64,000 bases of DNA from Alphaproteobacteria bacterium (GTDB lineage Bacteria; Pseudomonadota; Alphaproteobacteria; Micavibrionales; Micavibrionaceae), in contig JAJFGU010000020.1 of assembly GCA_021775955.1 (NCBI GenBank), positions 124,001 through 188,000 of the forward strand. The letters run 5' to 3'. Within the stretch, counting starts at the first letter, position 1, and each line of letters opens with the position of its first letter. A program made the translations under genes and the position numbers. Below, piece by piece: positions 1 to 64,000 of the stretch. A model generated the notes under the pieces. It ran no database searches. It had not been told where the DNA came from and was given only the letters and a program-made list of their open reading frames with translations.

Positions 1-201
1 ACCGCCGGGCACCAGATTATCATTGATAAAAATCTGCGGCACGGTGCGGGCGCCGCCAGAGCGCTCAAGCATTTTATCACGCTGCTCCGTATCCTGATCG
101 ACCCGAATTTCTTCATATTCAGCGCCTTTGCGGGTCAGCAAGTCCTTGGCCCGGACACAATAGGGGCAAACCTGTGTGGTATATATTTCTACTTTTGCCA
201 T
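1..201 (-). CDS. grxC: Glutaredoxin 3 (GrxC-like), C-terminus outside window
   Basis: Small dithiol glutaredoxin that would reduce protein disulfides and glutathione mixed disulfides in the cytoplasm. The visible 67 residues start with MAKVEIYTT and carry the active-site motif CPYC at about residues 12-15, followed by the family's TVPQIFI segment with its cis-proline and the start of the GG-containing glutathione site. The gene runs off the left edge, so roughly the last 20 residues are missing. The ATG at 201 is preceded by AAAGGAG at a good distance on the minus strand. It is divergent from the FAD hydroxylase at 400; repeat R1 fills the space between them. Family assignment is confident. 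Confidence 0.93.
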   Translation of the reverse strand, partial: MAKVEIYTTQVCPYCVRAKDLLTRKGAEYEEIRVDQDTEQRDKMLERSGGARTVPQIFINDNLVPGG

Positions 202-243
202 GAGCGATTCTCCTTTATGAGGTATATAACAGTAACAAACTCC

Positions 244-388
244 AGAATGCTCTATCAATTGAAGGATTTTGGGGCGAAAATGACGGCTTTCGAGAACCGC
301 ACCGCAAAATACTTTTGGGTATTTGAGAAGCGGAAGCGCAGAAAGACATTATTTGCAGGCCAAAAGACGAAAATTGATAGTGCATTCT
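244..388. repeat. Dispersed structured repeat R1, copy a (145 bp)
   Basis: The ends form a 17-bp inverted repeat with one mismatch (244-260 with 372-388; AGAATGC at the outer edge). The interior matches the repeat at 38403-38548 in the same orientation; shared blocks include CGAAAATGACGG, TTTCGAGAACCG, CGGAAGCGCAGAAA, TTATTTGCAGG and CAAAAGACGA. A central hairpin (AAATAC / GTATTT) differs in sequence from that of copy b but still pairs. The right end lies 11 bp before the ATG of the FAD hydroxylase, so the repeat occupies its leader. No transposase is present. Confidence 0.85.
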
Positions 389-399
389 AAAGAAGATAG

Positions 400-1614
400 A
401 TGACCAGCAAGACTTGTCAAACGGATATCCTGATCGCCGGCGGCGGCATCGCCGGGCTTACGCTTGCCGCGCTTTTGGGCAATGCCGGCATAAACGTGCA
501 TATCATCGATAAATTCCCGCCGCAGCCTTTCAAAAAAACCAAACCTTCGGGGCGCACCATCGCGCTGATGCAAAACTCGCTCAACATCATCAAGGCCACC
601 GGCGCATGGGACAAATGCGAAGAGTATAGCGCCGCGATTCAAACCATGTGCATCATGGATAACGATCTCAATGTTGAGTTTGAAGCCTATGAGATCGGAC
701 AGGAGCAATTCGGCGTGAATGTTCCAAACGCAATCCTGCGCGCTGCGCTATACGAACAGGTGCAATCCATTCCTGCCGTGACCGCCCACATGCCGGGCGC
801 GCTCGAAGATTACAAAACCCAAAACAATCACGTCACCGCAACACTGGAAGACGGCACGCAAATCACCGCGCGCCTGCTGGTTGGTGCCGATGGCCGCAAC
901 TCCCTGGTGCGCAAAATCGCCGGGATCAAACATCGTGAGATGAAATACAAACAAGCCGCGATCACCTGTGTCATCAATCACTCGCACAGCCATGACAATG
1001 TTTCGACCGAGTTTCACTTTCCAGCCGGACCGCTGGCGCTTGTGCCGCTACCGGGCAATCAATCCAGCATCGTCTGGGTCGAAACACCGGAAAGGGCGCA
1101 GGAGCTGCTGGCTTTAAAAGAGTCTGAATTCGCTGAAACCCTGCAGGAAACAACCGATGGCCTTCTGGGCGGCATCACGCTGGAGACAAAACCCGAGAGC
1201 TGGCCGCTCGGCTCCATTCATGCCAAAACCCTTATTGCCCCCCGCACAGCCCTGATTGCAGAAGCAGCCCATGTCATGTCGCCGATCACGGCGCAGGGCC
1301 TCAATTTAAGCCTTCGCGATGTGGCAGCACTCGCCGAAACCATTGCCGACACCCTGAGGCTTGGCCTCGATCCGGGCAGTGAAACCACGCTTAAAAAATA
1401 TGAAGGGCGACGGCGCATCGATATCAATACGCGCATTTTCGGCGTCGATGCGATGAACCGGATTGTCAGCAACAATGTTCCCGCTCTTAAATCTTTGCGT
1501 CGCGGCGGATTCAAAACACTCGAGCGCATCCACCCCTTGAAGAAATTCGCCATGCGCGCCGGCCTCGCCCCGCAAATCGATGAAAGCCGTTTGGCGAACG
1601 GAAAACCGCTTTAG
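400..1614 (+). CDS. UbiH/UbiF/VisC/COQ6-family FAD-dependent hydroxylase
   Basis: 404-residue flavin monooxygenase of the family that hydroxylates the ubiquinone ring. The N-terminus has the FAD-binding Rossmann motif GGGIAGL (about residues 14-20) followed by an acidic/Lys strand end. The middle has the GADGRNS motif (about 163-169), and the second FAD motif is present in degenerate form around residues 285-305 (AEAAHVMSPITAQGLNLSLRD), as is usual in the family. Length is normal for COQ6/UbiH. Which ring position it hydroxylates cannot be told from sequence alone. It overlaps the convergent comF gene by 4 bp at the stop codons. The start at 400 has AAAGAAG upstream, inside or next to repeat R1. 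Confidence 0.88.
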   Translation: MTSKTCQTDILIAGGGIAGLTLAALLGNAGINVHIIDKFPPQPFKKTKPSGRTIALMQNSLNIIKATGAWDKCEEYSAAIQTMCIMDNDLNVEFEAYEIGQEQFGVNVPNAILRAALYEQVQSIPAVTAHMPGALEDYKTQNNHVTATLEDGTQITARLLVGADGRNSLVRKIAGIKHREMKYKQAAITCVINHSHSHDNVSTEFHFPAGPLALVPLPGNQSSIVWVETPERAQELLALKESEFAETLQETTDGLLGGITLETKPESWPLGSIHAKTLIAPRTALIAEAAHVMSPITAQGLNLSLRDVAALAETIADTLRLGLDPGSETTLKKYEGRRRIDINTRIFGVDAMNRIVSNNVPALKSLRRGGFKTLERIHPLKKFAMRAGLAPQIDESRLANGKPL

Positions 1615-2345
1615 CTTTCATAGGGCTTTACAACCCGCGCCAGAGTCAGGACATGCACCGCCTTCGCCCCGGCCTTTAACAAAACCTTCGTACATTCCCT
1701 GACCGTTGAGCCTGTCGTATAAACATCATCGATTAAAACAATTGTTTTTCCTTTTAGCTGGTCCTGATAGCGCGGATTAAATGCAAAAGCCCTGCGCACA
1801 TTCTTTTGACGTTCCTTAATCGTCAAATGCCCCTGACTGGTTGTCGCACGTGTTCGGGCCAACGCATCAGGTAAACATTCCAGCCCGGTATTCTTTGCAA
1901 GCGCATAGGCAATAACCGCCGCCTGATTGTAACGCCGTGATAACAGCCGCCAGCGATGAAGCGGCACCGGCACCAGGTAGTCGGCCTGACCCAGCATGCC
2001 TTCCCCCGCCAGCTTCAGCCAGGGAATGAACGCCTTTACCGCATGAATTTTATCGGCATGTTTGAACCCAAGAATAAGGTCGCGGCTGCGGTCATTATAC
2101 TTCAGCGCCGCCCGCGCGGTTTTATAGGGCGGCATATCGACCAAACACTCGGCGCAAAGGGTTTTGTCCTCAACCTCGAATTCAAAGGCAATACCGCAGG
2201 AGCCGCAAAACGGCGCGGCAATAAAATCCAGCGCTGCCCAGGCCTGCGGCGCCATCATGCCCTGGCGTTCAACCATATCGCCCGTAACCACGCAGCGCGG
2301 CGGCAAAACGATATCGACAGCCTGTTTGAGCAAAGATGAGTTCAT
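1611..2345 (-). CDS. comF: ComF family phosphoribosyltransferase-like protein
   Basis: About 244 residues. It has a CxxC-type double zinc-binding region near the N-terminus (CGSCG and CAEC, about residues 45-70) and a C-terminal type I phosphoribosyltransferase fold with the PRPP loop VLIDDVYTTGST (about residues 204-215). In transformable bacteria ComF helps single-stranded DNA uptake and recombination; most homologues in other bacteria have unproven roles. I chose the ATG at 2345 (MNSSLLKQ); an in-frame TTG at 2366 would add seven residues. It is convergent with the hydroxylase and divergent from the methyltransferase gene. Confidence 0.85.
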   Translation of the reverse strand: MNSSLLKQAVDIVLPPRCVVTGDMVERQGMMAPQAWAALDFIAAPFCGSCGIAFEFEVEDKTLCAECLVDMPPYKTARAALKYNDRSRDLILGFKHADKIHAVKAFIPWLKLAGEGMLGQADYLVPVPLHRWRLLSRRYNQAAVIAYALAKNTGLECLPDALARTRATTSQGHLTIKERQKNVRRAFAFNPRYQDQLKGKTIVLIDDVYTTGSTVRECTKVLLKAGAKAVHVLTLARVVKPYES

Positions 2346-2472
2346 ACCCCATGTCTGATCAAACAAACGCCAGTTGTCAATCGAAGTATTTTTTGCATAT
2401 TTCGGAGGTTTTTGTGTAGTATGCGAGGATTTTTAAAATTTTAGGGAAAACAGGGCATAAAACCCCTCCCCT

Positions 2473-2610
2473 CGTCATCCCCGCGGCCTGCGTAGCCTTG
2501 GCGAAGCAGGCTTAAACAGCGGGGATCCGGAAAAGACAGCCAGCGAGCTGGCTGACATATGGATCCCGTTCGTGCGAACACCGCTTCGCGGTGTGCCAAC
2601 GGGATGACAG
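2473..2610 (-). repeat. REP-like palindromic repeat (family 'GTCATCCC'), copy a
   Basis: A two-module repeat flanked by CGTCATCCCCGCGG on the left and CAACGGGATGACAG on the right. Two palindromes are visible: one built on CCCCGC...GCGGGGATC and the other on GGATCCCGTTCG...CAACGGGAT, with small hairpins such as CACCGCTTCGCGGTG inside. The repeat at 9429-9583 is the same unit in the opposite orientation. Such GTCATCCC-type repeats are widespread in alphaproteobacteria. It ends 15 bp before the start codon of the large methyltransferase gene, so it must contribute to that gene's leader. Confidence 0.85.
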
Positions 2611-2625
2611 GGCTTTTAAGCAAAT

Positions 2626-5193
2626 ATGGCACAGGCGTTAGAAAAACAGGAACAAGGCCCGCAGGGCATCGAAGAGCAGGATCTCCTGCTCGAGCCGATG
2701 AGCGAGTATATTCAGGAGCGCCATGAACTGCTGAAGGATATACCCTATGAAACGGTCCGCAGAGCCTGGTTTACCCTCTCTCATTTGCTGCTTGATGACG
2801 GTGCAAAAGTAGTTGATATGGGATGTGACAATGGCGCTATGGCCTTTGCCATGTCCGTTTTGAACCCGCACATCAAAATTATAGCCGTCGATAAAAGCAA
2901 ACGTCAGATCAACAAAGCAAGGGAGCTTTACAAACGCCACAATCTTGAATTCAAAGCCGGCGATGCCTCAAGCGAGCTGTTCGAAAAGAACACGATCGAT
3001 GCCATTATCAATTCTTTCGTCCTGCACGAAGTCTTTTCCGGCTCGCGTTATAACGAGCGCATCGTCAGCGATACACTTCGCAAGCAGTTCCACATGCTCA
3101 AAGTCGGCGGCACCATGTTCATCCGCGACTATGCCAAGCCTCCGCCGGAAGAAATGGTCATTATGGAGATGCCCGACACGCCCAGCACCGGGCAGGACAT
3201 GGCCAGCTTATCGGAGCCCGATCTTCTCATCTGGTATTCGGCGCATGCACGGCCGCGCCACGATCCGGGAACAGGTGGATTTTTTCTCGAGGAAATTCCA
3301 GCCAGGTTACCGCGCACAAGATTGTTCCGCCTGCCTTACAAATGGGCGTATGAATTTATCATGCGCAAGGACGACCGCAGCCATTGGGAAGCCGAGCTGC
3401 CGATGGAATACACTTTCTTTACCGAGCATGAATTTCTCAAGGAACTGCGCTCACAAGGTGCGCGCGTCCAGTATTCAGCCCCCTACTGGGATGAAGGCAT
3501 CATAGAAAAACGCTTTGACGGACATTTCCGGCTCTATACAGACGAAGGCGCTCACATAGGCAATCCCCCAACCAGTTTTATTGCCGTTGCCCAAAAGATG
3601 AGCGAGCGCAAAAGCCTGCACATTGAAGAAAGACGGCCTTCAGCCGGTGAGGAAGGCCAGCTTAAAATTCAGGCCATGCGCAATGAAAAAACTGGCGATC
3701 TTGTCGATATAGTCACCCGAGACATGGAAATCGGCGAGGTGGTCCCCTACCTTGTTACCGAAGAGGGACGTCTTAAAATCTTCCTGCATGACGGCATCGC
3801 CCGCTCTATCATCAACGCCGTATCGCGTAGCGGCGCCAATATCGACGGCAAACGCTGGTCGGCGCATATGGTCGAACCCGTTTCTTTCGATATGCAGGCC
3901 ATCTATGACATTGACACGCTTGACGTGAACAACACCGTGCGCTTCTGCCGTGATTATCTTGGATTGAAACCGTATAACAGCGCAGTTCTCGAACACGGCC
4001 CGGATTATTATCCGGCACCGGATTATATCGATGAGCGCATGCATACCTATTACCTGCATGTGGTCAGCCCGGGCAAAGACGTCACGCCGAAAAGCTTTGT
4101 CGGCTATGCCGCGCGTTTTCAGGCCAGAGGAAAAATCCGTGAGCTCGACGCACAAAATGTCCTGAACGCCATCACGGTCGGGCTTATTCCCAATGCCCGG
4201 CTCGAGATGCAGATTCTTTCCCTCTACCAACATCTTGGCATGAAAGCAGAAAACTGGACTGAAAAGCAAATAGCCCTGAAACGCGGAAAAATAACGGCCA
4301 AAGCCGATATGCGCCTTTTGCTGCAAAGCCTCAATGAAACCGACAGCCGCTTCCAGGACGTCAAGGGAACCACCGGCCAGCTGCGCAGCGTCCATTCGAT
4401 TTTTGTCGAAGAAGGACAAAGCCAGGGCGGCATTACCGGCCTATCATCCCAGGAAGTTGATTTTGTCATCTCTGACGAAAAAACCGTCAATACGGCTGTG
4501 GTTCTGCCGCTCACCGCCGATATGGAAGGCGATATCCATGCTGGATTTTTGCTCAATCATTTGCCGGTTCCCCAGCGCCACGAAGGCAGCGGCCTGACCA
4601 TAAGCGCGCCCAGCTTTAACCTGCCAAGAAACATTGCAAACCTTCAGGATGCCAAAAAATTTATTGCTGAAAAATTCAACGTTGCCCCGGAAATGGTGAT
4701 TAAACTCGGCGAAAGCTATTTCAGCCATACCGGCATGACACCGCAACGCATTCACCCTTTTGGTGTCGCCGTTCCACCGGACATGCCCGATGATCCCGGC
4801 ACCCAATTCATGCCGATCCGCTGGTTCATGCTACTGTGGAGGAGCCTGTCACGCGAACCGCATTTTATGCTGACACTCGCCCGGGCCTATCGCTATTTAC
4901 ACAGTGACATGGAGCTGCAAGCCAAACTTCAGGCCCGCATGATCCTGGAAGAGCGCTTTGCTGCGGCCCGGCCCGACTGGTCCATGCCTGTCTCCTATAC
5001 GTCTTCTCCGCTGGAGAAAAAGGTACAAGCCCCTAAAAAATCGAAGACTAAGAGCAAGGTTAAAAAACCATCCGCGCCAAAACCGCCAAAAGAATATCTG
5101 ATGAAAAAGTTTGAAAACGAGATAGAAGATATTATGAAGGTGATAAAAGAAGAGATGGAAAATAGAAACGGACCCAGACCGGACCCGAAATAA
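2626..5193 (+). CDS. Large methyltransferase-domain protein with long uncharacterised C-terminal half
   Basis: 855 residues. The N-terminal third is a class I SAM-dependent methyltransferase: VVDMGCDNGAMAFAMS (about 62-77) is the SAM-binding motif I, AVDKSK the acidic end of strand 2, and the segment around FKAGDASS/AIINSFVLHEV contains motifs II-III. Residues about 330-780 match no family I can name; the part around 345-420 (GDLVDIVTRDMEIGEVVPYLV...) could be a Nudix-like fold, but I see no Nudix box. The tail (about 800-850) is Lys/Pro-rich and then a charged helix. The substrate is unknown. No clear Shine-Dalgarno precedes the ATG because the REP copy ends at 2610; an internal ATG at 2698 (MSEYIQ) is an alternative. 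The following gene begins one base after its stop. Confidence 0.72.
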   Translation: MAQALEKQEQGPQGIEEQDLLLEPMSEYIQERHELLKDIPYETVRRAWFTLSHLLLDDGAKVVDMGCDNGAMAFAMSVLNPHIKIIAVDKSKRQINKARELYKRHNLEFKAGDASSELFEKNTIDAIINSFVLHEVFSGSRYNERIVSDTLRKQFHMLKVGGTMFIRDYAKPPPEEMVIMEMPDTPSTGQDMASLSEPDLLIWYSAHARPRHDPGTGGFFLEEIPARLPRTRLFRLPYKWAYEFIMRKDDRSHWEAELPMEYTFFTEHEFLKELRSQGARVQYSAPYWDEGIIEKRFDGHFRLYTDEGAHIGNPPTSFIAVAQKMSERKSLHIEERRPSAGEEGQLKIQAMRNEKTGDLVDIVTRDMEIGEVVPYLVTEEGRLKIFLHDGIARSIINAVSRSGANIDGKRWSAHMVEPVSFDMQAIYDIDTLDVNNTVRFCRDYLGLKPYNSAVLEHGPDYYPAPDYIDERMHTYYLHVVSPGKDVTPKSFVGYAARFQARGKIRELDAQNVLNAITVGLIPNARLEMQILSLYQHLGMKAENWTEKQIALKRGKITAKADMRLLLQSLNETDSRFQDVKGTTGQLRSVHSIFVEEGQSQGGITGLSSQEVDFVISDEKTVNTAVVLPLTADMEGDIHAGFLLNHLPVPQRHEGSGLTISAPSFNLPRNIANLQDAKKFIAEKFNVAPEMVIKLGESYFSHTGMTPQRIHPFGVAVPPDMPDDPGTQFMPIRWFMLLWRSLSREPHFMLTLARAYRYLHSDMELQAKLQARMILEERFAAARPDWSMPVSYTSSPLEKKVQAPKKSKTKSKVKKPSAPKPPKEYLMKKFENEIEDIMKVIKEEMENRNGPRPDPK

Positions 5194-5194
5194 C

Positions 5195-6100
5195 ATGATT
5201 AATACGGATGAAGACATTCGCATTTTCGACCGCGCGCGCATAAAGCATAACCGCAGCCGTGCTTTTCAAAAATTTTCCGAGCACAGCTTTCTTTTTGACT
5301 GGGCAGCAGAGCAGATCACCGACCGCCTTCAGGACATTAAGCGCGAATTCCCGCTCGCTTTGCAGATTGGAACGAGAGGCAACCTCTCACCCCTACCATC
5401 TAATAAAATTAAAAACCTGGCGGTTATGGACCTTAATGAGGAGCCGCTCGGACCCACAAAGAACTGGGGATTGGTGGCCGATGAGGAGTTCCTGCCCTTT
5501 GCGCCCGAAAGCCTCGATCTCGTGACCAGCGTTCTTAATCTGCATACCGTCAACGATTTGCCCGGCACCTTGTTGCAAATCCGCAAGGCCCTCAAACCGG
5601 ACGGGTTGTTCATTGCCGCTATTCTCGGCGGTGAAACCCTGCACGAGCTGCGCCGGGCACTGATGCAGGCCGAGATGAATATCAAGGGCGGCGCCAGCCC
5701 GCGCATTGCTCCCTTTGCCGACAAACAACAGATCGGAGCTCTGCTCCAGCGCGCCGGGTTTAATCTGCCGGTTGTTGATTCTGATATTGTTACCGTGACC
5801 TACGATAATATTTTCAAACTCCTCCATGATTTGCGTTTTATGGGCGAAGGCAATGCCATTCAAAGCCGCAACAAAACGCCGCCGGGCAAAGCCCTGTTTA
5901 TGGAGGCCGCACGCCTGTATCAGGAACAATTCGCCGAAAGCGACGGCCGCATTCCCGCCAGTTTTGAAATCATCTTTATGCTCGGCTGGGCGCCCCATGA
6001 ATCCCAGCAAAAACCCCTGCGCCCGGGCAGCGCCAAGCACAGTCTGGCCGAAGCACTGGGATCACAGGAAATCAAAACAGGAGAGAAAACAGGCTCATGA
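5195..6100 (+). CDS. SAM-dependent methyltransferase, NDUFAF5/BioC-like
   Basis: 301 residues resembling the alphaproteobacterial relatives of mitochondrial complex I assembly factor NDUFAF5, annotated in bacteria as BioC-like methyltransferases. Typical features are the N-terminal IFDRARIKHNRSRA segment, an ALQIGTRG version of motif I (about 51-58), LDLVTSVLNLHTVNDLPG (about 108-125) and LKPDGLFIAAILGGETLHELR (broken motif, about 135-155). Whether it modifies complex I here or acts elsewhere is inference. It starts just after the preceding methyltransferase gene and its stop overlaps the ATG of gloB (ATGA), so the three genes form one operon. Confidence 0.8.
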   Translation: MINTDEDIRIFDRARIKHNRSRAFQKFSEHSFLFDWAAEQITDRLQDIKREFPLALQIGTRGNLSPLPSNKIKNLAVMDLNEEPLGPTKNWGLVADEEFLPFAPESLDLVTSVLNLHTVNDLPGTLLQIRKALKPDGLFIAAILGGETLHELRRALMQAEMNIKGGASPRIAPFADKQQIGALLQRAGFNLPVVDSDIVTVTYDNIFKLLHDLRFMGEGNAIQSRNKTPPGKALFMEAARLYQEQFAESDGRIPASFEIIFMLGWAPHESQQKPLRPGSAKHSLAEALGSQEIKTGEKTGS

Positions 6101-6816
6101 TCAACGTAACCATCATCCCCGTTCTGAAAGACAATTACGCCTATCTGCTGGAAGCGGATAACGGAGAAACCGCCATCGTCGATCCCGGTGAGGCCGGGCC
6201 CGCAATCGATGTTCTTGAGCAAAAATCCATAAAGCTCGATACCATTTTGTGTACCCATCACCACGCCGACCACATTGCCGGATGCGCTTCCTTAAAAGAA
6301 AAATACGGCGCCAAAATTATTGGTCCGGAAAAAGATGCCGCGCGCATTCCCGGCATTGATATCGGCCTTACGGAAGACAGCGATTTTAGCCTAGGCGGTG
6401 AAAGTGTCACCATCTTTGAAACCCCAGGCCATACGACAGGCGGTATTTGTTATTACTTCCCGGAAAGCACACTTGCTTTCACCGGCGACACTTTGTTTTC
6501 CATGGGCTGCGGCCGGTTGTTCGAAGGCACGCCGGAGCAAATGTGGGAGTCTTTGCAAAAAATTATGACGCTGCCAGATGATATCAAAGTTTATTGCGGC
6601 CATGAATACACGCAAGACGGCGGGAACTTTTCCCTGCACATCGAGCCGGACAATGAGGATACTAAAATACGTATGGAAGATGTGATCCGCTTAAGAAAAC
6701 AGGGAAAGCCGACGATTCCCTCCACCATTGCACTTGAGAAAAAAACCAATCCTTTTTTACGCGCAGGGTCGGCACAACGCTTTGGCGAAATACGCAAGAT
6801 CAAGGATGATTTCTAG
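6097..6816 (+). CDS. gloB: Hydroxyacylglutathione hydrolase (glyoxalase II)
   Basis: 239 residues of the metallo-beta-lactamase fold. The binuclear metal motif THHHADH is at about residues 52-58, with further ligands in GHTTG (about 111), the bridging Asp in FTGDTLFSMGCGR and the His of YCGHEYT. The C-terminal glutathione-binding region ends in NPFLRA, typical of GloB. It hydrolyses S-lactoylglutathione to D-lactate and glutathione in methylglyoxal detoxification. Translationally coupled to the methyltransferase upstream by an ATGA overlap. Confidence 0.95.
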   Translation: MINVTIIPVLKDNYAYLLEADNGETAIVDPGEAGPAIDVLEQKSIKLDTILCTHHHADHIAGCASLKEKYGAKIIGPEKDAARIPGIDIGLTEDSDFSLGGESVTIFETPGHTTGGICYYFPESTLAFTGDTLFSMGCGRLFEGTPEQMWESLQKIMTLPDDIKVYCGHEYTQDGGNFSLHIEPDNEDTKIRMEDVIRLRKQGKPTIPSTIALEKKTNPFLRAGSAQRFGEIRKIKDDF

Positions 6817-6840
6817 ATACCTGGGACGTGTAGACATGCC

Positions 6841-7170
6841 CTAATCGCCGGATGGCTTCCTGGGCTTACGATTGCGCACCGGCTTTGGACCGGTATTCGC
6901 TTCTCTAATAGAATTTCCGTCATTATCGCTTTGAGCACCCCTGCCTTGCGCCGCGCGATGCGACGGAATCGGGATTTGCTTCAAAACATTCTCATCGCGC
7001 TCGCTAATCGCCATTTCTATTTCAAGGCGCGAAGCCACTTTACGCAGCTCATGAATAGCTTCCTGAAGGTTCGTCCGCGCATCGCCGTTCTTTTTATCGA
7101 CTGCCCATTTCTCATGGGATGTGAGGCATCTCTCAGAGGTTTCTTTCAAACGATTTTGAATGTCATCCAT
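6841..7170 (-). CDS. Hypothetical small helical protein
   Basis: 109 residues starting MDDIQNRLKETSERC. The first about 65 residues are predicted helical and charged; the tail is Gly/Asn/Pro/Lys-rich and probably disordered (ending RNRKPRKPSGD). I recognise no family. The start at 7170 is chosen over upstream in-frame codons because AAAGGAG lies at a good distance before it. It follows guaC on the same strand after a 69-bp gap and may be co-transcribed with it. Confidence 0.6.
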   Translation of the reverse strand: MDDIQNRLKETSERCLTSHEKWAVDKKNGDARTNLQEAIHELRKVASRLEIEMAISERDENVLKQIPIPSHRAAQGRGAQSDNDGNSIREANTGPKPVRNRKPRKPSGD

Positions 7171-7239
7171 TACCGGCTCCTTTTGTGTACACGCGAGAAA
7201 AGCCACTCTAGCCGGACATAAATTGATACGCAAGAGCGC

Positions 7240-8298
7240 TTATGATTCATTTCCGAAGATCGTATTGATTTGCTGGGTCACCCGGATGAAAGTCGTGCGT
7301 TTGGAAAGCTCTTTAAGACGCCTGGCCCCAACATAAGTACAGGCAGAGCGAATACCACCCAGAATATCCTGCAAACTATCCGTCACATCGCCACGATAGG
7401 GAATTTTAACAGTTTTTCCCTCACTGGCACGGTATTCGGCCACGCCGCCTTTATGCTTCTTCATGGCCGTATCACTGCTCATACCATAGAACTGCAGGAA
7501 TTTTTGACCACCATCTTTAACTACTTTTTGCTCTGACTGATCATGCCCGGCAAGCATACCGCCCAGCATCACAAAATCAGATCCGCCACCATAAGCCTTG
7601 GCAATGTCACCCGGCACGGTACAGCCGCCATCGGCGCAAATAAGCCCGCTCAGGCCGTGCGCCGCATCAGCGCACTCAATTATGGCCGAGAGCTGCGGAT
7701 AACCGACTCCGGTCATTTTTCGCGTGGTACAGACACTCCCGGGACCTATTCCAACTTTGACGATATCGGCCCCGGCCAGAATGAGCTCCTCAACCATTTC
7801 ACCGGTCACGACATTGCCGGCCATAATAGTAATTTGAGGACACAGCTCACGGGTGCGCTTGACGAAATCAACGAATTGCTCGCTATAGCCATTGGCCACG
7901 TCGATACAAATTTTTTCAATCCCCTTGCCGCTTTTTTGAACATCAGAATCCATAAAAGCCTTCAGTTTTTCCTGATCGCCATCTGCTATACCGATGCTGT
8001 ACCAGACACCGGAGCCGCCGTGCTTTTCAAAAAAACCGGTCAAATCATCAAGCGGATAATGTTTGTGCAGGGCAACTGTTAAGCCATTGCCATCCTTTTC
8101 AAACGCCTCGGCCATCGCAAAGGTGCCAACACCATCCATATTGGCAGCAATGATTGGCACACCGTTAAAGCTGCCCCCACTCCATTTGAATAACAGCTCA
8201 CGGGAAATATCGACATCCTTACGGCTGGCCAGCGTCGAACGCTTGGGCCGGATCAGAACATCCTTAAAATCAAGCTTTGTACCTTCTTCTATGCGCAT
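7240..8298 (-). CDS. guaC: GMP reductase
   Basis: 352 residues, close to the E. coli GuaC length and without the CBS insert of IMP dehydrogenase. Motifs: [12 protein letters not shown] at the N-terminus, NMDGVGT (about 55-61), and the catalytic loop [20 protein letters not shown] with the reactive Cys (about 183-190), followed by [14 protein letters not shown] and [11 protein letters not shown]. It converts GMP to IMP with NADPH in purine salvage. AAAGGA precedes the ATG at 8298. Ten bases separate it from the DUF1192 gene upstream, so the two are probably one operon. Confidence 0.95.
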
Positions 8299-8308
8299 TT
8301 ATATTCCT

Positions 8309-8494
8309 TTACGATTTAAACACCGAAGCCGCCGCTTCCTGGGACGCCTTCTTTTTGGCTATATCCTCTTCCGCGCGCGAAATTTCGGCTTTTAACTCAC
8401 CAATGTAGTCTTCAAGCTCACTGACCGACATATTCTCAAAATTACGCGGAAACCCTTCCGTTTTTGGCTTTGGCAGCTCCTCATCGAACATCAT
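8309..8494 (-). CDS. DUF1192 family protein
   Basis: 61 residues (MMFDEELPKP...). It has the family layout: a short N-terminal segment, the motif MSVSELEDYIGELKAEISRA (about 27-46) and a C-terminal Lys/Ala-rich helix. DUF1192 proteins are small alphaproteobacterial proteins of unknown function, probably coiled coils. The ATG at 8494 is preceded by AGAGGT; an in-frame start at 8515 would add seven residues. It lies just upstream of guaC on the same strand. Confidence 0.8.
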   Translation of the reverse strand: MMFDEELPKPKTEGFPRNFENMSVSELEDYIGELKAEISRAEEDIAKKKASQEAAASVFKS

Positions 8495-8664
8495 AGCACC
8501 TCTGATCCTAATCAAACATTAAGAGAAAAAATTCTAGCATTTTCTTTCTCAATCCCTTATATAAGGGGCGTTCCCAACACATTGCAAGGTTTGAAAAACC
8601 GTTGATCCAAGGAACAGGATCGCGAAACCTTCTTGTTTTTCAGATAGATGAAGGAGAATTTAAC

Positions 8665-9363
8665 ATGGCACGCGCCGCAAATACTGTAACCGCCAAGCTT
8701 TTGATGCCCAAGGCCACAGCTGTATGGCTCATTGAAAATACAGCCCTGACTTTTGGTCAGATCGCTGAATTCACCGAACTCACCGAGATCGAAATCGAAG
8801 CCCTGGCCAATGAAGATATCGGCCGCGGCCTTGTGGGCCGCCATCCGGTTGAAAATGGTGAGGTTACCCAGGAAGAGCTGGATCGCTGTGAAAAAGACTC
8901 TGACGCCAATCTGGTTATGGCCAAACGCGAGCTGCCGCCGGTACAATCCCGCGCCAAAGGACCGCGTTATACGCCTGTATCCAAACGCGGTGACAAGCCC
9001 GATGCGATTTCTCATATCCTCAAGCAAAACCCGGAAATCAGCGATGCGCAAATCTGCAGACTGATCGGCACGACCAAGCCAACCATTGCCGCCGTGCGTG
9101 ACCGCAGCCACACCAACAGCACCAATATCAAGCCGCGCCACCCTGCAGAGCTTGGCCTGTGCAGCTATCAGGAATATGAAGCCGCCTCTAACAAAGGCCT
9201 GAAGGCCGCTGGAAAAGACCCTGAACAGGTCAAGGCTGAGCGTGCCGCAGAGCTGGAAAAAGAACGGAAGGAGCGTGAGGAAAGCAGTGGCGACGGAAGC
9301 CTTTCAGGAGACGGCTTTGACTTTTCGAATTTCATGTCCAACACGAAAACCACATCCGAATAA
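8665..9363 (+). CDS. DUF1013 / TrcR-type cell-cycle regulator
   Basis: 232 residues starting MARAANTVTAKLLMPKATAV; GAAGGAG sits just before this ATG, which rules out the upstream in-frame start at 8602. DUF1013 proteins are almost confined to alphaproteobacteria and are named TrcR-like after a Caulobacter cell-cycle transcription factor. The sequence shows two helix-turn-helix-like parts: about residues 20-55 (WLIENTALTFGQIAEFTEL) and about 110-145 (KPDAISHILKQNPEISDAQI). The C-terminus is a charged helix and a flexible Gly/Ser/Asp tail. A strong terminator follows directly. Confidence 0.85.
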   Translation: MARAANTVTAKLLMPKATAVWLIENTALTFGQIAEFTELTEIEIEALANEDIGRGLVGRHPVENGEVTQEELDRCEKDSDANLVMAKRELPPVQSRAKGPRYTPVSKRGDKPDAISHILKQNPEISDAQICRLIGTTKPTIAAVRDRSHTNSTNIKPRHPAELGLCSYQEYEAASNKGLKAAGKDPEQVKAERAAELEKERKEREESSGDGSLSGDGFDFSNFMSNTKTTSE

Positions 9364-9387
9364 ACACATCCGGATAAGGGGACATAA

Positions 9388-9420
9388 AAAAACGGCCGGG
9401 GAAATAACCGGCCGTTTCTT
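9388..9420 (+). terminator. Rho-independent terminator after the DUF1013 gene
   Basis: The inverted repeat AAACGGCCGG / CCGGCCGTTT encloses an 8-base loop and is followed by TTCTT. It begins about 25 bp after the stop codon of the DUF1013 gene. The A-run before the stem could let it work in the opposite direction too. Confidence 0.85.
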
Positions 9421-9428
9421 CAACGCCC

Positions 9429-9583
9429 TGTCATCCCGTTGGCGCGTCCGACTTGTCCGCCAAAGCTTTAGCGAAGGCGGGAGGACGCCTGCACGAACGG
9501 GATCCATATGTCAGCCGCTTTTTGCGGCTGTCTTTTCTAGATCCCCGCCGTCTAAGTCCGCTTCGCGGACCGCGGGGATGACG
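9429..9583 (+). repeat. REP-like palindromic repeat (family 'GTCATCCC'), copy b
   Basis: The same unit as at 2473-2610 but inverted relative to it. It starts CTGTCATCCCGTTGG, contains GAACGGGATCCATATGTCAGC and a CGCTTTTTGCG hairpin, and ends CGCGGGGATGACG. The inner hairpin arms differ between the copies while the outer palindrome blocks are kept. It sits between the convergent ends of the DUF1013 gene and the YdcH-like gene. Confidence 0.85.
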
Positions 9584-9593
9584 AAAGCGATTA

Positions 9594-9791
9594 TCAGGCC
9601 GTTGACGCTCGCCTTATCTCTTCAATCTCCTCTTTAATCAGAAGTTTTTGCTTCTTGAGCTGCCTTAAATAACTATCGGCTGAAGACGGGCGGTTCTGTA
9701 TTTTTTCAACCCTTGTCGATAAAGCCGTATGCTTTGCTTTTAAAGACTCTAAACGTGAAGATTGTGTGGAAGATAATGCATTGACGGTCAT
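9594..9791 (-). CDS. YdcH/DUF465-like small coiled-coil protein
   Basis: 65 residues starting MTVNALSSTQ. The body is one long charged helix pair: RLESLKAKHTALSTRVEKI, then the family-typical LRQLKKQKLLIKEEIEEI near the C-terminus. Function of the DUF465 family is unknown. The ATG at 9791 has AGGAG eight bases upstream; an in-frame ATG at 9812 is less likely. The 236 bp upstream (9812-10047) hold a short CCCTTTCC-gt-GGAAAGGG palindrome at about 9902-9919 and AT-rich sequence, but no gene. Confidence 0.75.
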   Translation of the reverse strand: MTVNALSSTQSSRLESLKAKHTALSTRVEKIQNRPSSADSYLRQLKKQKLLIKEEIEEIRRASTA

Positions 9792-9901
9792 TTGCGCTCT
9801 CCTGTTCATCATGACAATTTAGGTGTGAATTCGTCTACGCTACCCCATTTACAGGCCCTTTTGCAAAAACTCTGAGACTCTACGTCGCCCATAACAAATT
9901 T

Positions 9902-9919
9902 TCCCTTTCCGTGGAAAGG
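9902..9919. other. Perfect CCCTTTCC-GT-GGAAAGGG palindrome in a gene-free stretch
   Basis: An 8-bp stem with a 2-base centre in the 256-bp gap between the YdcH-like gene and the aldehyde dehydrogenase gene stop. No T-run follows, so it is a poor terminator. It could be an operator for the YdcH-like gene, which is transcribed leftward away from it. Confidence 0.35.
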
Positions 9920-10047
9920 GTTATGGTGACTTATTGAGTAAGATTTTTTGCTTCAATTGATACCCTGTAGACGTATTTATATTACGGATACGATTCGCAC
10001 TCTTATTTGATTATGTCATAGGATCAGAAAAACAGTCAATTTATTTT

Positions 10048-11577
<1,530 letters not shown>

Positions 11578-12129
11578 TTAAAACCCCATCGGGTTTTGCT
11601 CAAGATGCGCCAGCTCTTCGGTTGTACTGACACGGCCCAAAATATTGTTCCGATGCGGAAAACGCCCGAATTTTTCAATCACATCCCTGTGCCGCAGCGC
11701 GTAGTCATACCCGGCCGGGTTGTCATCGCCCATGGCTTTCATCAACTCGACGGAGCGGTTCTGGTCGCTCATCTCCTCGCTATGCTGAAAGGGAACATAA
11801 AGAAAACCGCGCTTGACTGGCGCTAAGATTTGATCAAATCCCTTACTAATCGCCTCTTTTACAATCAAGAGTGCTTTGCGATCCGTCGCAAATGCCTCCG
11901 GCTTGCCACGAAACATGGAGCGCGGGAATTGATCCAGCAAAATACAAAGCGCTAAGGCCCCATCTTCGTCAGATGCCCAACTATCGCACAAGCCGTCCTT
12001 GGCCATCTCATAGGTCGCCAGAAATTTTTCGGTGATCAGCGCATCCAGCTCGGGACCAGCCTGAAACCACTGTGCAGGCTGAACCTCTTCAAACCAGAAA
12101 TACAGGAGTTCATGTTTAGTATCGCGCAT
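11578..12129 (-). CDS. DUF924 family protein
   Basis: 183 residues. Family features: LLYFWFEE near the N-terminus, LCILLDQFPRSMFRG (about 61-75), FLYVPFQHSEE (about 108-118) and the C-terminal HRDVIEKFGRFPHRNNILGR. DUF924 proteins are all-helical and related to TPR folds; no reaction is established. It lies directly upstream of the aldehyde dehydrogenase gene with no gap, which suggests joint translation. Confidence 0.85.
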   Translation of the reverse strand: MRDTKHELLYFWFEEVQPAQWFQAGPELDALITEKFLATYEMAKDGLCDSWASDEDGALALCILLDQFPRSMFRGKPEAFATDRKALLIVKEAISKGFDQILAPVKRGFLYVPFQHSEEMSDQNRSVELMKAMGDDNPAGYDYALRHRDVIEKFGRFPHRNNILGRVSTTEELAHLEQNPMGF

Positions 12130-12157
12130 TAGGAAGGCCCCTCGCTTAAACCCTAAA

Positions 12158-12418
12158 CTATTTTTGCAATTTGTTTATGATGTCGAGCATCTTATCTTCC
12201 GCCGCACCGGCCCGCCACGAAAAAAATACGGCCGGGGCAAAAGGAATAAGAAGAAAGGCGATATAGGCAGGATTGGTGAAAACAACAAACAAATCGCCCT
12301 TAAATTTTCCGAAGTAAAAAAACGCACACAGCCCCACACCAAAAGCCACAAAAACAAGAGATGTAAATCTGTAAAACTTGGCTTTGATAAGGAACTTTCT
12401 GGCTTCTTCTTTGCTGAT
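12158..12418 (-). CDS. Small two-helix membrane protein after petC, apparent non-standard start
   Basis: The frame encodes about 86 residues: a basic N-terminal segment (SKEEARKFLIKAKFYRF), then two hydrophobic stretches (about 18-38 and 45-65), and an amphipathic tail ending DIINKLQK. No ATG, GTG or TTG lies near the N-terminus. An ATC at 12418 is preceded by GGAG nine bases upstream; the first standard start is an internal GTG at 12349, which would cut into the first membrane helix. It begins 21 bp after petC in the bc1 operon. No known family recognised; an accessory role in the respiratory membrane is inference. Confidence 0.5.
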   Translation of the reverse strand: MSKEEARKFLIKAKFYRFTSLVFVAFGVGLCAFFYFGKFKGDLFVVFTNPAYIAFLLIPFAPAVFFSWRAGAAEDKMLDIINKLQK

Positions 12419-12438
12419 TTTCTAATACTCCAAAGAAC

Positions 12439-13203
12439 TTAGTGAACGTCGGACCATATCTGACGCTTTACAGCATACATGACAAAAGCAAAAACCACCA
12501 AAAACATTATGGCTTTCAGCCCTGTTCTTTTGCGCGTTTCCATGTGGGGATCCCCGGCCCAGGTCAGAAACTCCACCACATCAGCTGCATATTGCTGGGT
12601 CGTATCCGGGCTGCCATCCTCATAAGCCACCTGCCCGTCCGAAAGCGGTGGCGCCATGGCAATCACATGGCCCGGCATATATTTATTCCAATACTGTCCG
12701 TCCAGAAGATGGGCGTCATGCGGCGCTTCTTCATAGCCGGTCAGAAGACCGTAAACGTAATCAGAGCCGTGATGGCGCGCCTTGATGATGAGCGATAAAT
12801 CCGGCGGCAGCGCCCCGCCATTGGCATAAGCGGCGGCCTTGTCATTAGCAAACGGCGCGGGGAACGAATCACTGGGCCGCGCCGGGCGTTCAAACATTTC
12901 GCCTTCCTCATTCGGGCCGTCCTCAACGCTATATTCGCCGGCAATCGCCTTGATCTGGTTTTCGTTATAGCCAAGATCGGTCAAATTGCGGAAAGAAAGC
13001 TGCTTCATCGAATGGCAGGATGCGCAAACCTCGCGGTAAATTTTATAACCGCGCTGCAAAGCTGCCCGGTCGTAAGTGCCAAAAGCGCCGCTAAAATGCC
13101 AGTGCTGATGCACAAGGGGCTCGGCCTCGCCACCACTGGCCCGGGCCATATGGAGCGGCAAAAATGTCAAAGCAGCCACAAATAAGATCAAACGAAACAT
13201 CAT
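12439..13203 (-). CDS. petC: Cytochrome c1 of the bc1 complex
   Basis: 254 residues. A signal peptide ([22 protein letters not shown]) leads to a periplasmic haem domain with the CASCH motif at about residues 60-64 and the methionine-ligand region in the [12 protein letters not shown] segment. A C-terminal transmembrane anchor (about 229-247) ends in KRQIWSDVH. It carries electrons from the Rieske protein to soluble cytochrome c. Its start overlaps the petB stop by 4 bp, so it is the third gene of a petABC operon. Confidence 0.96.
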
Positions 13204-14498
13204 CCTTTGGCCGCCTCCCTGGCATCTTCCAGGACCGCATCATGAATGGATTTAGGCAGGTCCTTGCCTTTTTCTGTGTTGTTGAGCCAGGGAATAATCA
13301 CCAGAAAGAATCCGTAGTAATAGGTCGTAGACAAAATCCCGAGCAATGTCAGCGGCGCGCCGAATAATGTTGCATCGGCCGGCTGCGAGCCGATATAGCC
13401 GAGCATCACAAACACCACGAGGAAGACAATCAGGAAGAAGCGGAACTTCGGACGGTATCGCGCGCTGCGGATCGGATGCGTATCCAGCCATGGCAGGATA
13501 AGCAGCAATCCGATCGAACCAAACATCGATATCACCCCACCCAGCTTGGCCGAGATAAAGACAATTTCAGTTCCGGGAATACCGACATCAAAGGTAATCG
13601 CCCTCAAAATCGCGTAAAACGGCAGGAAGTACCATTCCGGCACGATATGCGGCGGCGTCACCAGCGGGTTGGCTTCCTTATAGTTATCCGGGTGGCCGAG
13701 ATAATCCGGCGCGTAAAACACGAACACGCAAAACACCACCAAAAACACCAGCAAGCCGAACGTGTCCTTCATCGTGTAATAAGGATGAAACGGCAGCGTG
13801 TCCTGCTTGCCTTTGGGTTCAATCCCCGTCGGATTGTTCGAGCCGCAAATATGCAGCGCCCAGACATGCAGGAAGACCACCGCAAAAATCACAAACGGCA
13901 TCAGGTAATGCAGGGCATAGAACCGGTTCAATGTCGGGTTATCAATAGAAAACCCGCCCCAGAGCAAGGTCACGATACTATCGCCCACCAGTGGGATCGC
14001 CGAAAACAAATTGGTGATCACCGTCGCACCCCAATAGCTCATCTGACCCCAGGGCAACACATAGCCCATGAAAGCCGTGGCCATCATCAACAGGAAGATC
14101 ACTACACCGAGAATCCACAAAAGCTCCCGCGGCTTTTTGTAAGAGCCGTAATACATGCCACGGAAAATATGAACATAGACGGCAATGAAGAAAAACGACG
14201 CGCCGTTCATATGAATGTCACGCAGCATCCAGCCCCAATTGACGTCGCGGTCAATACGTTCGACCGAGTCAAACGCCATATCGACATGGGGCGTATAATT
14301 CATGGCCAGGAAAATGCCCGTCGCGATCATCGCCACCAGCATAAACATCGCAATGGCACCAAAATTCCAGAAATAATTGAAATTGCGCGGCGTCGGAAAG
14401 ACCCCGTATTCCTGCTGCATCATCGAGAAGACAGGAAGCCGCTCGTCAATCCAGCTGACGACCGGGTTCTTAAATTCTGCGCGTTCACCACTTCCCAT
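13200..14498 (-). CDS. petB: Cytochrome b of the bc1 complex
   Basis: 432 residues with about eight transmembrane helices. Visible motifs are the haem-ligating His pairs in helices B and D (for example [22 protein letters not shown] and [24 protein letters not shown]), the Qo-site loop [13 protein letters not shown], and [18 protein letters not shown]. It is a single-chain cytochrome b, not a b-c1 fusion. Located between petA (6-bp gap) and petC (4-bp overlap). It oxidises ubiquinol in the inner membrane. Confidence 0.97.
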
Positions 14499-14504
14499 TA
14501 TGCC

Positions 14505-15038
14505 CTAACCAATCTTTATCAAAGTATCACTGAGGAATTCATAAGGCGGCAAAGCCAGATTTTTTGGCGCCGGGCCTTTGCGAATACGTCCGGATGTATC
14601 GTAATGCGAACCATGGCACGGACAGAACCAGCCATTAAACTCGCCGCGGGTTTCGGTTTGCTTTTGCCCCGTCGGCACGCATCCTAAATGGGTGCAAATA
14701 CCAACCAGAACCAGCCACTGGTCCTTGTCCTTTTTGACCCGCTCGGCATCATCCTGCTTGTCGGGAAGATCGGCTATGCTGACAGCGTTGGCCTCTTCTA
14801 TTTCGGCTTCGGTGCGATGCCTGATAAAGACCGGCTTGCCGCGCCACATCACAGTGATGGATTGTCCTTTTCGAATGGGCGATATATCCACTTCCGTGGT
14901 CGAAAGCGCCAGCGTGTCCTTGGCCGGGTTCATGGAATGGACAAAAGGCCAGAGCGCAATACCAGCGCCAACCGCACCAAACGAGCCGGCCGTCAGCTGC
15001 AGAAAGTCACGCCTTGTTTCTCCAGCGCCATGGCCCAT
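14505..15038 (-). CDS. petA: Rieske iron-sulfur subunit of the bc1 complex
   Basis: 177 residues from the ATG at 15038, chosen because AGGA lies nine bases upstream; an ATG at 15059 is possible. A twin-arginine-type signal/anchor (TRRDFLQLTAGSFGAVG) leads to the periplasmic Rieske domain with both cluster-binding loops, CTHLGC and CPCHGS, separated by about 20 residues. First gene of the petABC operon, divergent from trmL; the 158-bp gap between the two starts must hold both promoters. Confidence 0.96.
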   Translation of the reverse strand: MGHGAGETRRDFLQLTAGSFGAVGAGIALWPFVHSMNPAKDTLALSTTEVDISPIRKGQSITVMWRGKPVFIRHRTEAEIEEANAVSIADLPDKQDDAERVKKDKDQWLVLVGICTHLGCVPTGQKQTETRGEFNGWFCPCHGSHYDTSGRIRKGPAPKNLALPPYEFLSDTLIKIG

Positions 15039-15196
15039 CGTCTTGCTTCCTGCTGTCATCGCCTAAAACGCCGTTCGTTAACGAGAAATATTCAAAAGAA
15101 AATCAGAAGATACGCGAACACTTAACTCTTTATAAATCATCAATCATCCTATATCCACACCTGTATGAGAAAAATAGAATTTTCCACAGTGAATTT

Positions 15197-15643
15197 ATGA
15201 AGATCGCTCTATATCAGCCCGATATCCCGCAAAACGTAGGGGCGATGATGCGCCTGTGTGCATGCCTTGGTGCACAGCTGGATATCATCGAGCCTTGCGG
15301 ATTCGTCTGGGATGAGCGCAAAATCCGTCAGGCCGGAATGGATTATGTCGAAGCCGTCGATATGACCCGTCACAGCTCCTGGGAACAATTTATGGAATCC
15401 CATCAGGGCCGCCGCATTGTTCTGATGAGCACAAAAGCCGATATGCCCTATACGGATTTCGAATTTCAGGAAAATGACATCTTACTTGCGGGCCGTGAAA
15501 GCGCCGGCGTGCCGGATGACATTCACGAATCCGCCGATGCGCGTATTGCCATTACGATGAAAAAAGGCTTAAGGTCGCTGAATATCGTGAACGCCACTGC
15601 CATGATACTGGGCGAGGCTCTGAGGCAGACGAAAGGGTCTTGA
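15197..15643 (+). CDS. trmL: tRNA (cytidine/uridine-34 2'-O)-methyltransferase TrmL
   Basis: 148 residues of the SPOUT family, typical single-domain TrmL length. It starts MKIALYQPDIPQNVGAMMRL and contains the knot motifs LLAGRESAGVPDDIH (about 101-115) and LRSLNIVNATAMILGEALRQ at the C-terminus. It methylates the ribose of the wobble base in some tRNA-Leu species. The start at 15197 is chosen because conservation begins there; longer in-frame readings upstream do not look like protein. Its stop overlaps the -35 box of the next promoter. Confidence 0.93.
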   Translation: MKIALYQPDIPQNVGAMMRLCACLGAQLDIIEPCGFVWDERKIRQAGMDYVEAVDMTRHSSWEQFMESHQGRRIVLMSTKADMPYTDFEFQENDILLAGRESAGVPDDIHESADARIAITMKKGLRSLNIVNATAMILGEALRQTKGS

Positions 15644-15668
15644 CAAAATAGGACATATATCCTATAAA
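15640..15668 (+). promoter_or_regulatory. Sigma-70 promoter with AGGA-N6-TCCT operator, upstream of hemF leader
   Basis: TTGACA at 15640-15645, a 17-bp spacer and TATAAA at 15663-15668. The spacer contains the dyad AGGA-CATATA-TCCT (15650-15663) that runs into the -10 box, a good position for a repressor. A near-identical module in the opposite direction lies at 42130-42158. The identity of the regulator is not known from this window. Confidence 0.75.
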
Positions 15669-15674
15669 ATAGGT

Positions 15675-15704
15675 ATGAAAAAGAAGCCCTGGAGTCAAAA
15701 ATGA
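15675..15704 (+). CDS. Possible leader peptide 1 (9 residues)
   Basis: ATG seven bases after the -10 hexamer, so almost leaderless; reads MKKKPWSQK and stops by overlapping the next ATG (ATGA). Included because the reading frame after the second copy of this promoter starts similarly (ATGAA, AAGC, then AGTCAAAAA). Coding status is not established. Confidence 0.3.
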   Translation: MKKKPWSQK

Positions 15705-15766
15705 AGCGCACCACCCGCTCCCTCAAAAGAGAGAGTATTTTAAGGGCTTATTATGAAAAACAATAG
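15701..15766 (+). CDS. Possible small basic peptide upstream of hemF (21 residues)
   Basis: The frame starts MKRTTRSLKR, ends AYYEKQ and carries a GGAG nine bases... upstream within the preceding mini-frame. It is strongly basic. It may be a regulatory leader peptide or simply a remnant of an older gene that used this promoter; nothing in it identifies a family. The 103 bp between its stop and hemF contain no further convincing gene. Confidence 0.35.
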   Translation: MKRTTRSLKRESILRAYYEKQ

Positions 15767-15869
15767 AAGATATGGGAATACGTTTTTCTGCACAACAGAG
15801 TGAAGGGCTGCTGTTATATCAGTCAAAACAAAGGCTTACACCCCAAATAGGGGCAAAATTGAGGAAAAT

Positions 15870-16823
15870 ATGTCAGCTAAAACAAAGGGTTACAGTCCAG
15901 ACAAAAGCGAAAAACAAGAAGAAAAACAGGATTCTGCCACCGCCTGGTTCCGCTCTTTGCGCGATAAAATATGCACTGAATTTGAATCCATCGAGGATGA
16001 ATTATCCGCCGGGCCAAAAGCCGATCTGGAACCGGGACGCTTTGAGCGCAAAAACTGGGATAGACCCGATGGTGGCGGTGGTGAAATGTCCATCATGCAT
16101 GGACGGGTGTTTGAAAAGGTTGGGGTCAATATTTCCACCGTTCACGGCACATTCTCTGAAGAATTTCGCGATAAGATTCCCGGTGCCAATGACAATGACG
16201 GCGCGTTCTGGGCCTCCGGTGTGTCCTTGGTTGCCCATATGCAAAACCCACTGGTCCCCGCCGTGCATATGAATACCCGCATGATTTGTACGTCCAAAAC
16301 CTGGTTTGGCGGCGGCATGGATTTAACCCCGATGATTGAAGACAAGGAAGACACCAAAGCCTTTCATGCCGCTTTGGAGGCCTGCTGCAACCGCCACCCG
16401 CCTCATGGCCCCACCCCATACGAAGAAGCTCAAGCTACAGCGCAGGCTCAAACCCACCACACCACACAAAACAATTATGTAAAATATAAGGAGTGGTGCG
16501 ATCGCTATTTCTTCCTGCCACACCGCAATGAAGCCCGCGGTGTTGGCGGGATTTTCTACGATTATCTCGAGAATGACTGGGACGCCGATTTTGCCTTTAC
16601 CAAGGATGTCGGCGAGACGTTTTTACAGATTTATCCCCAGCTTGTCCGCAAATCCATGCACAAAGACTGGAGCGATGAGCAACGCGAAATCCAGCTGGTC
16701 AAAAGGGGCAGATACGCTGAGTTTAACCTGCTTTACGACCGCGGCACCCAATTCGGCCTTAAAACCGGTGGCAATACCGAAGCCATCCTTATGTCCCTGC
16801 CCCCCGAAGCCAAATGGCCTTGA
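15870..16823 (+). CDS. hemF: Oxygen-dependent coproporphyrinogen III oxidase
   Basis: 317 residues. HemF signatures: [30 protein letters not shown] (start and end of the substrate pocket), [18 protein letters not shown] (about 145-155), [26 protein letters not shown] with the catalytic Asp/His region, and [16 protein letters not shown]-like sequence near the end (here [20 protein letters not shown]). It converts coproporphyrinogen III to protoporphyrinogen IX in haem synthesis using O2. GAGGA precedes the ATG. The promoter at 15640 probably drives it through a 200-base leader. Confidence 0.96.
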
Positions 16824-16910
16824 TTTTTTTCTTATAGATTTTTTCCTTGCGCATGATTAGGGTACTTTGGTATAAGAATAATTCATTAACATAACGATGG
16901 GGAGAGTGAC

Positions 16911-17330
16911 GTGCCGTCAAGTACAAAAAACCAGTTTAATCAGACACTTCATCATTACGGCCATGTAAACGGAAATATTGCCACTGTAAAAAATGGGGCT
17001 GAACACTCAATCAAAAATATTACCGACTCCGGCACGTTTATAAATACTGACGGAGAGACTATAACCCCTGAACCCAGCAGTATTTATGAATGGACAGTCT
17101 CTGAACAGGGTACTCACAATGAAGCCCTTCACTTATATGTAACTTTTTATAACCAAAGCGCCCTTGTGACCACTTCCGTTGTCGACGCTATGTCTGAACT
17201 TTCAAGAGTCAAAATGTTTCAGGAATCAGAAGAAGGTATGGAACAGGACCTAAGTGCGGGCAGGCATGAAACCCAACTAGTTAAAGAAGCTGTTCGTGAT
17301 TTTTATCAAAGGTGTGAACATAACTATTAG
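16911..17330 (+). CDS. Hypothetical protein
   Basis: 139 residues from a GTG start with GGGGAGAG just upstream. The sequence is polar, Asn/Thr/Glu-rich, with no signal peptide, membrane segment or recognisable motif; residues about 20-80 look beta-rich. A possible promoter lies at about 16849-16878 (TTGCGC, 18 bp, TATAAG). Base composition is more AT-rich than hemF upstream, so it may be a recent acquisition. It ends in a 4-bp overlap with the convergent cca gene. Confidence 0.6.
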   Translation: MPSSTKNQFNQTLHHYGHVNGNIATVKNGAEHSIKNITDSGTFINTDGETITPEPSSIYEWTVSEQGTHNEALHLYVTFYNQSALVTTSVVDAMSELSRVKMFQESEEGMEQDLSAGRHETQLVKEAVRDFYQRCEHNY

Positions 17331-18544
17331 TCAGTTTCGTGAATTCTACCAAAGCAAGATTTCTTATCCGGCACAAACTCTTGTTCAATCCACCAGTCTT
17401 CAATCTCAGAGAGTTTTTGACCCATTTCAGGGCCTTCGGGAATGCCGGCTTTGAGCAGATCGTCACCGCTTAGAGGGAAATCGGGAATGTCCCAGTTCTG
17501 CACAATCTCCAGCGCCTTGGGGACAAAACCATTCACAATCCTATCTAACACAATTTCAAGGATTAAAGCCTGTGCCGTAGCAACGCGCCCTTGCCGATAG
17601 ACCGCGACTTTGACCGCCTGCTCATCGCCCAGATCGTCCATTTCAAGGACCTTGGAAAGCGCTTGAATATCCTTCCCGAACACCTTGGGAAACAAAAGAA
17701 AACTCTCCATAGCCTGAATGTTTTTCTCTACCATACCGGCCAAAACCAACAGCCTTGAAGGCAGTGATATCAAACCATAGCGCTTTTGGAATTCACAAAA
17801 ATGACCCAGCATTTCCGGGTCATATTCGGGATAAGAAAGCTCTGATAGAATCTTGTTATCAAACATAATACCCAAAATATCCACCGGGTTATCTACCGCC
17901 ATAATCTTGAAGAATTCCTGGGTGATACGCTCTTTAGATAAGCCGGAGATCTTATCCGCAGCAGCCTTACAAGCTTCCAGCGCTTTTGCATCTATTTCAC
18001 CCTCGCCATAGCTGGCATGAAAGCGAAACAGGCGCAGGATTCTTAAGGTATCCTCGGCAATCCGCGCTGCCGGATCACCGACAAACACCACCCGCCGCGC
18101 TTTAAGATCATCCAGCCCCTGCCCCGTCGGATCAAAGATATTACCTTCCCCGTCAGCCAATAACGTATTCATCGTGAAATCCCGGCGCTGCGCATCTTCG
18201 GCCCAGTCATCGGTAAAGGACACCACAGCCCGCCTGCCATCGGTTTCGACATCTTTACGCAAGGTGGTGATTTCAAACCCCCTGCCGCCCGATACCGCCG
18301 TCACCGTGCCGTGCTCAATACCTGTCGGTACGGCCTTGATACCCGCGGCTTTCAGCTTTGCAGTGACCTCTTCCGGCGTCAACACGCTCGCAATATCGAC
18401 ATCCTCAACCTCACGCAGGAGCAACGTATTGCGCACACAACCGCCGACAAACAGCGCCTTTCCTGCCCCCAGCGCCTCCATCACGGCCAGCGTTTCCGGC
18501 GCGTTCATCCAGTCCTGCGGATCAATTTTCTGTACAGATTCCAT
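17327..18544 (-). CDS. cca: CCA-adding enzyme / poly(A) polymerase family nucleotidyltransferase
   Basis: 405 residues of class II nucleotidyltransferases. N-terminal head with FVGGCVRNTLL (about 33-43) and the catalytic acidic pair in VEDVDIAS (about 47-54), then EITTLRKD and the motif RRDFTMNTLLAD (about 120-131). The RNA- and nucleotide-binding neck is seen in EDTLRILRLFRFHASYG (about 164-180). In alphaproteobacteria this family repairs the tRNA 3' CCA end; poly(A) polymerase activity cannot be excluded. Divergent from the moxR-like gene. Confidence 0.9.
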   Translation of the reverse strand: MESVQKIDPQDWMNAPETLAVMEALGAGKALFVGGCVRNTLLLREVEDVDIASVLTPEEVTAKLKAAGIKAVPTGIEHGTVTAVSGGRGFEITTLRKDVETDGRRAVVSFTDDWAEDAQRRDFTMNTLLADGEGNIFDPTGQGLDDLKARRVVFVGDPAARIAEDTLRILRLFRFHASYGEGEIDAKALEACKAAADKISGLSKERITQEFFKIMAVDNPVDILGIMFDNKILSELSYPEYDPEMLGHFCEFQKRYGLISLPSRLLVLAGMVEKNIQAMESFLLFPKVFGKDIQALSKVLEMDDLGDEQAVKVAVYRQGRVATAQALILEIVLDRIVNGFVPKALEIVQNWDIPDFPLSGDDLLKAGIPEGPEMGQKLSEIEDWWIEQEFVPDKKSCFGRIHETD

Positions 18545-18602
18545 TTTGCATCTCCTCTAAAACCTATAGACTAGCTCTGAACTTCAGACAAGGAGACAGC
18601 CC

Positions 18603-19589
18603 GTGAGTGATGCTGCCAAAAATATTGAACAATCTCTATCCGATACAGCTGCGAGGCTGATAAAAGCCCGCGAGGAAATTGGAAAAATTATCTTCGGACA
18701 AGATTTCGTCATCGACCAGACGCTGATAACACTGATGTCGGGCGGGCATATCCTGTTGATCGGCGTGCCCGGCGTGGCCAAGACATTGCTGGTGGAAACA
18801 CTCGCGCAAGTGCTCGGGCTTTCCTCCAACCGTATACAATGCACGCCCGATCTAATGCCCGCCGATGTTCTGGGCGCGGAAGTGCTGGAGGAAGACGAAA
18901 CCGGCCGCCGCTCTTTTCGCTTCATAAAAGGCCCGGTCTTTACTCAATTCCTGATGGCCGATGAAATCAACCGCGCCAGCCCGCGCACGCAATCGGCCCT
19001 GCTACAGGCGATGCAGGAACATGAAGTTTCCGTCAGCGGCCAGCCGCACGCTTTGCCCGAGCCGTTTCACGTTCTGGCGACCCAAAACCCGATTGAACAA
19101 GAGGGCACTTATCCGCTGCCCGAAGCGCAGCTTGACCGCTTCATGATGCAAATTGATGTTGATTACCCGAGCGCAGATGCCGAGCGCCAGGTCCTGCTGG
19201 CCACCACGACCGGCAAGAAAGAAGCAATATCAGCCATCATGAACAAAAGTGATGTGTTGGCCACCCAGTCACTGGTGCGCGATATGCCGATTGGCGAAAA
19301 AGTCGTCGATGCAATTCTAACGCTTGTAAGGCGCGGAAGGCCAGGGCCGGATGCTCCCGATATCGTCAATGAATATGTGACATGGGCACCGGGGCCACGC
19401 GGCTCGCAGGGGCTGATGCTGGCCTCACGGGCAAAGGCCCTGCTTGATAAGCGCGAAGCGCCGTCTATCGATGATGTGATTGAGCTGGCGGAGCCTGTTT
19501 TAAAACACCGCATGGCGCTCAATTTTAAAGCAGGGGCCAATGGCGTCGGCGTCACGGATATTATTCAGGCCTTATGCGAAGGCCTATAG
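18603..19589 (+). CDS. MoxR-type AAA+ ATPase
   Basis: 328 residues from a GTG start (AAGGAG just upstream). Walker A GVPGVAKT (about 58-65), the MoxR-typical LMPADVLG after it, Walker B FLMADEINRA (about 116-125), and sensor 1 in VLATQNPIEQEGTYPLPEAQLDRF. MoxR proteins act as chaperone-like ATPases, often for von Willebrand-type or periplasmic enzyme complexes coded beside them. First gene of a four-gene operon ending at 25326. Confidence 0.93.
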   Translation: MSDAAKNIEQSLSDTAARLIKAREEIGKIIFGQDFVIDQTLITLMSGGHILLIGVPGVAKTLLVETLAQVLGLSSNRIQCTPDLMPADVLGAEVLEEDETGRRSFRFIKGPVFTQFLMADEINRASPRTQSALLQAMQEHEVSVSGQPHALPEPFHVLATQNPIEQEGTYPLPEAQLDRFMMQIDVDYPSADAERQVLLATTTGKKEAISAIMNKSDVLATQSLVRDMPIGEKVVDAILTLVRRGRPGPDAPDIVNEYVTWAPGPRGSQGLMLASRAKALLDKREAPSIDDVIELAEPVLKHRMALNFKAGANGVGVTDIIQALCEGL

Positions 19590-19610
19590 GGTCAAGGGCC
19601 CTGATTTTGA

Positions 19611-20519
19611 ATGAGCATTCTTCCCGAAAGTTTAAAACTACGGCACAAGGCGGAGGGCGCGAGCGCTGATTTGCCCGCGCTGATGATGCTGGCTGAAAAG
19701 GCCGTCACCGGCGTGCTACAGGGCGAACATACACAAAGAAAAGCCGGACAAGGGGAGAAATTCTGGCAGTTTCGTGAATATGTGCCGGGCGACCGGCCCC
19801 AGGATATCGACTGGCGGCAATCGGCAAAGACCGACCATATTTATGTCCGGCAAAAGGAATGGCAGACCCCGCAAACCTGCGTTCTCTGGTGCAATCAGGG
19901 TCAGAGCATGGATTTCACCTCCAGCCCGAAACAGCCCTCAAAGCTAGAGGCTACACGCATTTTAACCCTGGCCATGGCGATCCTCATGACCCGCGCCGGA
20001 GAGCAGGCCGCGCTGTTCGGCAATCAAAGGGCGGGGCGCACGGAGTTATCGCTGCAACGCATCGGCGAATCTTTATGCGCGAACACGCTGCCCTTTGAAG
20101 ATTTGCCTGACCCGTATTATTACAAGCTGCCGCGGCATTGCACGCTCATACAAATCGGCGATTTTTTAGCGCCCCTCGAAGATACTGAATCTGTGTTTAG
20201 AAAATTATCGGGCCGCACCAGCAACGGCCTGATTATCCAGGTTCTCGACCCGGCGGAAATAGAGCTGCCCTATTCCGGGCGTTATGTTTTTGAAGAGCCC
20301 GGCACAAAATCGCAGGAGCAGATTAACCATGTTGATTCCATCAAGATCGAATACCAAAAACGCATCTCGGCGCATATTGAAGGCCTTCAGCATATCTGCC
20401 GCGACCAGCACTGGAGCTATATCCTGCACAGCACAGATAGTGAAATAAGCGATACGCTGGCCAAAATATGGGGCGCGATGTCACACCGCTCCATGATGCA
20501 TGCGGAGGCCGCTCTATGA
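19611..20519 (+). CDS. DUF58 domain protein
   Basis: 302 residues with the DUF58 core FREYVPGDRPQDIDWRQSAK (about 51-70), followed by a von Willebrand-A-like region. DUF58 proteins are regular partners of MoxR ATPases. No transmembrane segment is seen, so it should sit on the cytoplasmic side. It follows moxR by 21 bp, and its stop overlaps the ATG of the next gene. Confidence 0.88.
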   Translation: MSILPESLKLRHKAEGASADLPALMMLAEKAVTGVLQGEHTQRKAGQGEKFWQFREYVPGDRPQDIDWRQSAKTDHIYVRQKEWQTPQTCVLWCNQGQSMDFTSSPKQPSKLEATRILTLAMAILMTRAGEQAALFGNQRAGRTELSLQRIGESLCANTLPFEDLPDPYYYKLPRHCTLIQIGDFLAPLEDTESVFRKLSGRTSNGLIIQVLDPAEIELPYSGRYVFEEPGTKSQEQINHVDSIKIEYQKRISAHIEGLQHICRDQHWSYILHSTDSEISDTLAKIWGAMSHRSMMHAEAAL

Positions 20520-23233
20520 TCGGATTCTTACAAAATATCGTGTTTATGAATCCCTGGATTCTGGCCGGGGCGGCAGGCCTTCCTTTGCTTTGGTATCTGC
20601 TGCGTATTATGCCGCCGGCTCCACAGCATCTTATTTTGCCGACAACGCGTTTCCTAAAGGGCCTGATCCCGGAAAACCAGACCCCCAGCCATACGCCGTG
20701 GTGGATTTTACTGCTGCGGGTCTTTATCGCTTTGCTTGTTCTGATTGCTCTTGCTCATCCGGTTTATAACCCGGCGGGGCAATTACCGGGTCACGGGGCG
20801 CTGCGCATTGTCATCGACAATAGCTGGCCCAGCGCCACAATCTGGGATCGGCAAATCAAGGCGGCAGAAGAAACACTCTCACAAGCCGGGCGTGAGAAAA
20901 GACAAATTTATATCGTGACGACAGCGCCAGCCCCGGGAGAACCAAAGCCCCTTCAATACGGTCCGATGAATTATGCGGAAGGCCTGTCGATTCTACAGGG
21001 CCTGGAGCCCCTGCCCTGGCCGGCCGATTACAAAGCGGCGAAGGAACTTCTGAGCGAGCAGAAAGAAAAAAGCAACATCACAAGCCTGTGGTATGCCCAT
21101 GGCCTGAATGAAGGAAACATTCATCCGCTGATCAAAATATTGGCGGCACAAGGCGGGCTTCATTACATTTCTCCAAAGCCTGGCAACACGCCATTGCTCC
21201 TGCGCCCGTCTGAAAAAACTACACTGGATATGGAGGTTCTGGTTGAAGCGACGGCCAATATTCCCGAAGGCCTGCCGGTATCGGTCCAGGCCGTCACCGC
21301 GGATGGCCGGGTTCTCGATCATCAAAGCGCCACGCTCAGTCCGGCGGACCTACCGGCTGCCATTGCCTTTGATGTCCCCGAAGCCTTTCGCAACGATATC
21401 ACGCAATTCCGCCTTGCCGGAAAAACCGGGCCGGGCGGCATGCTACTATTGGATGAAAGCAGCCGCAAACGCTCCGTCGGTATCGTAGCCCCTGCGGAAA
21501 AAGCGGAAGCCGCCCCTTTCATTGAGGCGAGCTATTATCTCAAACGCGCACTCGAGCCTTATACATCCCTGCATTTTGGCGGTCTCCATGACATTTTGGA
21601 ACAAGAGCCTTCTGTGATTGTTTTGCCTGATATCGGCGCAATGCCACCGGAAGATCTGGACACGCTGGAGGGCTGGGTTAAAAAAGGCGGGTTGCTGCTG
21701 CGTTTTTCCGGCCCGAATATGGCGCAGGGTCAAAACGAGCTTTACCTTCTGCCCGTGCCGCTGCGCAAAGGCGGGCGTTCGCTGCAGGGATCACTGACAT
21801 GGCAGGAACCTGTGACCATAGCGCCTTTCGATGAGCGCAGCCCGTTTTACGGCATCACAGTTTCGGACGAAATTATTATCAAACAGCAAATGCTACCGGC
21901 GCAGGGACAGGAGATAGAAGACAAAATCTGGGCTTCGCTGTCAGATGGGACCCCTTTGATTACAGCCGCGCAACTGGACTCCGGTATGCTGGTTCTCATC
22001 CATACCACCGCGACGCCGGAATGGTCCGACCTTGCACTTTCCGGTTTGTTTGTAAAAATCCTGCGCCGCATCGTCAGCATTTCAGGAACAGCATCCAGCG
22101 AAAATACAAAAACCAGCGGTTATTTGGAGCCTATTTTGACACTGAACGGTTTTGGTTCTCTGCAAGAGCCGGGAAGTTTTGTGCGCTCCGTTCCGGCCAA
22201 AGATTTTGAGCAAACCGAGCCAAGCTCCGTTCACCCGCCCGGTCTTTACGGACGCGGCGGCGCGCAGCAGGCCCTCAATATAGGCTCGCACATCAAAAGA
22301 CTGGAGGCCACGGCAGGCTTGCCCGTCACGGTGACACAAAAACATTACGGCAGCGAATATGAGAGCGATCTTATGCCGTTCCTGCTTTATAGCGCGGTGA
22401 TATTGCTGCTTGCCGACTGGCTGATTATGATTGCCATGATGTTTGGCGCCAGGGCGTTTTTGCGCTTTGCCACGCCGGTTTTACTACTCTTTTTCATTAT
22501 TCCTCCAGCGTATGCGCCAGCTTACGCACAGGAGCAAAACTACGCCGATGGTCTATATCTGGCCTATATGCGAACCGGTGACACCAATATTGATACTATC
22601 AGCCACCAGGGCCTTAAATCTCTTACCCAAATTTTAAAGCGCCGCACATCCGTAGAGCCAGCCGGCGTTGCCGGGCTGGACCCCGAGCGCGATGAACTGG
22701 CCTTTTTCCCCATCATCTACTGGCCGGTTACGCCGGAGCAAAAACGCCTATCACCAAAAGCCCTTGGCAACATACAAAGCTACCTCGATCATGGCGGCAC
22801 CATTTTATTTGATACGCGCGATCGCAATTACGCCGCGCGCGCCTTAAGCGGCACCAAAAACACCGAAGCGCTGCGCCGTATGATCGGGGGGCTAAACCTC
22901 CCGCCTTTGATGCCGATGCCCGAAAATCATGTGCTGGGCAAATCATTTTACCTGCTGGACAGCTTTCCCGGCCGCTATCGTGGCGGCACGATATGGGTTG
23001 AACAAAACAGTGCCAAAGGCCGCGACGGAGTCTCATCCATTATTATCGGTCCGCATGACTGGGCGGGCGCCTGGGCCGCCGGTAAAGGCCAGCGCTCCTC
23101 GATGAGTGGCGGATCGCGCCAACAGGAACTGGCACAACGCTTTGGCGTAAACCTTGTGATGTATGCCCTGACCGGAAATTACAAAGCCGATCAGGTGCAT
23201 GTGCCGTTTATTCTCGAAAGGCTGGGCCAATAA
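20516..23233 (+). CDS. BatA/DUF4159 membrane protein
   Basis: 905 residues from the ATG at 20516 (MIGFLQNIVFMNPWILAGAA), which overlaps the DUF58 stop (ATGA). The N-terminus is the BatA-type double membrane segment (FMNPWILAGAAGLPLLWYLL and a helix near 60-80). The middle is a long extracytoplasmic part with a glutamine-amidotransferase-like fold (LEGWVKKGGLLLRFSGP). Two helices lie near residues 618-655, followed by a cleavable-looking PPAYAPAYA. The C-terminal DUF4159 domain (ADGLYLAYMRTGD...YLDHGGTILFDTRD) completes it. The role is unknown; the MoxR/DUF58 neighbourhood suggests a membrane-anchored complex. Confidence 0.85.
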   Translation: MIGFLQNIVFMNPWILAGAAGLPLLWYLLRIMPPAPQHLILPTTRFLKGLIPENQTPSHTPWWILLLRVFIALLVLIALAHPVYNPAGQLPGHGALRIVIDNSWPSATIWDRQIKAAEETLSQAGREKRQIYIVTTAPAPGEPKPLQYGPMNYAEGLSILQGLEPLPWPADYKAAKELLSEQKEKSNITSLWYAHGLNEGNIHPLIKILAAQGGLHYISPKPGNTPLLLRPSEKTTLDMEVLVEATANIPEGLPVSVQAVTADGRVLDHQSATLSPADLPAAIAFDVPEAFRNDITQFRLAGKTGPGGMLLLDESSRKRSVGIVAPAEKAEAAPFIEASYYLKRALEPYTSLHFGGLHDILEQEPSVIVLPDIGAMPPEDLDTLEGWVKKGGLLLRFSGPNMAQGQNELYLLPVPLRKGGRSLQGSLTWQEPVTIAPFDERSPFYGITVSDEIIIKQQMLPAQGQEIEDKIWASLSDGTPLITAAQLDSGMLVLIHTTATPEWSDLALSGLFVKILRRIVSISGTASSENTKTSGYLEPILTLNGFGSLQEPGSFVRSVPAKDFEQTEPSSVHPPGLYGRGGAQQALNIGSHIKRLEATAGLPVTVTQKHYGSEYESDLMPFLLYSAVILLLADWLIMIAMMFGARAFLRFATPVLLLFFIIPPAYAPAYAQEQNYADGLYLAYMRTGDTNIDTISHQGLKSLTQILKRRTSVEPAGVAGLDPERDELAFFPIIYWPVTPEQKRLSPKALGNIQSYLDHGGTILFDTRDRNYAARALSGTKNTEALRRMIGGLNLPPLMPMPENHVLGKSFYLLDSFPGRYRGGTIWVEQNSAKGRDGVSSIIIGPHDWAGAWAAGKGQRSSMSGGSRQQELAQRFGVNLVMYALTGNYKADQVHVPFILERLGQ

Positions 23234-25326
23234 TGGAAAGCCTGGATACAGCCCTGACCATTCACTTTTCGCCTTCCCTGCCGCTATATTGGCTGGCAGC
23301 TATTTTTATTGCCGGTACAGCGCTTCTGGTTTTGGGATTCTTATACAATCGAAAAGGTCTGGCGCTGCGGACCCTCACGCTGGCTGCTTTCATGCTGGTT
23401 CTGCTGCGGCCTTCGTTGATTGAGCAACAGCGCGAGGCTGTTCCTGATATTGCCGCCGTCGTTGTTGACCAAAGCGAGAGCCAGAAAATGGGAGATCGCG
23501 CACAAAAAACACAAGATGCCTTATCACACCTTAAAAAGGAATTTAAAAAATTTGAGGATATTGAGCTACGCATTGTTGAAGCGCCGCGCAGCAATCAAAT
23601 TACAAAAGACACCAGGCTTTTTGAATCGCTTGATACGGCGCTGGCCGACGTACCAGAAAAAAGGCGCGCCGGGGTTATTTTTCTCACCGACGGGCAAATT
23701 CATGACATTCCCGAAGATCCGGCCTCACTGGAAAAATACGGACCCGTTCACGCTCTTCTCACCGGAGATAAAAACGAGCGCGACCGCCAGCTTGTTGTCA
23801 CCAAAGCCCCCGCCTACGGCATTGTCGGGCAGAGCGTCACCATTGAATACAAAATCGAGGACACAGACAATATCGGCCAGGAAGAAGCGCTGGTTACACT
23901 CAAGCGCCATGATGGACAACCGGAAGTTTTTTATGTGCCGGTAGGCCAGCCACAAGAACTTGAGCTGCAGGTCGAACATGCCGGACAAAATGTCTTTGAA
24001 ATTGATGTACAAGGCGTTCCCGGCGAAATTACAAAAGCCAACAACCGCGCCGCACTTTTGGTCAATGGTGTGCGGGACAGGCTGAAAGTCCTGCTGGTTT
24101 CGGGTCAACCACATGCAGGCGGGCGAACATGGCGTGACTTATTGACCTCCGATCCTGGTGTTGATCTGGTCCATTTTACAATTTTACGCGAGCCCAACAA
24201 GCTCGACAGCACGCCGCAAAACGAGCTGTCCCTGATTGCCTTTCCTTTTCGGGAACTATTCGAGATCAAGCTTTATGATTTTGACCTGATTGTTTTTGAC
24301 CGTTACCGATTAAATAGAATCCTACCCAGCAACTACTTCAATAATATCGTTCGCTATGTCGAGGAAGGCGGCGCTTTGCTGGAAGCCAGCGGCCCTTCCT
24401 TTGCCACACAGGACTCGGTCTACTATACATCCCTGATGAATATCCTGCCCGGCACCCCGACAGGGGCGGTTATCCGTAAACCTTTCACGCCCAGCCTAAC
24501 CGAAAACGGCAACAAGCATCCGGTGACCAGAAACATATATTGGAAGGGCATTCCGCAAAGCGCCGACCCGAACTGGGGCCAATGGTTGCGCCAGGTCGTG
24601 ATTAAAAAGGAAAGCGGTGAAACCCTGATGAACGGCGTTGACAACTACCCTCTTCTTGTCCTTGACCGGGTTAAAGAGGGCCGGGTTGCGCAGCTATCGA
24701 GCGATCATATCTGGCTGTGGTCGCGCGGCTATCAATCCGGTGGGCCGCATGCCGAGCTTTTACGGCGGATTGTCCATTGGCTTATGAAAGAACCGGAACT
24801 CGATGAAAAGGCGCTGGAGGTTCAGATCGATGAAAACCACATCACCATCCGCTCTCAAAATTACAAACAATCCGAGATGGCTGTCACAATGACCCGGCCT
24901 GACGGCAGCCAGGAGCCTATTACGTTAGAGCCAAACAGCGAAGGCTGGCTGGAAACCGTAATCGAGGCGGATCAGCTTGGCATTTATGCTTTTGAAGACC
25001 CCGAAGGCCAGCGGCGCTTTGCGATTATCGGTGATCTCAACCCGCCAGAGTTGAGAGGCGTTAAAGCAACCCCGGACCTGTTATCGCCGATGGCACGCGC
25101 CTCAAAAGGCAGCATAAAATGGCTATCGGAAACCCCCACTCCTTCTATCCGTCCGCTTGCCGAGGACAGAAACTTTGCCGGGCGCAACTGGATTGGACTA
25201 CGCCAGAACCACGATTATAATGTGACGGGTATCAAGGAAAAACCATTATTGCCTGAATGGATGAGCGTCCTTATTTTACTGGGACTGGCAACCTTAACAT
25301 GGTGGCGCGAAGGTAAAATAAAATAA
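23233..25326 (+). CDS. Large membrane protein with amidotransferase-like extracytoplasmic domain
   Basis: 697 residues. Two transmembrane helices near the N-terminus (about 15-35 and 45-62), one at the C-terminus (about 674-690), and a long domain between. Residues about 70-180 resemble a von Willebrand A fold (VVVDQSESQKMGDRA with a MIDAS-like DQSES, and VIFLTDGQIHD). Residues about 290-500 resemble the class I glutamine-amidotransferase-like fold (YDFDLIVFDRYR, YVEEGGALLEASGP). This architecture is common for the last gene of MoxR/DUF58/BatA operons. The ATG overlaps the preceding stop (TAATG). Confidence 0.82.
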   Translation: MESLDTALTIHFSPSLPLYWLAAIFIAGTALLVLGFLYNRKGLALRTLTLAAFMLVLLRPSLIEQQREAVPDIAAVVVDQSESQKMGDRAQKTQDALSHLKKEFKKFEDIELRIVEAPRSNQITKDTRLFESLDTALADVPEKRRAGVIFLTDGQIHDIPEDPASLEKYGPVHALLTGDKNERDRQLVVTKAPAYGIVGQSVTIEYKIEDTDNIGQEEALVTLKRHDGQPEVFYVPVGQPQELELQVEHAGQNVFEIDVQGVPGEITKANNRAALLVNGVRDRLKVLLVSGQPHAGGRTWRDLLTSDPGVDLVHFTILREPNKLDSTPQNELSLIAFPFRELFEIKLYDFDLIVFDRYRLNRILPSNYFNNIVRYVEEGGALLEASGPSFATQDSVYYTSLMNILPGTPTGAVIRKPFTPSLTENGNKHPVTRNIYWKGIPQSADPNWGQWLRQVVIKKESGETLMNGVDNYPLLVLDRVKEGRVAQLSSDHIWLWSRGYQSGGPHAELLRRIVHWLMKEPELDEKALEVQIDENHITIRSQNYKQSEMAVTMTRPDGSQEPITLEPNSEGWLETVIEADQLGIYAFEDPEGQRRFAIIGDLNPPELRGVKATPDLLSPMARASKGSIKWLSETPTPSIRPLAEDRNFAGRNWIGLRQNHDYNVTGIKEKPLLPEWMSVLILLGLATLTWWREGKIK

Positions 25327-25340
25327 ACTTAAGCGGCAGC

Positions 25341-27626
25341 CTAATGGCCGGTTAAAACGGCTTGAATTTTTTCTGAAAGTATATGTTTGGCAATAGGCTT
25401 TCGCAAGACAGCCTTGATAGCCGGATGCTCATGCATCATATCTTTTAATTTCTGTTCGCTGTAACCTGACAGCAAAATAAACGGCAGATCCGGGAAATCC
25501 ATGTGAATTTGCTGCACAAGCTCCAGCCCTGTCATTTTTGGCATGTTATGGTCTGTCAGAACCAAATCAAATGCACCCGGGTTTTCTCTTAAAACCTCCA
25601 GAGCCTCCAAACCTGATACACAGGCAGCAGCCTCATAGCCAAGCCGTTCAAGCATGTTCATCATCATGTCACGGACAGAGCCTTGGTCTTCAACCAGCAA
25701 AATACAGCCACTGCCGCCTTCTGCAAAAACCTGCGCCTGGTCAGGCACCTCTTCCAAAACAGCGCCCTCTGCAAGAGGAAACAATAAATCAAAGCGGGTC
25801 CCTTTGCCGAGCGTGCTATCGATTACCATGGCACCGCGATGGCTGGCCACAACACCATGAACTGTCGCAAGCCCCAAACCTGTCCCCTTATCAACCGGCT
25901 TGGTTGTAAAAAAGGGCTCAAAAATATGCTCCATAATGACCTGGCTCATACCACTGCCGCTATCTTCAACACTCAGACAAACATACTCCTGCCCTTTCAC
26001 CATATGGCCCAAAATAAGCCTGGTGTGGCCTGATTGCGGTATCTCGAAGCGTATTGGCGGCGTTTCTCCTTCAGCTGGCAACTCGTCAACAAGCACATCA
26101 AACTGATCTGAAGAAACAATGTCCAAACCAACGGTCAGGGTACCATGCTCATCTTCAATAGCATCTTTGGCGTTCACACATAAATTCATGATGGCCTGTG
26201 CAATTTGGCTGGCATTGCCATTGATGGGGGCGTGCTTGGTTTCAATCTTTGTGTTCACTTCAATTGTTTTTGGCAACGTGGCCTGAAGCATAGATAGCGT
26301 CTCGTGCACAGGAATTGTTAAATCGAGACTATCTTTGCTACTTTCCTTACGCCTGGAAAAGGCCAGCATCTGATCAACCAGATCACGCGCCTGTCGCCCC
26401 GCCTGCAAAATATTGGCCGCAAATTTATGCTGAGGTGAGGATTCCTCAAGGTCGTCCATTAAAAATTCAGCATAACCGTTCATCGCTGCGAGGATATTAT
26501 TAAAATCATGGGCGATACCGCCAGCCAGACGCCCTATCGCCTCCATTTTCTGCGCCTGATAAAACTGGCTCTCCAACTCTTTTTTCTCTTTATCGGTACG
26601 CAGACGCTCTGAAATATCGCGCACCGTGCCAACAAACCCACCTTCCGGAAGCAAAGTCAGCGACAATTCTGCATTCACAACCTCTCCGTCCTTGATTGCA
26701 ATAGGAGATTCACCGCGCCAATAACTTTTTTCCTTTAGCTCCACCATCGCCGCTTTTTGAATTTCACGCCGCCCTTCAAGAATTTCCTCACGCCCCTCCT
26801 GGGCGTATAAACTCTCCCAGGGCTGATTAATATAATTTGACACCTCATCTTCAGGAATATTATGCAGCTTCATAAGCGCATTGTTCATATAGGTTAAATT
26901 GCCATCCTTATCGATGAGCCCTATGCCATCGCGTGACGCCTCCATTGCGGCAAGCCTCGTTGTCAACAGGCCCAATGTGAGCTTCTTCTCTTCGTTAATC
27001 AGCTTAAGCTTCCTGAGCTTGTCACTATTTAGAACGACAAGCAAAAACCCGGAAAGACCTATTGCAAGCACCGACCAATATAGCCACGCTTCTTTTTCTT
27101 CTTTTACCTCTGACAACTCCCTTTCCTGCTCTTCGCTATAAAAACTATAACCCAAGCTTTCGAGGCTTTGTTGTACCGCATCTAGAGTTTTTGCGACATA
27201 GGCCTGAGATTTTTCGGTCACAACTCTATCCCGATGGGCAATGATATCCATGATGCCGGCCATATCTGTCTGTATCATGGTCAGCTGCCTGATATAATTT
27301 TCGGGTTTCGGCTCCATATCAGAAAGATGAACCTTCAGAAGTGTATTATGATGCCTCTCTGAAAAGTCGGTATAGCTCTTCAATAGTGTCTTTTCATCGA
27401 CCAGCTTAGAGCCGCTGAGATAAGCGTAATAGTTTGATTTGAATTCATGGTAGTCATCATCAAGACGCAAAAGATCGTGACTATATTCTTTGTAGACATT
27501 AAGAAGATTCTGGTTTGCTTCCATCAAACTCAAAGATGAATTAAGGGCCAGCATACTAAAAATCAGTATCACCAACCCTGGAAGGTAGTTTACAAGATTC
27601 AGAAAATTTCGAGGTTCTATATTCAT
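25341..27626 (-). CDS. Hybrid sensor histidine kinase with PAS domain and C-terminal receiver
   Basis: 761 residues. Transmembrane helices at about 12-33 and 183-203 bracket a periplasmic helical sensor region. A PAS domain follows (about 225-350, GIGLIDKDGNLTYMNN), then the HisKA domain with the phospho-acceptor His in GGIAHDFNNILAAM (about 370). The HATPase domain has NLCVNAKDAIED, GSGM and GTGLGLATVHG, and a receiver has its Asp in LVLTDHNMPKMTG (about 695). The layout is CckA-like, but the true CckA candidate is at 33665. It lies 22 bp after a LuxR-type response regulator on the same strand, its likely partner. The signal is unknown. Confidence 0.88.
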   Translation of the reverse strand: MNIEPRNFLNLVNYLPGLVILIFSMLALNSSLSLMEANQNLLNVYKEYSHDLLRLDDDYHEFKSNYYAYLSGSKLVDEKTLLKSYTDFSERHHNTLLKVHLSDMEPKPENYIRQLTMIQTDMAGIMDIIAHRDRVVTEKSQAYVAKTLDAVQQSLESLGYSFYSEEQERELSEVKEEKEAWLYWSVLAIGLSGFLLVVLNSDKLRKLKLINEEKKLTLGLLTTRLAAMEASRDGIGLIDKDGNLTYMNNALMKLHNIPEDEVSNYINQPWESLYAQEGREEILEGRREIQKAAMVELKEKSYWRGESPIAIKDGEVVNAELSLTLLPEGGFVGTVRDISERLRTDKEKKELESQFYQAQKMEAIGRLAGGIAHDFNNILAAMNGYAEFLMDDLEESSPQHKFAANILQAGRQARDLVDQMLAFSRRKESSKDSLDLTIPVHETLSMLQATLPKTIEVNTKIETKHAPINGNASQIAQAIMNLCVNAKDAIEDEHGTLTVGLDIVSSDQFDVLVDELPAEGETPPIRFEIPQSGHTRLILGHMVKGQEYVCLSVEDSGSGMSQVIMEHIFEPFFTTKPVDKGTGLGLATVHGVVASHRGAMVIDSTLGKGTRFDLLFPLAEGAVLEEVPDQAQVFAEGGSGCILLVEDQGSVRDMMMNMLERLGYEAAACVSGLEALEVLRENPGAFDLVLTDHNMPKMTGLELVQQIHMDFPDLPFILLSGYSEQKLKDMMHEHPAIKAVLRKPIAKHILSEKIQAVLTGH

Positions 27627-27648
27627 ATGATTTAAAAACTACAGCCGC

Positions 27649-28347
27649 TCAGGATGCGGCCACAATACCCAGCTCACGAGCCTTTAAAGCCGCTTGTGTT
27701 CTGTTTTTTGCATCGAGCTTTCTACATATTCCGCGTACGTGCAATTTGACAGTAACAACCTGCAAGTCAAGCTCACGGGCTATTTCTTTATTCGAAGCCC
27801 CTTCTGCAAGATAAGACAGGACCTCTCTTTCGCGCGGAGTCAGATTAGAATTGGCAGAGCCGCTTATGTTACTTTGGGTTTCTTTAAGACCGCCATAACC
27901 GTTCGCCCCGTTCCCGTTACTGCCCCCATCGTAATGAGAGGGCATAATCATGTTGGTTTCATGATCCAGCGGTACGAAACGCTCACCGGTTAAAACCAGT
28001 TGAATGGCTTTAAGCAGAGCTTTACCAGAAAGGGTCTTTGGAAAATAACCAACGGCACCAAGGTCCATTGCATCATTGACATCTTTTGTTTCCGCGACAC
28101 CTGACATGAGGGCAACAGGAACATCCGGATAATCTTCCCGAACACGTTTGAAGCCATCCATACCGTTCATTCCGGGCATTCTCAAATCCAGCAAAATAAG
28201 ATCTTGATTCGGGTTTTCTTTCATAAGGTCAACAACTTCATAAAAATCCTTGGCCAAAGTAACATCGGCTTCAGGCTCCGCCCTTTCAATATATTGAACC
28301 AGCGCATCACGAAATAATGTATGGTCGTCTGCCAACAAAAGTTTCAT
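27649..28347 (-). CDS. NarL/FixJ-type response regulator
   Basis: 232 residues. Receiver domain with acidic pocket LLADDHTLF and phospho-acceptor Asp in LILLDLRMPGMNG (about 54), a Gly/Asn-rich linker (about 135-160), and a LuxR-type helix-turn-helix (LTPREREVLSYLAEGASNKEIARELDL...VTVKLHVRGICRKL, about 168-220). Directly upstream of the hybrid kinase gene. A perfect AGTGTACACT palindrome 51 bp before its start may be an autoregulatory site. Confidence 0.9.
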   Translation of the reverse strand: MKLLLADDHTLFRDALVQYIERAEPEADVTLAKDFYEVVDLMKENPNQDLILLDLRMPGMNGMDGFKRVREDYPDVPVALMSGVAETKDVNDAMDLGAVGYFPKTLSGKALLKAIQLVLTGERFVPLDHETNMIMPSHYDGGSNGNGANGYGGLKETQSNISGSANSNLTPREREVLSYLAEGASNKEIARELDLQVVTVKLHVRGICRKLDAKNRTQAALKARELGIVAAS

Positions 28348-28397
28348 TTCCCAACCCTATTTATTTTCTTAAATATTTTAGAATAACCCTATACTTA

Positions 28398-28407
28398 AGT
28401 GTACACT
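28398..28407. promoter_or_regulatory. Palindrome AGTGTACACT, candidate operator
   Basis: A perfect 10-bp palindrome in AT-rich DNA, 51 bp upstream of the LuxR-type response regulator gene. NarL/LuxR-family regulators bind short dyads, so autoregulation is plausible but not shown. The remaining gap to 28528 holds no gene I can support. Confidence 0.4.
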
Positions 28408-28528
28408 ATTCAATCTAAAATTGTATAAATAAAACGAAGGTGGTTTTCTGTGTATGCAGTAAAAACCCTTGTAGTTAATAGGCTTTCTAGAGTTAGAACC
28501 TGGGGTCAGGACCTGGATAAAATCTGCG

Positions 28529-30562
28529 TTATAGCCCCTGAACCATGGCTATATACAGCTCTTGATCCGGTTTTTTCTGAACACCCTTTAAGCGCAGGCG
28601 ATAAACGTAAATTCCTTCCATCACCCTTTGGACATAGTTGCGCGTCTCATAAATAGGCATCATTTCAATCCAGTCCACCATATCAACATCACCGGTACGC
28701 GGATCGCCAAACAGTTCAAGCCATTTATCCACGCGCCCCGGACCGGCATTATAGGCTGCAATCGCAAGAACATAAGAACCATCAAAACGATCCAACATTC
28801 GATCGAGATACGCAGTTCCCAACTGAATATTATGAGATGGATTGGTTGTCAGCCAAGACGTTTTGTGTGAGAGCCCTGCTCTTTTCGCCACTTCCTTTGC
28901 CGTCGCCGGCATAAGTTGCATAAGCCCCAAAGCACCAGCCGAGCTGGTTGCCTTATAATCGAACATGCTTTCCTGCCGTATCAGGGCGTGAACCAACGAC
29001 CATTCGAGATCAACCCTGCCCAGGCGGTCCGTTATCGTTGGATAAGACTGCTTTGTTAAAAACATGCCTTTCTTGGTAGCGTTTTTGGCAATCCGTATGG
29101 CGTCATGATAATGATCAAGACTGGCCGCCAGTTCTGCACCATAACGATAAGCCTTGGGGGACCCTTCATCTTTCACAAAAGCCTGGATAAACCGGCTGGC
29201 TTCTTTTCGCATGCCGGCGGCATGAAAAAGTCTGGCAACCTGGACCAGCTCATCTCGTTCAAAAGCATTCTTATCAGCATTTGTAACAGCGGGCGGGGCC
29301 GCACTGGGCAATTTGTCGGCAAGCGCCAGTTCGGCTCCTGCCAGTTGGCCGTAATATGCCGTGCGGTATTTTGCGGCCTTCCTGTACCAGTCAGTGCTGA
29401 TCTCTTCCTGCCCCAAAGCCTTGCCCGCACGTCCGGCCCAGTAAGAAGCCCTGGCCTTGCTGATCGGGGTTTTCACCTTGTGATACAGCGCTTCAAAACG
29501 CTGTAGTCCTTCCGTCGGGTTGTCCTGCAAACGAAGCGCCAACCACCCTGTCAACCACTCAGCCTGCGCATAAGCTAGCCCGTTCTTTTGCATATGCTGA
29601 CTAACTAGAAGATAGGCACTTTTGTGATGCCCTTTCTCTAAAAGCCTGCGGATGATGATATGGCGTTCTCTCCACCAATCAGGAAGGTTTTGAATATGCT
29701 GTGGTGGCGGTGCATTGTGAAGTATCTCCATTGCCCCGACATCAAGGTTATTACGCCGACGCCAGCGCAGCCGTTCATACAGTAACCCCGGATCACTTTG
29801 CAAAGAGCGCGGCACCTTATTAATCAGCGCATTGATCCCGGCTTTTTGTTCCTCAGCCAGCGCAATTCGTGCCTCGGCAAGCTGCGTGTAACCGTTGCCC
29901 AAAACACGGGCGATCCCACGCGCATTGCGGTAGCGACCGCCATAAAGCAGCGCGTCTAGCCGCTTCCTGTGGTCGGTGCGATCCAAAAGACCACCGTAAC
30001 TGCGATATATCTCTTTCTGCTGATCGCGTGAAAGAACAAGTGTTCTAGACCACCAGCCCGCCAGATATTTTTTAGCCTTGGCCGCATGCCCCATGGAAAT
30101 CATCGCCTGCATATAACGCTGGGTTCCTTTTGATGTGAGCGGCGCATAATCGTCAAACCAGGCGGCAACATCGGAAGACGGCAGATTGCCCGGCATCACG
30201 TCTTCAGCCATATATCGCAAATCGCGGGTTCCCGGCCATTCGGGGTTTTGCCGAATGAAATGCGCAAGGCGTACGAATTTGGTGTTGCCCCAACCGCTTT
30301 TGGGACCCTTGGTAAAAACAAGCCAATAATAAAGCTTCGCCGCCAAAGGATCCTTGGTCTGAGCAATTTTTTGCTCCGCCAGCGACCAGCGGCCCTGATT
30401 TATGGCCTGCAGTGCCTGTACCGTTTCTGCCCGGTCTGAGCGCGATTGCAGGACCATAACCGGGTTTTCTGTGGCCTTAAGCGCTCCAAACGGACTTAGC
30501 AGGACACAAAAAGCCAGCAAAACACCCGCCAACACATTGGATTTCTTGCTTTTTAGACCCAA
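28529..30562 (-). CDS. Soluble lytic murein transglycosylase
   Basis: About 677 residues. The N-terminal signal peptide is KSKKSNVLAGVLLAFCVLLS. A long all-helical superhelical region follows (about 40-500). The C-terminal SLT domain has the catalytic Glu in HALIRQESMFDYKATSSAGALGLMQLMP and then AYNAGPGRVDKW (about 620-631). It cleaves peptidoglycan to 1,6-anhydro products in the periplasm. I prefer the TTG at 30562 (GGAGAG upstream) or the GTG at 30583 over more distant ATGs, because those run into the divergent dapA leader. Confidence 0.88.
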   Translation of the reverse strand: MGLKSKKSNVLAGVLLAFCVLLSPFGALKATENPVMVLQSRSDRAETVQALQAINQGRWSLAEQKIAQTKDPLAAKLYYWLVFTKGPKSGWGNTKFVRLAHFIRQNPEWPGTRDLRYMAEDVMPGNLPSSDVAAWFDDYAPLTSKGTQRYMQAMISMGHAAKAKKYLAGWWSRTLVLSRDQQKEIYRSYGGLLDRTDHRKRLDALLYGGRYRNARGIARVLGNGYTQLAEARIALAEEQKAGINALINKVPRSLQSDPGLLYERLRWRRRNNLDVGAMEILHNAPPPQHIQNLPDWWRERHIIIRRLLEKGHHKSAYLLVSQHMQKNGLAYAQAEWLTGWLALRLQDNPTEGLQRFEALYHKVKTPISKARASYWAGRAGKALGQEEISTDWYRKAAKYRTAYYGQLAGAELALADKLPSAAPPAVTNADKNAFERDELVQVARLFHAAGMRKEASRFIQAFVKDEGSPKAYRYGAELAASLDHYHDAIRIAKNATKKGMFLTKQSYPTITDRLGRVDLEWSLVHALIRQESMFDYKATSSAGALGLMQLMPATAKEVAKRAGLSHKTSWLTTNPSHNIQLGTAYLDRMLDRFDGSYVLAIAAYNAGPGRVDKWLELFGDPRTGDVDMVDWIEMMPIYETRNYVQRVMEGIYVYRLRLKGVQKKPDQELYIAMVQGL

Positions 30563-30604
30563 TGAATATATATTTCTCTCCACTTTGAATTGAGGAGACA
30601 CAGC

Positions 30605-31516
30605 ATGTTTAAAGGCTCTATCCCCGCGCTGATTACGCCTTTTGATAAAAGCGGAGAAATCGACTGGCCGGGGTTTGATAAATTTGTCGAATGGCAGGTA
30701 GAACAAGGCTCGCACGGCCTTGTACCCTGTGGCACGACGGGTGAATCCCCTACTGTGTCTCATGAAGAACATATGGCCATTGTCCAGCGCTGCGTTGAAA
30801 TCGTCAAGAAAAGAGTGCCAGTGATTGCCGGAACCGGCTCAAATTCCACACGGGAAGCCATTACGCTCACACAGCACGCCAAAGAAGCAGGCGCCGATGC
30901 GGCACTTATCGTGACGCCATATTACAACAAACCGACTCAGGACGGGCTTTATGAGCATTTCAAAGCCATTCATGAAGCCGTGGATATTCCGATTGTAATC
31001 TATAATATCCCGGGGCGCTGCGTTGTGGATATGAGCGTCGACACCATGGCGCGGCTGGCCGAATTGCCGCGCATTGTCGGGGTGAAAGACGCCACAGGCG
31101 ATTTGACGCGGCCACTGGAAACAACGCGGCTCTGCGGTGAAGATTTCTGCCAGCTTTCCGGTGATGATATTACCGCCCCGGCTTTTCTCGCCCAGGGTGG
31201 GCATGGCGTGGTTTCCGTGATTGCCAATATCGCACCGGCAGAGTGCGCCGCCATGCAAAACGCGTGGATTGAGCAAGACAGGGAAACATTCGAAACCATC
31301 CGTGACCAGCTGGCCCCGCTCGGCACTGCGCTTTTTGTCGAAAGCAACCCAACCCCAGTGAAATACGCCGCCAGTGTTTTGGGACTGTGCGGCGATAAAG
31401 TCCGCCGCCCCCTTCTGCCCGCCAGCGATGCGGCGCGTACAATAGTGGAAGCCGCTATGGAACATGCGGGTTTACTCTCCGGCAACACCAACGGTAAGGC
31501 CGCCGCGAGCGGGTAA
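30605..31516 (+). CDS. dapA: 4-hydroxy-tetrahydrodipicolinate synthase
   Basis: 303 residues starting MFKGSIPALITPF, with TGAGGAG before the ATG. TIM-barrel class I aldolase: the motif GTTGESPTVSHEEH (about 43-56), VTPYYNKPTQDGLYEHF with the catalytic Tyr, the Schiff-base Lys in IVGVKDATGD (about 161), and LSGDD. It makes the first committed intermediate of lysine and diaminopimelate synthesis. Divergent from the transglycosylase gene with a very short gap; smpB follows 7 bp after its stop. Confidence 0.96.
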   Translation: MFKGSIPALITPFDKSGEIDWPGFDKFVEWQVEQGSHGLVPCGTTGESPTVSHEEHMAIVQRCVEIVKKRVPVIAGTGSNSTREAITLTQHAKEAGADAALIVTPYYNKPTQDGLYEHFKAIHEAVDIPIVIYNIPGRCVVDMSVDTMARLAELPRIVGVKDATGDLTRPLETTRLCGEDFCQLSGDDITAPAFLAQGGHGVVSVIANIAPAECAAMQNAWIEQDRETFETIRDQLAPLGTALFVESNPTPVKYAASVLGLCGDKVRRPLLPASDAARTIVEAAMEHAGLLSGNTNGKAAASG

Positions 31517-31523
31517 AAGCCCC

Positions 31524-32024
31524 ATGGCCAGTAAAAAGAAAGAAAAAAAATCAGGAATGATCTCGACCAACCAGACGGTGGCCGATAACAAACGCGCGCG
31601 CTTTGATTACAGCATTGAGGAAAAATTTGAGGCCGGGATTATGCTGGTTGGCACGGAAGTGAAATCACTTCGTATGGGACAATGCACGATTAAGGAATCT
31701 CATGTTGGGCCGAAGAAAGGCGAGATTTGGATTTTTAACCTTCATATCCCGGAATACCAGCAGGCTGGAGAAAAAATGCAGCATGATCCCAAGCGCCCGC
31801 GTAAATTGCTCCTGCATAAAAGGGAGGTCGACAAGTTGCTCGGCGCGGTGAACCGCGAAGGTTATACGATTGTGCCCCTACGGCTCTTTTTCAATGGCCG
31901 CGGGCTGGCGAAGATTGAAATTGCGTTGGCCAAAGGCAAGAAGGAACACGACAAACGCGAAACCAGCAAAAAACGCGACTGGGGCAAACAAAAACAAAGA
32001 CTGTTAAAAACCAGTAAGAACTAA
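31524..32024 (+). CDS. smpB: SsrA-binding protein SmpB
   Basis: 166 residues from the ATG at 31524 (MASKKKEKKSGMIS). Core motifs: NKRARFDYSIEEKFEAGI, GTEVKSLR, and the C-terminal tail KGKKEHDKRETSKKRDW, which enters the ribosomal A site. It binds tmRNA for trans-translation. The tmRNA gene itself is not in the window. It follows dapA closely, a common alphaproteobacterial pair, and converges on recA with a 3-bp gap. Confidence 0.97.
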   Translation: MASKKKEKKSGMISTNQTVADNKRARFDYSIEEKFEAGIMLVGTEVKSLRMGQCTIKESHVGPKKGEIWIFNLHIPEYQQAGEKMQHDPKRPRKLLLHKREVDKLLGAVNREGYTIVPLRLFFNGRGLAKIEIALAKGKKEHDKRETSKKRDWGKQKQRLLKTSKN

Positions 32025-32027
32025 ACC

Positions 32028-33131
32028 TTAACTGGCCTTTTTATCCTTTATCTCATCATTGGCCGTATCTTCAGCAGCCTCATCTGCTGCCTTTTCTGCC
32101 GCTTCCGGGCCGGCGAGCAGCGCATCAGAGAGCAGTCCGGCATTGGCGCGGATCTGCCCGTCAAGTTTGGCCGCCACTTCAGGATTATCCCTGAGGAAGT
32201 TCTTGGAGTTTTCACGACCCTGACCAATGCGCTGACCATCATAGGAAAACCACGATCCGGATTTTTCCACGAGATTGCCAGCCACACCAAGATCAAGAAG
32301 CTCACCCATTCTGGATATGCCCTGCCCGTACATGATATCGAATTCAACCTGACGGAACGGCGGCGCCATTTTGTTTTTCACCACCTTGACGCGGGTTTGA
32401 TTGCCCACGACCTCGTCCTTGTCCTTGATCGCACCAATACGGCGAATATCAAGGCGCACGGAGGAATAAAACTTGAGGGCATTGCCCCCCGTTGTGGTTT
32501 CGGGCGAGCCGAACATCACACCGATTTTCATACGAATCTGATTGATGAAAATAACCGTGGTCCGGGACTTGGCAATGGAGCCGGTTAATTTTCGCAAAGC
32601 CTGCGACATTAATCGCGCCTGCAAACCGACATGGTGATCGCCCATCTCGCCTTCAAGCTCGGCACGTGGCACCAACGCGGCCACCGAATCTATCACCAGC
32701 ACATCGATAGCTCCGGAGCGCACCAAGGTGTCGACAATTTCCAGAGCCTGCTCGCCAGCATCGGGCTGGGAGATCAGAAGATTATCAATATCAACGCCAA
32801 GCTTTTTAGCGTAGCCGGGATCAAGTGCATGTTCGGCGTCAACAATGGCGCAGGTGCCGCCGGTTTTTTGCGCTTCGGCAATCACATGCAGCGCCAGCGT
32901 GGTTTTCCCGGAGCTTTCCGGTCCGTAAATCTCCACAACCCGCCCGCGCGGCACGCCGCCAATGCCAAGACCGATATCCAGCCCAATCGAGCCGGTGGAA
33001 ATTGATTCAACCTCCATCGGATTGTGCTCGCCATTAAGCTTCATAATAGAGCCTTTGCCAAAGGCGCGTTCAATTTGTGAAAGCGCGGCATCAAGCGCCT
33101 TTTCCTTATCAGCAGAATTTTGCGTGTTCAT
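32028..33131 (-). CDS. recA: Recombinase RecA
   Basis: 367 residues starting [16 protein letters not shown] with AGGTGAT upstream; an in-frame upstream start at 33164 is not favoured. Walker [10 protein letters not shown] (about 70-78), Walker [10 protein letters not shown], the L1 and L2 DNA-binding loops (including [13 protein letters not shown]) and an acidic C-terminal tail. Performs strand exchange and co-protease activity on LexA. An alphaproteobacterial SOS box lies 146 bp upstream. Confidence 0.98.
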
Positions 33132-33276
33132 TTGATCACCTGCTCTGAGTGGTGTGACTGTCATAATATTCCCCTTTTCTTTGCACAGTTACCGTGGGGA
33201 CGCAAACGATTCCGCGCCTTCACAAAAACCTTATACACATCACTGTACATGGTTTGTTCTATGTGTCAACAAAAAA

Positions 33277-33291
33277 GAACAAGGAGGGAAC
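33277..33291. promoter_or_regulatory. SOS box (GTTC-N7-GTTC) between recA and a divergent small gene
   Basis: On the plus strand it reads GAAC-AAGGAGG-GAAC, that is GTTC-N7-GTTC on the minus strand, the LexA site known for alphaproteobacteria. It is 146 bp before recA and 68 bp before the 33359 gene, so LexA could control both. Confidence 0.7.
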
Positions 33292-33358
33292 ATTTTTTAT
33301 GTTTGCAAAAATCCTGAGGCTTATATAGGTTCCATAACTCACATACAAGGAGATTTAA

Positions 33359-33664
33359 ATGTCTATTATGGCCTACCGCATTAAAAACGGAACCGAGGAT
33401 CAAAGATGGGTGGCAATGGACAGCCTTCTGAAAATGGCCGAACAAAAATGCGAATTTAGAATTTTAGAATTAAAAAACCTCAGAGAGAGCATTATTGTAT
33501 TTGGCACAGACAAGGGGGACCAGCCAGAACTTCTAAAGCTAAGCATGGTTCGTGCGCGCAAACATGTCGTCCCTGGAACGCTCAGTCGTGACTTTGGTAT
33601 GTCCATTTCTGAAAAACTTCCGGACTGTGGAAACCTTGATCTTGGCGAACCCGTACCAGCGTAA
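33359..33664 (+). CDS. Hypothetical protein, possibly SOS-controlled
   Basis: 101 residues starting MSIMAYRIKNGTEDQRW; AAGGAG lies eight bases before the ATG. No membrane segment or familiar motif; the middle (ILELKNLRESIIVFGTD) looks alpha/beta. It is divergent from recA with the SOS box in between, and its stop abuts the convergent cckA stop. Function unknown; a DNA-damage role is only suggested by position. Confidence 0.6.
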   Translation: MSIMAYRIKNGTEDQRWVAMDSLLKMAEQKCEFRILELKNLRESIIVFGTDKGDQPELLKLSMVRARKHVVPGTLSRDFGMSISEKLPDCGNLDLGEPVPA

Positions 33665-36169
33665 CTACTCTTCCAGCACCTCTTTTACCTTGGCAGCCAG
33701 CTCTTTCAAGGTAAATGGCTTGGGCAGGAAATAGATGTTCTCCCCCATATGATCCTTCAATCGGTCCTCGGTATAGCCGGAGATAAAGATGATTTTGAGC
33801 TGCGGGCTGTCTTGCCTGATTCGCTGCGCCAGAGTTGGGCCGTCCATATTCGGCATCACCACATCGGTAATCAGAAGATCAATCGGCTTGTCCTTTTCTT
33901 TTTCGAGCAGCTCCAAAGCCGTCTCGCCACAATCGGCGGCGAGCACTTCATAGCCCTTATTGGTCATCGCGCGCTGCGAGAAAGTACGCACAGCGTCTTC
34001 ATCCTCGACCAGCAGAATGCGCTCTGTCCCGGTCAGATCCTGTGATTTTTCTTCCTGCACCTCATCTTCTTCAACCTCTTCTTCCTCGGCTTCATTGGAG
34101 CGCGGAAGATAGATCGAAAACACCGAGCCTTTCTCCGGCTTGCTCTCGACATGCAGATAGCCGCCGGTCTGGCGTACAATTCCGTATACCGTTGCCAGGC
34201 CCAGCCCCGTCCCGTCGCCCACTTCCTTGGTGGTGAAGAACGGCTCGAACACACGATCGAGAATGTCCCTGGACATGCCGCAGCCGGCATCGGTTACCTT
34301 AATGAGAATCCAGTGCCCCGGCGGCATTTCTTCAGTCCCCAGCTCTTTGGGTTTTCTATTGGTGAAGTTCTCGGTTGCGATGGTCAGGTCACCACCGCCT
34401 TCCATCGCATCACGCGCATTGACGGCCAGGTTAATCAACACCTGCTCCATTTGGCCTTCATCAACTTTGACCAGTCCGAGATCTTCGCCATGGATAAGGT
34501 TAAGTTCAATATTGGCACCTATCAGGCGCCGCAACAGATGTGACAGCTCGGTCAGAATATCGGTGATGTCCTGCACCTTGGGCCGCAGGGTTTGCTGGCG
34601 CGAAAACGCCAGAAGCTGACGCACCAGATTGGCAGCGCGGTTTGAGTTTTGCTTGATCTGCATGATGTCAGAAAAAGACGGATCGCCAGGCTTATGCCGC
34701 AAAAGCAGCAAATCAGAAAAGCCGATAATCGCCGTCAGAAGATTGTTAAAGTCATGTGCAATACCGCCAGCAAGCTGGCCAATGCCCTGCATTTTCTGGG
34801 ATTGTGCAAATTGTGCTTCCAGCGTTTTTTGCTCGGTCAGGTCAATAAAGTGCAGCACCGTATGACCGCCGCCCTTAAACCGCCTGCCATGCATCTGCGC
34901 AACGACCGCATTGTCTTTCCCCTGGAGCGACACCTCAACAGGCACCTCCATTTGCTGCCCCTGCTCAATCTTATCAATAGCGGATAGAAGGTTTCCTTCG
35001 TCCTCTTCTGTAACCAAAGATTTCAAACCCTTGCCTTCGACCTCATCAACATTCAGATCCAGCATGCCGGCAAATTCATTATTACAGTCTTTGACCACCC
35101 CTTCCCGGTTCACCAGAACAATACCCAAAGGGGCCTCCTCAAAGAAACGCTGAAACCGGTCTTCGGAAGCCTGCAGCGCCTTATGCATCTCACGCTCCGA
35201 TGTCATGTCATTGACAACCGCCCGTGTGGTAACACGCCCGTCCGGCTCCTTCACCACAATCTGATTGACGGCGGCCATAAAACTTTTCCCGCCTGGCCCT
35301 TTCATACGAACCTCAACGACCTGACGTATGCCACCCTTTTCAACCAGATCATAAGGCGCAGCATTACCGGGCGGGTCTGTCAGATAGGTATGGAGAACGT
35401 TTTGGTTCAAAAGCGTTTTGAGATCATCGCCAACCCAGCGCGCGAAGGTGGCATTAGCAAAAATAAACCGTCCGCTTTCATCAAGGGAAAAGAAGCCGAC
35501 AGGCGCGTTGTCGGTAAAGTCGATAAGCTTTTCCCTTTCCTCATGCGTGGCCCGGTCGACATTGTGTTTTTCGGTCACGTCATCCACGCGCCAGTGAATA
35601 AACCCGGCATGCCCCGCTACCGGCTGCGCAGCGACAACATACCATCCGGCGTGTTTTTCATTGCTGGAGTACAGCTCTATGGAATCGGTCAAGCCGCGAT
35701 GGGCCTTATCAGCCAACAGGCGAAAAAGCGCCAAAGCCTCTTCGTTATCTGCGAATAATTTTACCAGCGTTTCATAGCCGGGCGTTCCCAGCCCCTTGCA
35801 AAGGTCTTCAAATCTTTCATTGGAGAAAACCATATTGTCCGCGCTGTCGGTAATAAGCCTTGCGCCGCGCGAACCTTCAAGAACCTCCTTTAACAGACCA
35901 AGTTCTTGTTGCTGGGCAAAATGCAGATGGTAAGAACGATAGGCCACCAACCCGATCAGCGCGGCCAGAACAAGCCCCATAACCTCCATCGCCATCGTGA
36001 CCTCATCCATATGTGGCAACGAGGTCATAAAAAGAAAAATACCGATATAAAGAGAAAGCGTGAGCGCAATCAGAAGCCGGCCGTACCAGCTCTTTTTTCT
36101 GCTTTTCCGGGGCGGGGGCATGGCCCCTTTATGATGGCGGGCGATAAATTCCGCATGGTCAATTTTCAT
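33665..36169 (-). CDS. cckA: Cell-cycle hybrid histidine kinase CckA
   Basis: 834 residues. Two transmembrane helices near the N-terminus (about 30-50 and 57-76), then three PAS-like regions (about 95-460), with GFFSLDESGRFIFANATFA and GIVLVNREGVVKDCNNEFAG the clearest. HisKA has GGIAHDFNNLLTAIIGFSDL, HATPase has NLAVNARDAME and GTGLGLATVYG, and an acidic linker leads to a receiver with its Asp in LLITDVVMPNMDG. CckA feeds phosphate through ChpT to CtrA, controlling division and flagellar genes. Its place after flhB is typical of alphaproteobacteria. Confidence 0.92.
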   Translation of the reverse strand: MKIDHAEFIARHHKGAMPPPRKSRKKSWYGRLLIALTLSLYIGIFLFMTSLPHMDEVTMAMEVMGLVLAALIGLVAYRSYHLHFAQQQELGLLKEVLEGSRGARLITDSADNMVFSNERFEDLCKGLGTPGYETLVKLFADNEEALALFRLLADKAHRGLTDSIELYSSNEKHAGWYVVAAQPVAGHAGFIHWRVDDVTEKHNVDRATHEEREKLIDFTDNAPVGFFSLDESGRFIFANATFARWVGDDLKTLLNQNVLHTYLTDPPGNAAPYDLVEKGGIRQVVEVRMKGPGGKSFMAAVNQIVVKEPDGRVTTRAVVNDMTSEREMHKALQASEDRFQRFFEEAPLGIVLVNREGVVKDCNNEFAGMLDLNVDEVEGKGLKSLVTEEDEGNLLSAIDKIEQGQQMEVPVEVSLQGKDNAVVAQMHGRRFKGGGHTVLHFIDLTEQKTLEAQFAQSQKMQGIGQLAGGIAHDFNNLLTAIIGFSDLLLLRHKPGDPSFSDIMQIKQNSNRAANLVRQLLAFSRQQTLRPKVQDITDILTELSHLLRRLIGANIELNLIHGEDLGLVKVDEGQMEQVLINLAVNARDAMEGGGDLTIATENFTNRKPKELGTEEMPPGHWILIKVTDAGCGMSRDILDRVFEPFFTTKEVGDGTGLGLATVYGIVRQTGGYLHVESKPEKGSVFSIYLPRSNEAEEEEVEEDEVQEEKSQDLTGTERILLVEDEDAVRTFSQRAMTNKGYEVLAADCGETALELLEKEKDKPIDLLITDVVMPNMDGPTLAQRIRQDSPQLKIIFISGYTEDRLKDHMGENIYFLPKPFTLKELAAKVKEVLEE

Positions 36170-36220
36170 CCCACCAGAATGCCATAAATAGCCTGGAAAT
36201 AACAGGGTTCAGGGGTAAAT

Positions 36221-37294
36221 CTAATGGAGCTTCCCTTTGCGCTTAAACACGAAAGATATAACCTCGGCAACCGCCTGATAATGCTCCTGCGGGATTGTCT
36301 CATCAATATCCACCGCATCAAACAAAGCACGTGCCAATGGCGGGTTTTCAAAAATCTCAACGTCATTCTCTTTGGCAACTTCGCGAATACGCAAGGCCAG
36401 TTCGTCAATCCCCTTGGCAACGCAGCGCGGGGCCTCCATTTCTTCCGGATTATATTTCAGTGCGATCGAGAAGTGGGTAGGGTTGGTAATCACGACATCG
36501 GCCTCGGGAACCGCCTGCATAATGCGTTGCCTTGCGCGCTCGGAGCGCAATTGCCGCAGTCGCGCTTTGACATGTGGGTCGCCTTCCGTTTGTTTGTATT
36601 CGTCCTTGAGCTCTTGCTTGGTCATGCGCATCTTTTTGTGGTTTTGCATGCGCTGATAAACCAGATCGATCACCGCAACCACCAGGAGGACAACCAGAAT
36701 GCCCGCCATCATTTTCACCACCAACTCTTGAATTTCATCCAGCATCAGCGGCATAGGAAGACCGATAAGATGTTCCAGCTGCCCGTAATAGGGATAGATG
36801 ATCACAGCGCCAACAACGCTAACAATACTGATTTTCAGGATGCCTTTAACAAACTCCATTACCGAGCGTGACGAAAACAGACGTGTGACCCCCTTTATCG
36901 GTGAAATCTTACTAAGCTCGGGCTTGATTGCTTCCGGGGCATACAGAGGCCCAACCTGAAGGAAGGGGCCAAGAAACGCCGCCGCCATCAGAACAATAAA
37001 AGGCAAAGCCATGATCGTAATAACGCGCTTATAGGATTCGCCAAGAATAATGTGCAGCCCGCCGGGCATCTGTGGAAAGTCATGGGAATGCTCGATATAA
37101 GCTTTCATGACGTCTTTGAGATTGCTGAGAACCGGACCGGCTGCGGTCGCCACCAAAATCGTACCGGCCAGAATCATCACCCAATTATTGATCTCACGCG
37201 ACAGCGCGACCTGACCTTTTTTGCGCGCCTGCTCGATCTTTTTCGGCGTCGGCTCTTCGGTCTTCTGGGAATCGTCTGGTTGTTCGTCGCTCAT
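36221..37294 (-). CDS. flhB: Flagellar export switch protein FlhB
   Basis: 357 residues: N-terminal EEPTPKKIEQARKKGQVALSREI signature, four transmembrane helices (about 35-215), and a cytoplasmic domain with the self-cleaving NPTH motif (about 265-268) followed by CVAKG. It controls the switch from rod/hook to filament export. Last gene of the flgB-flgC-fliE-fliQ-fliR-flhB run. A separate protein resembling only its C-terminal part is coded at 39803. Confidence 0.97.
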   Translation of the reverse strand: MSDEQPDDSQKTEEPTPKKIEQARKKGQVALSREINNWVMILAGTILVATAAGPVLSNLKDVMKAYIEHSHDFPQMPGGLHIILGESYKRVITIMALPFIVLMAAAFLGPFLQVGPLYAPEAIKPELSKISPIKGVTRLFSSRSVMEFVKGILKISIVSVVGAVIIYPYYGQLEHLIGLPMPLMLDEIQELVVKMMAGILVVLLVVAVIDLVYQRMQNHKKMRMTKQELKDEYKQTEGDPHVKARLRQLRSERARQRIMQAVPEADVVITNPTHFSIALKYNPEEMEAPRCVAKGIDELALRIREVAKENDVEIFENPPLARALFDAVDIDETIPQEHYQAVAEVISFVFKRKGKLH

Positions 37295-37315
37295 AGTTTT
37301 ATTTTACCACAGGGG

Positions 37316-38092
37316 TTATTGCCCCACTGTTAAGAAAAACACCATCCCCGCCTGAAACTGGCCGAGCCAATACATAAATCCTGCCGACATAACCATCGTC
37401 AGCGTGATAAGCGAGATTAAAATCTGTAGCGGCAGGGCCAGCAAAAACACCTGCACCTGCGGCATCAGCCGGGTCAAAACCCCCATTCCGACATAAATCA
37501 AAAACACGACCACAATAAACGGCGCGGCAATCTTGACGCCGATAGAAAAGCTGGCCGAAACCGCCTTGGCCATCAGGGCTGCCATTGAAGCTGTGTCGGG
37601 GATCGCCCCGATGGGAAACAATTGGTAGCTCTCCAAAACACCGATGATAAGAAGGTGGTGCAAATTTGTTGCAAACAACACAACCACCCCCGTCACCGAT
37701 AAAAACGCGCCCATCAGGGAGCCCTGCGAGGCCAGAGACGGGTTAAAAAGCTGGGCATTGGCCAGGCCTGATTGCAGGGAAATCACCATCCCGGCGGTAT
37801 CCAGCGCTGTCATAAAAATCCGCGCTATGGTGCCGAAGAAAATTCCGATCAAAAACTCCATCCCGATCAGGGTGAACAAGGTCATTGTACCGGGAATGGG
37901 ATTGGGCATATACGCCATGGTCAACGGAAACAGCGCCAGCGTCAGAGCAACCGCCATATGCAGGCGAATACGCGTGGGCACAAAAGAATCCCCCAGCCCC
38001 GGCATAATCATCACAGCCGAACCAACCCGCACAAAAGTCAGGATAAAAGCAAAAACACCGGAGACGATAAATTCTTCTATGACGCTGGGCAT
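37316..38092 (-). CDS. fliR: Flagellar export gate protein FliR
   Basis: 258 residues, strongly hydrophobic, about six membrane segments. Family signatures are FVRVGSAVMIMPGLGDSFVP near the N-terminus, MEFLIGIFFGTIARI, and LGQFQAGMVFFL near the end. Part of the FliPQR export channel in the basal body. It lies 9 bp after fliQ and 21 bp before flhB. Confidence 0.95.
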   Translation of the reverse strand: MPSVIEEFIVSGVFAFILTFVRVGSAVMIMPGLGDSFVPTRIRLHMAVALTLALFPLTMAYMPNPIPGTMTLFTLIGMEFLIGIFFGTIARIFMTALDTAGMVISLQSGLANAQLFNPSLASQGSLMGAFLSVTGVVVLFATNLHHLLIIGVLESYQLFPIGAIPDTASMAALMAKAVSASFSIGVKIAAPFIVVVFLIYVGMGVLTRLMPQVQVFLLALPLQILISLITLTMVMSAGFMYWLGQFQAGMVFFLTVGQ

Positions 38093-38101
38093 AACTGCCC
38101 C

Positions 38102-38368
38102 CTACCCTAAGCCAATCATGCGGTCCGCGAGAGACTCCATGAACACAACCAAACGTGTCATCATAAAAGGAAGGAAGAAAAACAGCGCCAGAAAAATGGC
38201 CAGGATTTTGGGAACGAAAACCAGTGTAATTTCCTGAACCTGGGTCAACGCCTGAACCAGCGCAATCGAAACACCGACCACAAGGCCTATCAGCAAAACC
38301 GGCGCGCCGATTTCAATGGCGATCAATATGGCCTGTCTGGCGGTTTCAATAACTTCGGTATCGTTCAT
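38102..38368 (-). CDS. fliQ: Flagellar export gate protein FliQ
   Basis: 88 residues with two transmembrane helices and the family pattern VLLIGLVVGVSIALVQALTQVQEITLVFVPK (helix hairpin with conserved Gln). Component of the FliPQR gate. The R1 repeat separates it from fliE upstream, so the repeat is in its 5' leader, antisense to R1 as drawn. Confidence 0.96.
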   Translation of the reverse strand: MNDTEVIETARQAILIAIEIGAPVLLIGLVVGVSIALVQALTQVQEITLVFVPKILAIFLALFFFLPFMMTRLVVFMESLADRMIGLG

Positions 38369-38402
38369 GACTAATAGTCTATATATAAAATCGTAAAATC
38401 GC

Positions 38403-38548
38403 TAGGGCGTGTCTCAATTGAAGTATTTTGTACCGAAAATGACGGGTTTCGAGAACCGGAAGCGTAAATGTATTGAACATACATGCGACCCGGAAGCGCA
38501 GAAACACGTTATTTGCAGGTCAAAAGACGATAATTGAAATACGCCCTA
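38403..38548. repeat. Dispersed structured repeat R1, copy b (146 bp)
   Basis: The ends pair (38403-38419 with 38532-38548; TAGGGCGT against ACGCCCTA at the outer edge), but with a sequence quite different from the ends of copy a at 244-388, while both sets remain complementary. The interior shares blocks CGAAAATGACGG, CGGAAGCGCAGAAA, TTATTTGCAGG and CAAAAGACGA. The central hairpin here is ATGTAT / ATACAT. Located between fliE and fliQ; its right end overlaps the last bases of fliE. Confidence 0.85.
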
Positions 38549-38863
38549 AACAGGCATTCTCATGATTTCCTGATAAGCCCCGATCAGACGATCACGAACG
38601 GCGACAACGGTCTGCAGCGTTAATTCAGCGGCTGTCACGGCGCCCACAACATCGGTCAGATCGGCCTCGCCGGTTACCGCCTTGGCGCTCATGGTTTCAC
38701 CGGTTTTTAAGGTGTCTATCGAATCTGCCGCTGTTTTCTTGAGAAAATCAGAAAAAGAAACGCCATCACCATCACCGCCGGAAATACCTCTGCTGCCTAT
38801 ATTGGAGGTATTGGTATAGGCATTGGCGACAATATTTGGATCTACAATTTTATCAATCGGCAT
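38546..38863 (-). CDS. fliE: Flagellar MS-ring/rod adaptor FliE
   Basis: 105 residues starting MPIDKIVDPN with AAGGAG upstream. The C-terminal part has the FliE pattern: SFSDFLKKTAADSIDTLKTGE, then AVTAAELTLQTVVAVRDRLIGAYQEIMRMPV. FliE joins the MS ring to the rod. The stop codon touches repeat R1. Confidence 0.94.
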   Translation of the reverse strand: MPIDKIVDPNIVANAYTNTSNIGSRGISGGDGDGVSFSDFLKKTAADSIDTLKTGETMSAKAVTGEADLTDVVGAVTAAELTLQTVVAVRDRLIGAYQEIMRMPV

Positions 38864-38895
38864 AAGAATACTCCTTAGCAATCACTATACATCTG

Positions 38896-39312
38896 TTAGC
38901 GCAATAAATCGATGGTTCTTAAAATCATCGAGCGCGCCTGCTCAATCATCCCCAGATTGGCCTCATAACTTCTTTGCGCCTCGCGGATATCCATGACCTC
39001 AATCAAGGTATTCACATTCGGCATCTTTACATAGCCGTTTTCATCAGCGCCTGGATGATCGGGCATGAATTTGGTCGGGAATGGCGTCTTATTATCCTGA
39101 GAGATATCATCAACCTCAACCAGCTTGACTCCAAGATTACGGTCCAGCTCATTCTTGAAGGTGATAATCTGGCGCGCATACGGGTCTTCATCCGGCGTTC
39201 CGGCGGCCGTATCGGCATTGGCCACGTTTTCCGTGATAACCCTGATTCTCTCGCCTTGCGCGCGCATGCCCATGGCGGAGATTTGCATTGCATTAAGAAG
39301 TTCCGAGCTCAT
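38896..39312 (-). CDS. flgC: Flagellar basal-body rod protein FlgC
   Basis: 138 residues. N-terminal rod motif MQISAMGMRAQGERIRVITENVANADTA (the ANADT version of the SxNxANxxT signature) and the C-terminal SYEANLGMIEQARSMILRTIDLLR helix. Proximal rod protein. Between flgB and fliE in one operon. Confidence 0.96.
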   Translation of the reverse strand: MSSELLNAMQISAMGMRAQGERIRVITENVANADTAAGTPDEDPYARQIITFKNELDRNLGVKLVEVDDISQDNKTPFPTKFMPDHPGADENGYVKMPNVNTLIEVMDIREAQRSYEANLGMIEQARSMILRTIDLLR

Positions 39313-39329
39313 AACCTGTTCCCCCTACT

Positions 39330-39746
39330 TTATCTATTTGCACCAAGAGCGATCTTAATCAGACCGATATTCTTCTGGTAAAGATTGGTCATTAAATTGT
39401 AATCGGCGACGGTGCGGCCTGAATTGATCAGCTGTTCTTCAACAATCACAGCATTGCCAGCCGGTGCCACTTCATAGGTTTCCTTTTGCTTTCGTGATTT
39501 TGCCTCCGGAACATCGCTTGGCGACGGCATATGATTGGCTTTGGTTGAATTAAGACTGACAGAATGCGCTGTTTGCTTGGTTACACCTTTGAGAACCTTG
39601 TTGAAATCAACCGGCACCAGGTCCTGCGGCCTGTAATTGGGTGTATCCGAATTGGATATATTTTGTGCGATAATGCGCTGGCGCTGGTTCAAAAAGTCCA
39701 TTTTTGCGCCTAACGCTTTAAAAAGAGCTATATTTTGTGTAGTCAT
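39330..39746 (-). CDS. flgB: Flagellar basal-body rod protein FlgB
   Basis: 138 residues. N-terminal LNQRQRIIAQNISNSDTPNYRPQDL is the rod signature and the C-terminus VADYNLMTNLYQKNIGLIKIAL is the matching helix. First gene of the leftward basal-body operon; a sigma-54-type promoter lies 42 bp upstream at 39788-39802. Confidence 0.96.
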   Translation of the reverse strand: MTTQNIALFKALGAKMDFLNQRQRIIAQNISNSDTPNYRPQDLVPVDFNKVLKGVTKQTAHSVSLNSTKANHMPSPSDVPEAKSRKQKETYEVAPAGNAVIVEEQLINSGRTVADYNLMTNLYQKNIGLIKIALGANR

Positions 39747-39787
39747 GGTTTGAACCTTGTTTTATTTACCCACCTACAGGGGTAAAT

Positions 39788-39802
39788 GCAGAAAGTGTGC
39801 CA
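39788..39802 (-). promoter_or_regulatory. Sigma-54 (-24/-12) promoter for the flgB operon
   Basis: On the minus strand it reads TGGCACACTTTCTGC, with GG and GC ten bases apart, close to TGGCAC-N5-TTGC. It ends directly before the start codon of the divergent flhX-like gene. The flgF promoter at 53068 shares TGGCACAC...CTGC. Confidence 0.75.
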
Positions 39803-40174
39803 ATGGTGGATAAATACGATAACAGCCCGGAAAATGAGGATGAGAAGAACATAACCCCCTCTAACATAAGGGAAATTCCAAAACGCCAGACCGCTGTCGC
39901 CCTCCAGGAAGGCGCCCATAGGAAGGATATTCCGCGTATTACCGCCGCCGGAAGGGGAAAAATTGCCGAGAAGATTCTGCAACTGGCTTTCGACAACGGA
40001 ATTAAGGTCCGCGAAGACGGCGAACTGGCGGAAATGCTGGCACAATTTGAGATTGATTCCCCCATCCCCAGCGAATCTTTCATGGCAGTGGCCGAAATAT
40101 TGTCCTATGTCTACCGCGCCAATGGAGCGCCAAACCCATTTGATACTGTGTTCAAAAGTGATATGGATGAATAA
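39803..40174 (+). CDS. FlhB C-terminal-domain-like protein (FlhX type)
   Basis: 123 residues (MVDKYDNSPENEDEKN...). After an acidic, disordered start, residues about 30-120 align by eye with the part of FlhB around and after its cleavage site (QTAVALQEGAHRKDIPRITAAGRGK against FSIALKYNPEEMEAPRCVAKG), including the final SFMAVAEILSYVYRAN. There are no membrane helices and no NPTH. Such stand-alone FlhB-C proteins (FlhX) can replace the FlhB C-terminus in other bacteria. Divergent from flgB. Confidence 0.82.
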   Translation: MVDKYDNSPENEDEKNITPSNIREIPKRQTAVALQEGAHRKDIPRITAAGRGKIAEKILQLAFDNGIKVREDGELAEMLAQFEIDSPIPSESFMAVAEILSYVYRANGAPNPFDTVFKSDMDE

Positions 40175-40185
40175 AGGGATTCTAT

Positions 40186-40461
40186 ATGAGTAATGAAGCA
40201 AAAAACGTAGAGGCTTTCGAGGCCAGATTTCAGGAATTAACCGCCTTTGTCGAAGAAGCCTTAGACACTGTTCAGAGCGATAGCATGCCCGATCTTGCCA
40301 ATCTTGAAGACCGCGTTTCCGGCCTGTGCCAGGACATCGAAACCGCCGATGAAGACACCGCCGCCAAGGTCCAGCCTTTAATGGCGGAAATGATCGGCAA
40401 GCTTGATACGCTGGCTCAAGCTCTGAACGATTATAAAGAGAAAGCCCAGGGCAGCGACTAA
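40186..40461 (+). CDS. Hypothetical helical protein in flagellar operon
   Basis: 91 residues, entirely predicted helical and acidic (FQELTAFVEEALDTVQSD ... IGKLDTLAQALNDYKEKAQ). The size and helix pattern resemble small export chaperones, but I cannot assign a family. It lies 11 bp after the flhX-like gene; its stop codon TAA overlaps the first base of element R2. Confidence 0.6.
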   Translation: MSNEAKNVEAFEARFQELTAFVEEALDTVQSDSMPDLANLEDRVSGLCQDIETADEDTAAKVQPLMAEMIGKLDTLAQALNDYKEKAQGSD

Positions 40462-40732
40462 GGGCCCAAACCCCCAATTTTTATACAATTCTGTGACAAA
40501 ATAAAAAGAAAGGAGCAAGCTTTGACAATGAATGGACATGCCAAAGCATATTCGAATTGGCAAAACGCCGCTAATTTCTTTTTATTTTGTCACCCTTCGG
40601 GCGCTGCAAATTTTTGTGTCTGCTTGCTCAAAGGGCTTGACCGTAGCTTCGGCTATGCCTTGCGCCCTTTTCACAAACATCCATCAAAAATTTGCTGGCG
40701 CAGAATGGATAAAAATTGGGGGTTTGGGCCCT
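40461..40732 (+). repeat. Structured element R2, copy a (272 bp)
   Basis: The 24-bp ends 40461-40484 and 40709-40732 are perfectly complementary. Nested inside: 19-bp helix P2 (40493-40511 with 40575-40593), a CCC-TTCG-GGG hairpin at about 40593-40602, helix P5 GCAAATTTTTG (40606-40616 with 40685-40695), helix P6 AAAGGGC / GCCCTTT (40630-40636 with 40664-40670) and a TAGC-ttcg-GCTA tip (40644-40655). The 40512-40574 core is almost identical to copy b (47869-48175, opposite strand). Many stem positions differ between copies with both sides changed to keep pairing. It ends 2 bp before the fliO ATG. Confidence 0.92.
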
Positions 40733-40734
40733 AA

Positions 40735-41046
40735 ATGGAAGCCGAAATCCCGCAACTTTTACGCCTCGTCGCAGCCCTTGCCTTTGTGCTCGCATTAATG
40801 GGCGGGCTGGCTTTGCTCCTGAAACGCCTCGGCTTATCCACAAATATCACTCCCGCTTCCGACAAGCGCCGGATTAAGGTGATTGAAGCCCTCACGCTCG
40901 ACGCAAGGCGCAAAGCGGTTATCCTGCAACGCGATGACAAACAACATCTTGTCATTTTGGGACCAAACAGCGAAACTGTCGTTGAAACCGACATCAAGCC
41001 AGCGAAAAAGACAAATGACCAATCCTCCAAAAAAGGCCGGACATAA
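40735..41046 (+). CDS. fliO: Flagellar export protein FliO
   Basis: 103 residues. One N-terminal transmembrane helix (LLRLVAALAFVLALMGGLALLL), then RRIKVIEALTLDARRKAVILQRDDKQHLVILGP, the FliO beta-domain signature. It helps assemble FliP. No free Shine-Dalgarno exists: the 24 bases before the start are the terminal helix strand of element R2. It overlaps fliP by 32 bp. Confidence 0.9.
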   Translation: MEAEIPQLLRLVAALAFVLALMGGLALLLKRLGLSTNITPASDKRRIKVIEALTLDARRKAVILQRDDKQHLVILGPNSETVVETDIKPAKKTNDQSSKKGRT

Positions 41047-41830
41047 GACCTTCGTGAAAGCCTGCCTGGCGCTCAGTTTTGCCGGGTTTGTCACGCTGTG
41101 CATCCTCGCCGGGCACGAAGCTTTGGCGCAAAACATCTCGATTGATCTCGGCGCCGAAGGCGACGGCACGGTTTCGGGCCGCGTGATTCAGCTGGTCGCG
41201 CTGCTCACGATTCTTTCGCTGGCCCCAAGCATCCTGATCATGATGACCAGCTTCACGCGGATCATTGTGGTGCTTTCGTTTCTTAGAACCGCGATCGGTA
41301 TCCAGCAAACACCGCCCAATACAGTGATGATTTCGCTGGCGCTGTTTTTGACCTTTTTCATCATGGCACCGACGTTCAGGGCCACTTATGAAACCGCCCT
41401 TCTGCCGCTGATCAATGAAGAGATTGACGAATTCCAGGCTTTTGAGAGAGGTATTGAGCCGTTCAAAACCTTCATGCTCAAACATGTGCGCGAACAGGAT
41501 CTGGCCTTGTTTTCGGATCTGAGCCAGGAAGGCCCGTTTGAAAGCCCGGCTGCCGTACCACTGCAGATCATCATTCCCTCTTTCATGATATCCGAGCTGC
41601 GCCGCGCCTTTGAGATCGGCTTTATGCTGTTTTTGCCCTTCCTGATTATCGACCTGGTGACCGCCTCGATCCTGATGTCGATGGGGATGATGATGCTGCC
41701 GCCCGTAACCATTTCCCTGCCGTTCAAAATCATCTTTTTCGTGCTGGTCGATGGCTGGTATCTGGTGGCCGGATCGCTGATCCAGGGCTTTGAAGTTGTC
41801 CCGCCGCTCGGTCCGGGGCCTGTGCCGTAA
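41015..41830 (+). CDS. fliP: Flagellar export gate protein FliP
   Basis: 271 residues from the ATG at 41015 (MTNPPKKAGHKTFV). A cleavable signal peptide ends at HEALA, then the strongly conserved LLTILSLAPSILIMMTSFTRIIVVLSFLR, QQTPPNTVMISLALFLTFF, and near the C-terminus MGMMMLPPVTISLPFKIIFFVLVDGW. Core of the FliPQR export channel. Last gene of the rightward flhX-like/fliO/fliP group. Confidence 0.96.
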   Translation: MTNPPKKAGHKTFVKACLALSFAGFVTLCILAGHEALAQNISIDLGAEGDGTVSGRVIQLVALLTILSLAPSILIMMTSFTRIIVVLSFLRTAIGIQQTPPNTVMISLALFLTFFIMAPTFRATYETALLPLINEEIDEFQAFERGIEPFKTFMLKHVREQDLALFSDLSQEGPFESPAAVPLQIIIPSFMISELRRAFEIGFMLFLPFLIIDLVTASILMSMGMMMLPPVTISLPFKIIFFVLVDGWYLVAGSLIQGFEVVPPLGPGPVP

Positions 41831-41952
41831 GGCCTTGAATAAAAAGGAAAAAGCCCGGGTTATCCATTTCGTTTTGCCAGATTTTTTGAAACTCTGCCAA
41901 GCCATTGTTTTAAAAGCATAAACCTGCATTCCTCTGTCCGTTTTCAAATTTT

Positions 41953-42123
41953 TCACTTTTTCTTCCGTACTATGTCTCCTTTACAGTCTGTTCCACGGAA
42001 AACGGGTTTCCGTATTGTCTTCTGGTTTGCATAACGCTGCCCAGAGCTGCGCCTATAAAAGCTGGATTGCCGCGCTCTCTTCGTTCGCTCGCAATGACGG
42101 TGTTTTTGACTGCTTTTGTTCAT
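41953..42123 (-). pseudogene. Short basic reading frame driven by the twin promoter, interrupted by a REP
   Basis: A 56-residue frame starts MNKSSQKHRH seven bases after the -10 box at 42130. Its first codons resemble the hemF leader frame (ATGAA...AGTCAAAAA). From about the eighth codon it reads through the REP at 42064-42100 (CERTKRARQSS, a REP-encoded peptide type), then continues as a Lys/Arg-rich chain. I take it as the broken remnant of a small gene. The rest of the 41831-42254 gap has no other gene. Confidence 0.35.
42064..42100. repeat. REP-like palindrome (GGATTGCCGCG...CGCAATGACGG family)
   Basis: GGATTGCCGCG and CGCAATGACGG flank short GCGC / CGCTCG-type arms. This is the well-known REP class whose usual form reads GGATTGCC...GGCAATGAC in many proteobacteria. 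It is distinct from the GTCATCCC repeats at 2473 and 9429. Single copy in the window. Confidence 0.65.
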
Positions 42124-42129
42124 AGGTAA

Positions 42130-42158
42130 ATTATAGGAAATATATCCTGTTTTGTCAA
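42130..42158 (-). promoter_or_regulatory. Twin of the hemF promoter/operator, pointing leftward
   Basis: On the minus strand: TTGACA (42153-42158), a 17-bp spacer, TATAAT (42130-42135). The spacer holds AGGA-N6-TCCT, the same dyad in the same place as at 15640-15668. It drives the interrupted short frame at 41953-42123 and points toward the 3' end of fliP, so it could also give antisense RNA. Confidence 0.7.
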
Positions 42159-42254
42159 GGTTTCAAAGTATAAAAAGCCCTAACGATTTATTTTGTAAAA
42201 TACCCCCAAATTTGATAGAGTTATTTTACCTAATAAATAACGGAGGTAACAATT

Positions 42255-43181
42255 ATGCTGACTACTATGCGCCAAGGTCTTGCCAACAGTTTTATGCTTG
42301 TTGGCCGTGGGTCTTACAACATATTAAGGCAACAAAAAAGGTCAGATAGTGTTGGCAGTATGATGTTACGCACCTTTAACTTCTTTGGCACTCAAGCCGC
42401 TTTCGGGATGGCAAACCTACTAGATACTGCAGGAACAATAAAAAGTAAATTTGGACAGGCCAGAACCGATGAATTACACCAAGCTGCTGTCAAACGAATT
42501 ATAGGTGCTGAATATAATTATTTTTCACGCGAGCACGTTCACTCCTATGACCGGGGCTCAAAAAACGAGTTTTGGGGCCTTCATTTTTCAGCAGAGGAAT
42601 TAGATGCCTATATAGACGAAAATTTTGCTGAAATATGGCGAGATGCACAAATCACTTATTTCCCTGGCAACCCTGCGTATGCAAACCGCAAAGGTTTAAT
42701 TCATGTCATGGCCAACCATGCCGTTCGCAGCGCAAAAGATCATACCAATGGCTATGAGATTTCTGAAATAGTAAGTGGGCTGATGCAAGAACCCAATCCC
42801 ATGAACATTTCAACACATGAGGTGCTTAAGGAAGCGAAAGTTATCAGCCAGGAAAAAACTGATGCGCTTAAAAGCCTAGCTTTCAAAGCCATTTTTGATT
42901 ACGGCCATATAAATCTAAACAATCTTAGCTATGATCAGATACTAGAGGAAATGAAAGGAACCTGCGCTCATGAATATGTATCCAATAGATATGGTTTTAC
43001 GCAGGAAGAAATTTTGGATTATGCTATAGCGAATGCAGAACAGATAACAGAATATTATTTCCACCCGCTTAGCAATATTCAAAGACAAGAGACAATTGCA
43101 AATATGAAGAGACTGCTGCAGCCGCAAAGAGGAGTCCACGATTCCTTAGGAGAAGATGACCCCAAAATGCACTATATTTAA
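42255..43181 (+). CDS. Hypothetical protein, AT-rich orphan inside the flagellar region
   Basis: 308 residues; GGAGG precedes the ATG. Mostly helical, no signal peptide, no membrane span. The N-terminus (MLTTMRQGLANSFMLVGRG) is amphipathic; later segments include YNYFSREHVHSYDRGSKNEFW, FSAEELDAYIDENFAEIW and MANHAVRSAKDHTNGY. No family recognised. The gene is visibly more AT-rich than its flagellar neighbours, suggesting horizontal acquisition. It converges on the AMIN/TPR-like gene with a 4-bp overlap. Confidence 0.65.
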   Translation: MLTTMRQGLANSFMLVGRGSYNILRQQKRSDSVGSMMLRTFNFFGTQAAFGMANLLDTAGTIKSKFGQARTDELHQAAVKRIIGAEYNYFSREHVHSYDRGSKNEFWGLHFSAEELDAYIDENFAEIWRDAQITYFPGNPAYANRKGLIHVMANHAVRSAKDHTNGYEISEIVSGLMQEPNPMNISTHEVLKEAKVISQEKTDALKSLAFKAIFDYGHINLNNLSYDQILEEMKGTCAHEYVSNRYGFTQEEILDYAIANAEQITEYYFHPLSNIQRQETIANMKRLLQPQRGVHDSLGEDDPKMHYI

Positions 43182-46100
43182 TTCACCGGCGCTTGCGTGC
43201 CGCGGTAGGAATTGAGGAACCCCTCGAACATATCAACCTCGGACACAATATTCAAAAGCGTATCACGATCGGCCAGCGCGGCATTCTGGCGCGGGCGGGT
43301 GACAACTTCGAACAGCCGCGTTTTGTCCGTCTGGGTCATGGCTTCGGCATATTTTTCACGCATATTGGCCAAAGAAATCCTGTCGCTCGCCAGATTAAGG
43401 GCTATGGCGCGGTGGAGAATAAAGGTCGTATCTTCCTCTTTCAAAGGTCGGGTCAGGGAAATATCCCGGTCCAAAATGACATCCCCCAAAGCTTCGGCCG
43501 CATCATCCCAATACCCCGCCTTCCAGGCAATATCGGCGCGCAGACGATTAACGTCCGGCGTCAGCTCCATGTCATTTAAAATCGCCAGCGCCTGATCCGG
43601 TTTTTTGTTTTGCGAATAGGCGCGGGCGCGCAGCAAGGAAACCTCATGGAAACGCGGCGGCGTGGCAATATCTTCGGGCAAGGCCCTGAGCAAAGCGCTC
43701 GTCTTGTCCAGCGCAACAACGGCCTTATCCGGCTCGCGTCCCAGCAGGCGGATCGCCGCCAGACGCACCGCAACGCGCGCCGCTTCATCGCCCTCCAGAC
43801 GGTGCTCCACCTGGTGCTCGAGCATATCCCCGGCGCGATCCAGCAAATCCGCCTGCACCAGACGCTCGGCCAGCATCTCCACCACCTTGTCGCCAGTATC
43901 CCCGGTCGGTGTTAATTCGCTGAATTGTTCATACAAGGCAACGGCATCAAGCGGCGAGACATCGTTGAGCTTCGGACCGATATAAAGATCGGTAAAGGCA
44001 TGGGTCATTTCTTCGGTGATACGGCGGCCCAGCCGGGTCCCGGCAGAAAAAGCCGTGGCCTCGCGCATCACGTTCAGCCCCTTCACATAGTCGCCGCCAT
44101 CGAAATAGGTGCGGCCCAGCCAGTAGCTGATCGCTGCCTCGAGCTGATCACCGCGCCAGGCATAACGCAGCCGCTCGAGATTATCGATGGCCTTGTCGTG
44201 GCTTAAGTCTTCTTCCTCCATCAACAATCTTGTGAGTGCCAGCCCCGCCTTGGCGCGGTAGAGATCATCCTCGCCTTTGGTCAAAGGCTCCCAGAGCTTT
44301 TTGGTTTCATCGATGAGCCCGGCCTGCCGCGCTGCCTCGCCTTTAAGATATTGCAAAGACGCCTGGAATGGCGGGGCCAGATGCTCTTTGTCTTCCTCAG
44401 CCATGGTCAACAAATCCTCACCCATGTCGATATTGCCGGCGCGCAGGGCCACCTCCGCCAAAACCAAAGCGAGCCGCCCCCTGATCCCAACCGGATATTC
44501 ATAGAGCGCATCCAGATCAGAGGGCATCACCTGATAGGCCTGCTGCCAGTCACTGAGGTCAGCCAGCGCATAAGCGCGCCAGTAATTGACCTCTTCGAAC
44601 GGCTTCAGGGAATCGATCGACAAATCACGAAAGGCGGCTTCGCTGTTCCACGCGATAACATGCGCCGCGCCGCGTAAAGCCAGAAAGTCCGGATTTGACT
44701 CAAGCTCAGGCAATTCGATATGGGCAAACTTTGCAAACCCCAAAGCTTCGGCGCCGCGGCCATTGGCCAGATACATCCGCGCCAGTGTCAGAAGGTTTTC
44801 AACCTTCTCCCCTTCCGGCAAAGTCCCTATCTCGGAAAGAATAATATTTTCATTCTGGTTGAGCACCTCAGCGCCGCCCATCTGCCATTCGGCCAGAGAA
44901 AAGATGCGCGGTGCCGGCTTTTTCTGCTCCCCGTCTGGTCCACCAGAGTGAATTTTCCGGTTCCTTGCCTGGGCCAACCGATGCTCCGGCATCAACGCCA
45001 GCCCGCCGGGCCGTGAAATCTCTACGCCCTCTTCAATAATTTTGATCTGCAAGTCATCCACCTTGGGCCGGATCACAAGGCCGATATGCGTTCTAAAAGT
45101 TTCGAAATCGACAAATTTACGCACCGGACCGGAAAAATCTTTCGACGTGCCGGTGGTTATAACCTTTAACGTCGTCCCGGAAACCGGATCCTTGAAATCA
45201 AGAATTTTCCCGGGCTCCTTAAGCGGCCAGATGATGGTACCGCCGCGCACTTCGTCCATACGCAGAAACTCGCGGATTGGTTCAACCGGGTGTTTTTTGT
45301 CAACGTCCGAAGACACAACAACGCGCCAAAGCAGGCCGCCGCCCTGCCCGCGCGCCTCAGCACCGTCGGGCACTTTTGTGGCATAGGCCTTGGCACCCTC
45401 TCCGAGCTGCCCTTCCTTAAATTCCGGAAAAAGTTCCGGGTTGGGGCCGCTGATCTGGGGTTTTAGATAAAACTCATCCTTATCGGTAATAATCCATAAA
45501 TCGCCATAACTTTCAAACGCGGCCACCCCGACATTTTTTGTCGAGGTGATGGTAATCACATGGGCCGGAATATCGGATTCATTGGCGGCCATCAGCGCCG
45601 TTTGTAAATTCGGAGAGCCCAGCTTATCAAGCTGCTCCTTTGCCACCGCCTCCACCGGCAAAGGCTCTTTATGCTCTGCCGGTTTATGCTCAGTTTTTTC
45701 TTCCGGCTTCTTGTCTGTTTTCGGTGCCGGCTCTTTTGGCTTGGGAGCAGCCGCTACTTTTTTCTTCGCCTCTTTCTTCACTTCTTTTTTTGGCTGCTGC
45801 TTTGACTCTTTCTTTTTCGACGCCATCACTTTGGGCTTGCCGCTCTTGGGCTTTCCGCTGGGCGGGTCATAAATATCGATCACCAGCCGGTCACCGGCGT
45901 AAAAATTACGGGTGCGGCTGTCCTTCGGTATATCAAGGGACAGCTTGAGCGGTGATTCGGATAAAACCTCAAGCCCAAGAATATTGGAAACATCATCGAT
46001 ATTGGCGGTTTTTAACGAGGCACCTTTTTCAAAGGACACCATGAGCTTGCCTTTGGTCGACGATGTGACCGTATAGGGAACGCGAGTGTTCCAGTCGAAC

Positions 46101-46216
46101 ACAACGCGCGAATAACCCTCATGCTCGCCACTGCGCATGCGCAGCTGTTCCTGCGCCAAAGCAAGCTGCAGCGGCAAAACCATAAGACATAAAACTAGAA
46201 TGAAGATGCGGCTCAT
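43178..46216 (-). CDS. Secreted AMIN-like / Lys-rich / TPR-like protein of the motility block
   Basis: 1012 residues from the ATG at 46216 (MSRIFILVLCLMVLPLQLALA signal peptide). Residues about 25-120 resemble an AMIN domain (YSRVVFDWNTRVPYTV, FYAGDRLVIDIYDPP). About 130-200 is a Lys/Pro/Glu-rich linker. The rest is a long alpha-helical repeat region with TPR-like spacing (for example LALARMYLANGRGAEALGFAKFAHIELPE-type repeats). AMIN domains bind periplasmic envelope components. It lies downstream of two motB-like genes on the same strand, so a periplasmic role in motor anchoring is inference. The start at 46285 is possible but would place a non-signal stretch first. Confidence 0.75.
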   Translation of the reverse strand: MSRIFILVLCLMVLPLQLALAQEQLRMRSGEHEGYSRVVFDWNTRVPYTVTSSTKGKLMVSFEKGASLKTANIDDVSNILGLEVLSESPLKLSLDIPKDSRTRNFYAGDRLVIDIYDPPSGKPKSGKPKVMASKKKESKQQPKKEVKKEAKKKVAAAPKPKEPAPKTDKKPEEKTEHKPAEHKEPLPVEAVAKEQLDKLGSPNLQTALMAANESDIPAHVITITSTKNVGVAAFESYGDLWIITDKDEFYLKPQISGPNPELFPEFKEGQLGEGAKAYATKVPDGAEARGQGGGLLWRVVVSSDVDKKHPVEPIREFLRMDEVRGGTIIWPLKEPGKILDFKDPVSGTTLKVITTGTSKDFSGPVRKFVDFETFRTHIGLVIRPKVDDLQIKIIEEGVEISRPGGLALMPEHRLAQARNRKIHSGGPDGEQKKPAPRIFSLAEWQMGGAEVLNQNENIILSEIGTLPEGEKVENLLTLARMYLANGRGAEALGFAKFAHIELPELESNPDFLALRGAAHVIAWNSEAAFRDLSIDSLKPFEEVNYWRAYALADLSDWQQAYQVMPSDLDALYEYPVGIRGRLALVLAEVALRAGNIDMGEDLLTMAEEDKEHLAPPFQASLQYLKGEAARQAGLIDETKKLWEPLTKGEDDLYRAKAGLALTRLLMEEEDLSHDKAIDNLERLRYAWRGDQLEAAISYWLGRTYFDGGDYVKGLNVMREATAFSAGTRLGRRITEEMTHAFTDLYIGPKLNDVSPLDAVALYEQFSELTPTGDTGDKVVEMLAERLVQADLLDRAGDMLEHQVEHRLEGDEAARVAVRLAAIRLLGREPDKAVVALDKTSALLRALPEDIATPPRFHEVSLLRARAYSQNKKPDQALAILNDMELTPDVNRLRADIAWKAGYWDDAAEALGDVILDRDISLTRPLKEEDTTFILHRAIALNLASDRISLANMREKYAEAMTQTDKTRLFEVVTRPRQNAALADRDTLLNIVSEVDMFEGFLNSYRGTQAPVN

Positions 46217-46337
46217 AATGACTACAGAATAATGGGTTTTATAACTTTTCGCCAGAGCTCGCATTCGGTTTATACCGGGGGACACACACTTTAGATTCGG
46301 AAGAACAGGATAAATTAAGCGCTCATGCCGCCCTTTT

Positions 46338-47171
46338 TTACAATCCCATATCCAGCAAACGCCGCCGGGACCCGGAATCCTTCATAATGACAATATCAAC
46401 CCGGCGCGCCAGATCAAGACGCTCTTCTTCCGCCATCTCGCCACGCAATTCATCATAACGTGCGCTGGATAATCCGCGGACTGTGATGGAGCGGCGATAA
46501 CCGACATTTTCCAGGATACCGGCCACACGCAGCCCGCGCGCCAGAGACAACTCCCAGTTCGAAGCAAATTCACCGGATTCAGCTTGTATCGGCCTTGGGT
46601 CCGAATGACCGATTACCTCAATTCTGTTCTTGATCCGCGACAAAGCCCCGCCCAAAGAAAAAAGCGCTTTGCTCCCTTCATCCTTTACATCCGCCTTGCC
46701 GACATCAAATAAAAGATCGCTGGGCAAAGACACAATGAGGCGGTCTTTTTGCGGAATGAGGACAACATTTGTCAACCCTCCTTCGTTTTCTATGAGCTGC
46801 TGTACCAGCGCGGTCAAATAATCAAGATCAAGGGCCGAGCTGAAATCAAGCTTTTCGATATTTATGCTATCCTGCGTTGCCCGGTCCCATTTGGAGTTGT
46901 AAAACTTATTAAACTCCATATTCAGCGCCGCGGTCATATGCGACCATTCTTCTTCTTTCGGTACGGACATAGAATAAAGCAAAACAAAGAAGGTCAGCAT
47001 CAGCGCCATCACGTCGGTGAAAGTGATAAGCCATAAGGGAACCGGCTTGTCTCCTTCCGAGGTTTTCATCCTGAAAAACCCACGATCCGCCACGGCGTTA
47101 TCTTCCGAAGGCTTTCCCTTCTTTTTCTTCTTCTCTTCTTTTTTGTCTGCTCCTGATTTTTCTTCACTCAT
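46338..47171 (-). CDS. MotB/OmpA-like protein with plug-type transmembrane helix
   Basis: 277 residues. Lys-rich cytoplasmic start, then one transmembrane helix LWLITFTDVMALMLTFFVLLYSMS with an Asp in the place of the MotB proton-binding Asp. The C-terminal OmpA-like peptidoglycan-binding domain has LFDVGKADVKDEGSKAL, EVIGHSDPRP, NWELSLARGLRVAGIL and RRVDIVIMK. Its ATG overlaps the stop of the next motB-like gene upstream by 4 bp. No motA is in the window. Confidence 0.88.
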   Translation of the reverse strand: MSEEKSGADKKEEKKKKKGKPSEDNAVADRGFFRMKTSEGDKPVPLWLITFTDVMALMLTFFVLLYSMSVPKEEEWSHMTAALNMEFNKFYNSKWDRATQDSINIEKLDFSSALDLDYLTALVQQLIENEGGLTNVVLIPQKDRLIVSLPSDLLFDVGKADVKDEGSKALFSLGGALSRIKNRIEVIGHSDPRPIQAESGEFASNWELSLARGLRVAGILENVGYRRSITVRGLSSARYDELRGEMAEEERLDLARRVDIVIMKDSGSRRRLLDMGL

Positions 47172-47851
47172 GGCGCCTCTCCCGGGGTGCTATCACCAAG
47201 AGGGTCAAAGGCTTCATAGCGTCTGAAATACAAATCAATATAGCCGTCTTTTCCCTCACTCAGCCCTGCACTGAGAAGCTTTTTCGGCAAACCGGCCGTT
47301 TCCAGAGCTTGCGAAAACCCGGATATCTTCTTCACGGCTTCCGCCACCTCTTGAGGGTTTTTGTTATGCGCAAGAGCCGGGTTTTTGGGGACATTGAGCA
47401 ACATCTCCATACGATAGCGAATCCCCGCTTTATCCGATTGCAACAACGAGACAAGTGTTGTCAGAAAAAATCCGCCCGCACTGCGTTTGGCTCTTTTGGG
47501 GTCTGTTGTCGCCTGGGTGGCGGCGCCAACGCCACGCTCAAAAGAACGCAGCGGCAGACGCACATGCATCACGGTTCCAAGGCTGTTCTTTTTGATGGTA
47601 TGACCGGTAAGCTGTGCCTTAAACAAGGCCTCCAACTGGTCCAGAGAATCGCCCTCGTGAAACCCTTTTTCGGCACTTTCTTCTATCGTTGGGGCCGTAT
47701 CCTCACCGGAATTCTTGGTGGAAAAGGCCAGCGATATACTCGTTAATACCGGCCGCGTTTTAACCTCTTCAAAATTTGAAACGGCATTGATCACAATAAA
47801 AAAAGAAAGGAGCATTATAAAAAGTGACAATGCTAAAAACTGATTGGCCAT
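47168..47851 (-). CDS. MotB-like membrane protein, second paralogue
   Basis: 227 residues from the ATG at 47851 (MANQFLALSLFIMLLSFFIV). One N-terminal transmembrane helix without an acidic residue in it, so it cannot take the MotB proton-channel role alone; then EEVKTRPVLTSISLAFS and a C-terminal domain of uncertain relation to OmpA (MEMLLNVPKN...). Coupled to the next motB-like gene. Element R2 copy b ends 18 bp before its start. The AAGGG at 12 bases may be its ribosome site. Confidence 0.7.
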   Translation of the reverse strand: MANQFLALSLFIMLLSFFIVINAVSNFEEVKTRPVLTSISLAFSTKNSGEDTAPTIEESAEKGFHEGDSLDQLEALFKAQLTGHTIKKNSLGTVMHVRLPLRSFERGVGAATQATTDPKRAKRSAGGFFLTTLVSLLQSDKAGIRYRMEMLLNVPKNPALAHNKNPQEVAEAVKKISGFSQALETAGLPKKLLSAGLSEGKDGYIDLYFRRYEAFDPLGDSTPGEAP

Positions 47852-47868
47852 ACTATCCCTTTTATTGC

Positions 47869-48175
47869 AGGGTCCAAACTCATAGCTTTTATCCATTCTG
47901 CGCCTGTCAAATTTTTGATAGATGGGCTTGAAAACCGCGCACGGCCATAGCCATAGCTACGGTCAAGCGGTTTGAAAGTCCAGATACAAAAATTTGCGGC
48001 GCCCACAAAATGCACGCAAGACGCTTTTCCTTGCTTCAGCAGGGTGACGAAATAAGAGGAAATTAGCGGCGTTTTGCCAATTCGAATATGCTTTGGCATG
48101 TCCATCATTGTCAAAACTTGCTCCTTTCCTCTTATTTCGCCACAGAATTGTATAAAAGCTATGAGTTTGGACCCT
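47869..48175 (-). repeat. Structured element R2, copy b (307 bp)
   Basis: Read on the minus strand, it aligns from end to end with copy a at 40461-40732. The 24-bp terminal arms (47869-47892 and 48152-48175) are perfectly complementary but differ from copy a at six positions. P2 (48044-48062 with 48125-48143) differs at three further compensated pairs plus one G-T pair. P6 is AAACCGC / GCGGTTT instead of AAAGGGC / GCCCTTT. The peripheral CCC-TTCG-GGG hairpin of copy a is replaced by a longer one with GCAAG...CTTGC. It lies between cheZ and the motB-like gene, in their transcript orientation. Confidence 0.92.
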
Positions 48176-48279
48176 AATCCAGGCACAAAAGACAAAAGCA
48201 ACATACCGTATGCCTTCATTGTAACCGAATATATAGGATAGGGGCAAAAAAACCAGAATTCAGGACCTAGGGCGTGTCA

Positions 48280-48903
48280 TCAGTCGAATTCAGCCAATAG
48301 CTTGTCAATATCATCCTGGCTAATGGCCTTATCAGGCAATGCCGGGCCATTTAACAAAGCCTCATCGCCCGTGCGACCGTCGTCGTCTGAATCGCTATTA
48401 CCTTCTGAGTTTGTACCGGGCATTTTTTCACCCAGGACCGCCAGAAGCTTATCAACTTTTTCTTCAATGGTTTTCAGCGTGGTGACAACCTTTGTAATAC
48501 GCTGGCCTGTAATATCCTGGAAGGAGCAGGCCTCATATATTTTCATGACCTCAGCCGTCACAGCATCGCCGGCTTCACCGCCAACCTCGCCCGCTTTTTC
48601 ACTGATAACATCGCAACAATCCATGATCGCACCGGTGGCCTCGGCAGTGGATGCCACAACAGCATCCAGCTCATCTGTGGCTGTCGGAATATGCTTGTCA
48701 CTAATGTCACCGGCCTGCGCTTGGCCGACTTCTTTTCTTGCCTCCTCGATAATATTATGAAGCTCTGTAAGCTCCTTAAAGATCGTATCGCGTGACAGCT
48801 CTCCAGCTGCCTCAACCTGCGAAATAACCGAGCCAATAATTTTTTTGACCTGGTCTCGCTCATAGCTATGATCGCCTTCAGCCTTCGGCATTGCATCAGT
48901 CAT
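48280..48903 (-). CDS. cheZ: CheZ-family CheY phosphatase
   Basis: 207 residues from the ATG at 48903 (GGAG ten bases upstream); an ATG three codons earlier is also possible. The catalytic region CSFQDITGQRI (about 128-138) is the CheZ motif with the Asp and Gln that attack phospho-CheY. The C-terminus SQDDIDKLLAEFD matches the short CheY-binding peptide of CheZ and resembles the FliM N-terminal motif (NQEEIDSLLGFD in the FliM coded at 50918). It lies 66 bp after cheY on the same strand. Confidence 0.88.
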   Translation of the reverse strand: MTDAMPKAEGDHSYERDQVKKIIGSVISQVEAAGELSRDTIFKELTELHNIIEEARKEVGQAQAGDISDKHIPTATDELDAVVASTAEATGAIMDCCDVISEKAGEVGGEAGDAVTAEVMKIYEACSFQDITGQRITKVVTTLKTIEEKVDKLLAVLGEKMPGTNSEGNSDSDDDGRTGDEALLNGPALPDKAISQDDIDKLLAEFD

Positions 48904-48968
48904 GGCTGTCATTCTCCTCGTTGATTAAACCCTGTAATCCCAGATTTTTACTATTACTACTTTAGAAC

Positions 48969-49358
48969 TTAGAAATCACCCAAAACAGATGCCATTTTAC
49001 CCTTTAGCGTCTCCGCATTAAAAGGCTTCACAATGTAGTTGTTAACGCCCGCCTGTTTGGCAGCAACAACGTTCTCGGTCTTGCTCTCAGCCGTAATCAT
49101 AATGAAAGGCACATCCTTATAATTATCATTAGACCCGCGCACCTGCTTTAAAAGCTCGATCCCCGTCATCGGCTCCATATTCCAGTCGGATATAACCAGG
49201 CCGTATGACTTACCTTTGATTTTCTCCAGCGCCATTGTGCCGTCGGTTGCCTCGTCGACATTGCTAAAACCCAACTGCTTCAGAAGGTTTTTAATGATCC
49301 TCAGCATCGTACTATAATCATCCACGATCAGGATGTTCATGTTCATGTCTACTGCCAC
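48969..49358 (-). CDS. cheY: Chemotaxis response regulator CheY
   Basis: 129 residues from a GTG (AAAGGAG upstream). Receiver domain with acidic pair in ILIVDDYSTM, phospho-acceptor Asp in LVISDWNMEPMTG (about 58), Thr in MITAESK and Lys in VKPFNAE. Closely resembles enterobacterial CheY. It would bind FliM and FliN when phosphorylated. The 190-bp gap to motE holds no gene. Confidence 0.95.
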   Translation of the reverse strand: MAVDMNMNILIVDDYSTMLRIIKNLLKQLGFSNVDEATDGTMALEKIKGKSYGLVISDWNMEPMTGIELLKQVRGSNDNYKDVPFIMITAESKTENVVAAKQAGVNNYIVKPFNAETLKGKMASVLGDF

Positions 49359-49548
49359 TTTTCGCTCTCCTTTATGGTGCTAAGCACTCAATTCTTAAAT
49401 GCCCGTCTGTCTCGCCTTTATGATTATGTACTAAACTTGGTTAATCAATCGTAAGTGTAAAATAAAAACTTACAAAAGGTAAGATTTCGTCTCCAAGAGT
49501 ACACAAGATTACAGAATAAAACACAGAAAATTAAGAAATAACCCGCGA

Positions 49549-50334
49549 TTAGTTGCTATGCAGCAGTGACGGCAGCTGCTTTTGCTCCGCAAGCATAATC
49601 GTTACGGTCCGCGCCCTTTCGGGGTTCATCTTCGCCATAACAGGGGAGAGCTTGCGCTCCGACATCTTTCCCAAAACCAAAACCAGGATATCCAGATCGA
49701 GCGTATCAAATATGCGTGCCGCATCCTTGGGCTTCATACCCTCGTATATTTTCACAAGACTTTTGACCCGGCCCTGCTCTTCATCCGATTGCTTTTGCAA
49801 CAGATTTTCTATTTCACCCCGTAGCTGGGACAATTCCTGATATTTCCTGTCCAGCTCCTGCTCCGCCGCCTTTAACAAGGCGTCGCGCGCCATCATTTCG
49901 CGCTCTCTGACCTCTATTTCTTTGCGCCTTTTAGATAAATCCTCGAACAGCTCCATCCGCACTTCGGTGTAATCGAGATCAGAATCACTGGCATCGCGCC
50001 AGTCTATATCTTCCTCAGGCTCCTCTTCATGCTTGGGTTTATCTTCATGCTTTTCTTCTTTTTTCTCTTCTTCTTCAGCAAAGACCAAACCGCCTTCCTG
50101 CTTCTCGCTTTGCTCAACCCCCATCATGCTTTTTTCCTTCATCTCCGCCTTTCCCGAAGCCCCTTTTTCAACCATTTCCGGCGGCTCGGCATCCACCTCC
50201 TTAACCTCCTCTTCGGCATAAGCAGCGCCGGACAAGGTTGAAAACCCCGTCACCACTTCGGCAAGACGGAATGAAAAAGCCATCATGGCAACAAGAATGA
50301 GCAAGGGAATGATTCTAAAATGTTCAGGAAACAC
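49549..50334 (-). CDS. MotE-like motility protein with MgtE N-terminal domain
   Basis: 261 residues. N-terminal membrane segment or signal (LLILVAMMAFSFRLAEVVTG), an acidic Glu/Lys-rich stretch (about 40-110), a coiled coil (about 125-190), and a C-terminal MgtE-N-like domain (LVKIYEGMKPKDAARIFDTLDLDILVLVLGKMSERKLSPVMAKM). In rhizobia MotE is a periplasmic chaperone for MotC; here the pairing is inferred from the domain set. Start overlaps the preceding gene. Confidence 0.85.
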   Translation of the reverse strand: MFPEHFRIIPLLILVAMMAFSFRLAEVVTGFSTLSGAAYAEEEVKEVDAEPPEMVEKGASGKAEMKEKSMMGVEQSEKQEGGLVFAEEEEKKEEKHEDKPKHEEEPEEDIDWRDASDSDLDYTEVRMELFEDLSKRRKEIEVREREMMARDALLKAAEQELDRKYQELSQLRGEIENLLQKQSDEEQGRVKSLVKIYEGMKPKDAARIFDTLDLDILVLVLGKMSERKLSPVMAKMNPERARTVTIMLAEQKQLPSLLHSN

Positions 50335-50918
50335 TAACGGCCTCCTCCCGCTGATTTTTTCTTCTGGTTTCTCTGCAGCGCCCGGTAGAGCTCCTGCTCC
50401 GCCTGGCTGTGCAACTCGTCGGGAACATCGCCCGCCAGGTCATCATCACCCCATCCGGACTCTGTCTCTTCAGAAGAATCTTCAAAATCACGATCCTGGA
50501 TCAGGAAGGGCTCATCCACAGCATTGGCTACACTGCTTTCGATTTCGGGTTCTTCCATTTTAGCCACATCAATACTCTGGGCAAGTCGGCTGTTGCGCTC
50601 CGCAAGGTTTTCCAGACGTTTTGCCAGATTGTTACCCGCTTCGTTCATAAGCTGAAGCTCATCTGTAAGCGCGGCCGCCTCATTAATTTGTTCCCGCAGA
50701 TTCGCACCGGAACTTTTCCCCGACGACTTCAAAGCTTCGACTGCACTTTGTGCCAGAGTGATATTTCTGGAAAGCTCGTCCACCAGGCCCTTCATTTCTT
50801 TTCTCTGCACACGAAAGGCCTTAAGGTTTTTTGATAAGCGCATTGCGTAATATATTGTAATTCCAAGGAAAACAAGGACAAAGATATCTAAAACAAAACT
50901 CAGTAATTCGGCGCTCAT
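50334..50918 (-). CDS. DUF6468 membrane/coiled-coil protein
   Basis: 194 residues. One N-terminal transmembrane helix (LSFVLDIFVLVFLGITIYYAM), then a coiled coil (about 35-125) with MKGLVDELSRNITLAQSAVEALK, and an acidic and finally Lys-rich tail. DUF6468 genes regularly lie between fliM and motE in alphaproteobacteria; function unknown. The stop and start overlap both neighbours, so it is coupled in one operon. Confidence 0.82.
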   Translation of the reverse strand: MSAELLSFVLDIFVLVFLGITIYYAMRLSKNLKAFRVQRKEMKGLVDELSRNITLAQSAVEALKSSGKSSGANLREQINEAAALTDELQLMNEAGNNLAKRLENLAERNSRLAQSIDVAKMEEPEIESSVANAVDEPFLIQDRDFEDSSEETESGWGDDDLAGDVPDELHSQAEQELYRALQRNQKKKSAGGGR

Positions 50919-52060
50919 TAGTCGTCCTCTTTTTCCGGCTCTAGATAGTTTTCAACGCGCACAGCAATATTTCCCTGCCGTTGTCCGACCGGTCCCCTAA
51001 ACATCGGGAAATGCCCACAACGCAGCTCGAGATCGTCTTCCGTTCTTGTCGGGAACATCACCTGTGTTCCAACTTGCCAGTTCAGCATCTCTCCCAGCGG
51101 TATGGTGACCTCCCCTAAAATCGCCTGAAGCTGAATACCCGTCTTATAGAGCTCCTGCGTCAGGTGACTTTCCCAGATTGAGTCACGGCCGAATTTCTCA
51201 CCCATAAACATCTGCAAAAGCAATTCACGAATAGGCTCCAGCGTTGCATAAGGGATCAAAACTTCAACGCGACCGCCGCGATCACCCATATCCACGCGCA
51301 ATCTTGCCAGCACACAAGCATTGCCGCTTTGTGAAATCGTAGCAAAGCGCGGGTTCGTTTCCATGCGGTCAAGATTAAAGCTCACCGGGGAAAGCGGATC
51401 AAAGGCAGAAGACAAATCACCCAGAGACACATGCACCATTTTCTCAACCAGTTTGGTTTCAATGGTTGTATAAGGACGTCCTTCGACGCGAATAGCGGGA
51501 GTTCCTTTTCTCCCACCCAGTAAAACGTCAACAATCGAATAGATGAGCGCGCTATCGGTAACCAAAAGGCCGTTATTATCCCATTCCTCCGCTTTAAAAA
51601 CAGAGAGCATGGCAGGCAGCGGGATTGAATTCATATAATCGCCAAAGCGCACAGTCGAAACCTGATCCAGCGATACTTCAACATTATCCGAGGTCAGGTT
51701 TCTTAAAGAGGTCGACATCAAACGCACCAGCCGGTCGAATACAATATCCAGCATCGGCAGGCGTTCATAATTCACCATTGCCGAATTGATAAGCGCCATC
51801 ACGCCGGAGGTTTCACCAACGCCAGCGCCGTCATCGTCAAATCCTAAAAGAGAATCAATTTCTTCCTGATTGAGGATACGGGTTCCACCCTCTTCCTCAT
51901 CGCCGCCATCAAAAGCAGGCACGGCATCGGCCTCGACAGAGGCCTCGCCACCTTCCGCGGCGTCACCGTCTTCATCATCGGCCATGGACTCCCACTCATC
52001 CATCATGGCCTTTTCTTCGTCGCTCATTTCTTCGAGCTCATCCGTACCGGTATCGCTCAT
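50918..52060 (-). CDS. fliM: Flagellar motor switch protein FliM
   Basis: 380 residues. An acidic N-terminal extension precedes the CheY-binding peptide LNQEEIDSLLGFD (about 63-75). The CheC-like middle domain has PMLDIVFDRLVRLM, EEWDNNGLLVTDSALIYSIVDVLLGG and LIPYATLEPIRELLLQMF. The C-terminal FliN-like part is LPLGEMLNWQVGTQV-like (here TIPLGEMLNWQVGTQV). Torque and switching component of the C ring. Confidence 0.96.
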   Translation of the reverse strand: MSDTGTDELEEMSDEEKAMMDEWESMADDEDGDAAEGGEASVEADAVPAFDGGDEEEGGTRILNQEEIDSLLGFDDDGAGVGETSGVMALINSAMVNYERLPMLDIVFDRLVRLMSTSLRNLTSDNVEVSLDQVSTVRFGDYMNSIPLPAMLSVFKAEEWDNNGLLVTDSALIYSIVDVLLGGRKGTPAIRVEGRPYTTIETKLVEKMVHVSLGDLSSAFDPLSPVSFNLDRMETNPRFATISQSGNACVLARLRVDMGDRGGRVEVLIPYATLEPIRELLLQMFMGEKFGRDSIWESHLTQELYKTGIQLQAILGEVTIPLGEMLNWQVGTQVMFPTRTEDDLELRCGHFPMFRGPVGQRQGNIAVRVENYLEPEKEDD

Positions 52061-52164
52061 TCCATCTGCCTTTATAATTTTGTTCTATGCATTATCTCTG
52101 CGTATATCTCTGTGTACTCTGACGCAAAAACTATGCCGTTTCTTTTATTATAGCCCGTATCGCC

Positions 52165-52863
52165 CTATTGGATCAAAATCTCCTGAAACAGCACATCCTT
52201 GACCTTGACCGGAGCCGCGGCCTGATTGACCCGCCATAAAAGCTCCATCTGCAACCTGTAAATACCTGCGCTGCCACGCAAATCCTTGACCCGCAGCTCT
52301 CTGAGATAAGTCTGAAACTGATCCACAACACGCGGAATCACAGCTTCGACAGCCGCCAGATCACCTCCGTTTTCCAGCTCAAGCTGTACGGAAAGGCGTA
52401 AATAACGAGGATTTCCATCTTCGGTATGCAAATTCACAATCATGGTCGGAATCTCGAGGAAAGAAGGACCACCACCACCATGTCCGTCATCGCCACCATG
52501 ACCGTCGCCTCCACCGCCATCTTTTTTGCCGTGACTATCTTCTTTTTGAACCATGATCGGCTCACCGTGGTCGTCCAGCATCGGCTCCCCATGCTCATCA
52601 AGCATGGCTTCCTCACCGCCTTTACCCAAAAACCCGTCCAGCAAGCCGCTAAAATAAAGCCCGCCACCGATACCAACCAATAAAAGCAATGGTACAACAA
52701 CAAAGAGGATGATTTTTTTGGCGTCAAAACCGCCGCCGCCCCCGTCTTCTCCTTCGCCGCCCTCACCACCTTCGCCTTCAGCGCCTTCTTCGCCGCCTTC
52801 ACCGTCTGCCTGGGCCTCGTCTTCCTTGTTTTCCTCTTCTTTGCCTTCTTCTTCGTCTGCCAT
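52165..52863 (-). CDS. fliL: Flagellar basal-body protein FliL with unusually long acidic/Gly/His linkers
   Basis: 232 residues. A Glu/Gly-rich N-terminus (about 1-45) leads to one transmembrane helix (IILFVVVPLLLLVGIGGGLYF). A His/Gly/Asp-rich linker (KDGGGGDGHGGDDGHGGGG) is followed by the FliL domain (NLHTEDGNPRYLRLSVQLELE, DQFQTYLRELRVKDLRGSAGIYRLQMELLWRVN). FliL binds the stator. First gene of the leftward fliL-fliM block. Confidence 0.9.
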   Translation of the reverse strand: MADEEEGKEEENKEDEAQADGEGGEEGAEGEGGEGGEGEDGGGGGFDAKKIILFVVVPLLLLVGIGGGLYFSGLLDGFLGKGGEEAMLDEHGEPMLDDHGEPIMVQKEDSHGKKDGGGGDGHGGDDGHGGGGPSFLEIPTMIVNLHTEDGNPRYLRLSVQLELENGGDLAAVEAVIPRVVDQFQTYLRELRVKDLRGSAGIYRLQMELLWRVNQAAAPVKVKDVLFQEILIQ

Positions 52864-53067
52864 GGTTTTTCCCGGTTATTGCTGATCCGTCTATAAGATT
52901 CTTAATACTAACGGATTATAAAATAAATGCACATAGGGAGCATAAATTCATCCTGCGGAAAAAATTGCCGCCGGGCGTGTAATCCCCGCCCTGAATTTGC
53001 CCTTATCCATGCTCTGATACTCTGCATAACTTCATTCAATCAATTGAAATATAATAGATTTCTGTGT

Positions 53068-53082
53068 TGGCACACGCCCTGC
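53068..53082 (+). promoter_or_regulatory. Sigma-54 (-24/-12) promoter for flgF-flgG-flgA-flgH
   Basis: TGGCACACGCCCTGC, GG and GC ten bases apart, 70 bp before the flgF start. Same pattern as the flgB promoter on the other strand at 39788. Confidence 0.75.
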
Positions 53083-53152
53083 AAGGTTCCTGTTGCTATG
53101 CGAAATGCATTGTGAAGAAAAACAAAAATTTAGTGGGTATAAGGAACTTCTC

Positions 53153-53878
53153 ATGGAAAATAGCATTTATTTAGGCTTGTCCAAACAAATGGTGCTCCGG
53201 ACCAATATGGACATTATTGCCAATAATGTGGCCAATATGAACACACCCGGCTATCGCGGGCAGAATACGATTTTTGCCGAATATATCTCTGACCCCAAAG
53301 GCCAGAAAGACCCGCTTTCTTTCGTAATCGATCATGGCCAATATCAGATTACAGATCCCGGCTCACTGCGAACCACAGAAAACCCCCTGGATGTTGCTCT
53401 GACCGGCCCCGGGTTTTTGGGCATTCAGGCCCCTGACGGCGAGGTCGCCTATACGCGGGATGGACATTTCCAGGTTGGAACCGATGGAACACTCGTCACC
53501 GGCGCCGGCCTTGCGGTCGTCGATTCCGGCGGCTCGCCAATTACACTCCCGGAGAACTCAACGGAGATTAGTATCTCCCAGGATGGAACCCTTTCCAATC
53601 AGGACGGCACAATCGGCCAGCTTATGATCGCTGAATTTGAAGATATCCAAAAGCTCGAGCCGATTGGAAACAACCTCTACAGAACCGATGCCGCCACCAA
53701 GCCACCGGAAAATACACGGGTTACACAAGGCGTCCTCGAAGGATCGAATGTAAAACCGGTGGTCGAGATGACCAGAATGATTGACACGCTGCGCTCCTTC
53801 CAGAGCGTGCAGCGTATTCTACAAAATGAAAATGATCGCCTGCGCTCTGCCATACAAAAACTGACGCAAGGCTCATAA
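53153..53878 (+). CDS. flgF: Flagellar basal-body rod protein FlgF
   Basis: 241 residues from the ATG at 53153. N-terminal MDIIANNVANMNTPGYRGQ rod signature, middle TENPLDVALTGPGFLGIQ and YTRDGHFQ, C-terminal VEMTRMIDTLRSFQSVQRILQNENDRLRSAI. Proximal rod. First gene of a rightward operon under a sigma-54-type promoter. Confidence 0.93.
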   Translation: MENSIYLGLSKQMVLRTNMDIIANNVANMNTPGYRGQNTIFAEYISDPKGQKDPLSFVIDHGQYQITDPGSLRTTENPLDVALTGPGFLGIQAPDGEVAYTRDGHFQVGTDGTLVTGAGLAVVDSGGSPITLPENSTEISISQDGTLSNQDGTIGQLMIAEFEDIQKLEPIGNNLYRTDAATKPPENTRVTQGVLEGSNVKPVVEMTRMIDTLRSFQSVQRILQNENDRLRSAIQKLTQGS

Positions 53879-53919
53879 CAGAATTTTTAAAAAGTTTTTT
53901 TTAACGAGGAGAAAATAAA

Positions 53920-54705
53920 ATGAGATCTTTGGATATCGGCGCAACCGGAATGCTCGCCCAGCAGATGAATGTGGACGTAATTTCCAACAACATCGCCAAT
54001 ATGACGACGACGGGGTATAAACGCCGCCGCGCCGCTTTTCAAGATTTGATCTATCAAACCATCGACCGCCCCGGCTCCACCTCTTCGGATGTTGGAACCA
54101 TCGTGCCCTCAGGAATTCAACTCGGCCTTGGTGTGAAGACCGGTGCTGTTTACCGCCTGCACGAACAGGGCTCGCTCCGCATCACAGAAAACCCGCTCGA
54201 TCTTGCCATTACCGGCGGCGGCTTTTTCCAGATACAGCTTCCCAGCGGCGAAACCGGCTATACACGGGATGGAACTTTTCAGGTCAATGAAAACGGCGAG
54301 ATTGTAAACACACAAGGCTTTCTGTTAGAGCCCAGCATTACCGTTCCCAATGACGCCATCAGCGTCGACATCAGCAGAGAGGGCGAAGTTCTGGCAAAAA
54401 TCCAGGGTCAGACAGCCATCTCCAATTTGGGCCAAATTCAACTGGCAGGCTTTGTAAACCCTGCCGGACTTGATGCCGTTGGCGACAACTTATTGCTGGA
54501 AACCGACGCCTCCGGCTCGCCGACAACCGGCAATCCCGCCCAGGATGAATTCGGAACCCTCCAACAAGCCGCGCTGGAGCAATCCAACGTCAATGTCGTG
54601 GAAGAAATTACACTGCTGATCACAGCACAACGATCTTATGAGATGAATTCAACGGTGATTTCAACATCAGATGAAATGATGCAGGCCGTAGCGCAGCTTC
54701 GGTAA
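53920..54705 (+). CDS. flgG: Flagellar distal rod protein FlgG
   Basis: 261 residues. N-terminal GATGMLAQQMNVDVISNNIANMTTTGYKRRRAAFQDLIYQT is diagnostic for FlgG; then TENPLDLAITGGGFFQI, YTRDGTFQ and C-terminal SNVNVVEEITLLITAQRSYEMNSTVISTSDEMMQAVAQLR. GAGGAG precedes the ATG. Confidence 0.97.
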   Translation: MRSLDIGATGMLAQQMNVDVISNNIANMTTTGYKRRRAAFQDLIYQTIDRPGSTSSDVGTIVPSGIQLGLGVKTGAVYRLHEQGSLRITENPLDLAITGGGFFQIQLPSGETGYTRDGTFQVNENGEIVNTQGFLLEPSITVPNDAISVDISREGEVLAKIQGQTAISNLGQIQLAGFVNPAGLDAVGDNLLLETDASGSPTTGNPAQDEFGTLQQAALEQSNVNVVEEITLLITAQRSYEMNSTVISTSDEMMQAVAQLR

Positions 54706-54734
54706 GGGCCGTTAACAAAGTAAGGGAGTAAAGA

Positions 54735-55709
54735 ATGGAACATATGAGATCAATATACGGACAATGCAGCATTACGCTGAGAATCCTGGTATTTTCCATT
54801 TCACTTGTTCTATGCGCACTCCTTCTGGTCGGCGCACAAAACGCGCATGCCGTGGGCCTCAAAGAAAACACCATTGTCACCGACAGCACAATTAAGCTCG
54901 GTGACATCTTTTACGGCCTGTCGGAGCAATCCGACAAGGTGCTGGGCCCTTCCCCGCGCCCGGGAACGGACATGGTTTTGAATGCCCGTACTTTGATGCG
55001 CATTGCGATTGCGCTCGATCTGCCCTGGAGGCCATCAAGCACATCGGATTATGTTGTGCTCAGCCGCGCCGCCACCCTGATTGATCAAAATAAAATTGAA
55101 CAGAGCCTGAAAGAAGCGCTTAAGGAAAAAGGGGTCGAGGGCAGATACAACCTGCGCGTTTCCAGTGGCCTGCCTGACATTATCCTGCCCCATAACCAGC
55201 CCGGATCCTTTGAAATCAGCAAAGTCAGCTTTAACCCAAAAAATAACTGGTTCGAGGCCGATATTGTCGCGCCATCAAAAAACAATCCTATTCACAGAGC
55301 CAGAATGAGCGGCACCGTTGATCGCCTCAGCTCCATTCCGGTACTGCGTGAGAACTTACGCAAAGGAACCATCATAGGCAAAAGGGATGTTGAATTTATG
55401 GACATCCCCAGCCGCAGCGTCAATCACGACACCATCACCAATCTTGAAGAGCTGAAAGGCATGACGCCGCGGCGCATTCTGCATGCCGGAGAGCCTATTC
55501 GCACCGGCGAGATTGAAGCGCCGCAAATCGTCGGGCGCGGGCAACTGGTTACCATGGTTTTCGAAAATGGTGCCTTAAGTCTGACCGCCAAGGGCAAGGC
55601 GCTGGAAAACGGCGCCAAGGGCGATCTCATCCGCGTCGTCAATACGGCCAGCAACCGCACACTTGAAGCCCTTGTAACCGGGCAGCGCGAAGTCACTGTT
55701 CAACCTTAA
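54735..55709 (+). CDS. flgA: P-ring assembly chaperone FlgA
   Basis: 324 residues. Signal peptide (about 15-40, ILVFSISLVLCALLLVGAQNAHA), then beta-rich FlgA domains with the SAF-type C-terminal part (GQLVTMVFENGALSLTAKGKALENGAKGDLIRVVN, ending REVTVQP). It helps FlgI form the P ring. The SD is AGGGAG. The N-terminus is longer than in enterobacteria. Confidence 0.92.
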   Translation: MEHMRSIYGQCSITLRILVFSISLVLCALLLVGAQNAHAVGLKENTIVTDSTIKLGDIFYGLSEQSDKVLGPSPRPGTDMVLNARTLMRIAIALDLPWRPSSTSDYVVLSRAATLIDQNKIEQSLKEALKEKGVEGRYNLRVSSGLPDIILPHNQPGSFEISKVSFNPKNNWFEADIVAPSKNNPIHRARMSGTVDRLSSIPVLRENLRKGTIIGKRDVEFMDIPSRSVNHDTITNLEELKGMTPRRILHAGEPIRTGEIEAPQIVGRGQLVTMVFENGALSLTAKGKALENGAKGDLIRVVNTASNRTLEALVTGQREVTVQP

Positions 55710-55727
55710 GATAGATAAGGAAATATA

Positions 55728-56483
55728 ATGCGTAAATTTAACGATCCTGTAAAAATCGGTTTCACTCTTCTGGCCTGCTGCGCGCTTGCCGCCTGCAGTG
55801 CCGGGGACCGCATCGCCAACATTGGCAAAGCCCCGGATATGGGGGCAATTACCAACCCGGTGACACAAGCTGGCTATCAACCGATCAGCCTGCCGATGCC
55901 GGCCCCGCAAAATGTTGTGCGCCAGAAAAATTCGCTCTGGCAATCGGACCGTGTGACCTTTTTCAAGGATCAGCGCGCCGCCAATGTCGGCGACATTATC
56001 ACCGTTATGATTGAAATCGACGACAAGGCTGAAATTGATAACCAGACCGACCGCTCAAGAACTTCCGACGAGGGCGCAGCCCTGGACAGCCTACTTGGCT
56101 ATGAATTGGCACTGGACCGCGTTCTGCCGCAAGCCGTTAACAACACGAATCTGGCCCAAGCCGGTGCCACCTCCAGCTATCAGGGTGCAGGCACCACCGA
56201 CCGCGAGGAAAAAATTGAGGTCATGATGGCAGCGCTGATCACGCAAATTTTGCCCAACGGCAATATGGTCATTCATGGGCGTCAGGAGGCGCTGGTGAAT
56301 TTTGAAAAAAGAATTCTGGAGATTGACGGCGTTATCCGCCCGGAGGATATCACGACAAGCAACACGATTTCCTATGAGAAAATTGCAGAAGCACGGATCG
56401 TTTATGGTGGTGAAGGCCAGATAACGGATGTTCAACAGCCGAGATATGGCCAACAACTATACGACATTATCTTCCCGTTCTAA
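55728..56483 (+). CDS. flgH: Flagellar L-ring protein FlgH
   Basis: 251 residues. Lipoprotein signal with lipobox LAAC (about residues 17-20), then NSLWQSDRVTFFKDQRAANVGDIITVMIEIDD, ITQILPNGNMVIHGRQEALVNFE and C-terminal RPEDITTSNTISYEKIAEARIVYGG. Forms the outer-membrane L ring. Followed by a strong terminator. Confidence 0.97.
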   Translation: MRKFNDPVKIGFTLLACCALAACSAGDRIANIGKAPDMGAITNPVTQAGYQPISLPMPAPQNVVRQKNSLWQSDRVTFFKDQRAANVGDIITVMIEIDDKAEIDNQTDRSRTSDEGAALDSLLGYELALDRVLPQAVNNTNLAQAGATSSYQGAGTTDREEKIEVMMAALITQILPNGNMVIHGRQEALVNFEKRILEIDGVIRPEDITTSNTISYEKIAEARIVYGGEGQITDVQQPRYGQQLYDIIFPF

Positions 56484-56538
56484 TGAACGCTGGAATCATA
56501 GTCGCTTGAATTTATAAAGTTTACCCACCCGACCTCTA

Positions 56539-56573
56539 GCCGGTTCCTTTGCAAAAAGGACCGGTCTTTTTTT
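56539..56573 (+). terminator. Rho-independent terminator after flgH
   Basis: CCGGTTCCTTT and AAAGGACCGG pair with one bulged base over a GCAAA loop, followed by a seven-T run. It lies 56 bp after the flgH stop. Confidence 0.85.
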
Positions 56574-56599
56574 CGCCCCACTTCCATCACCCAAGCGAA

Positions 56600-56770
56600 C
56601 TAAATTTAGCTCTGGACAAGGCAGCCGAAGCAAAACCAAAGGTTTTGTTCGATTCTTTTAAGAAGCAAACAAGTCCTGCGGACTTGCTTTGCGATGAGCC
56701 GCGCGGAATGTACACTTTCGTACATGAGCACGGCGAGACGAAGGATAACGATGTCCGGGGTTAAATTTAG
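56600..56770. repeat. Structured element R3 (171 bp)
   Basis: The outer arms CTAAATTTA...GGACA and TGTCC...TAAATTTAG pair; the five bases that are not Watson-Crick complementary still pair as G-T wobbles or normal pairs. Inside are three hairpins: CAAAACC/GGTTTTG (56631-56647), CAAGTCC/GGACTTG (about 56669-56685) and ATGTAC/GTACAT (about 56708-56725). The middle (GCGCGGAATGTACA...GTACATGAGCACGGCG) resembles repeats I know to be common in alphaproteobacterial genomes. A 71-codon frame through it is not protein-like. It lies between the flgH terminator and the dksA stop. Confidence 0.7.
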
Positions 56771-56775
56771 GAAGC

Positions 56776-57786
56776 TTAGGCGTCGCGTTGGGTTTTTTCC
56801 ATGCGCTCATGCCGCTCCTGCGCCTCTAAACTCAGCGTTGCATTGGGGCGCGCTTTGAGGCGGGCGATTGTAATCGGCTCTCCGGTTTCTTCGCAATAGC
56901 CGTATTCGCCATCATCGATACGATCCAGAGTCTGATTGATCTTGGAAATTAATTTGCGCTCACGATCACGGGTGCGCAGCTCCAGCGCATGATCAGTTTC
57001 CGCAGAAGCACGGTCCGCCATATCCGGTTTTTGCAATTCGGTTTCCTGAAGAGTCTCCTTGATAGTCATCTCGGATTCGCGGATCAGGTCTTCGCGCCAT
57101 TTAATCAGCGCATGCCTGAAATATTCCAGCATGACCGGGCTCATAAAGCCGCCCTTGTCTTTTTCCGGATCGTAATCCGGCGGCACAATAACACTGCTAA
57201 CCGCACCGGTCTTTACCTTGTTTTTCTTCTTAACTTCCGGTTTTTCGCTAACTGCAACCTGTGTCACTATTTTCTTCTCCGCCTTTTTGGGAACCGCTTT
57301 TTTGGGAACTGCTTTTTTTGCTACCTTTTTCTTGCCGGGCATCTTATTGGTCACAATATTTTTCACTTTTGCTTTAATGGTGGTCTTCTTTTTCGGCACC
57401 GCTTTTTTACTCGTCTTTTTTACTGCCTTCTTAGCGGCCGCTTTTTTTGGCAGCACCTTCTTTTTTACCACCTTTTTACTTACTGACTTCTTAACGGCAG
57501 GCTTTTTCTTGGCAATCTTTTTAACGACTTTTTTAGCAGGCGCTTTTTTCGCAACTTTTTTCTTAACCGGCTTTTTGACCGGAGCCTTTTTTGTTACCTT
57601 TTTAGCAACCTTTTTGACAGGCTTTTTCTTAACAATCTTTCTTTTAGCAACGACTTTTTTAACAGCTGCCTTTCTCTTTGCAGGCACCTTTTTAGGGGCC
57701 GCCTTTTTCACAGGTGCCTTCTTCACAGCCTTCTTTTTGGCTGGCATTCTCTTTTTTGCTGCAGGTTTTGCCTTCGCTTTTGCCAT
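56776..57786 (-). CDS. dksA: DksA-family RNA polymerase regulator with a long Lys/Ala-rich N-terminal extension
   Basis: About 336 residues, over twice the usual DksA size. The last about 140 residues are the DksA/TraR fold: coiled coil (MLEYFRHALIKWREDLIRESEMTIKETLQE, ETDHALELRTRDRERKLISKINQTLDRIDDGEYGYC) with the DxxA-type tip (MADRASAE), and the degenerate alphaproteobacterial zinc-finger GYCEETGEPI. The first about 200 are Lys/Ala/Pro/Val repeats (AKKVVKK, KKAPVKK types), as in histone H1-like bacterial proteins. The start at 57786 (MAKAKAKPAA) is favoured; 57804 is possible. Convergent with flgH, upstream of fliX on the same strand orientation. Confidence 0.85.
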   Translation of the reverse strand: MAKAKAKPAAKKRMPAKKKAVKKAPVKKAAPKKVPAKRKAAVKKVVAKRKIVKKKPVKKVAKKVTKKAPVKKPVKKKVAKKAPAKKVVKKIAKKKPAVKKSVSKKVVKKKVLPKKAAAKKAVKKTSKKAVPKKKTTIKAKVKNIVTNKMPGKKKVAKKAVPKKAVPKKAEKKIVTQVAVSEKPEVKKKNKVKTGAVSSVIVPPDYDPEKDKGGFMSPVMLEYFRHALIKWREDLIRESEMTIKETLQETELQKPDMADRASAETDHALELRTRDRERKLISKINQTLDRIDDGEYGYCEETGEPITIARLKARPNATLSLEAQERHERMEKTQRDA

Positions 57787-57865
57787 GGCACGGGCCCCAT
57801 TCACATCAACTTTTTAAAAATGAACGAGAAATATACGTTCGGTTGCGAAGAAAAACAATAAAAAT

Positions 57866-58312
57866 TTAAACCTCTGGCTTCTTCTTATCCAGAGAAACCC
57901 GCATTTTGGCCAATTCCACCTGCGCCCGCAGGTCGATTTCATCCATAATCGAGGTCAGTTCCGGGTCGATAATCTTCTCGCGGTGAGCGGCGACAACATC
58001 AGCAATATCAACCATATGGCCCACTGTCAGCGATCCATTCAGCATCCCCATACGAATTTTATCAAGCTCATCCAAAATGGTACTGGAGCGGCTGTAAGCA
58101 CGGCCTCTGGACGCCCGCTCCGTCGGATCCTCGGCAGCCTGCACAGCCAGCAAACCGTCAACCATGGCAATAGACTGGGTCGTATTGACGGAAGCTGCCT
58201 CAGGTGATTCTGCCGAGACAAAATCACCGAAATTCCCGTCTGCCGAGGCGGTTTTGCCTGATTTTTTGGATTTTGACGGAGCCTGTGTCTGGCCCGGACC
58301 CGAAACTTTCAT
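57866..58312 (-). CDS. fliX: Flagellar assembly regulator FliX
   Basis: 148 residues. A flexible, Ser/Lys-rich start, then the FliX core (AYSRSSTILDELDKIRMGMLNGSLTVGHMVDIADVVAAHREKI and DEIDLRAQVELAKM). In Caulobacter FliX controls the sigma-54 activator FlbD and so links basal-body assembly to later flagellar genes. It is divergent from flgI; the 270-bp gap contains a sigma-54-type site. Confidence 0.9.
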   Translation of the reverse strand: MKVSGPGQTQAPSKSKKSGKTASADGNFGDFVSAESPEAASVNTTQSIAMVDGLLAVQAAEDPTERASRGRAYSRSSTILDELDKIRMGMLNGSLTVGHMVDIADVVAAHREKIIDPELTSIMDEIDLRAQVELAKMRVSLDKKKPEV

Positions 58313-58493
58313 GAAGAATCACCTTTTGAGATCAATACATCTTTCATTATAGCGCGTTTGAAATCATCACACACGTGGAAAGAATTACCGCTCCTTACGA
58401 TTACTAATAAAAAACTTCCGCTTTCCTGGTCTTTTCATATTTCTGCCCTCCCGCATCATATTGAAATAACTAAACAATCACCCTCTCAAAAAC

Positions 58494-58508
58494 TGGCATG
58501 TAATTCGC
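58494..58508 (+). promoter_or_regulatory. Sigma-54 (-24/-12) promoter candidate for flgI
   Basis: TGGCATGTAATTCGC; GG and GC ten bases apart, one mismatch in each half from TGGCAC-N5-TTGC. It lies 75 bp before the flgI start in the fliX-flgI gap. Confidence 0.6.
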
Positions 58509-58582
58509 ATAGTCCTGTGAGCGCGTAGAGCGAAGATTCTACGAACAAAATGAAAAACCAAAAATGGAAACACGAGTAAAAA

Positions 58583-59776
58583 ATGTTTCAAGCTCTTTTT
58601 AGAAAAAAGAACAAGGCACAAAAAACAAGAAACAATATGGTGGGTTTCCGGTCGCCGCTCCTCACAATTCTGGGGCTTGCATTAGCGACCGGGGCCTTTT
58701 CTTTTGTGCCCGCCGATACGGCCCAAGCCAAAACCGCACGCATTAAAGATATCGTCGATATCGAAGGTGTACGGGAAAATCAGCTGGTCGGCTATGGTCT
58801 TGTTGTCGGCCTCAATGGCACCGGTGACGGCCTCAACAACGCCCCGTTCACCCGCCAAAGCCTGGAAGCGATGTTAGAGCGCCTCGGCGTCAGCGTCCGC
58901 GATCAGAATATGAATACCGGCAATGTCGCCGCCGTGATGGTGACATCCACCCTACCCCCTTTTACCAATCAGGGCTCGCATATAGATGTGAATATTTCCT
59001 CGCTGGGTGATGCCAGCTCGCTACAGGGCGGTACATTACTGGTGACCCCCCTGATCGCAGCCGATGGCGAAGTTTATGCCGTGGCGCAGGGCGAGATTAG
59101 CATTTCCGGTTTTTCCATCCAGGGCGACGCTGCCACACTAACACAAAATATACCGACCTCGGGCCGCATCGCGAGCGGAGCAATCGTCGAGCGTGAAATT
59201 GACTTTACGCTGGAGGAGCTACAGCAGGTGCGCCTGGCGCTCAAAAACCCCGACTTTACAACCTCGCGCCGCATTGCCCAGGCGATTAACGGCTTTACCT
59301 CGGCGCCGCTGGCCAAAGCAGAAAATTCCGGCAGCGTGCTTTTAAAGCGCCCTGCAAATTATGACGGCTCTATCGTCGATCTGATCACCGATATCGAACA
59401 GCTCCCGATCCAGCCCGATCAGCCGGCCCGCGTTGTCATTAGTGAGCGATCCGGCGTTATCGTCATGGGCTCGAATGTGCGCATCAGCAATGTCGCCATT
59501 GCGCAAAGCTCCCTGACCGTCAAAGTCACGGAAACGCCACAGGTTTCACAAGCCAACCCGTTTGCAGAAGCAGGCGCAACTGTCGTTGTCCCGCGCACCG
59601 ATTTATCCGTCAATACCGGCAATGATGTAAAACTTGCCCCCTTGGAAACCGGCGTGACGTTGCAAGACCTTGTGACGGGCCTCAACCGCCTTGGCATGCA
59701 GCCGCGCGATATCATCACCATCTTACAAGCCATCAAGGCAGCCGGCGCGCTGCAGGCAGAAATAGAGGTGATGTAA
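58583..59776 (+). CDS. flgI: Flagellar P-ring protein FlgI
   Basis: 397 residues. Signal peptide around MVGFRSPLLTILGLALATGAF, then ARIKDIVDIEGVRENQLVGYGLVVGLNGTGDG, NTGNVAAVMVTSTLPPF, and the C-terminal TLQDLVTGLNRLGMQPRDIITILQAIKAAGALQAEIEVM, all typical of FlgI. Forms the periplasmic P ring. The true start may be the ATG at 58637. Stop overlaps the flgJ ATG. Confidence 0.97.
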   Translation: MFQALFRKKNKAQKTRNNMVGFRSPLLTILGLALATGAFSFVPADTAQAKTARIKDIVDIEGVRENQLVGYGLVVGLNGTGDGLNNAPFTRQSLEAMLERLGVSVRDQNMNTGNVAAVMVTSTLPPFTNQGSHIDVNISSLGDASSLQGGTLLVTPLIAADGEVYAVAQGEISISGFSIQGDAATLTQNIPTSGRIASGAIVEREIDFTLEELQQVRLALKNPDFTTSRRIAQAINGFTSAPLAKAENSGSVLLKRPANYDGSIVDLITDIEQLPIQPDQPARVVISERSGVIVMGSNVRISNVAIAQSSLTVKVTETPQVSQANPFAEAGATVVVPRTDLSVNTGNDVKLAPLETGVTLQDLVTGLNRLGMQPRDIITILQAIKAAGALQAEIEVM

Positions 59777-60135
59777 TGAGCGATAATCTGACGCCAGCCA
59801 CAACCCTCGCGCTTTTACAGGCGTCCCAACCGGACAATGACAAAGCTGTCAGAGCGCTGAAAGAGGCCAGAAACTTCGAAAAAATCGAAGACGCCGCCAT
59901 GGAGTTTGAGTCGGTCTTTATCGCCGAGATGATGAAGCCGATGTTCGAAGGCATTGACACCAAAGGCATGTTCGGCGGCGGCAAAGGCGAAGAGATATTC
60001 AGAGGACTGATGATACAGGAATACGGAAAAATGCTTTCGCAAACCGGACAAATCGGCATTGCCGATCAAGTTAAGGAAGAACTCATAAGAATACAGGGAA
60101 ACAAAAACCAGGGAGACTTAAACAATGAATCGTAA
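59776..60135 (+). CDS. flgJ: FlgJ-like rod-binding protein (N-terminal domain only)
   Basis: 119 residues containing the rod-binding motif FESVFIAEMMKPMFEGIDTKGMFGGGKGEEIFRGLMIQEYGKML. The C-terminal muramidase of enterobacterial FlgJ is absent, as usual in alphaproteobacteria; a separate enzyme must open the wall. Coupled to flgI and overlapping the next gene by 11 bp. Confidence 0.9.
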   Translation: MSDNLTPATTLALLQASQPDNDKAVRALKEARNFEKIEDAAMEFESVFIAEMMKPMFEGIDTKGMFGGGKGEEIFRGLMIQEYGKMLSQTGQIGIADQVKEELIRIQGNKNQGDLNNES

Positions 60136-60559
60136 ACAAGAAAACAAAAAACTGCTGTCCGCCAACGCCGCCACAGCCTTGAAAGAGCTGAGCGCCTTAA
60201 CGCGCAGCCTGCTTAAGCTTGCCGAGGAAGAAGAGCAAATCCTTGTTCTCGGCGACATGCTGCAACTGGCTGCCTTTCAGGACCATAAAGAAAAAATGGC
60301 CTGGCAATACATGCAGGGCTCAAATGAATTTCGTGAGCGGCTGGAAGAATTTCGCGGCCTGGACTCCAGCGCCATCAACGAACTTGAGAAACTACAAAAT
60401 GAGCTCAACAAGAAAACACAAAGCAATAACAGCTTGATTGAGCAAATCCGCCAGCGGGCCATGGCCAACACTCAAAGTACCCTGCTAAGCGCGCAGGAAC
60501 TCGGCAACAAAGTCCATGTCCATAACGGTGAACAAGCCACAGGCCAGGAAAGCGCTTAA
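60125..60559 (+). CDS. Small helical protein in the flgI operon
   Basis: 144 residues, almost all helical (ALKELSALTRSLLKLAEEEEQILVLGDMLQLAAFQDHKEKMAWQY-type pattern). The size, context and pattern suggest a FlgN-like export chaperone, but no motif is decisive. It overlaps flgJ and is 15 bp before the next helical gene. Confidence 0.6.
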   Translation: MNRKQENKKLLSANAATALKELSALTRSLLKLAEEEEQILVLGDMLQLAAFQDHKEKMAWQYMQGSNEFRERLEEFRGLDSSAINELEKLQNELNKKTQSNNSLIEQIRQRAMANTQSTLLSAQELGNKVHVHNGEQATGQESA

Positions 60560-60574
60560 AGGAAGGTACCTAAT

Positions 60575-61078
60575 ATGAGCAACACACAAACCACAGAACA
60601 AACCGCCCCTGCCCCCGGACAAAAGGCACATGTGCTGTCACAAAATCCGGGCAAGGCCATGCGCGAGGTTATGGACGCCATAGATGCTCTGCAAGGCATC
60701 TATGTCGATGAGACTGAAGCGCTGACCAATGCGGACACCGAAACGTTTTTGTCACTGCAGGACAGAAAACTGACAGCCGCCCATAACTACCAAAGCAGCA
60801 TTCAGCAAATGCTGGAGCGCAAGGATGAAATGCGCGAAGCCGATCCGGCTTTGATAAACACGCTGCAGGGCATGCAAAAAGACTTTTCAGAGCTGGCCAA
60901 GAAAAACGCCGAAGCGCTACAGCGCATGAACCGCTGCATGGAACGCCTGGGCAACACGATTAGGCGCGCGGCCAAAGAGGCGGCGCAAAAACAACGCACT
61001 TTTAGCTACGATTCAACCGGAGCTATCAACAAAACAGAAGGAAAAGGCGTTTCAACAGGAATAAGTGAAACCGCTTAA
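60575..61078 (+). CDS. Second small helical protein, possible FlgN-like chaperone
   Basis: 167 residues, helical: REVMDAIDALQGIYVDETEALTNADTETFLSLQDRKLTAAHNY looks like the FlgN/FliT helical chaperones (substrate release in hook-associated protein export). C-terminal tail Gly/Thr-rich. GGAAGG precedes the ATG. Assignment uncertain. Confidence 0.6.
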   Translation: MSNTQTTEQTAPAPGQKAHVLSQNPGKAMREVMDAIDALQGIYVDETEALTNADTETFLSLQDRKLTAAHNYQSSIQQMLERKDEMREADPALINTLQGMQKDFSELAKKNAEALQRMNRCMERLGNTIRRAAKEAAQKQRTFSYDSTGAINKTEGKGVSTGISETA

Positions 61079-61099
61079 TAGATAAGGGCATAACAGAAA

Positions 61100-62677
61100 A
61101 TGAGTGTTGATTTATTTTTTACGCTGCAATCCGGACAAAGCAGCCCGAGCATAAACCCCGCTTCTTCGGAGGCCGGGACAACCCCTGCACAAATACAGGG
61201 GCAGAACTTTATTGACCTCATTCTTGCCCGTCTGGCGCAAAACCTCAAAGAAGCAGAGGAAGGCGCGGCTGAAGCACAAACAAGCAATGAAAACGAGCTC
61301 CTGCAATCGAACAACCCGGCTCTAGACAAAGAACCTTCACTGGATCTTGCCAAAATTCTGGCCTTAAACGAAGAGATAGCACAGCAGGTCGGCGAAGATG
61401 CCGAAACCTTTGGCCTGGGCCCTCTGGCCGCACTTTCACAGGCTCTGGCCCTTAATCAGCAAGCTTTGGACGGGGACTTAAAACCGCTGGCCGGTATTGA
61501 GAGCATTCTGAAAGGCCTTCTGGTTGAAACGGAAGGGGCCCAGCACGCAGATATTCTAAGCAAACTGCAAAAAATCGTGGCCAGACTTGAAGAACTGGGA
61601 CAGGGTGAAACCCCGGCCTTTATCGCAACCAATTTAACACCGGAGCAAATAACAAAACTAAAAGAACAGCTTACAGCGCAAATTGAAAGCTCTGGAACAA
61701 CTGAAATATCCGATGCAGAAACAGATGGAGAGTTTGCACAAATCTTCATAGGACTGATTAATATCGTCGCGCCTAAACAACAGAATGCATCTCCTGAAAC
61801 AACCGCCCTTTCCGGCAGTGCCGTTAAAACACCACAGCCATTGGGCATCGATCAAGGCCAGGCAGCAAATAATCAACCGTTTCAGAGTTTGGCCGCACGG
61901 CTGAATAATCTCGTTGCCAGTGCGGGAGAAGGCCTGAGCATTTCCGAAGAACTGGCGCTTGAAGAGCTCTCTAAAGATAAAGACTTTACATCCCTGATTA
62001 AACAAGTCGGCGCCGGGAAGCCAAACGCCCTTGGCGTAACGACCGGCACGGGTGGTGACACCCCTCCTTCCGTAAACCCGGCACTCAGCGCCCTGCAAGG
62101 CTGGCCTTTTACATTAACCGGCAGCCTCCTTACACCGGCTGAATGGGTAGACCCCCTCCTCCAGGAGCTTGGGATACAAGGAATAAACACGGCGGTGACA
62201 ACGCCGGGCAATCTGACCAGTCTCGTGACCAATGCACAAAGCGCCGCCCACGCCCATAGCGCCACGCAAATGGTTGCAGCGACAATTCAGAAAAATGCTG
62301 CAAACGGCGAAAATAAAAGCATAACTTTACAACTCGATCCGCCCGATCTCGGCAAGGTCCGGGTAAGGCTTGAATTCGGCCATGACAAAACCATGAAAGC
62401 CGTCATGCTGGTCGAAAAACCGGAGACATACGCGATGTTACAACGCGATGCGCATGTCCTCGAACGCGCCATTCAGGAAATCGGCCTGGATAGCGGCGGC
62501 GGCATGGAGTTCGAGCTGGCCCAAGACGGCCATGATTTCAGCCATGATGGCGGCCATGACGGCGACGGTTCACAGGGCGGCGGCGGTGACGCACCCGGCG
62601 AAGACACAATTGAAACAACCATGGACTGGTATGTTGACCCGGATACGGGTCTGACACGCTATGACCTGCTGGTTTAA
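61100..62677 (+). CDS. fliK: Flagellar hook-length control protein FliK
   Basis: 525 residues. A long, variable N-terminal ruler part with Gln/Ala/Leu-rich helices, then the conserved C-terminal hook-length domain: KSITLQLDPPDLGKVRVRLEF, MKAVMLVEKPETYAMLQRDAHVLERAIQEIGLD. A His/Gly/Asp-rich stretch (HDGGHDGDGSQGGGGD) follows, similar in style to the FliL linker. Confidence 0.88.
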   Translation: MSVDLFFTLQSGQSSPSINPASSEAGTTPAQIQGQNFIDLILARLAQNLKEAEEGAAEAQTSNENELLQSNNPALDKEPSLDLAKILALNEEIAQQVGEDAETFGLGPLAALSQALALNQQALDGDLKPLAGIESILKGLLVETEGAQHADILSKLQKIVARLEELGQGETPAFIATNLTPEQITKLKEQLTAQIESSGTTEISDAETDGEFAQIFIGLINIVAPKQQNASPETTALSGSAVKTPQPLGIDQGQAANNQPFQSLAARLNNLVASAGEGLSISEELALEELSKDKDFTSLIKQVGAGKPNALGVTTGTGGDTPPSVNPALSALQGWPFTLTGSLLTPAEWVDPLLQELGIQGINTAVTTPGNLTSLVTNAQSAAHAHSATQMVAATIQKNAANGENKSITLQLDPPDLGKVRVRLEFGHDKTMKAVMLVEKPETYAMLQRDAHVLERAIQEIGLDSGGGMEFELAQDGHDFSHDGGHDGDGSQGGGGDAPGEDTIETTMDWYVDPDTGLTRYDLLV

Positions 62678-62689
62678 GGAGAAGCAGAA

Positions 62690-63418
62690 ATGACATCCGA
62701 CGTAACACTGAATTCGGCCATACAATCCCAGCAAGCCACCAATGCGGCGGGCGGCAAGCTGGCTGAAGATTTCTCGCAGTTCCTGACGCTGCTGACCATA
62801 CAGCTGCAGAACCAGGACCCACTTTCACCGATGGATACCACGGAATTCACCAACCAGATCGTGGCCTTTACCGGCGTGGAGCAGCAAATCAACACCAACC
62901 AGAAACTCGATGCCCTGGTCGCCATGGGTCTGACCAACGCCTTTACCGGCGCGCTGGATTATGTCGGGCTTGATATCAGCTACTTAAGCACTGAATTCAA
63001 TTTCGACGGCACCAAGCCAGTTGATATTTCCTACGCGCTCGATGAGCAGGCAGCAGACACAACCATCAATATTTTCAACGAAACAGGTGATCTGGTCTTC
63101 AGCGGCGACGGTACCAACAATGTCGGTGTCAATGAATTTGTCTGGGACGGCACGCTGACAAGCGGTGGGATTGCCCCGGAAGGCACCTATGAAATCAGAG
63201 TTGATTCCCTGAATATCGAGGATGCGCCGGTTTCCAGCTCAATCGTTGTCAACGGCACAGTGCGCGGCGTTGAAACTCAAAACGGCACGATCTTCCTGCT
63301 TGTCGGTGAGCGGGCAGTACCGGTCGCCAATGTGCTCAACGCAAACCAAGCACCAATCATTATCGCGGAAGAAGACCCGCCGCCTGAAGATCCCCCTGTG
63401 GATCCGCCACCGGCGTAA
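62690..63418 (+). CDS. flgD: Hook-cap scaffold protein FlgD
   Basis: 242 residues. N-terminal LTIQLQNQDPLSPMDTTEFTNQIVAF is diagnostic. The middle is a FlgD Tudor/Ig-like region (VFSGDGTNNVGVNEFVWDGT), and the C-terminus is an acidic Pro/Glu/Asp tail (EEDPPPEDPPVDPPPA), unusual for FlgD. Needed for hook polymerisation. Followed by flgE. Confidence 0.93.
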   Translation: MTSDVTLNSAIQSQQATNAAGGKLAEDFSQFLTLLTIQLQNQDPLSPMDTTEFTNQIVAFTGVEQQINTNQKLDALVAMGLTNAFTGALDYVGLDISYLSTEFNFDGTKPVDISYALDEQAADTTINIFNETGDLVFSGDGTNNVGVNEFVWDGTLTSGGIAPEGTYEIRVDSLNIEDAPVSSSIVVNGTVRGVETQNGTIFLLVGERAVPVANVLNANQAPIIIAEEDPPPEDPPVDPPPA

Positions 63419-63437
63419 AGATTAAGGATTTTTTGAA

Positions 63438-63461
63438 ACTGAATTAAACACTGAATTAAAC
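63438..63461. repeat. Tandem 12-bp repeat between flgD and flgE
   Basis: ACTGAATTAAAC occurs twice in a row, 50 bp before flgE. It may be a slippage product or a paired regulator site; nothing else identifies it. Confidence 0.6.
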
Positions 63462-63510
63462 ACAACTTATTAAAACCAGGACTTAAACGAAAGAAAGAAG
63501 GAGAAGTAAA

Positions 63511-64000
63511 ATGGGACTTTTTGGATCACTATTCACCGGGGTATCAGCACTATTTGCCCAATCCCAGAATACAGCGATTATCTCGAATAACATCGCCAAT
63601 ATCAGCACAACGGGCTTTAAACGCTCGGAGGCTTCATTCAACTCGCTTGTGACCACGGAAAGCCGCTCCTCCGCGTTTTCTCCGGGTACCGTGTCTGTGA
63701 ACCGCCTGCAACGTGTGGATCAGCAAGGCTCCATTCAGCAAACCTCGTCTTCGACGGATGCGGCCATTTCCGGGAACGGTTTCTTCCCGGTCAAGCGCTC
63801 CACCGATTTCGGACAGGAATTCCTCTACACCAGAAACGGAACCTTCTCGGAAGATGCGCAGGGACTTTTAAGAAACGCCACCGGCTTTGTGATGTACGCA
63901 TGGCCGATTGACGCCAACGGCAATTTGCCGGCCAACCAGGGTGACCTTGTCTCGCTGGTTGCAGCCGATGTGGCCTTCCTCGGCGGTTTGACCCGCCCGA
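63511..64000 (+). CDS. flgE: Flagellar hook protein FlgE, C-terminus outside window
   Basis: 163 residues visible, start MGLFGSLFTGVSALFAQ with AAGGAG upstream. Hook/rod N-terminal signature SNNIANISTTGFKRSE, then GFFPVKRS and YTRNGTFSEDAQGLLRNATGFVMYAW. In this position after flgD it should be the hook subunit. The gene continues beyond the right edge. Confidence 0.92.
   Translation, partial: MGLFGSLFTGVSALFAQSQNTAIISNNIANISTTGFKRSEASFNSLVTTESRSSAFSPGTVSVNRLQRVDQQGSIQQTSSSTDAAISGNGFFPVKRSTDFGQEFLYTRNGTFSEDAQGLLRNATGFVMYAWPIDANGNLPANQGDLVSLVAADVAFLGGLTRP

Follow-up and report, generated by a model that had tools for sequence, protein, structure and literature searches.

The window, i.e. the whole stretch of 64,000 nucleotides that was analysed, was found to contain a dksA gene on the reverse strand (56776..57786; 336 codons and a stop codon), with the ATG start codon at position 57786 and the TAA stop codon at 56776-56778. 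The encoded protein was found to contain an N-terminal Lys/Ala/Val/Pro-rich tail (57187..57786, reverse strand; residues 1-200; net charge +82) for which regular structure was not predicted, followed by the DksA core (56779..57186, reverse strand; residues 201-336) with a conserved VPPDYDP junction, a coiled coil and a C-terminal domain containing one cysteine. The open reading frame (57804..56776, reverse strand) contained no internal stops and counted 342 codons when begun at a GTG and 336 when begun at the ATG at 57786; a GGGG sequence (57795..57798, reverse strand), likely the ribosome-binding sequence, was present 8 nucleotides upstream of this ATG. The fusion of DksA to a Lys/Ala tail that had been proposed in the sequence-only reading was thus borne out, as a tail of about 200 residues followed by a complete DksA was found in one reading frame of 336 residues.

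The dksA gene was found to be flanked by fliX on the upstream side (57866..58312, reverse strand, as dksA; PF10768, E 2.3e-36) and by the convergent flgH on the downstream side (55728..56483, forward strand; PF02107, E 7.1e-55), with the divergent flgI lying past fliX (58583..59776, forward strand; PF02119, E 4.8e-137). The Pfam matches of FliX, FlgH and FlgI confirmed the earlier placement of the gene beside fliX in a flagellar region. The flgH-dksA intergenic region contained an imperfect 29-nucleotide inverted repeat (56590-56618 and 56752-56780; 76% complementary, arms 133 nucleotides apart), which extends to the dksA stop codon and is possibly a mobile palindromic element.

The protein was found to match TIGR02420 (E 9.8e-40; 135.4 bits against a cut-off of 115.5; model positions 1-110) and the Pfam domains DksA_N (56917..57129, reverse strand; residues 220-290 from the ATG; 1.5e-26) and zf-dskA_traR (56803..56910, reverse strand; residues 293-328 from the ATG; 2.3e-11), each above its cut-off. 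The Pfam scan of the whole protein returned these two domains and a weak HC2 match and nothing else, and the CarD_CdnL_TRCF core domain was absent from it. The best sequence match of the core in the PDB was E. coli DksA (1tjl), and Pseudomonas DksA2 (4ijj) was aligned too. The D-x-x-D-x-A residues at the coiled-coil tip are those that matter in DksA; in the sequence alignment, PDMADRA of the window protein stood opposite PDPVDRA of E. coli, and the tip residues D255, D258 and A260 were kept and were invariant across 11 aligned rows. In a structure model of the core (142 residues, made without an alignment; mean pLDDT 70.6), two long helices were predicted, and the fold was matched best to 5vsw (E 8.6e-6), followed by 1tjl and 4ijj (E 8.6e-6 to 2.5e-5; TM about 0.5). 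The core carries a net charge of -8 over its 136 residues.

The earlier description of a standard DksA with a zinc-finger-like end held for the TIGR02420 match and the coiled coil but not for the zinc finger, in which, of the four cysteines that bind zinc in E. coli DksA, a single one was kept (C298). Zinc binding by the window DksA is unlikely because of the three missing cysteines. The single cysteine was found to be common to the other 10 aligned relatives (11 rows), so the one-cysteine state is normal for the group; four cysteines are unnecessary for the TIGR02420 score, and Pseudomonas DksA2 (4ijj) likewise reads CQETGEPI. A second DksA/TraR-type gene, the only other one found in the genome of the window, was present as a 113-codon frame with a weak match (G000:C14:23142-23468).

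The tail (residues 1-200) was found to contain 82 Lys, 3 Arg, 33 Ala, 34 Val, 16 Pro and 3 Asp plus Glu residues, with no Phe, Trp or Tyr. The comparison to histone H1 made in the sequence-only reading stood for composition, the tail being Lys/Ala-rich, free of aromatic residues and strongly positive (net +82), but not for the H1-type profiles, which stayed below their cut-offs in HC2 (PF07382; 20.4 of 40 bits) and in hist_H1_lk_Burk (NCBIfam NF038053; 21.8 of 80 bits). The term H1-like is therefore used here for a likeness of composition and not for family membership. The full-length structure model (mean pLDDT 54.9) gave no useful fold match; the low pLDDT of the tail is consistent with disorder, as weak evidence from an alignment of 11 rows.

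The core was searched in 58 genomes drawn from the genus, the family and the order, of which 55 were matched. The genus was represented by four genomes, i.e. that of the window (G000), UBA5703 (G001), Alphaproteobacteria bacterium OFTM68 (G002) and Micavibrio sp. DHS20C02 (G003), with dksA frames of 345, 329, 345 and 357 codons, respectively, whereas most others among the 55 matches were of 141-179 codons. Frames like the 113-codon DksA/TraR-type paralogue were also present in G002 and G003. The tail was present in all four genus genomes, three times complete and once with a run of N inside it (G001). The tails of G003 (211 residues) and G002 (203 residues) open with MAKAK like that of the window, and the tail of G001 opens with MAKTK followed by the N run, its middle being unseen. 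The HC2 profile reached 44.4 bits against the cut-off of 40 in the dksA frame of G003 only as a sum of neighbouring matches.

The tail was found to drift fast in sequence and length, that of G000 being 46-49% identical to those of its sisters, whereas the net charge varied little among the three complete tails (+82, +80 and +76). Near-constancy of net charge is the safer statement, because the alignment of repetitive sequence exaggerates conservation. Between G003 and G002 the tail showed pS of 0.65 and pN of 0.13, and 25 of the 69 aligned Lys-Lys codon pairs differed as AAA/AAG; between G000 and either of these two, synonymous differences were saturated.

A GGGG sequence was found shortly upstream of the tail-preceding ATG in all four genus genomes. 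The tail-less relatives start 21 codons upstream (-21) of a conserved core FM; in G000, G002 and G003 no ATG was present within 49 codons of this FM, and only GTG/TTG codons occurred there. An in-frame GTG at -13 was shared by all four genus members and by a tail-less relative whose start codon is ATG. The tail is thus likely to be translated from a start upstream of it, as judged from these sequence features, and is unlikely to be an artefact. Two objections had been foreseen in the sequence-only reading. A start only at the DksA domain is unlikely, since the short-form ATG is absent and a GGGG-ATG precedes the tail, the codons nearer the core being GTG/TTG; an assembly error at the repeats is likewise unlikely, since three further genus genomes in separate records (one with the N run) have the tail.

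The family survey covered 104 Micavibrionaceae genomes, of which 98 contained a DksA match (E <= 0.001), with a tail defined as at least 60 residues. Such tails were found in 9 of the 98 genomes and in four genera, i.e. in 4/4 genomes of the window's genus (g1), 3/5 of g22, 1/1 of g18 and 1/2 of g14, and most Micavibrionaceae were without one; the remaining family genomes were classed by frame length, and in one genome (G080) the gene was truncated at the end of its contig. In g22, the long tail was lacking from two genomes, each a single contig (2.46 and 2.48 Mb), in which only a MATKTKAK-like start was present, and short Lys-rich N-termini of DksA were also seen in other genera of the family. 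In a tree built by a quick method from four proteins encoded nearby (44 rows), the presence of the tail was found to need at least four changes, all four forced by well-supported branches, a count that does not separate gain from loss. The order flgI-fliX-dksA-flgH was identical in tailed and tail-less family members wherever the genes were found (five genes tested). The fusion of a stand-alone H1 gene into an adjacent dksA was considered and found no support in this five-gene test, the order being the same with and without the tail.

The class survey covered 385 alphaproteobacterial genomes, of which 332 were matched at E <= 1e-20; four family members were left out and 321 of the remaining 328 match rows were assessed. 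All 34 frames of at least 200 residues were read, and a basic Lys-rich N-terminal tail was found in 7 of them, from six families (G261, G283, G343, G431, G225, G242 and G249). Not all of these are Lys/Ala tails, as that of G242 is Lys/Arg-rich with 5% Ala and that of G249 is a mixture of Lys and Arg. The tail of G261 is less certain because of an ATG within it at -31. The tails of G343 and G431 (L176 and L177) were found to contain alternating repeats of the KAKAKTKAKVKAK type and not KKxxxKK, with a similar composition. One shorter frame (G330; 199 residues), read in addition to the 34, contained a basic N-terminal part of 53 residues; the class count is a lower bound because frames below 200 residues were mostly unread. 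The other 27 of the 34 long frames were not counted as tailed, two of them being ambiguous, namely G486, which is Arg/Lys-rich but has a good ribosome-binding sequence ahead of an ATG at -16, and G178, in which an Arg-rich stretch immediately precedes an ATG at -16.

In the phylum sample, 141 of 145 genomes were matched, 105 of them outside the class. Nine frames outside the class were of at least 200 residues, and a clear tail was found in four of these (G529, G580 and G584 of family f195, and G537); the weakly basic N-terminal part in f192 (G520 and G574; +9 in G574) and the short basic N-terminus of G570 were not counted. Lys/Ala tails on DksA were found in gammaproteobacteria, Xanthomonas included. 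The core of G529 was 94% identical to that of Xanthomonas sacchari, so f195 is probably the Xanthomonas family or close to it, and the annotated X. sacchari DksA (WP_082028934.1; 383 residues) opens with VAAKKPAKKAVQAAKK. The tail was N-terminal in every DksA read, C-terminal tails being outside the search. The architecture, for which a search of related genomes had been suggested, was thus found in four Micavibrionaceae genera and beyond, and basic DksA tails appear to have been gained or lost several separate times in related and in distant bacteria. That the tail recurs in different lineages is of greater interest than the one gene.

Lys/Ala tails were not confined to DksA. In other Micavibrionales (L155-L174), the HC2 profile was found to match such tails on proteins read as L22, L17, S17 and L30, and on YajC-like, PntA-like, phasin-like and membrane proteins (names by reading), as well as stand-alone Lys/Ala proteins, so that the order seems to be prone to them. 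Within the genus, HC2 matches were found in dksA (G000, G002 and G003), an L30-like protein (G002) and a MucR-like gene region (G000), and none in G001. The latter region, on contig C15 of the window's genome (L041:3204-4595, forward strand), encodes a regulator of the ROS/MUCR type (PF05443, E 4.5e-44), whose C-terminal Lys/Arg/Ala tail, about 270 residues long, scored 96 bits with HC2, above the cut-off. The first 6 kb of C15 contained 62-70% GC as against about 51% in the window, and this contig end may therefore be foreign DNA or misjoined. The idea that a DksA tail replaces a stand-alone H1-like protein did not hold as a rule, as one genome (G081) contained both a tailed DksA and a separate HC2 frame of 72.8 bits.

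On balance, it appears somewhat probable that the gene encodes the genome's main DksA and that this protein bears a translated, disordered and polycationic N-terminal tail by which DksA would be held near DNA or another polyanion. The core is predicted to still enter the secondary channel of RNA polymerase and to act with ppGpp. The tail, with +82 over 200 residues, would most likely bind DNA, or nucleic acids of any kind, irrespective of sequence, and might thereby concentrate DksA locally around the nucleoid and the transcribing polymerase, as a long disordered electrostatic tether that would work in the manner of CarD. We infer that the tail is disordered, that it binds nucleic acid and tethers DksA, and that it may affect transcription; its partner might also be RNA, the ribosome or polyphosphate. 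The sequence-only reading was supported in part: the fusion, its position and its H1-like composition held and are retained in the genus, and the tethering of DksA to DNA put forward there is a possibility. A DksA-specific story is weakened by the occurrence of like tails on other kinds of protein in the order.

These tails raise the rather unlikely alternative of a lineage-wide habit, by which Lys/Ala low-complexity tails are readily gained at the ends of proteins and are tolerated as tags for solubility or polyanion affinity, with little effect specific to DksA. It accords with the tails on L22, L17, S17, L30, YajC, PntA-like, phasin-like and membrane proteins, a need for DNA not being obvious in, for example, the PntA-like, YajC-like and phasin-like ones, with the at least four changes on the family tree, with the short Lys-rich N-termini of DksA and with the variation of tail length and sequence within the genus. 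A mere habit is harder to reconcile with a charge held between +76 and +82 in three complete genus members and with the low pN relative to pS in the closest two, and DksA is tailed in distant lineages too, N-terminally wherever read. The polyanion might instead be polyphosphate, nascent or ribosomal RNA or a condensate, and the tail would then link a stringent-response regulator to polyphosphate granules or ribosomes. This is improbable as an explanation in its own right. A polycation would bind DNA too, so the idea is compatible with the preferred reading of a tail that holds DksA near a polyanion. The window locus contained no pointers to polyphosphate or ribosomes, and PhaF (+35) was not enriched with polyphosphate by the criteria in the consulted text of PMC9239181; the same text, however, describes AlgP, with its KPAA region, as associated with polyphosphate granules and cites a title that ties E. 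coli DksA to polyphosphate accumulation, and ribosomal proteins of the order bear like tails.

That the tail is missing from the working protein, through an internal start near the core, cleavage or an assembly error, is highly improbable. A processed DksA was seen beside the long form in Xanthomonas euvesicatoria (PMC5559785, available text), in-frame GTG codons occur near the core, and the N run in G001 indicates that assembly was difficult there. The GTG at -13 that is common to the genus, however, is also present in a tail-less relative with an ATG start, the GGGG-ATG upstream of the tail is shared while the short-form ATG is lost, and both the lysines and the reading frame are kept in separate genomes; the long form in Xanthomonas was moreover seen by mass spectrometry and start-codon mutagenesis (PMC5559785, available text).

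A wider proposal, that tailed DksAs are convergent DNA-anchored and nucleoid-associated secondary-channel regulators, which arose independently in several Pseudomonadota lineages including Xanthomonas and act also as H1-like nucleoid proteins, is tentative and somewhat doubtful. If it is true, the stringent response would be physically coupled to chromosome binding. If the tails were added repeatedly and bind DNA, DksA, which is commonly presented as a regulator that contacts polymerase and not DNA, would have a second, nucleoid-binding activity in several groups, among them a genus of crop pathogens, and such an activity would be invisible to work on E. coli DksA. Relatives with and without the tail, at a single syntenic locus, may further serve as natural replicates for the effects of a basic disordered tail on a transcription factor.

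The window protein is itself a member of the DksA family, and the tailed DksA is a recurrent architecture of which no description was found in the literature searched, where no account of a Lys/Ala tail on DksA was met and subscription papers were mostly outside the scope. The core of the window protein was aligned along the length of E. coli DksA (1tjl, 5vsw) with the coiled-coil tip residues kept; unlike it, E. coli DksA has no tail and contains four zinc cysteines, and it is introduced in the text consulted of PMC4182748 as an example of a factor that binds polymerase without binding DNA. In a survey of low-complexity regions in prokaryotes, those rich in lysine are connected with the binding of DNA and, where they belong to ribosomal proteins, of nucleic acid (PMC6821194, in the part available).

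The DksA of Xanthomonas resembles that of the window in its long Lys/Ala/Pro-rich N-terminal tail before the core (N-terminal part of 262 residues and net +49 in X. sacchari) but belongs to the Gammaproteobacteria, starts with GTG and contains 21% Lys plus Arg in this part as against 41% in the window; the gene neighbours of X. sacchari dksA also differ. This comparison of tails uses the X. sacchari sequence, and X. euvesicatoria is likened to it by protein length only. In the proteogenomic study of X. euvesicatoria 85-10, DksA was annotated with 147 residues but detected with 256, and its translation most likely begins at the first GTG according to mass spectrometry and start-codon mutagenesis, with a processed form alongside the long one (PMC5559785, available text); from these data, a long DksA exists in cells of Xanthomonas. 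N-termini much longer than annotated were given there also for grpE (403 vs 172), rho (599 vs 420) and cheB2 (613 vs 369). The words lysine and histone are absent from the main text of PMC5559785, where no discussion of an H1-like composition was found, and in a paper on X. citri DksA the protein is treated as a usual family member, with 'N-terminal' and 'lysine' absent from the main text.

Pseudomonas AlgP and PhaF, as described in the available part of PMC9239181, likewise contain long Lys/Ala/Pro repeat tails that bind DNA or are thought to do so, the KPAA repeat region of AlgP being of 154 residues with a net charge of +55. Unlike that of the window protein, these tails are C-terminal, on partner domains that are associated with polyphosphate or PHA granules; AlgP associates with polyphosphate granules and, when polyphosphate is absent, co-localises with the nucleoid region. 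The closest likeness of design was found in Myxococcus xanthus CarD, in which a regulator that binds RNA polymerase carries a basic, disordered, DNA-binding tail (PMC8156234, available text). Its core, of the CarD_CdnL_TRCF family, is unrelated to DksA and sits on the polymerase beta subunit, so that CarD is not a secondary-channel factor, and its own tail is C-terminal and HMGA-like, with AT-hook and acidic stretches. According to the same available text, CarD without its tail was still functional with diminished activity, and a tail of this kind may therefore be dispensable; CarD was also found to function with the tail swapped for histone H1 or the C-terminal region of H1 (PMC8156234). The resemblance of the window DksA to CarD is one of design and not of membership.
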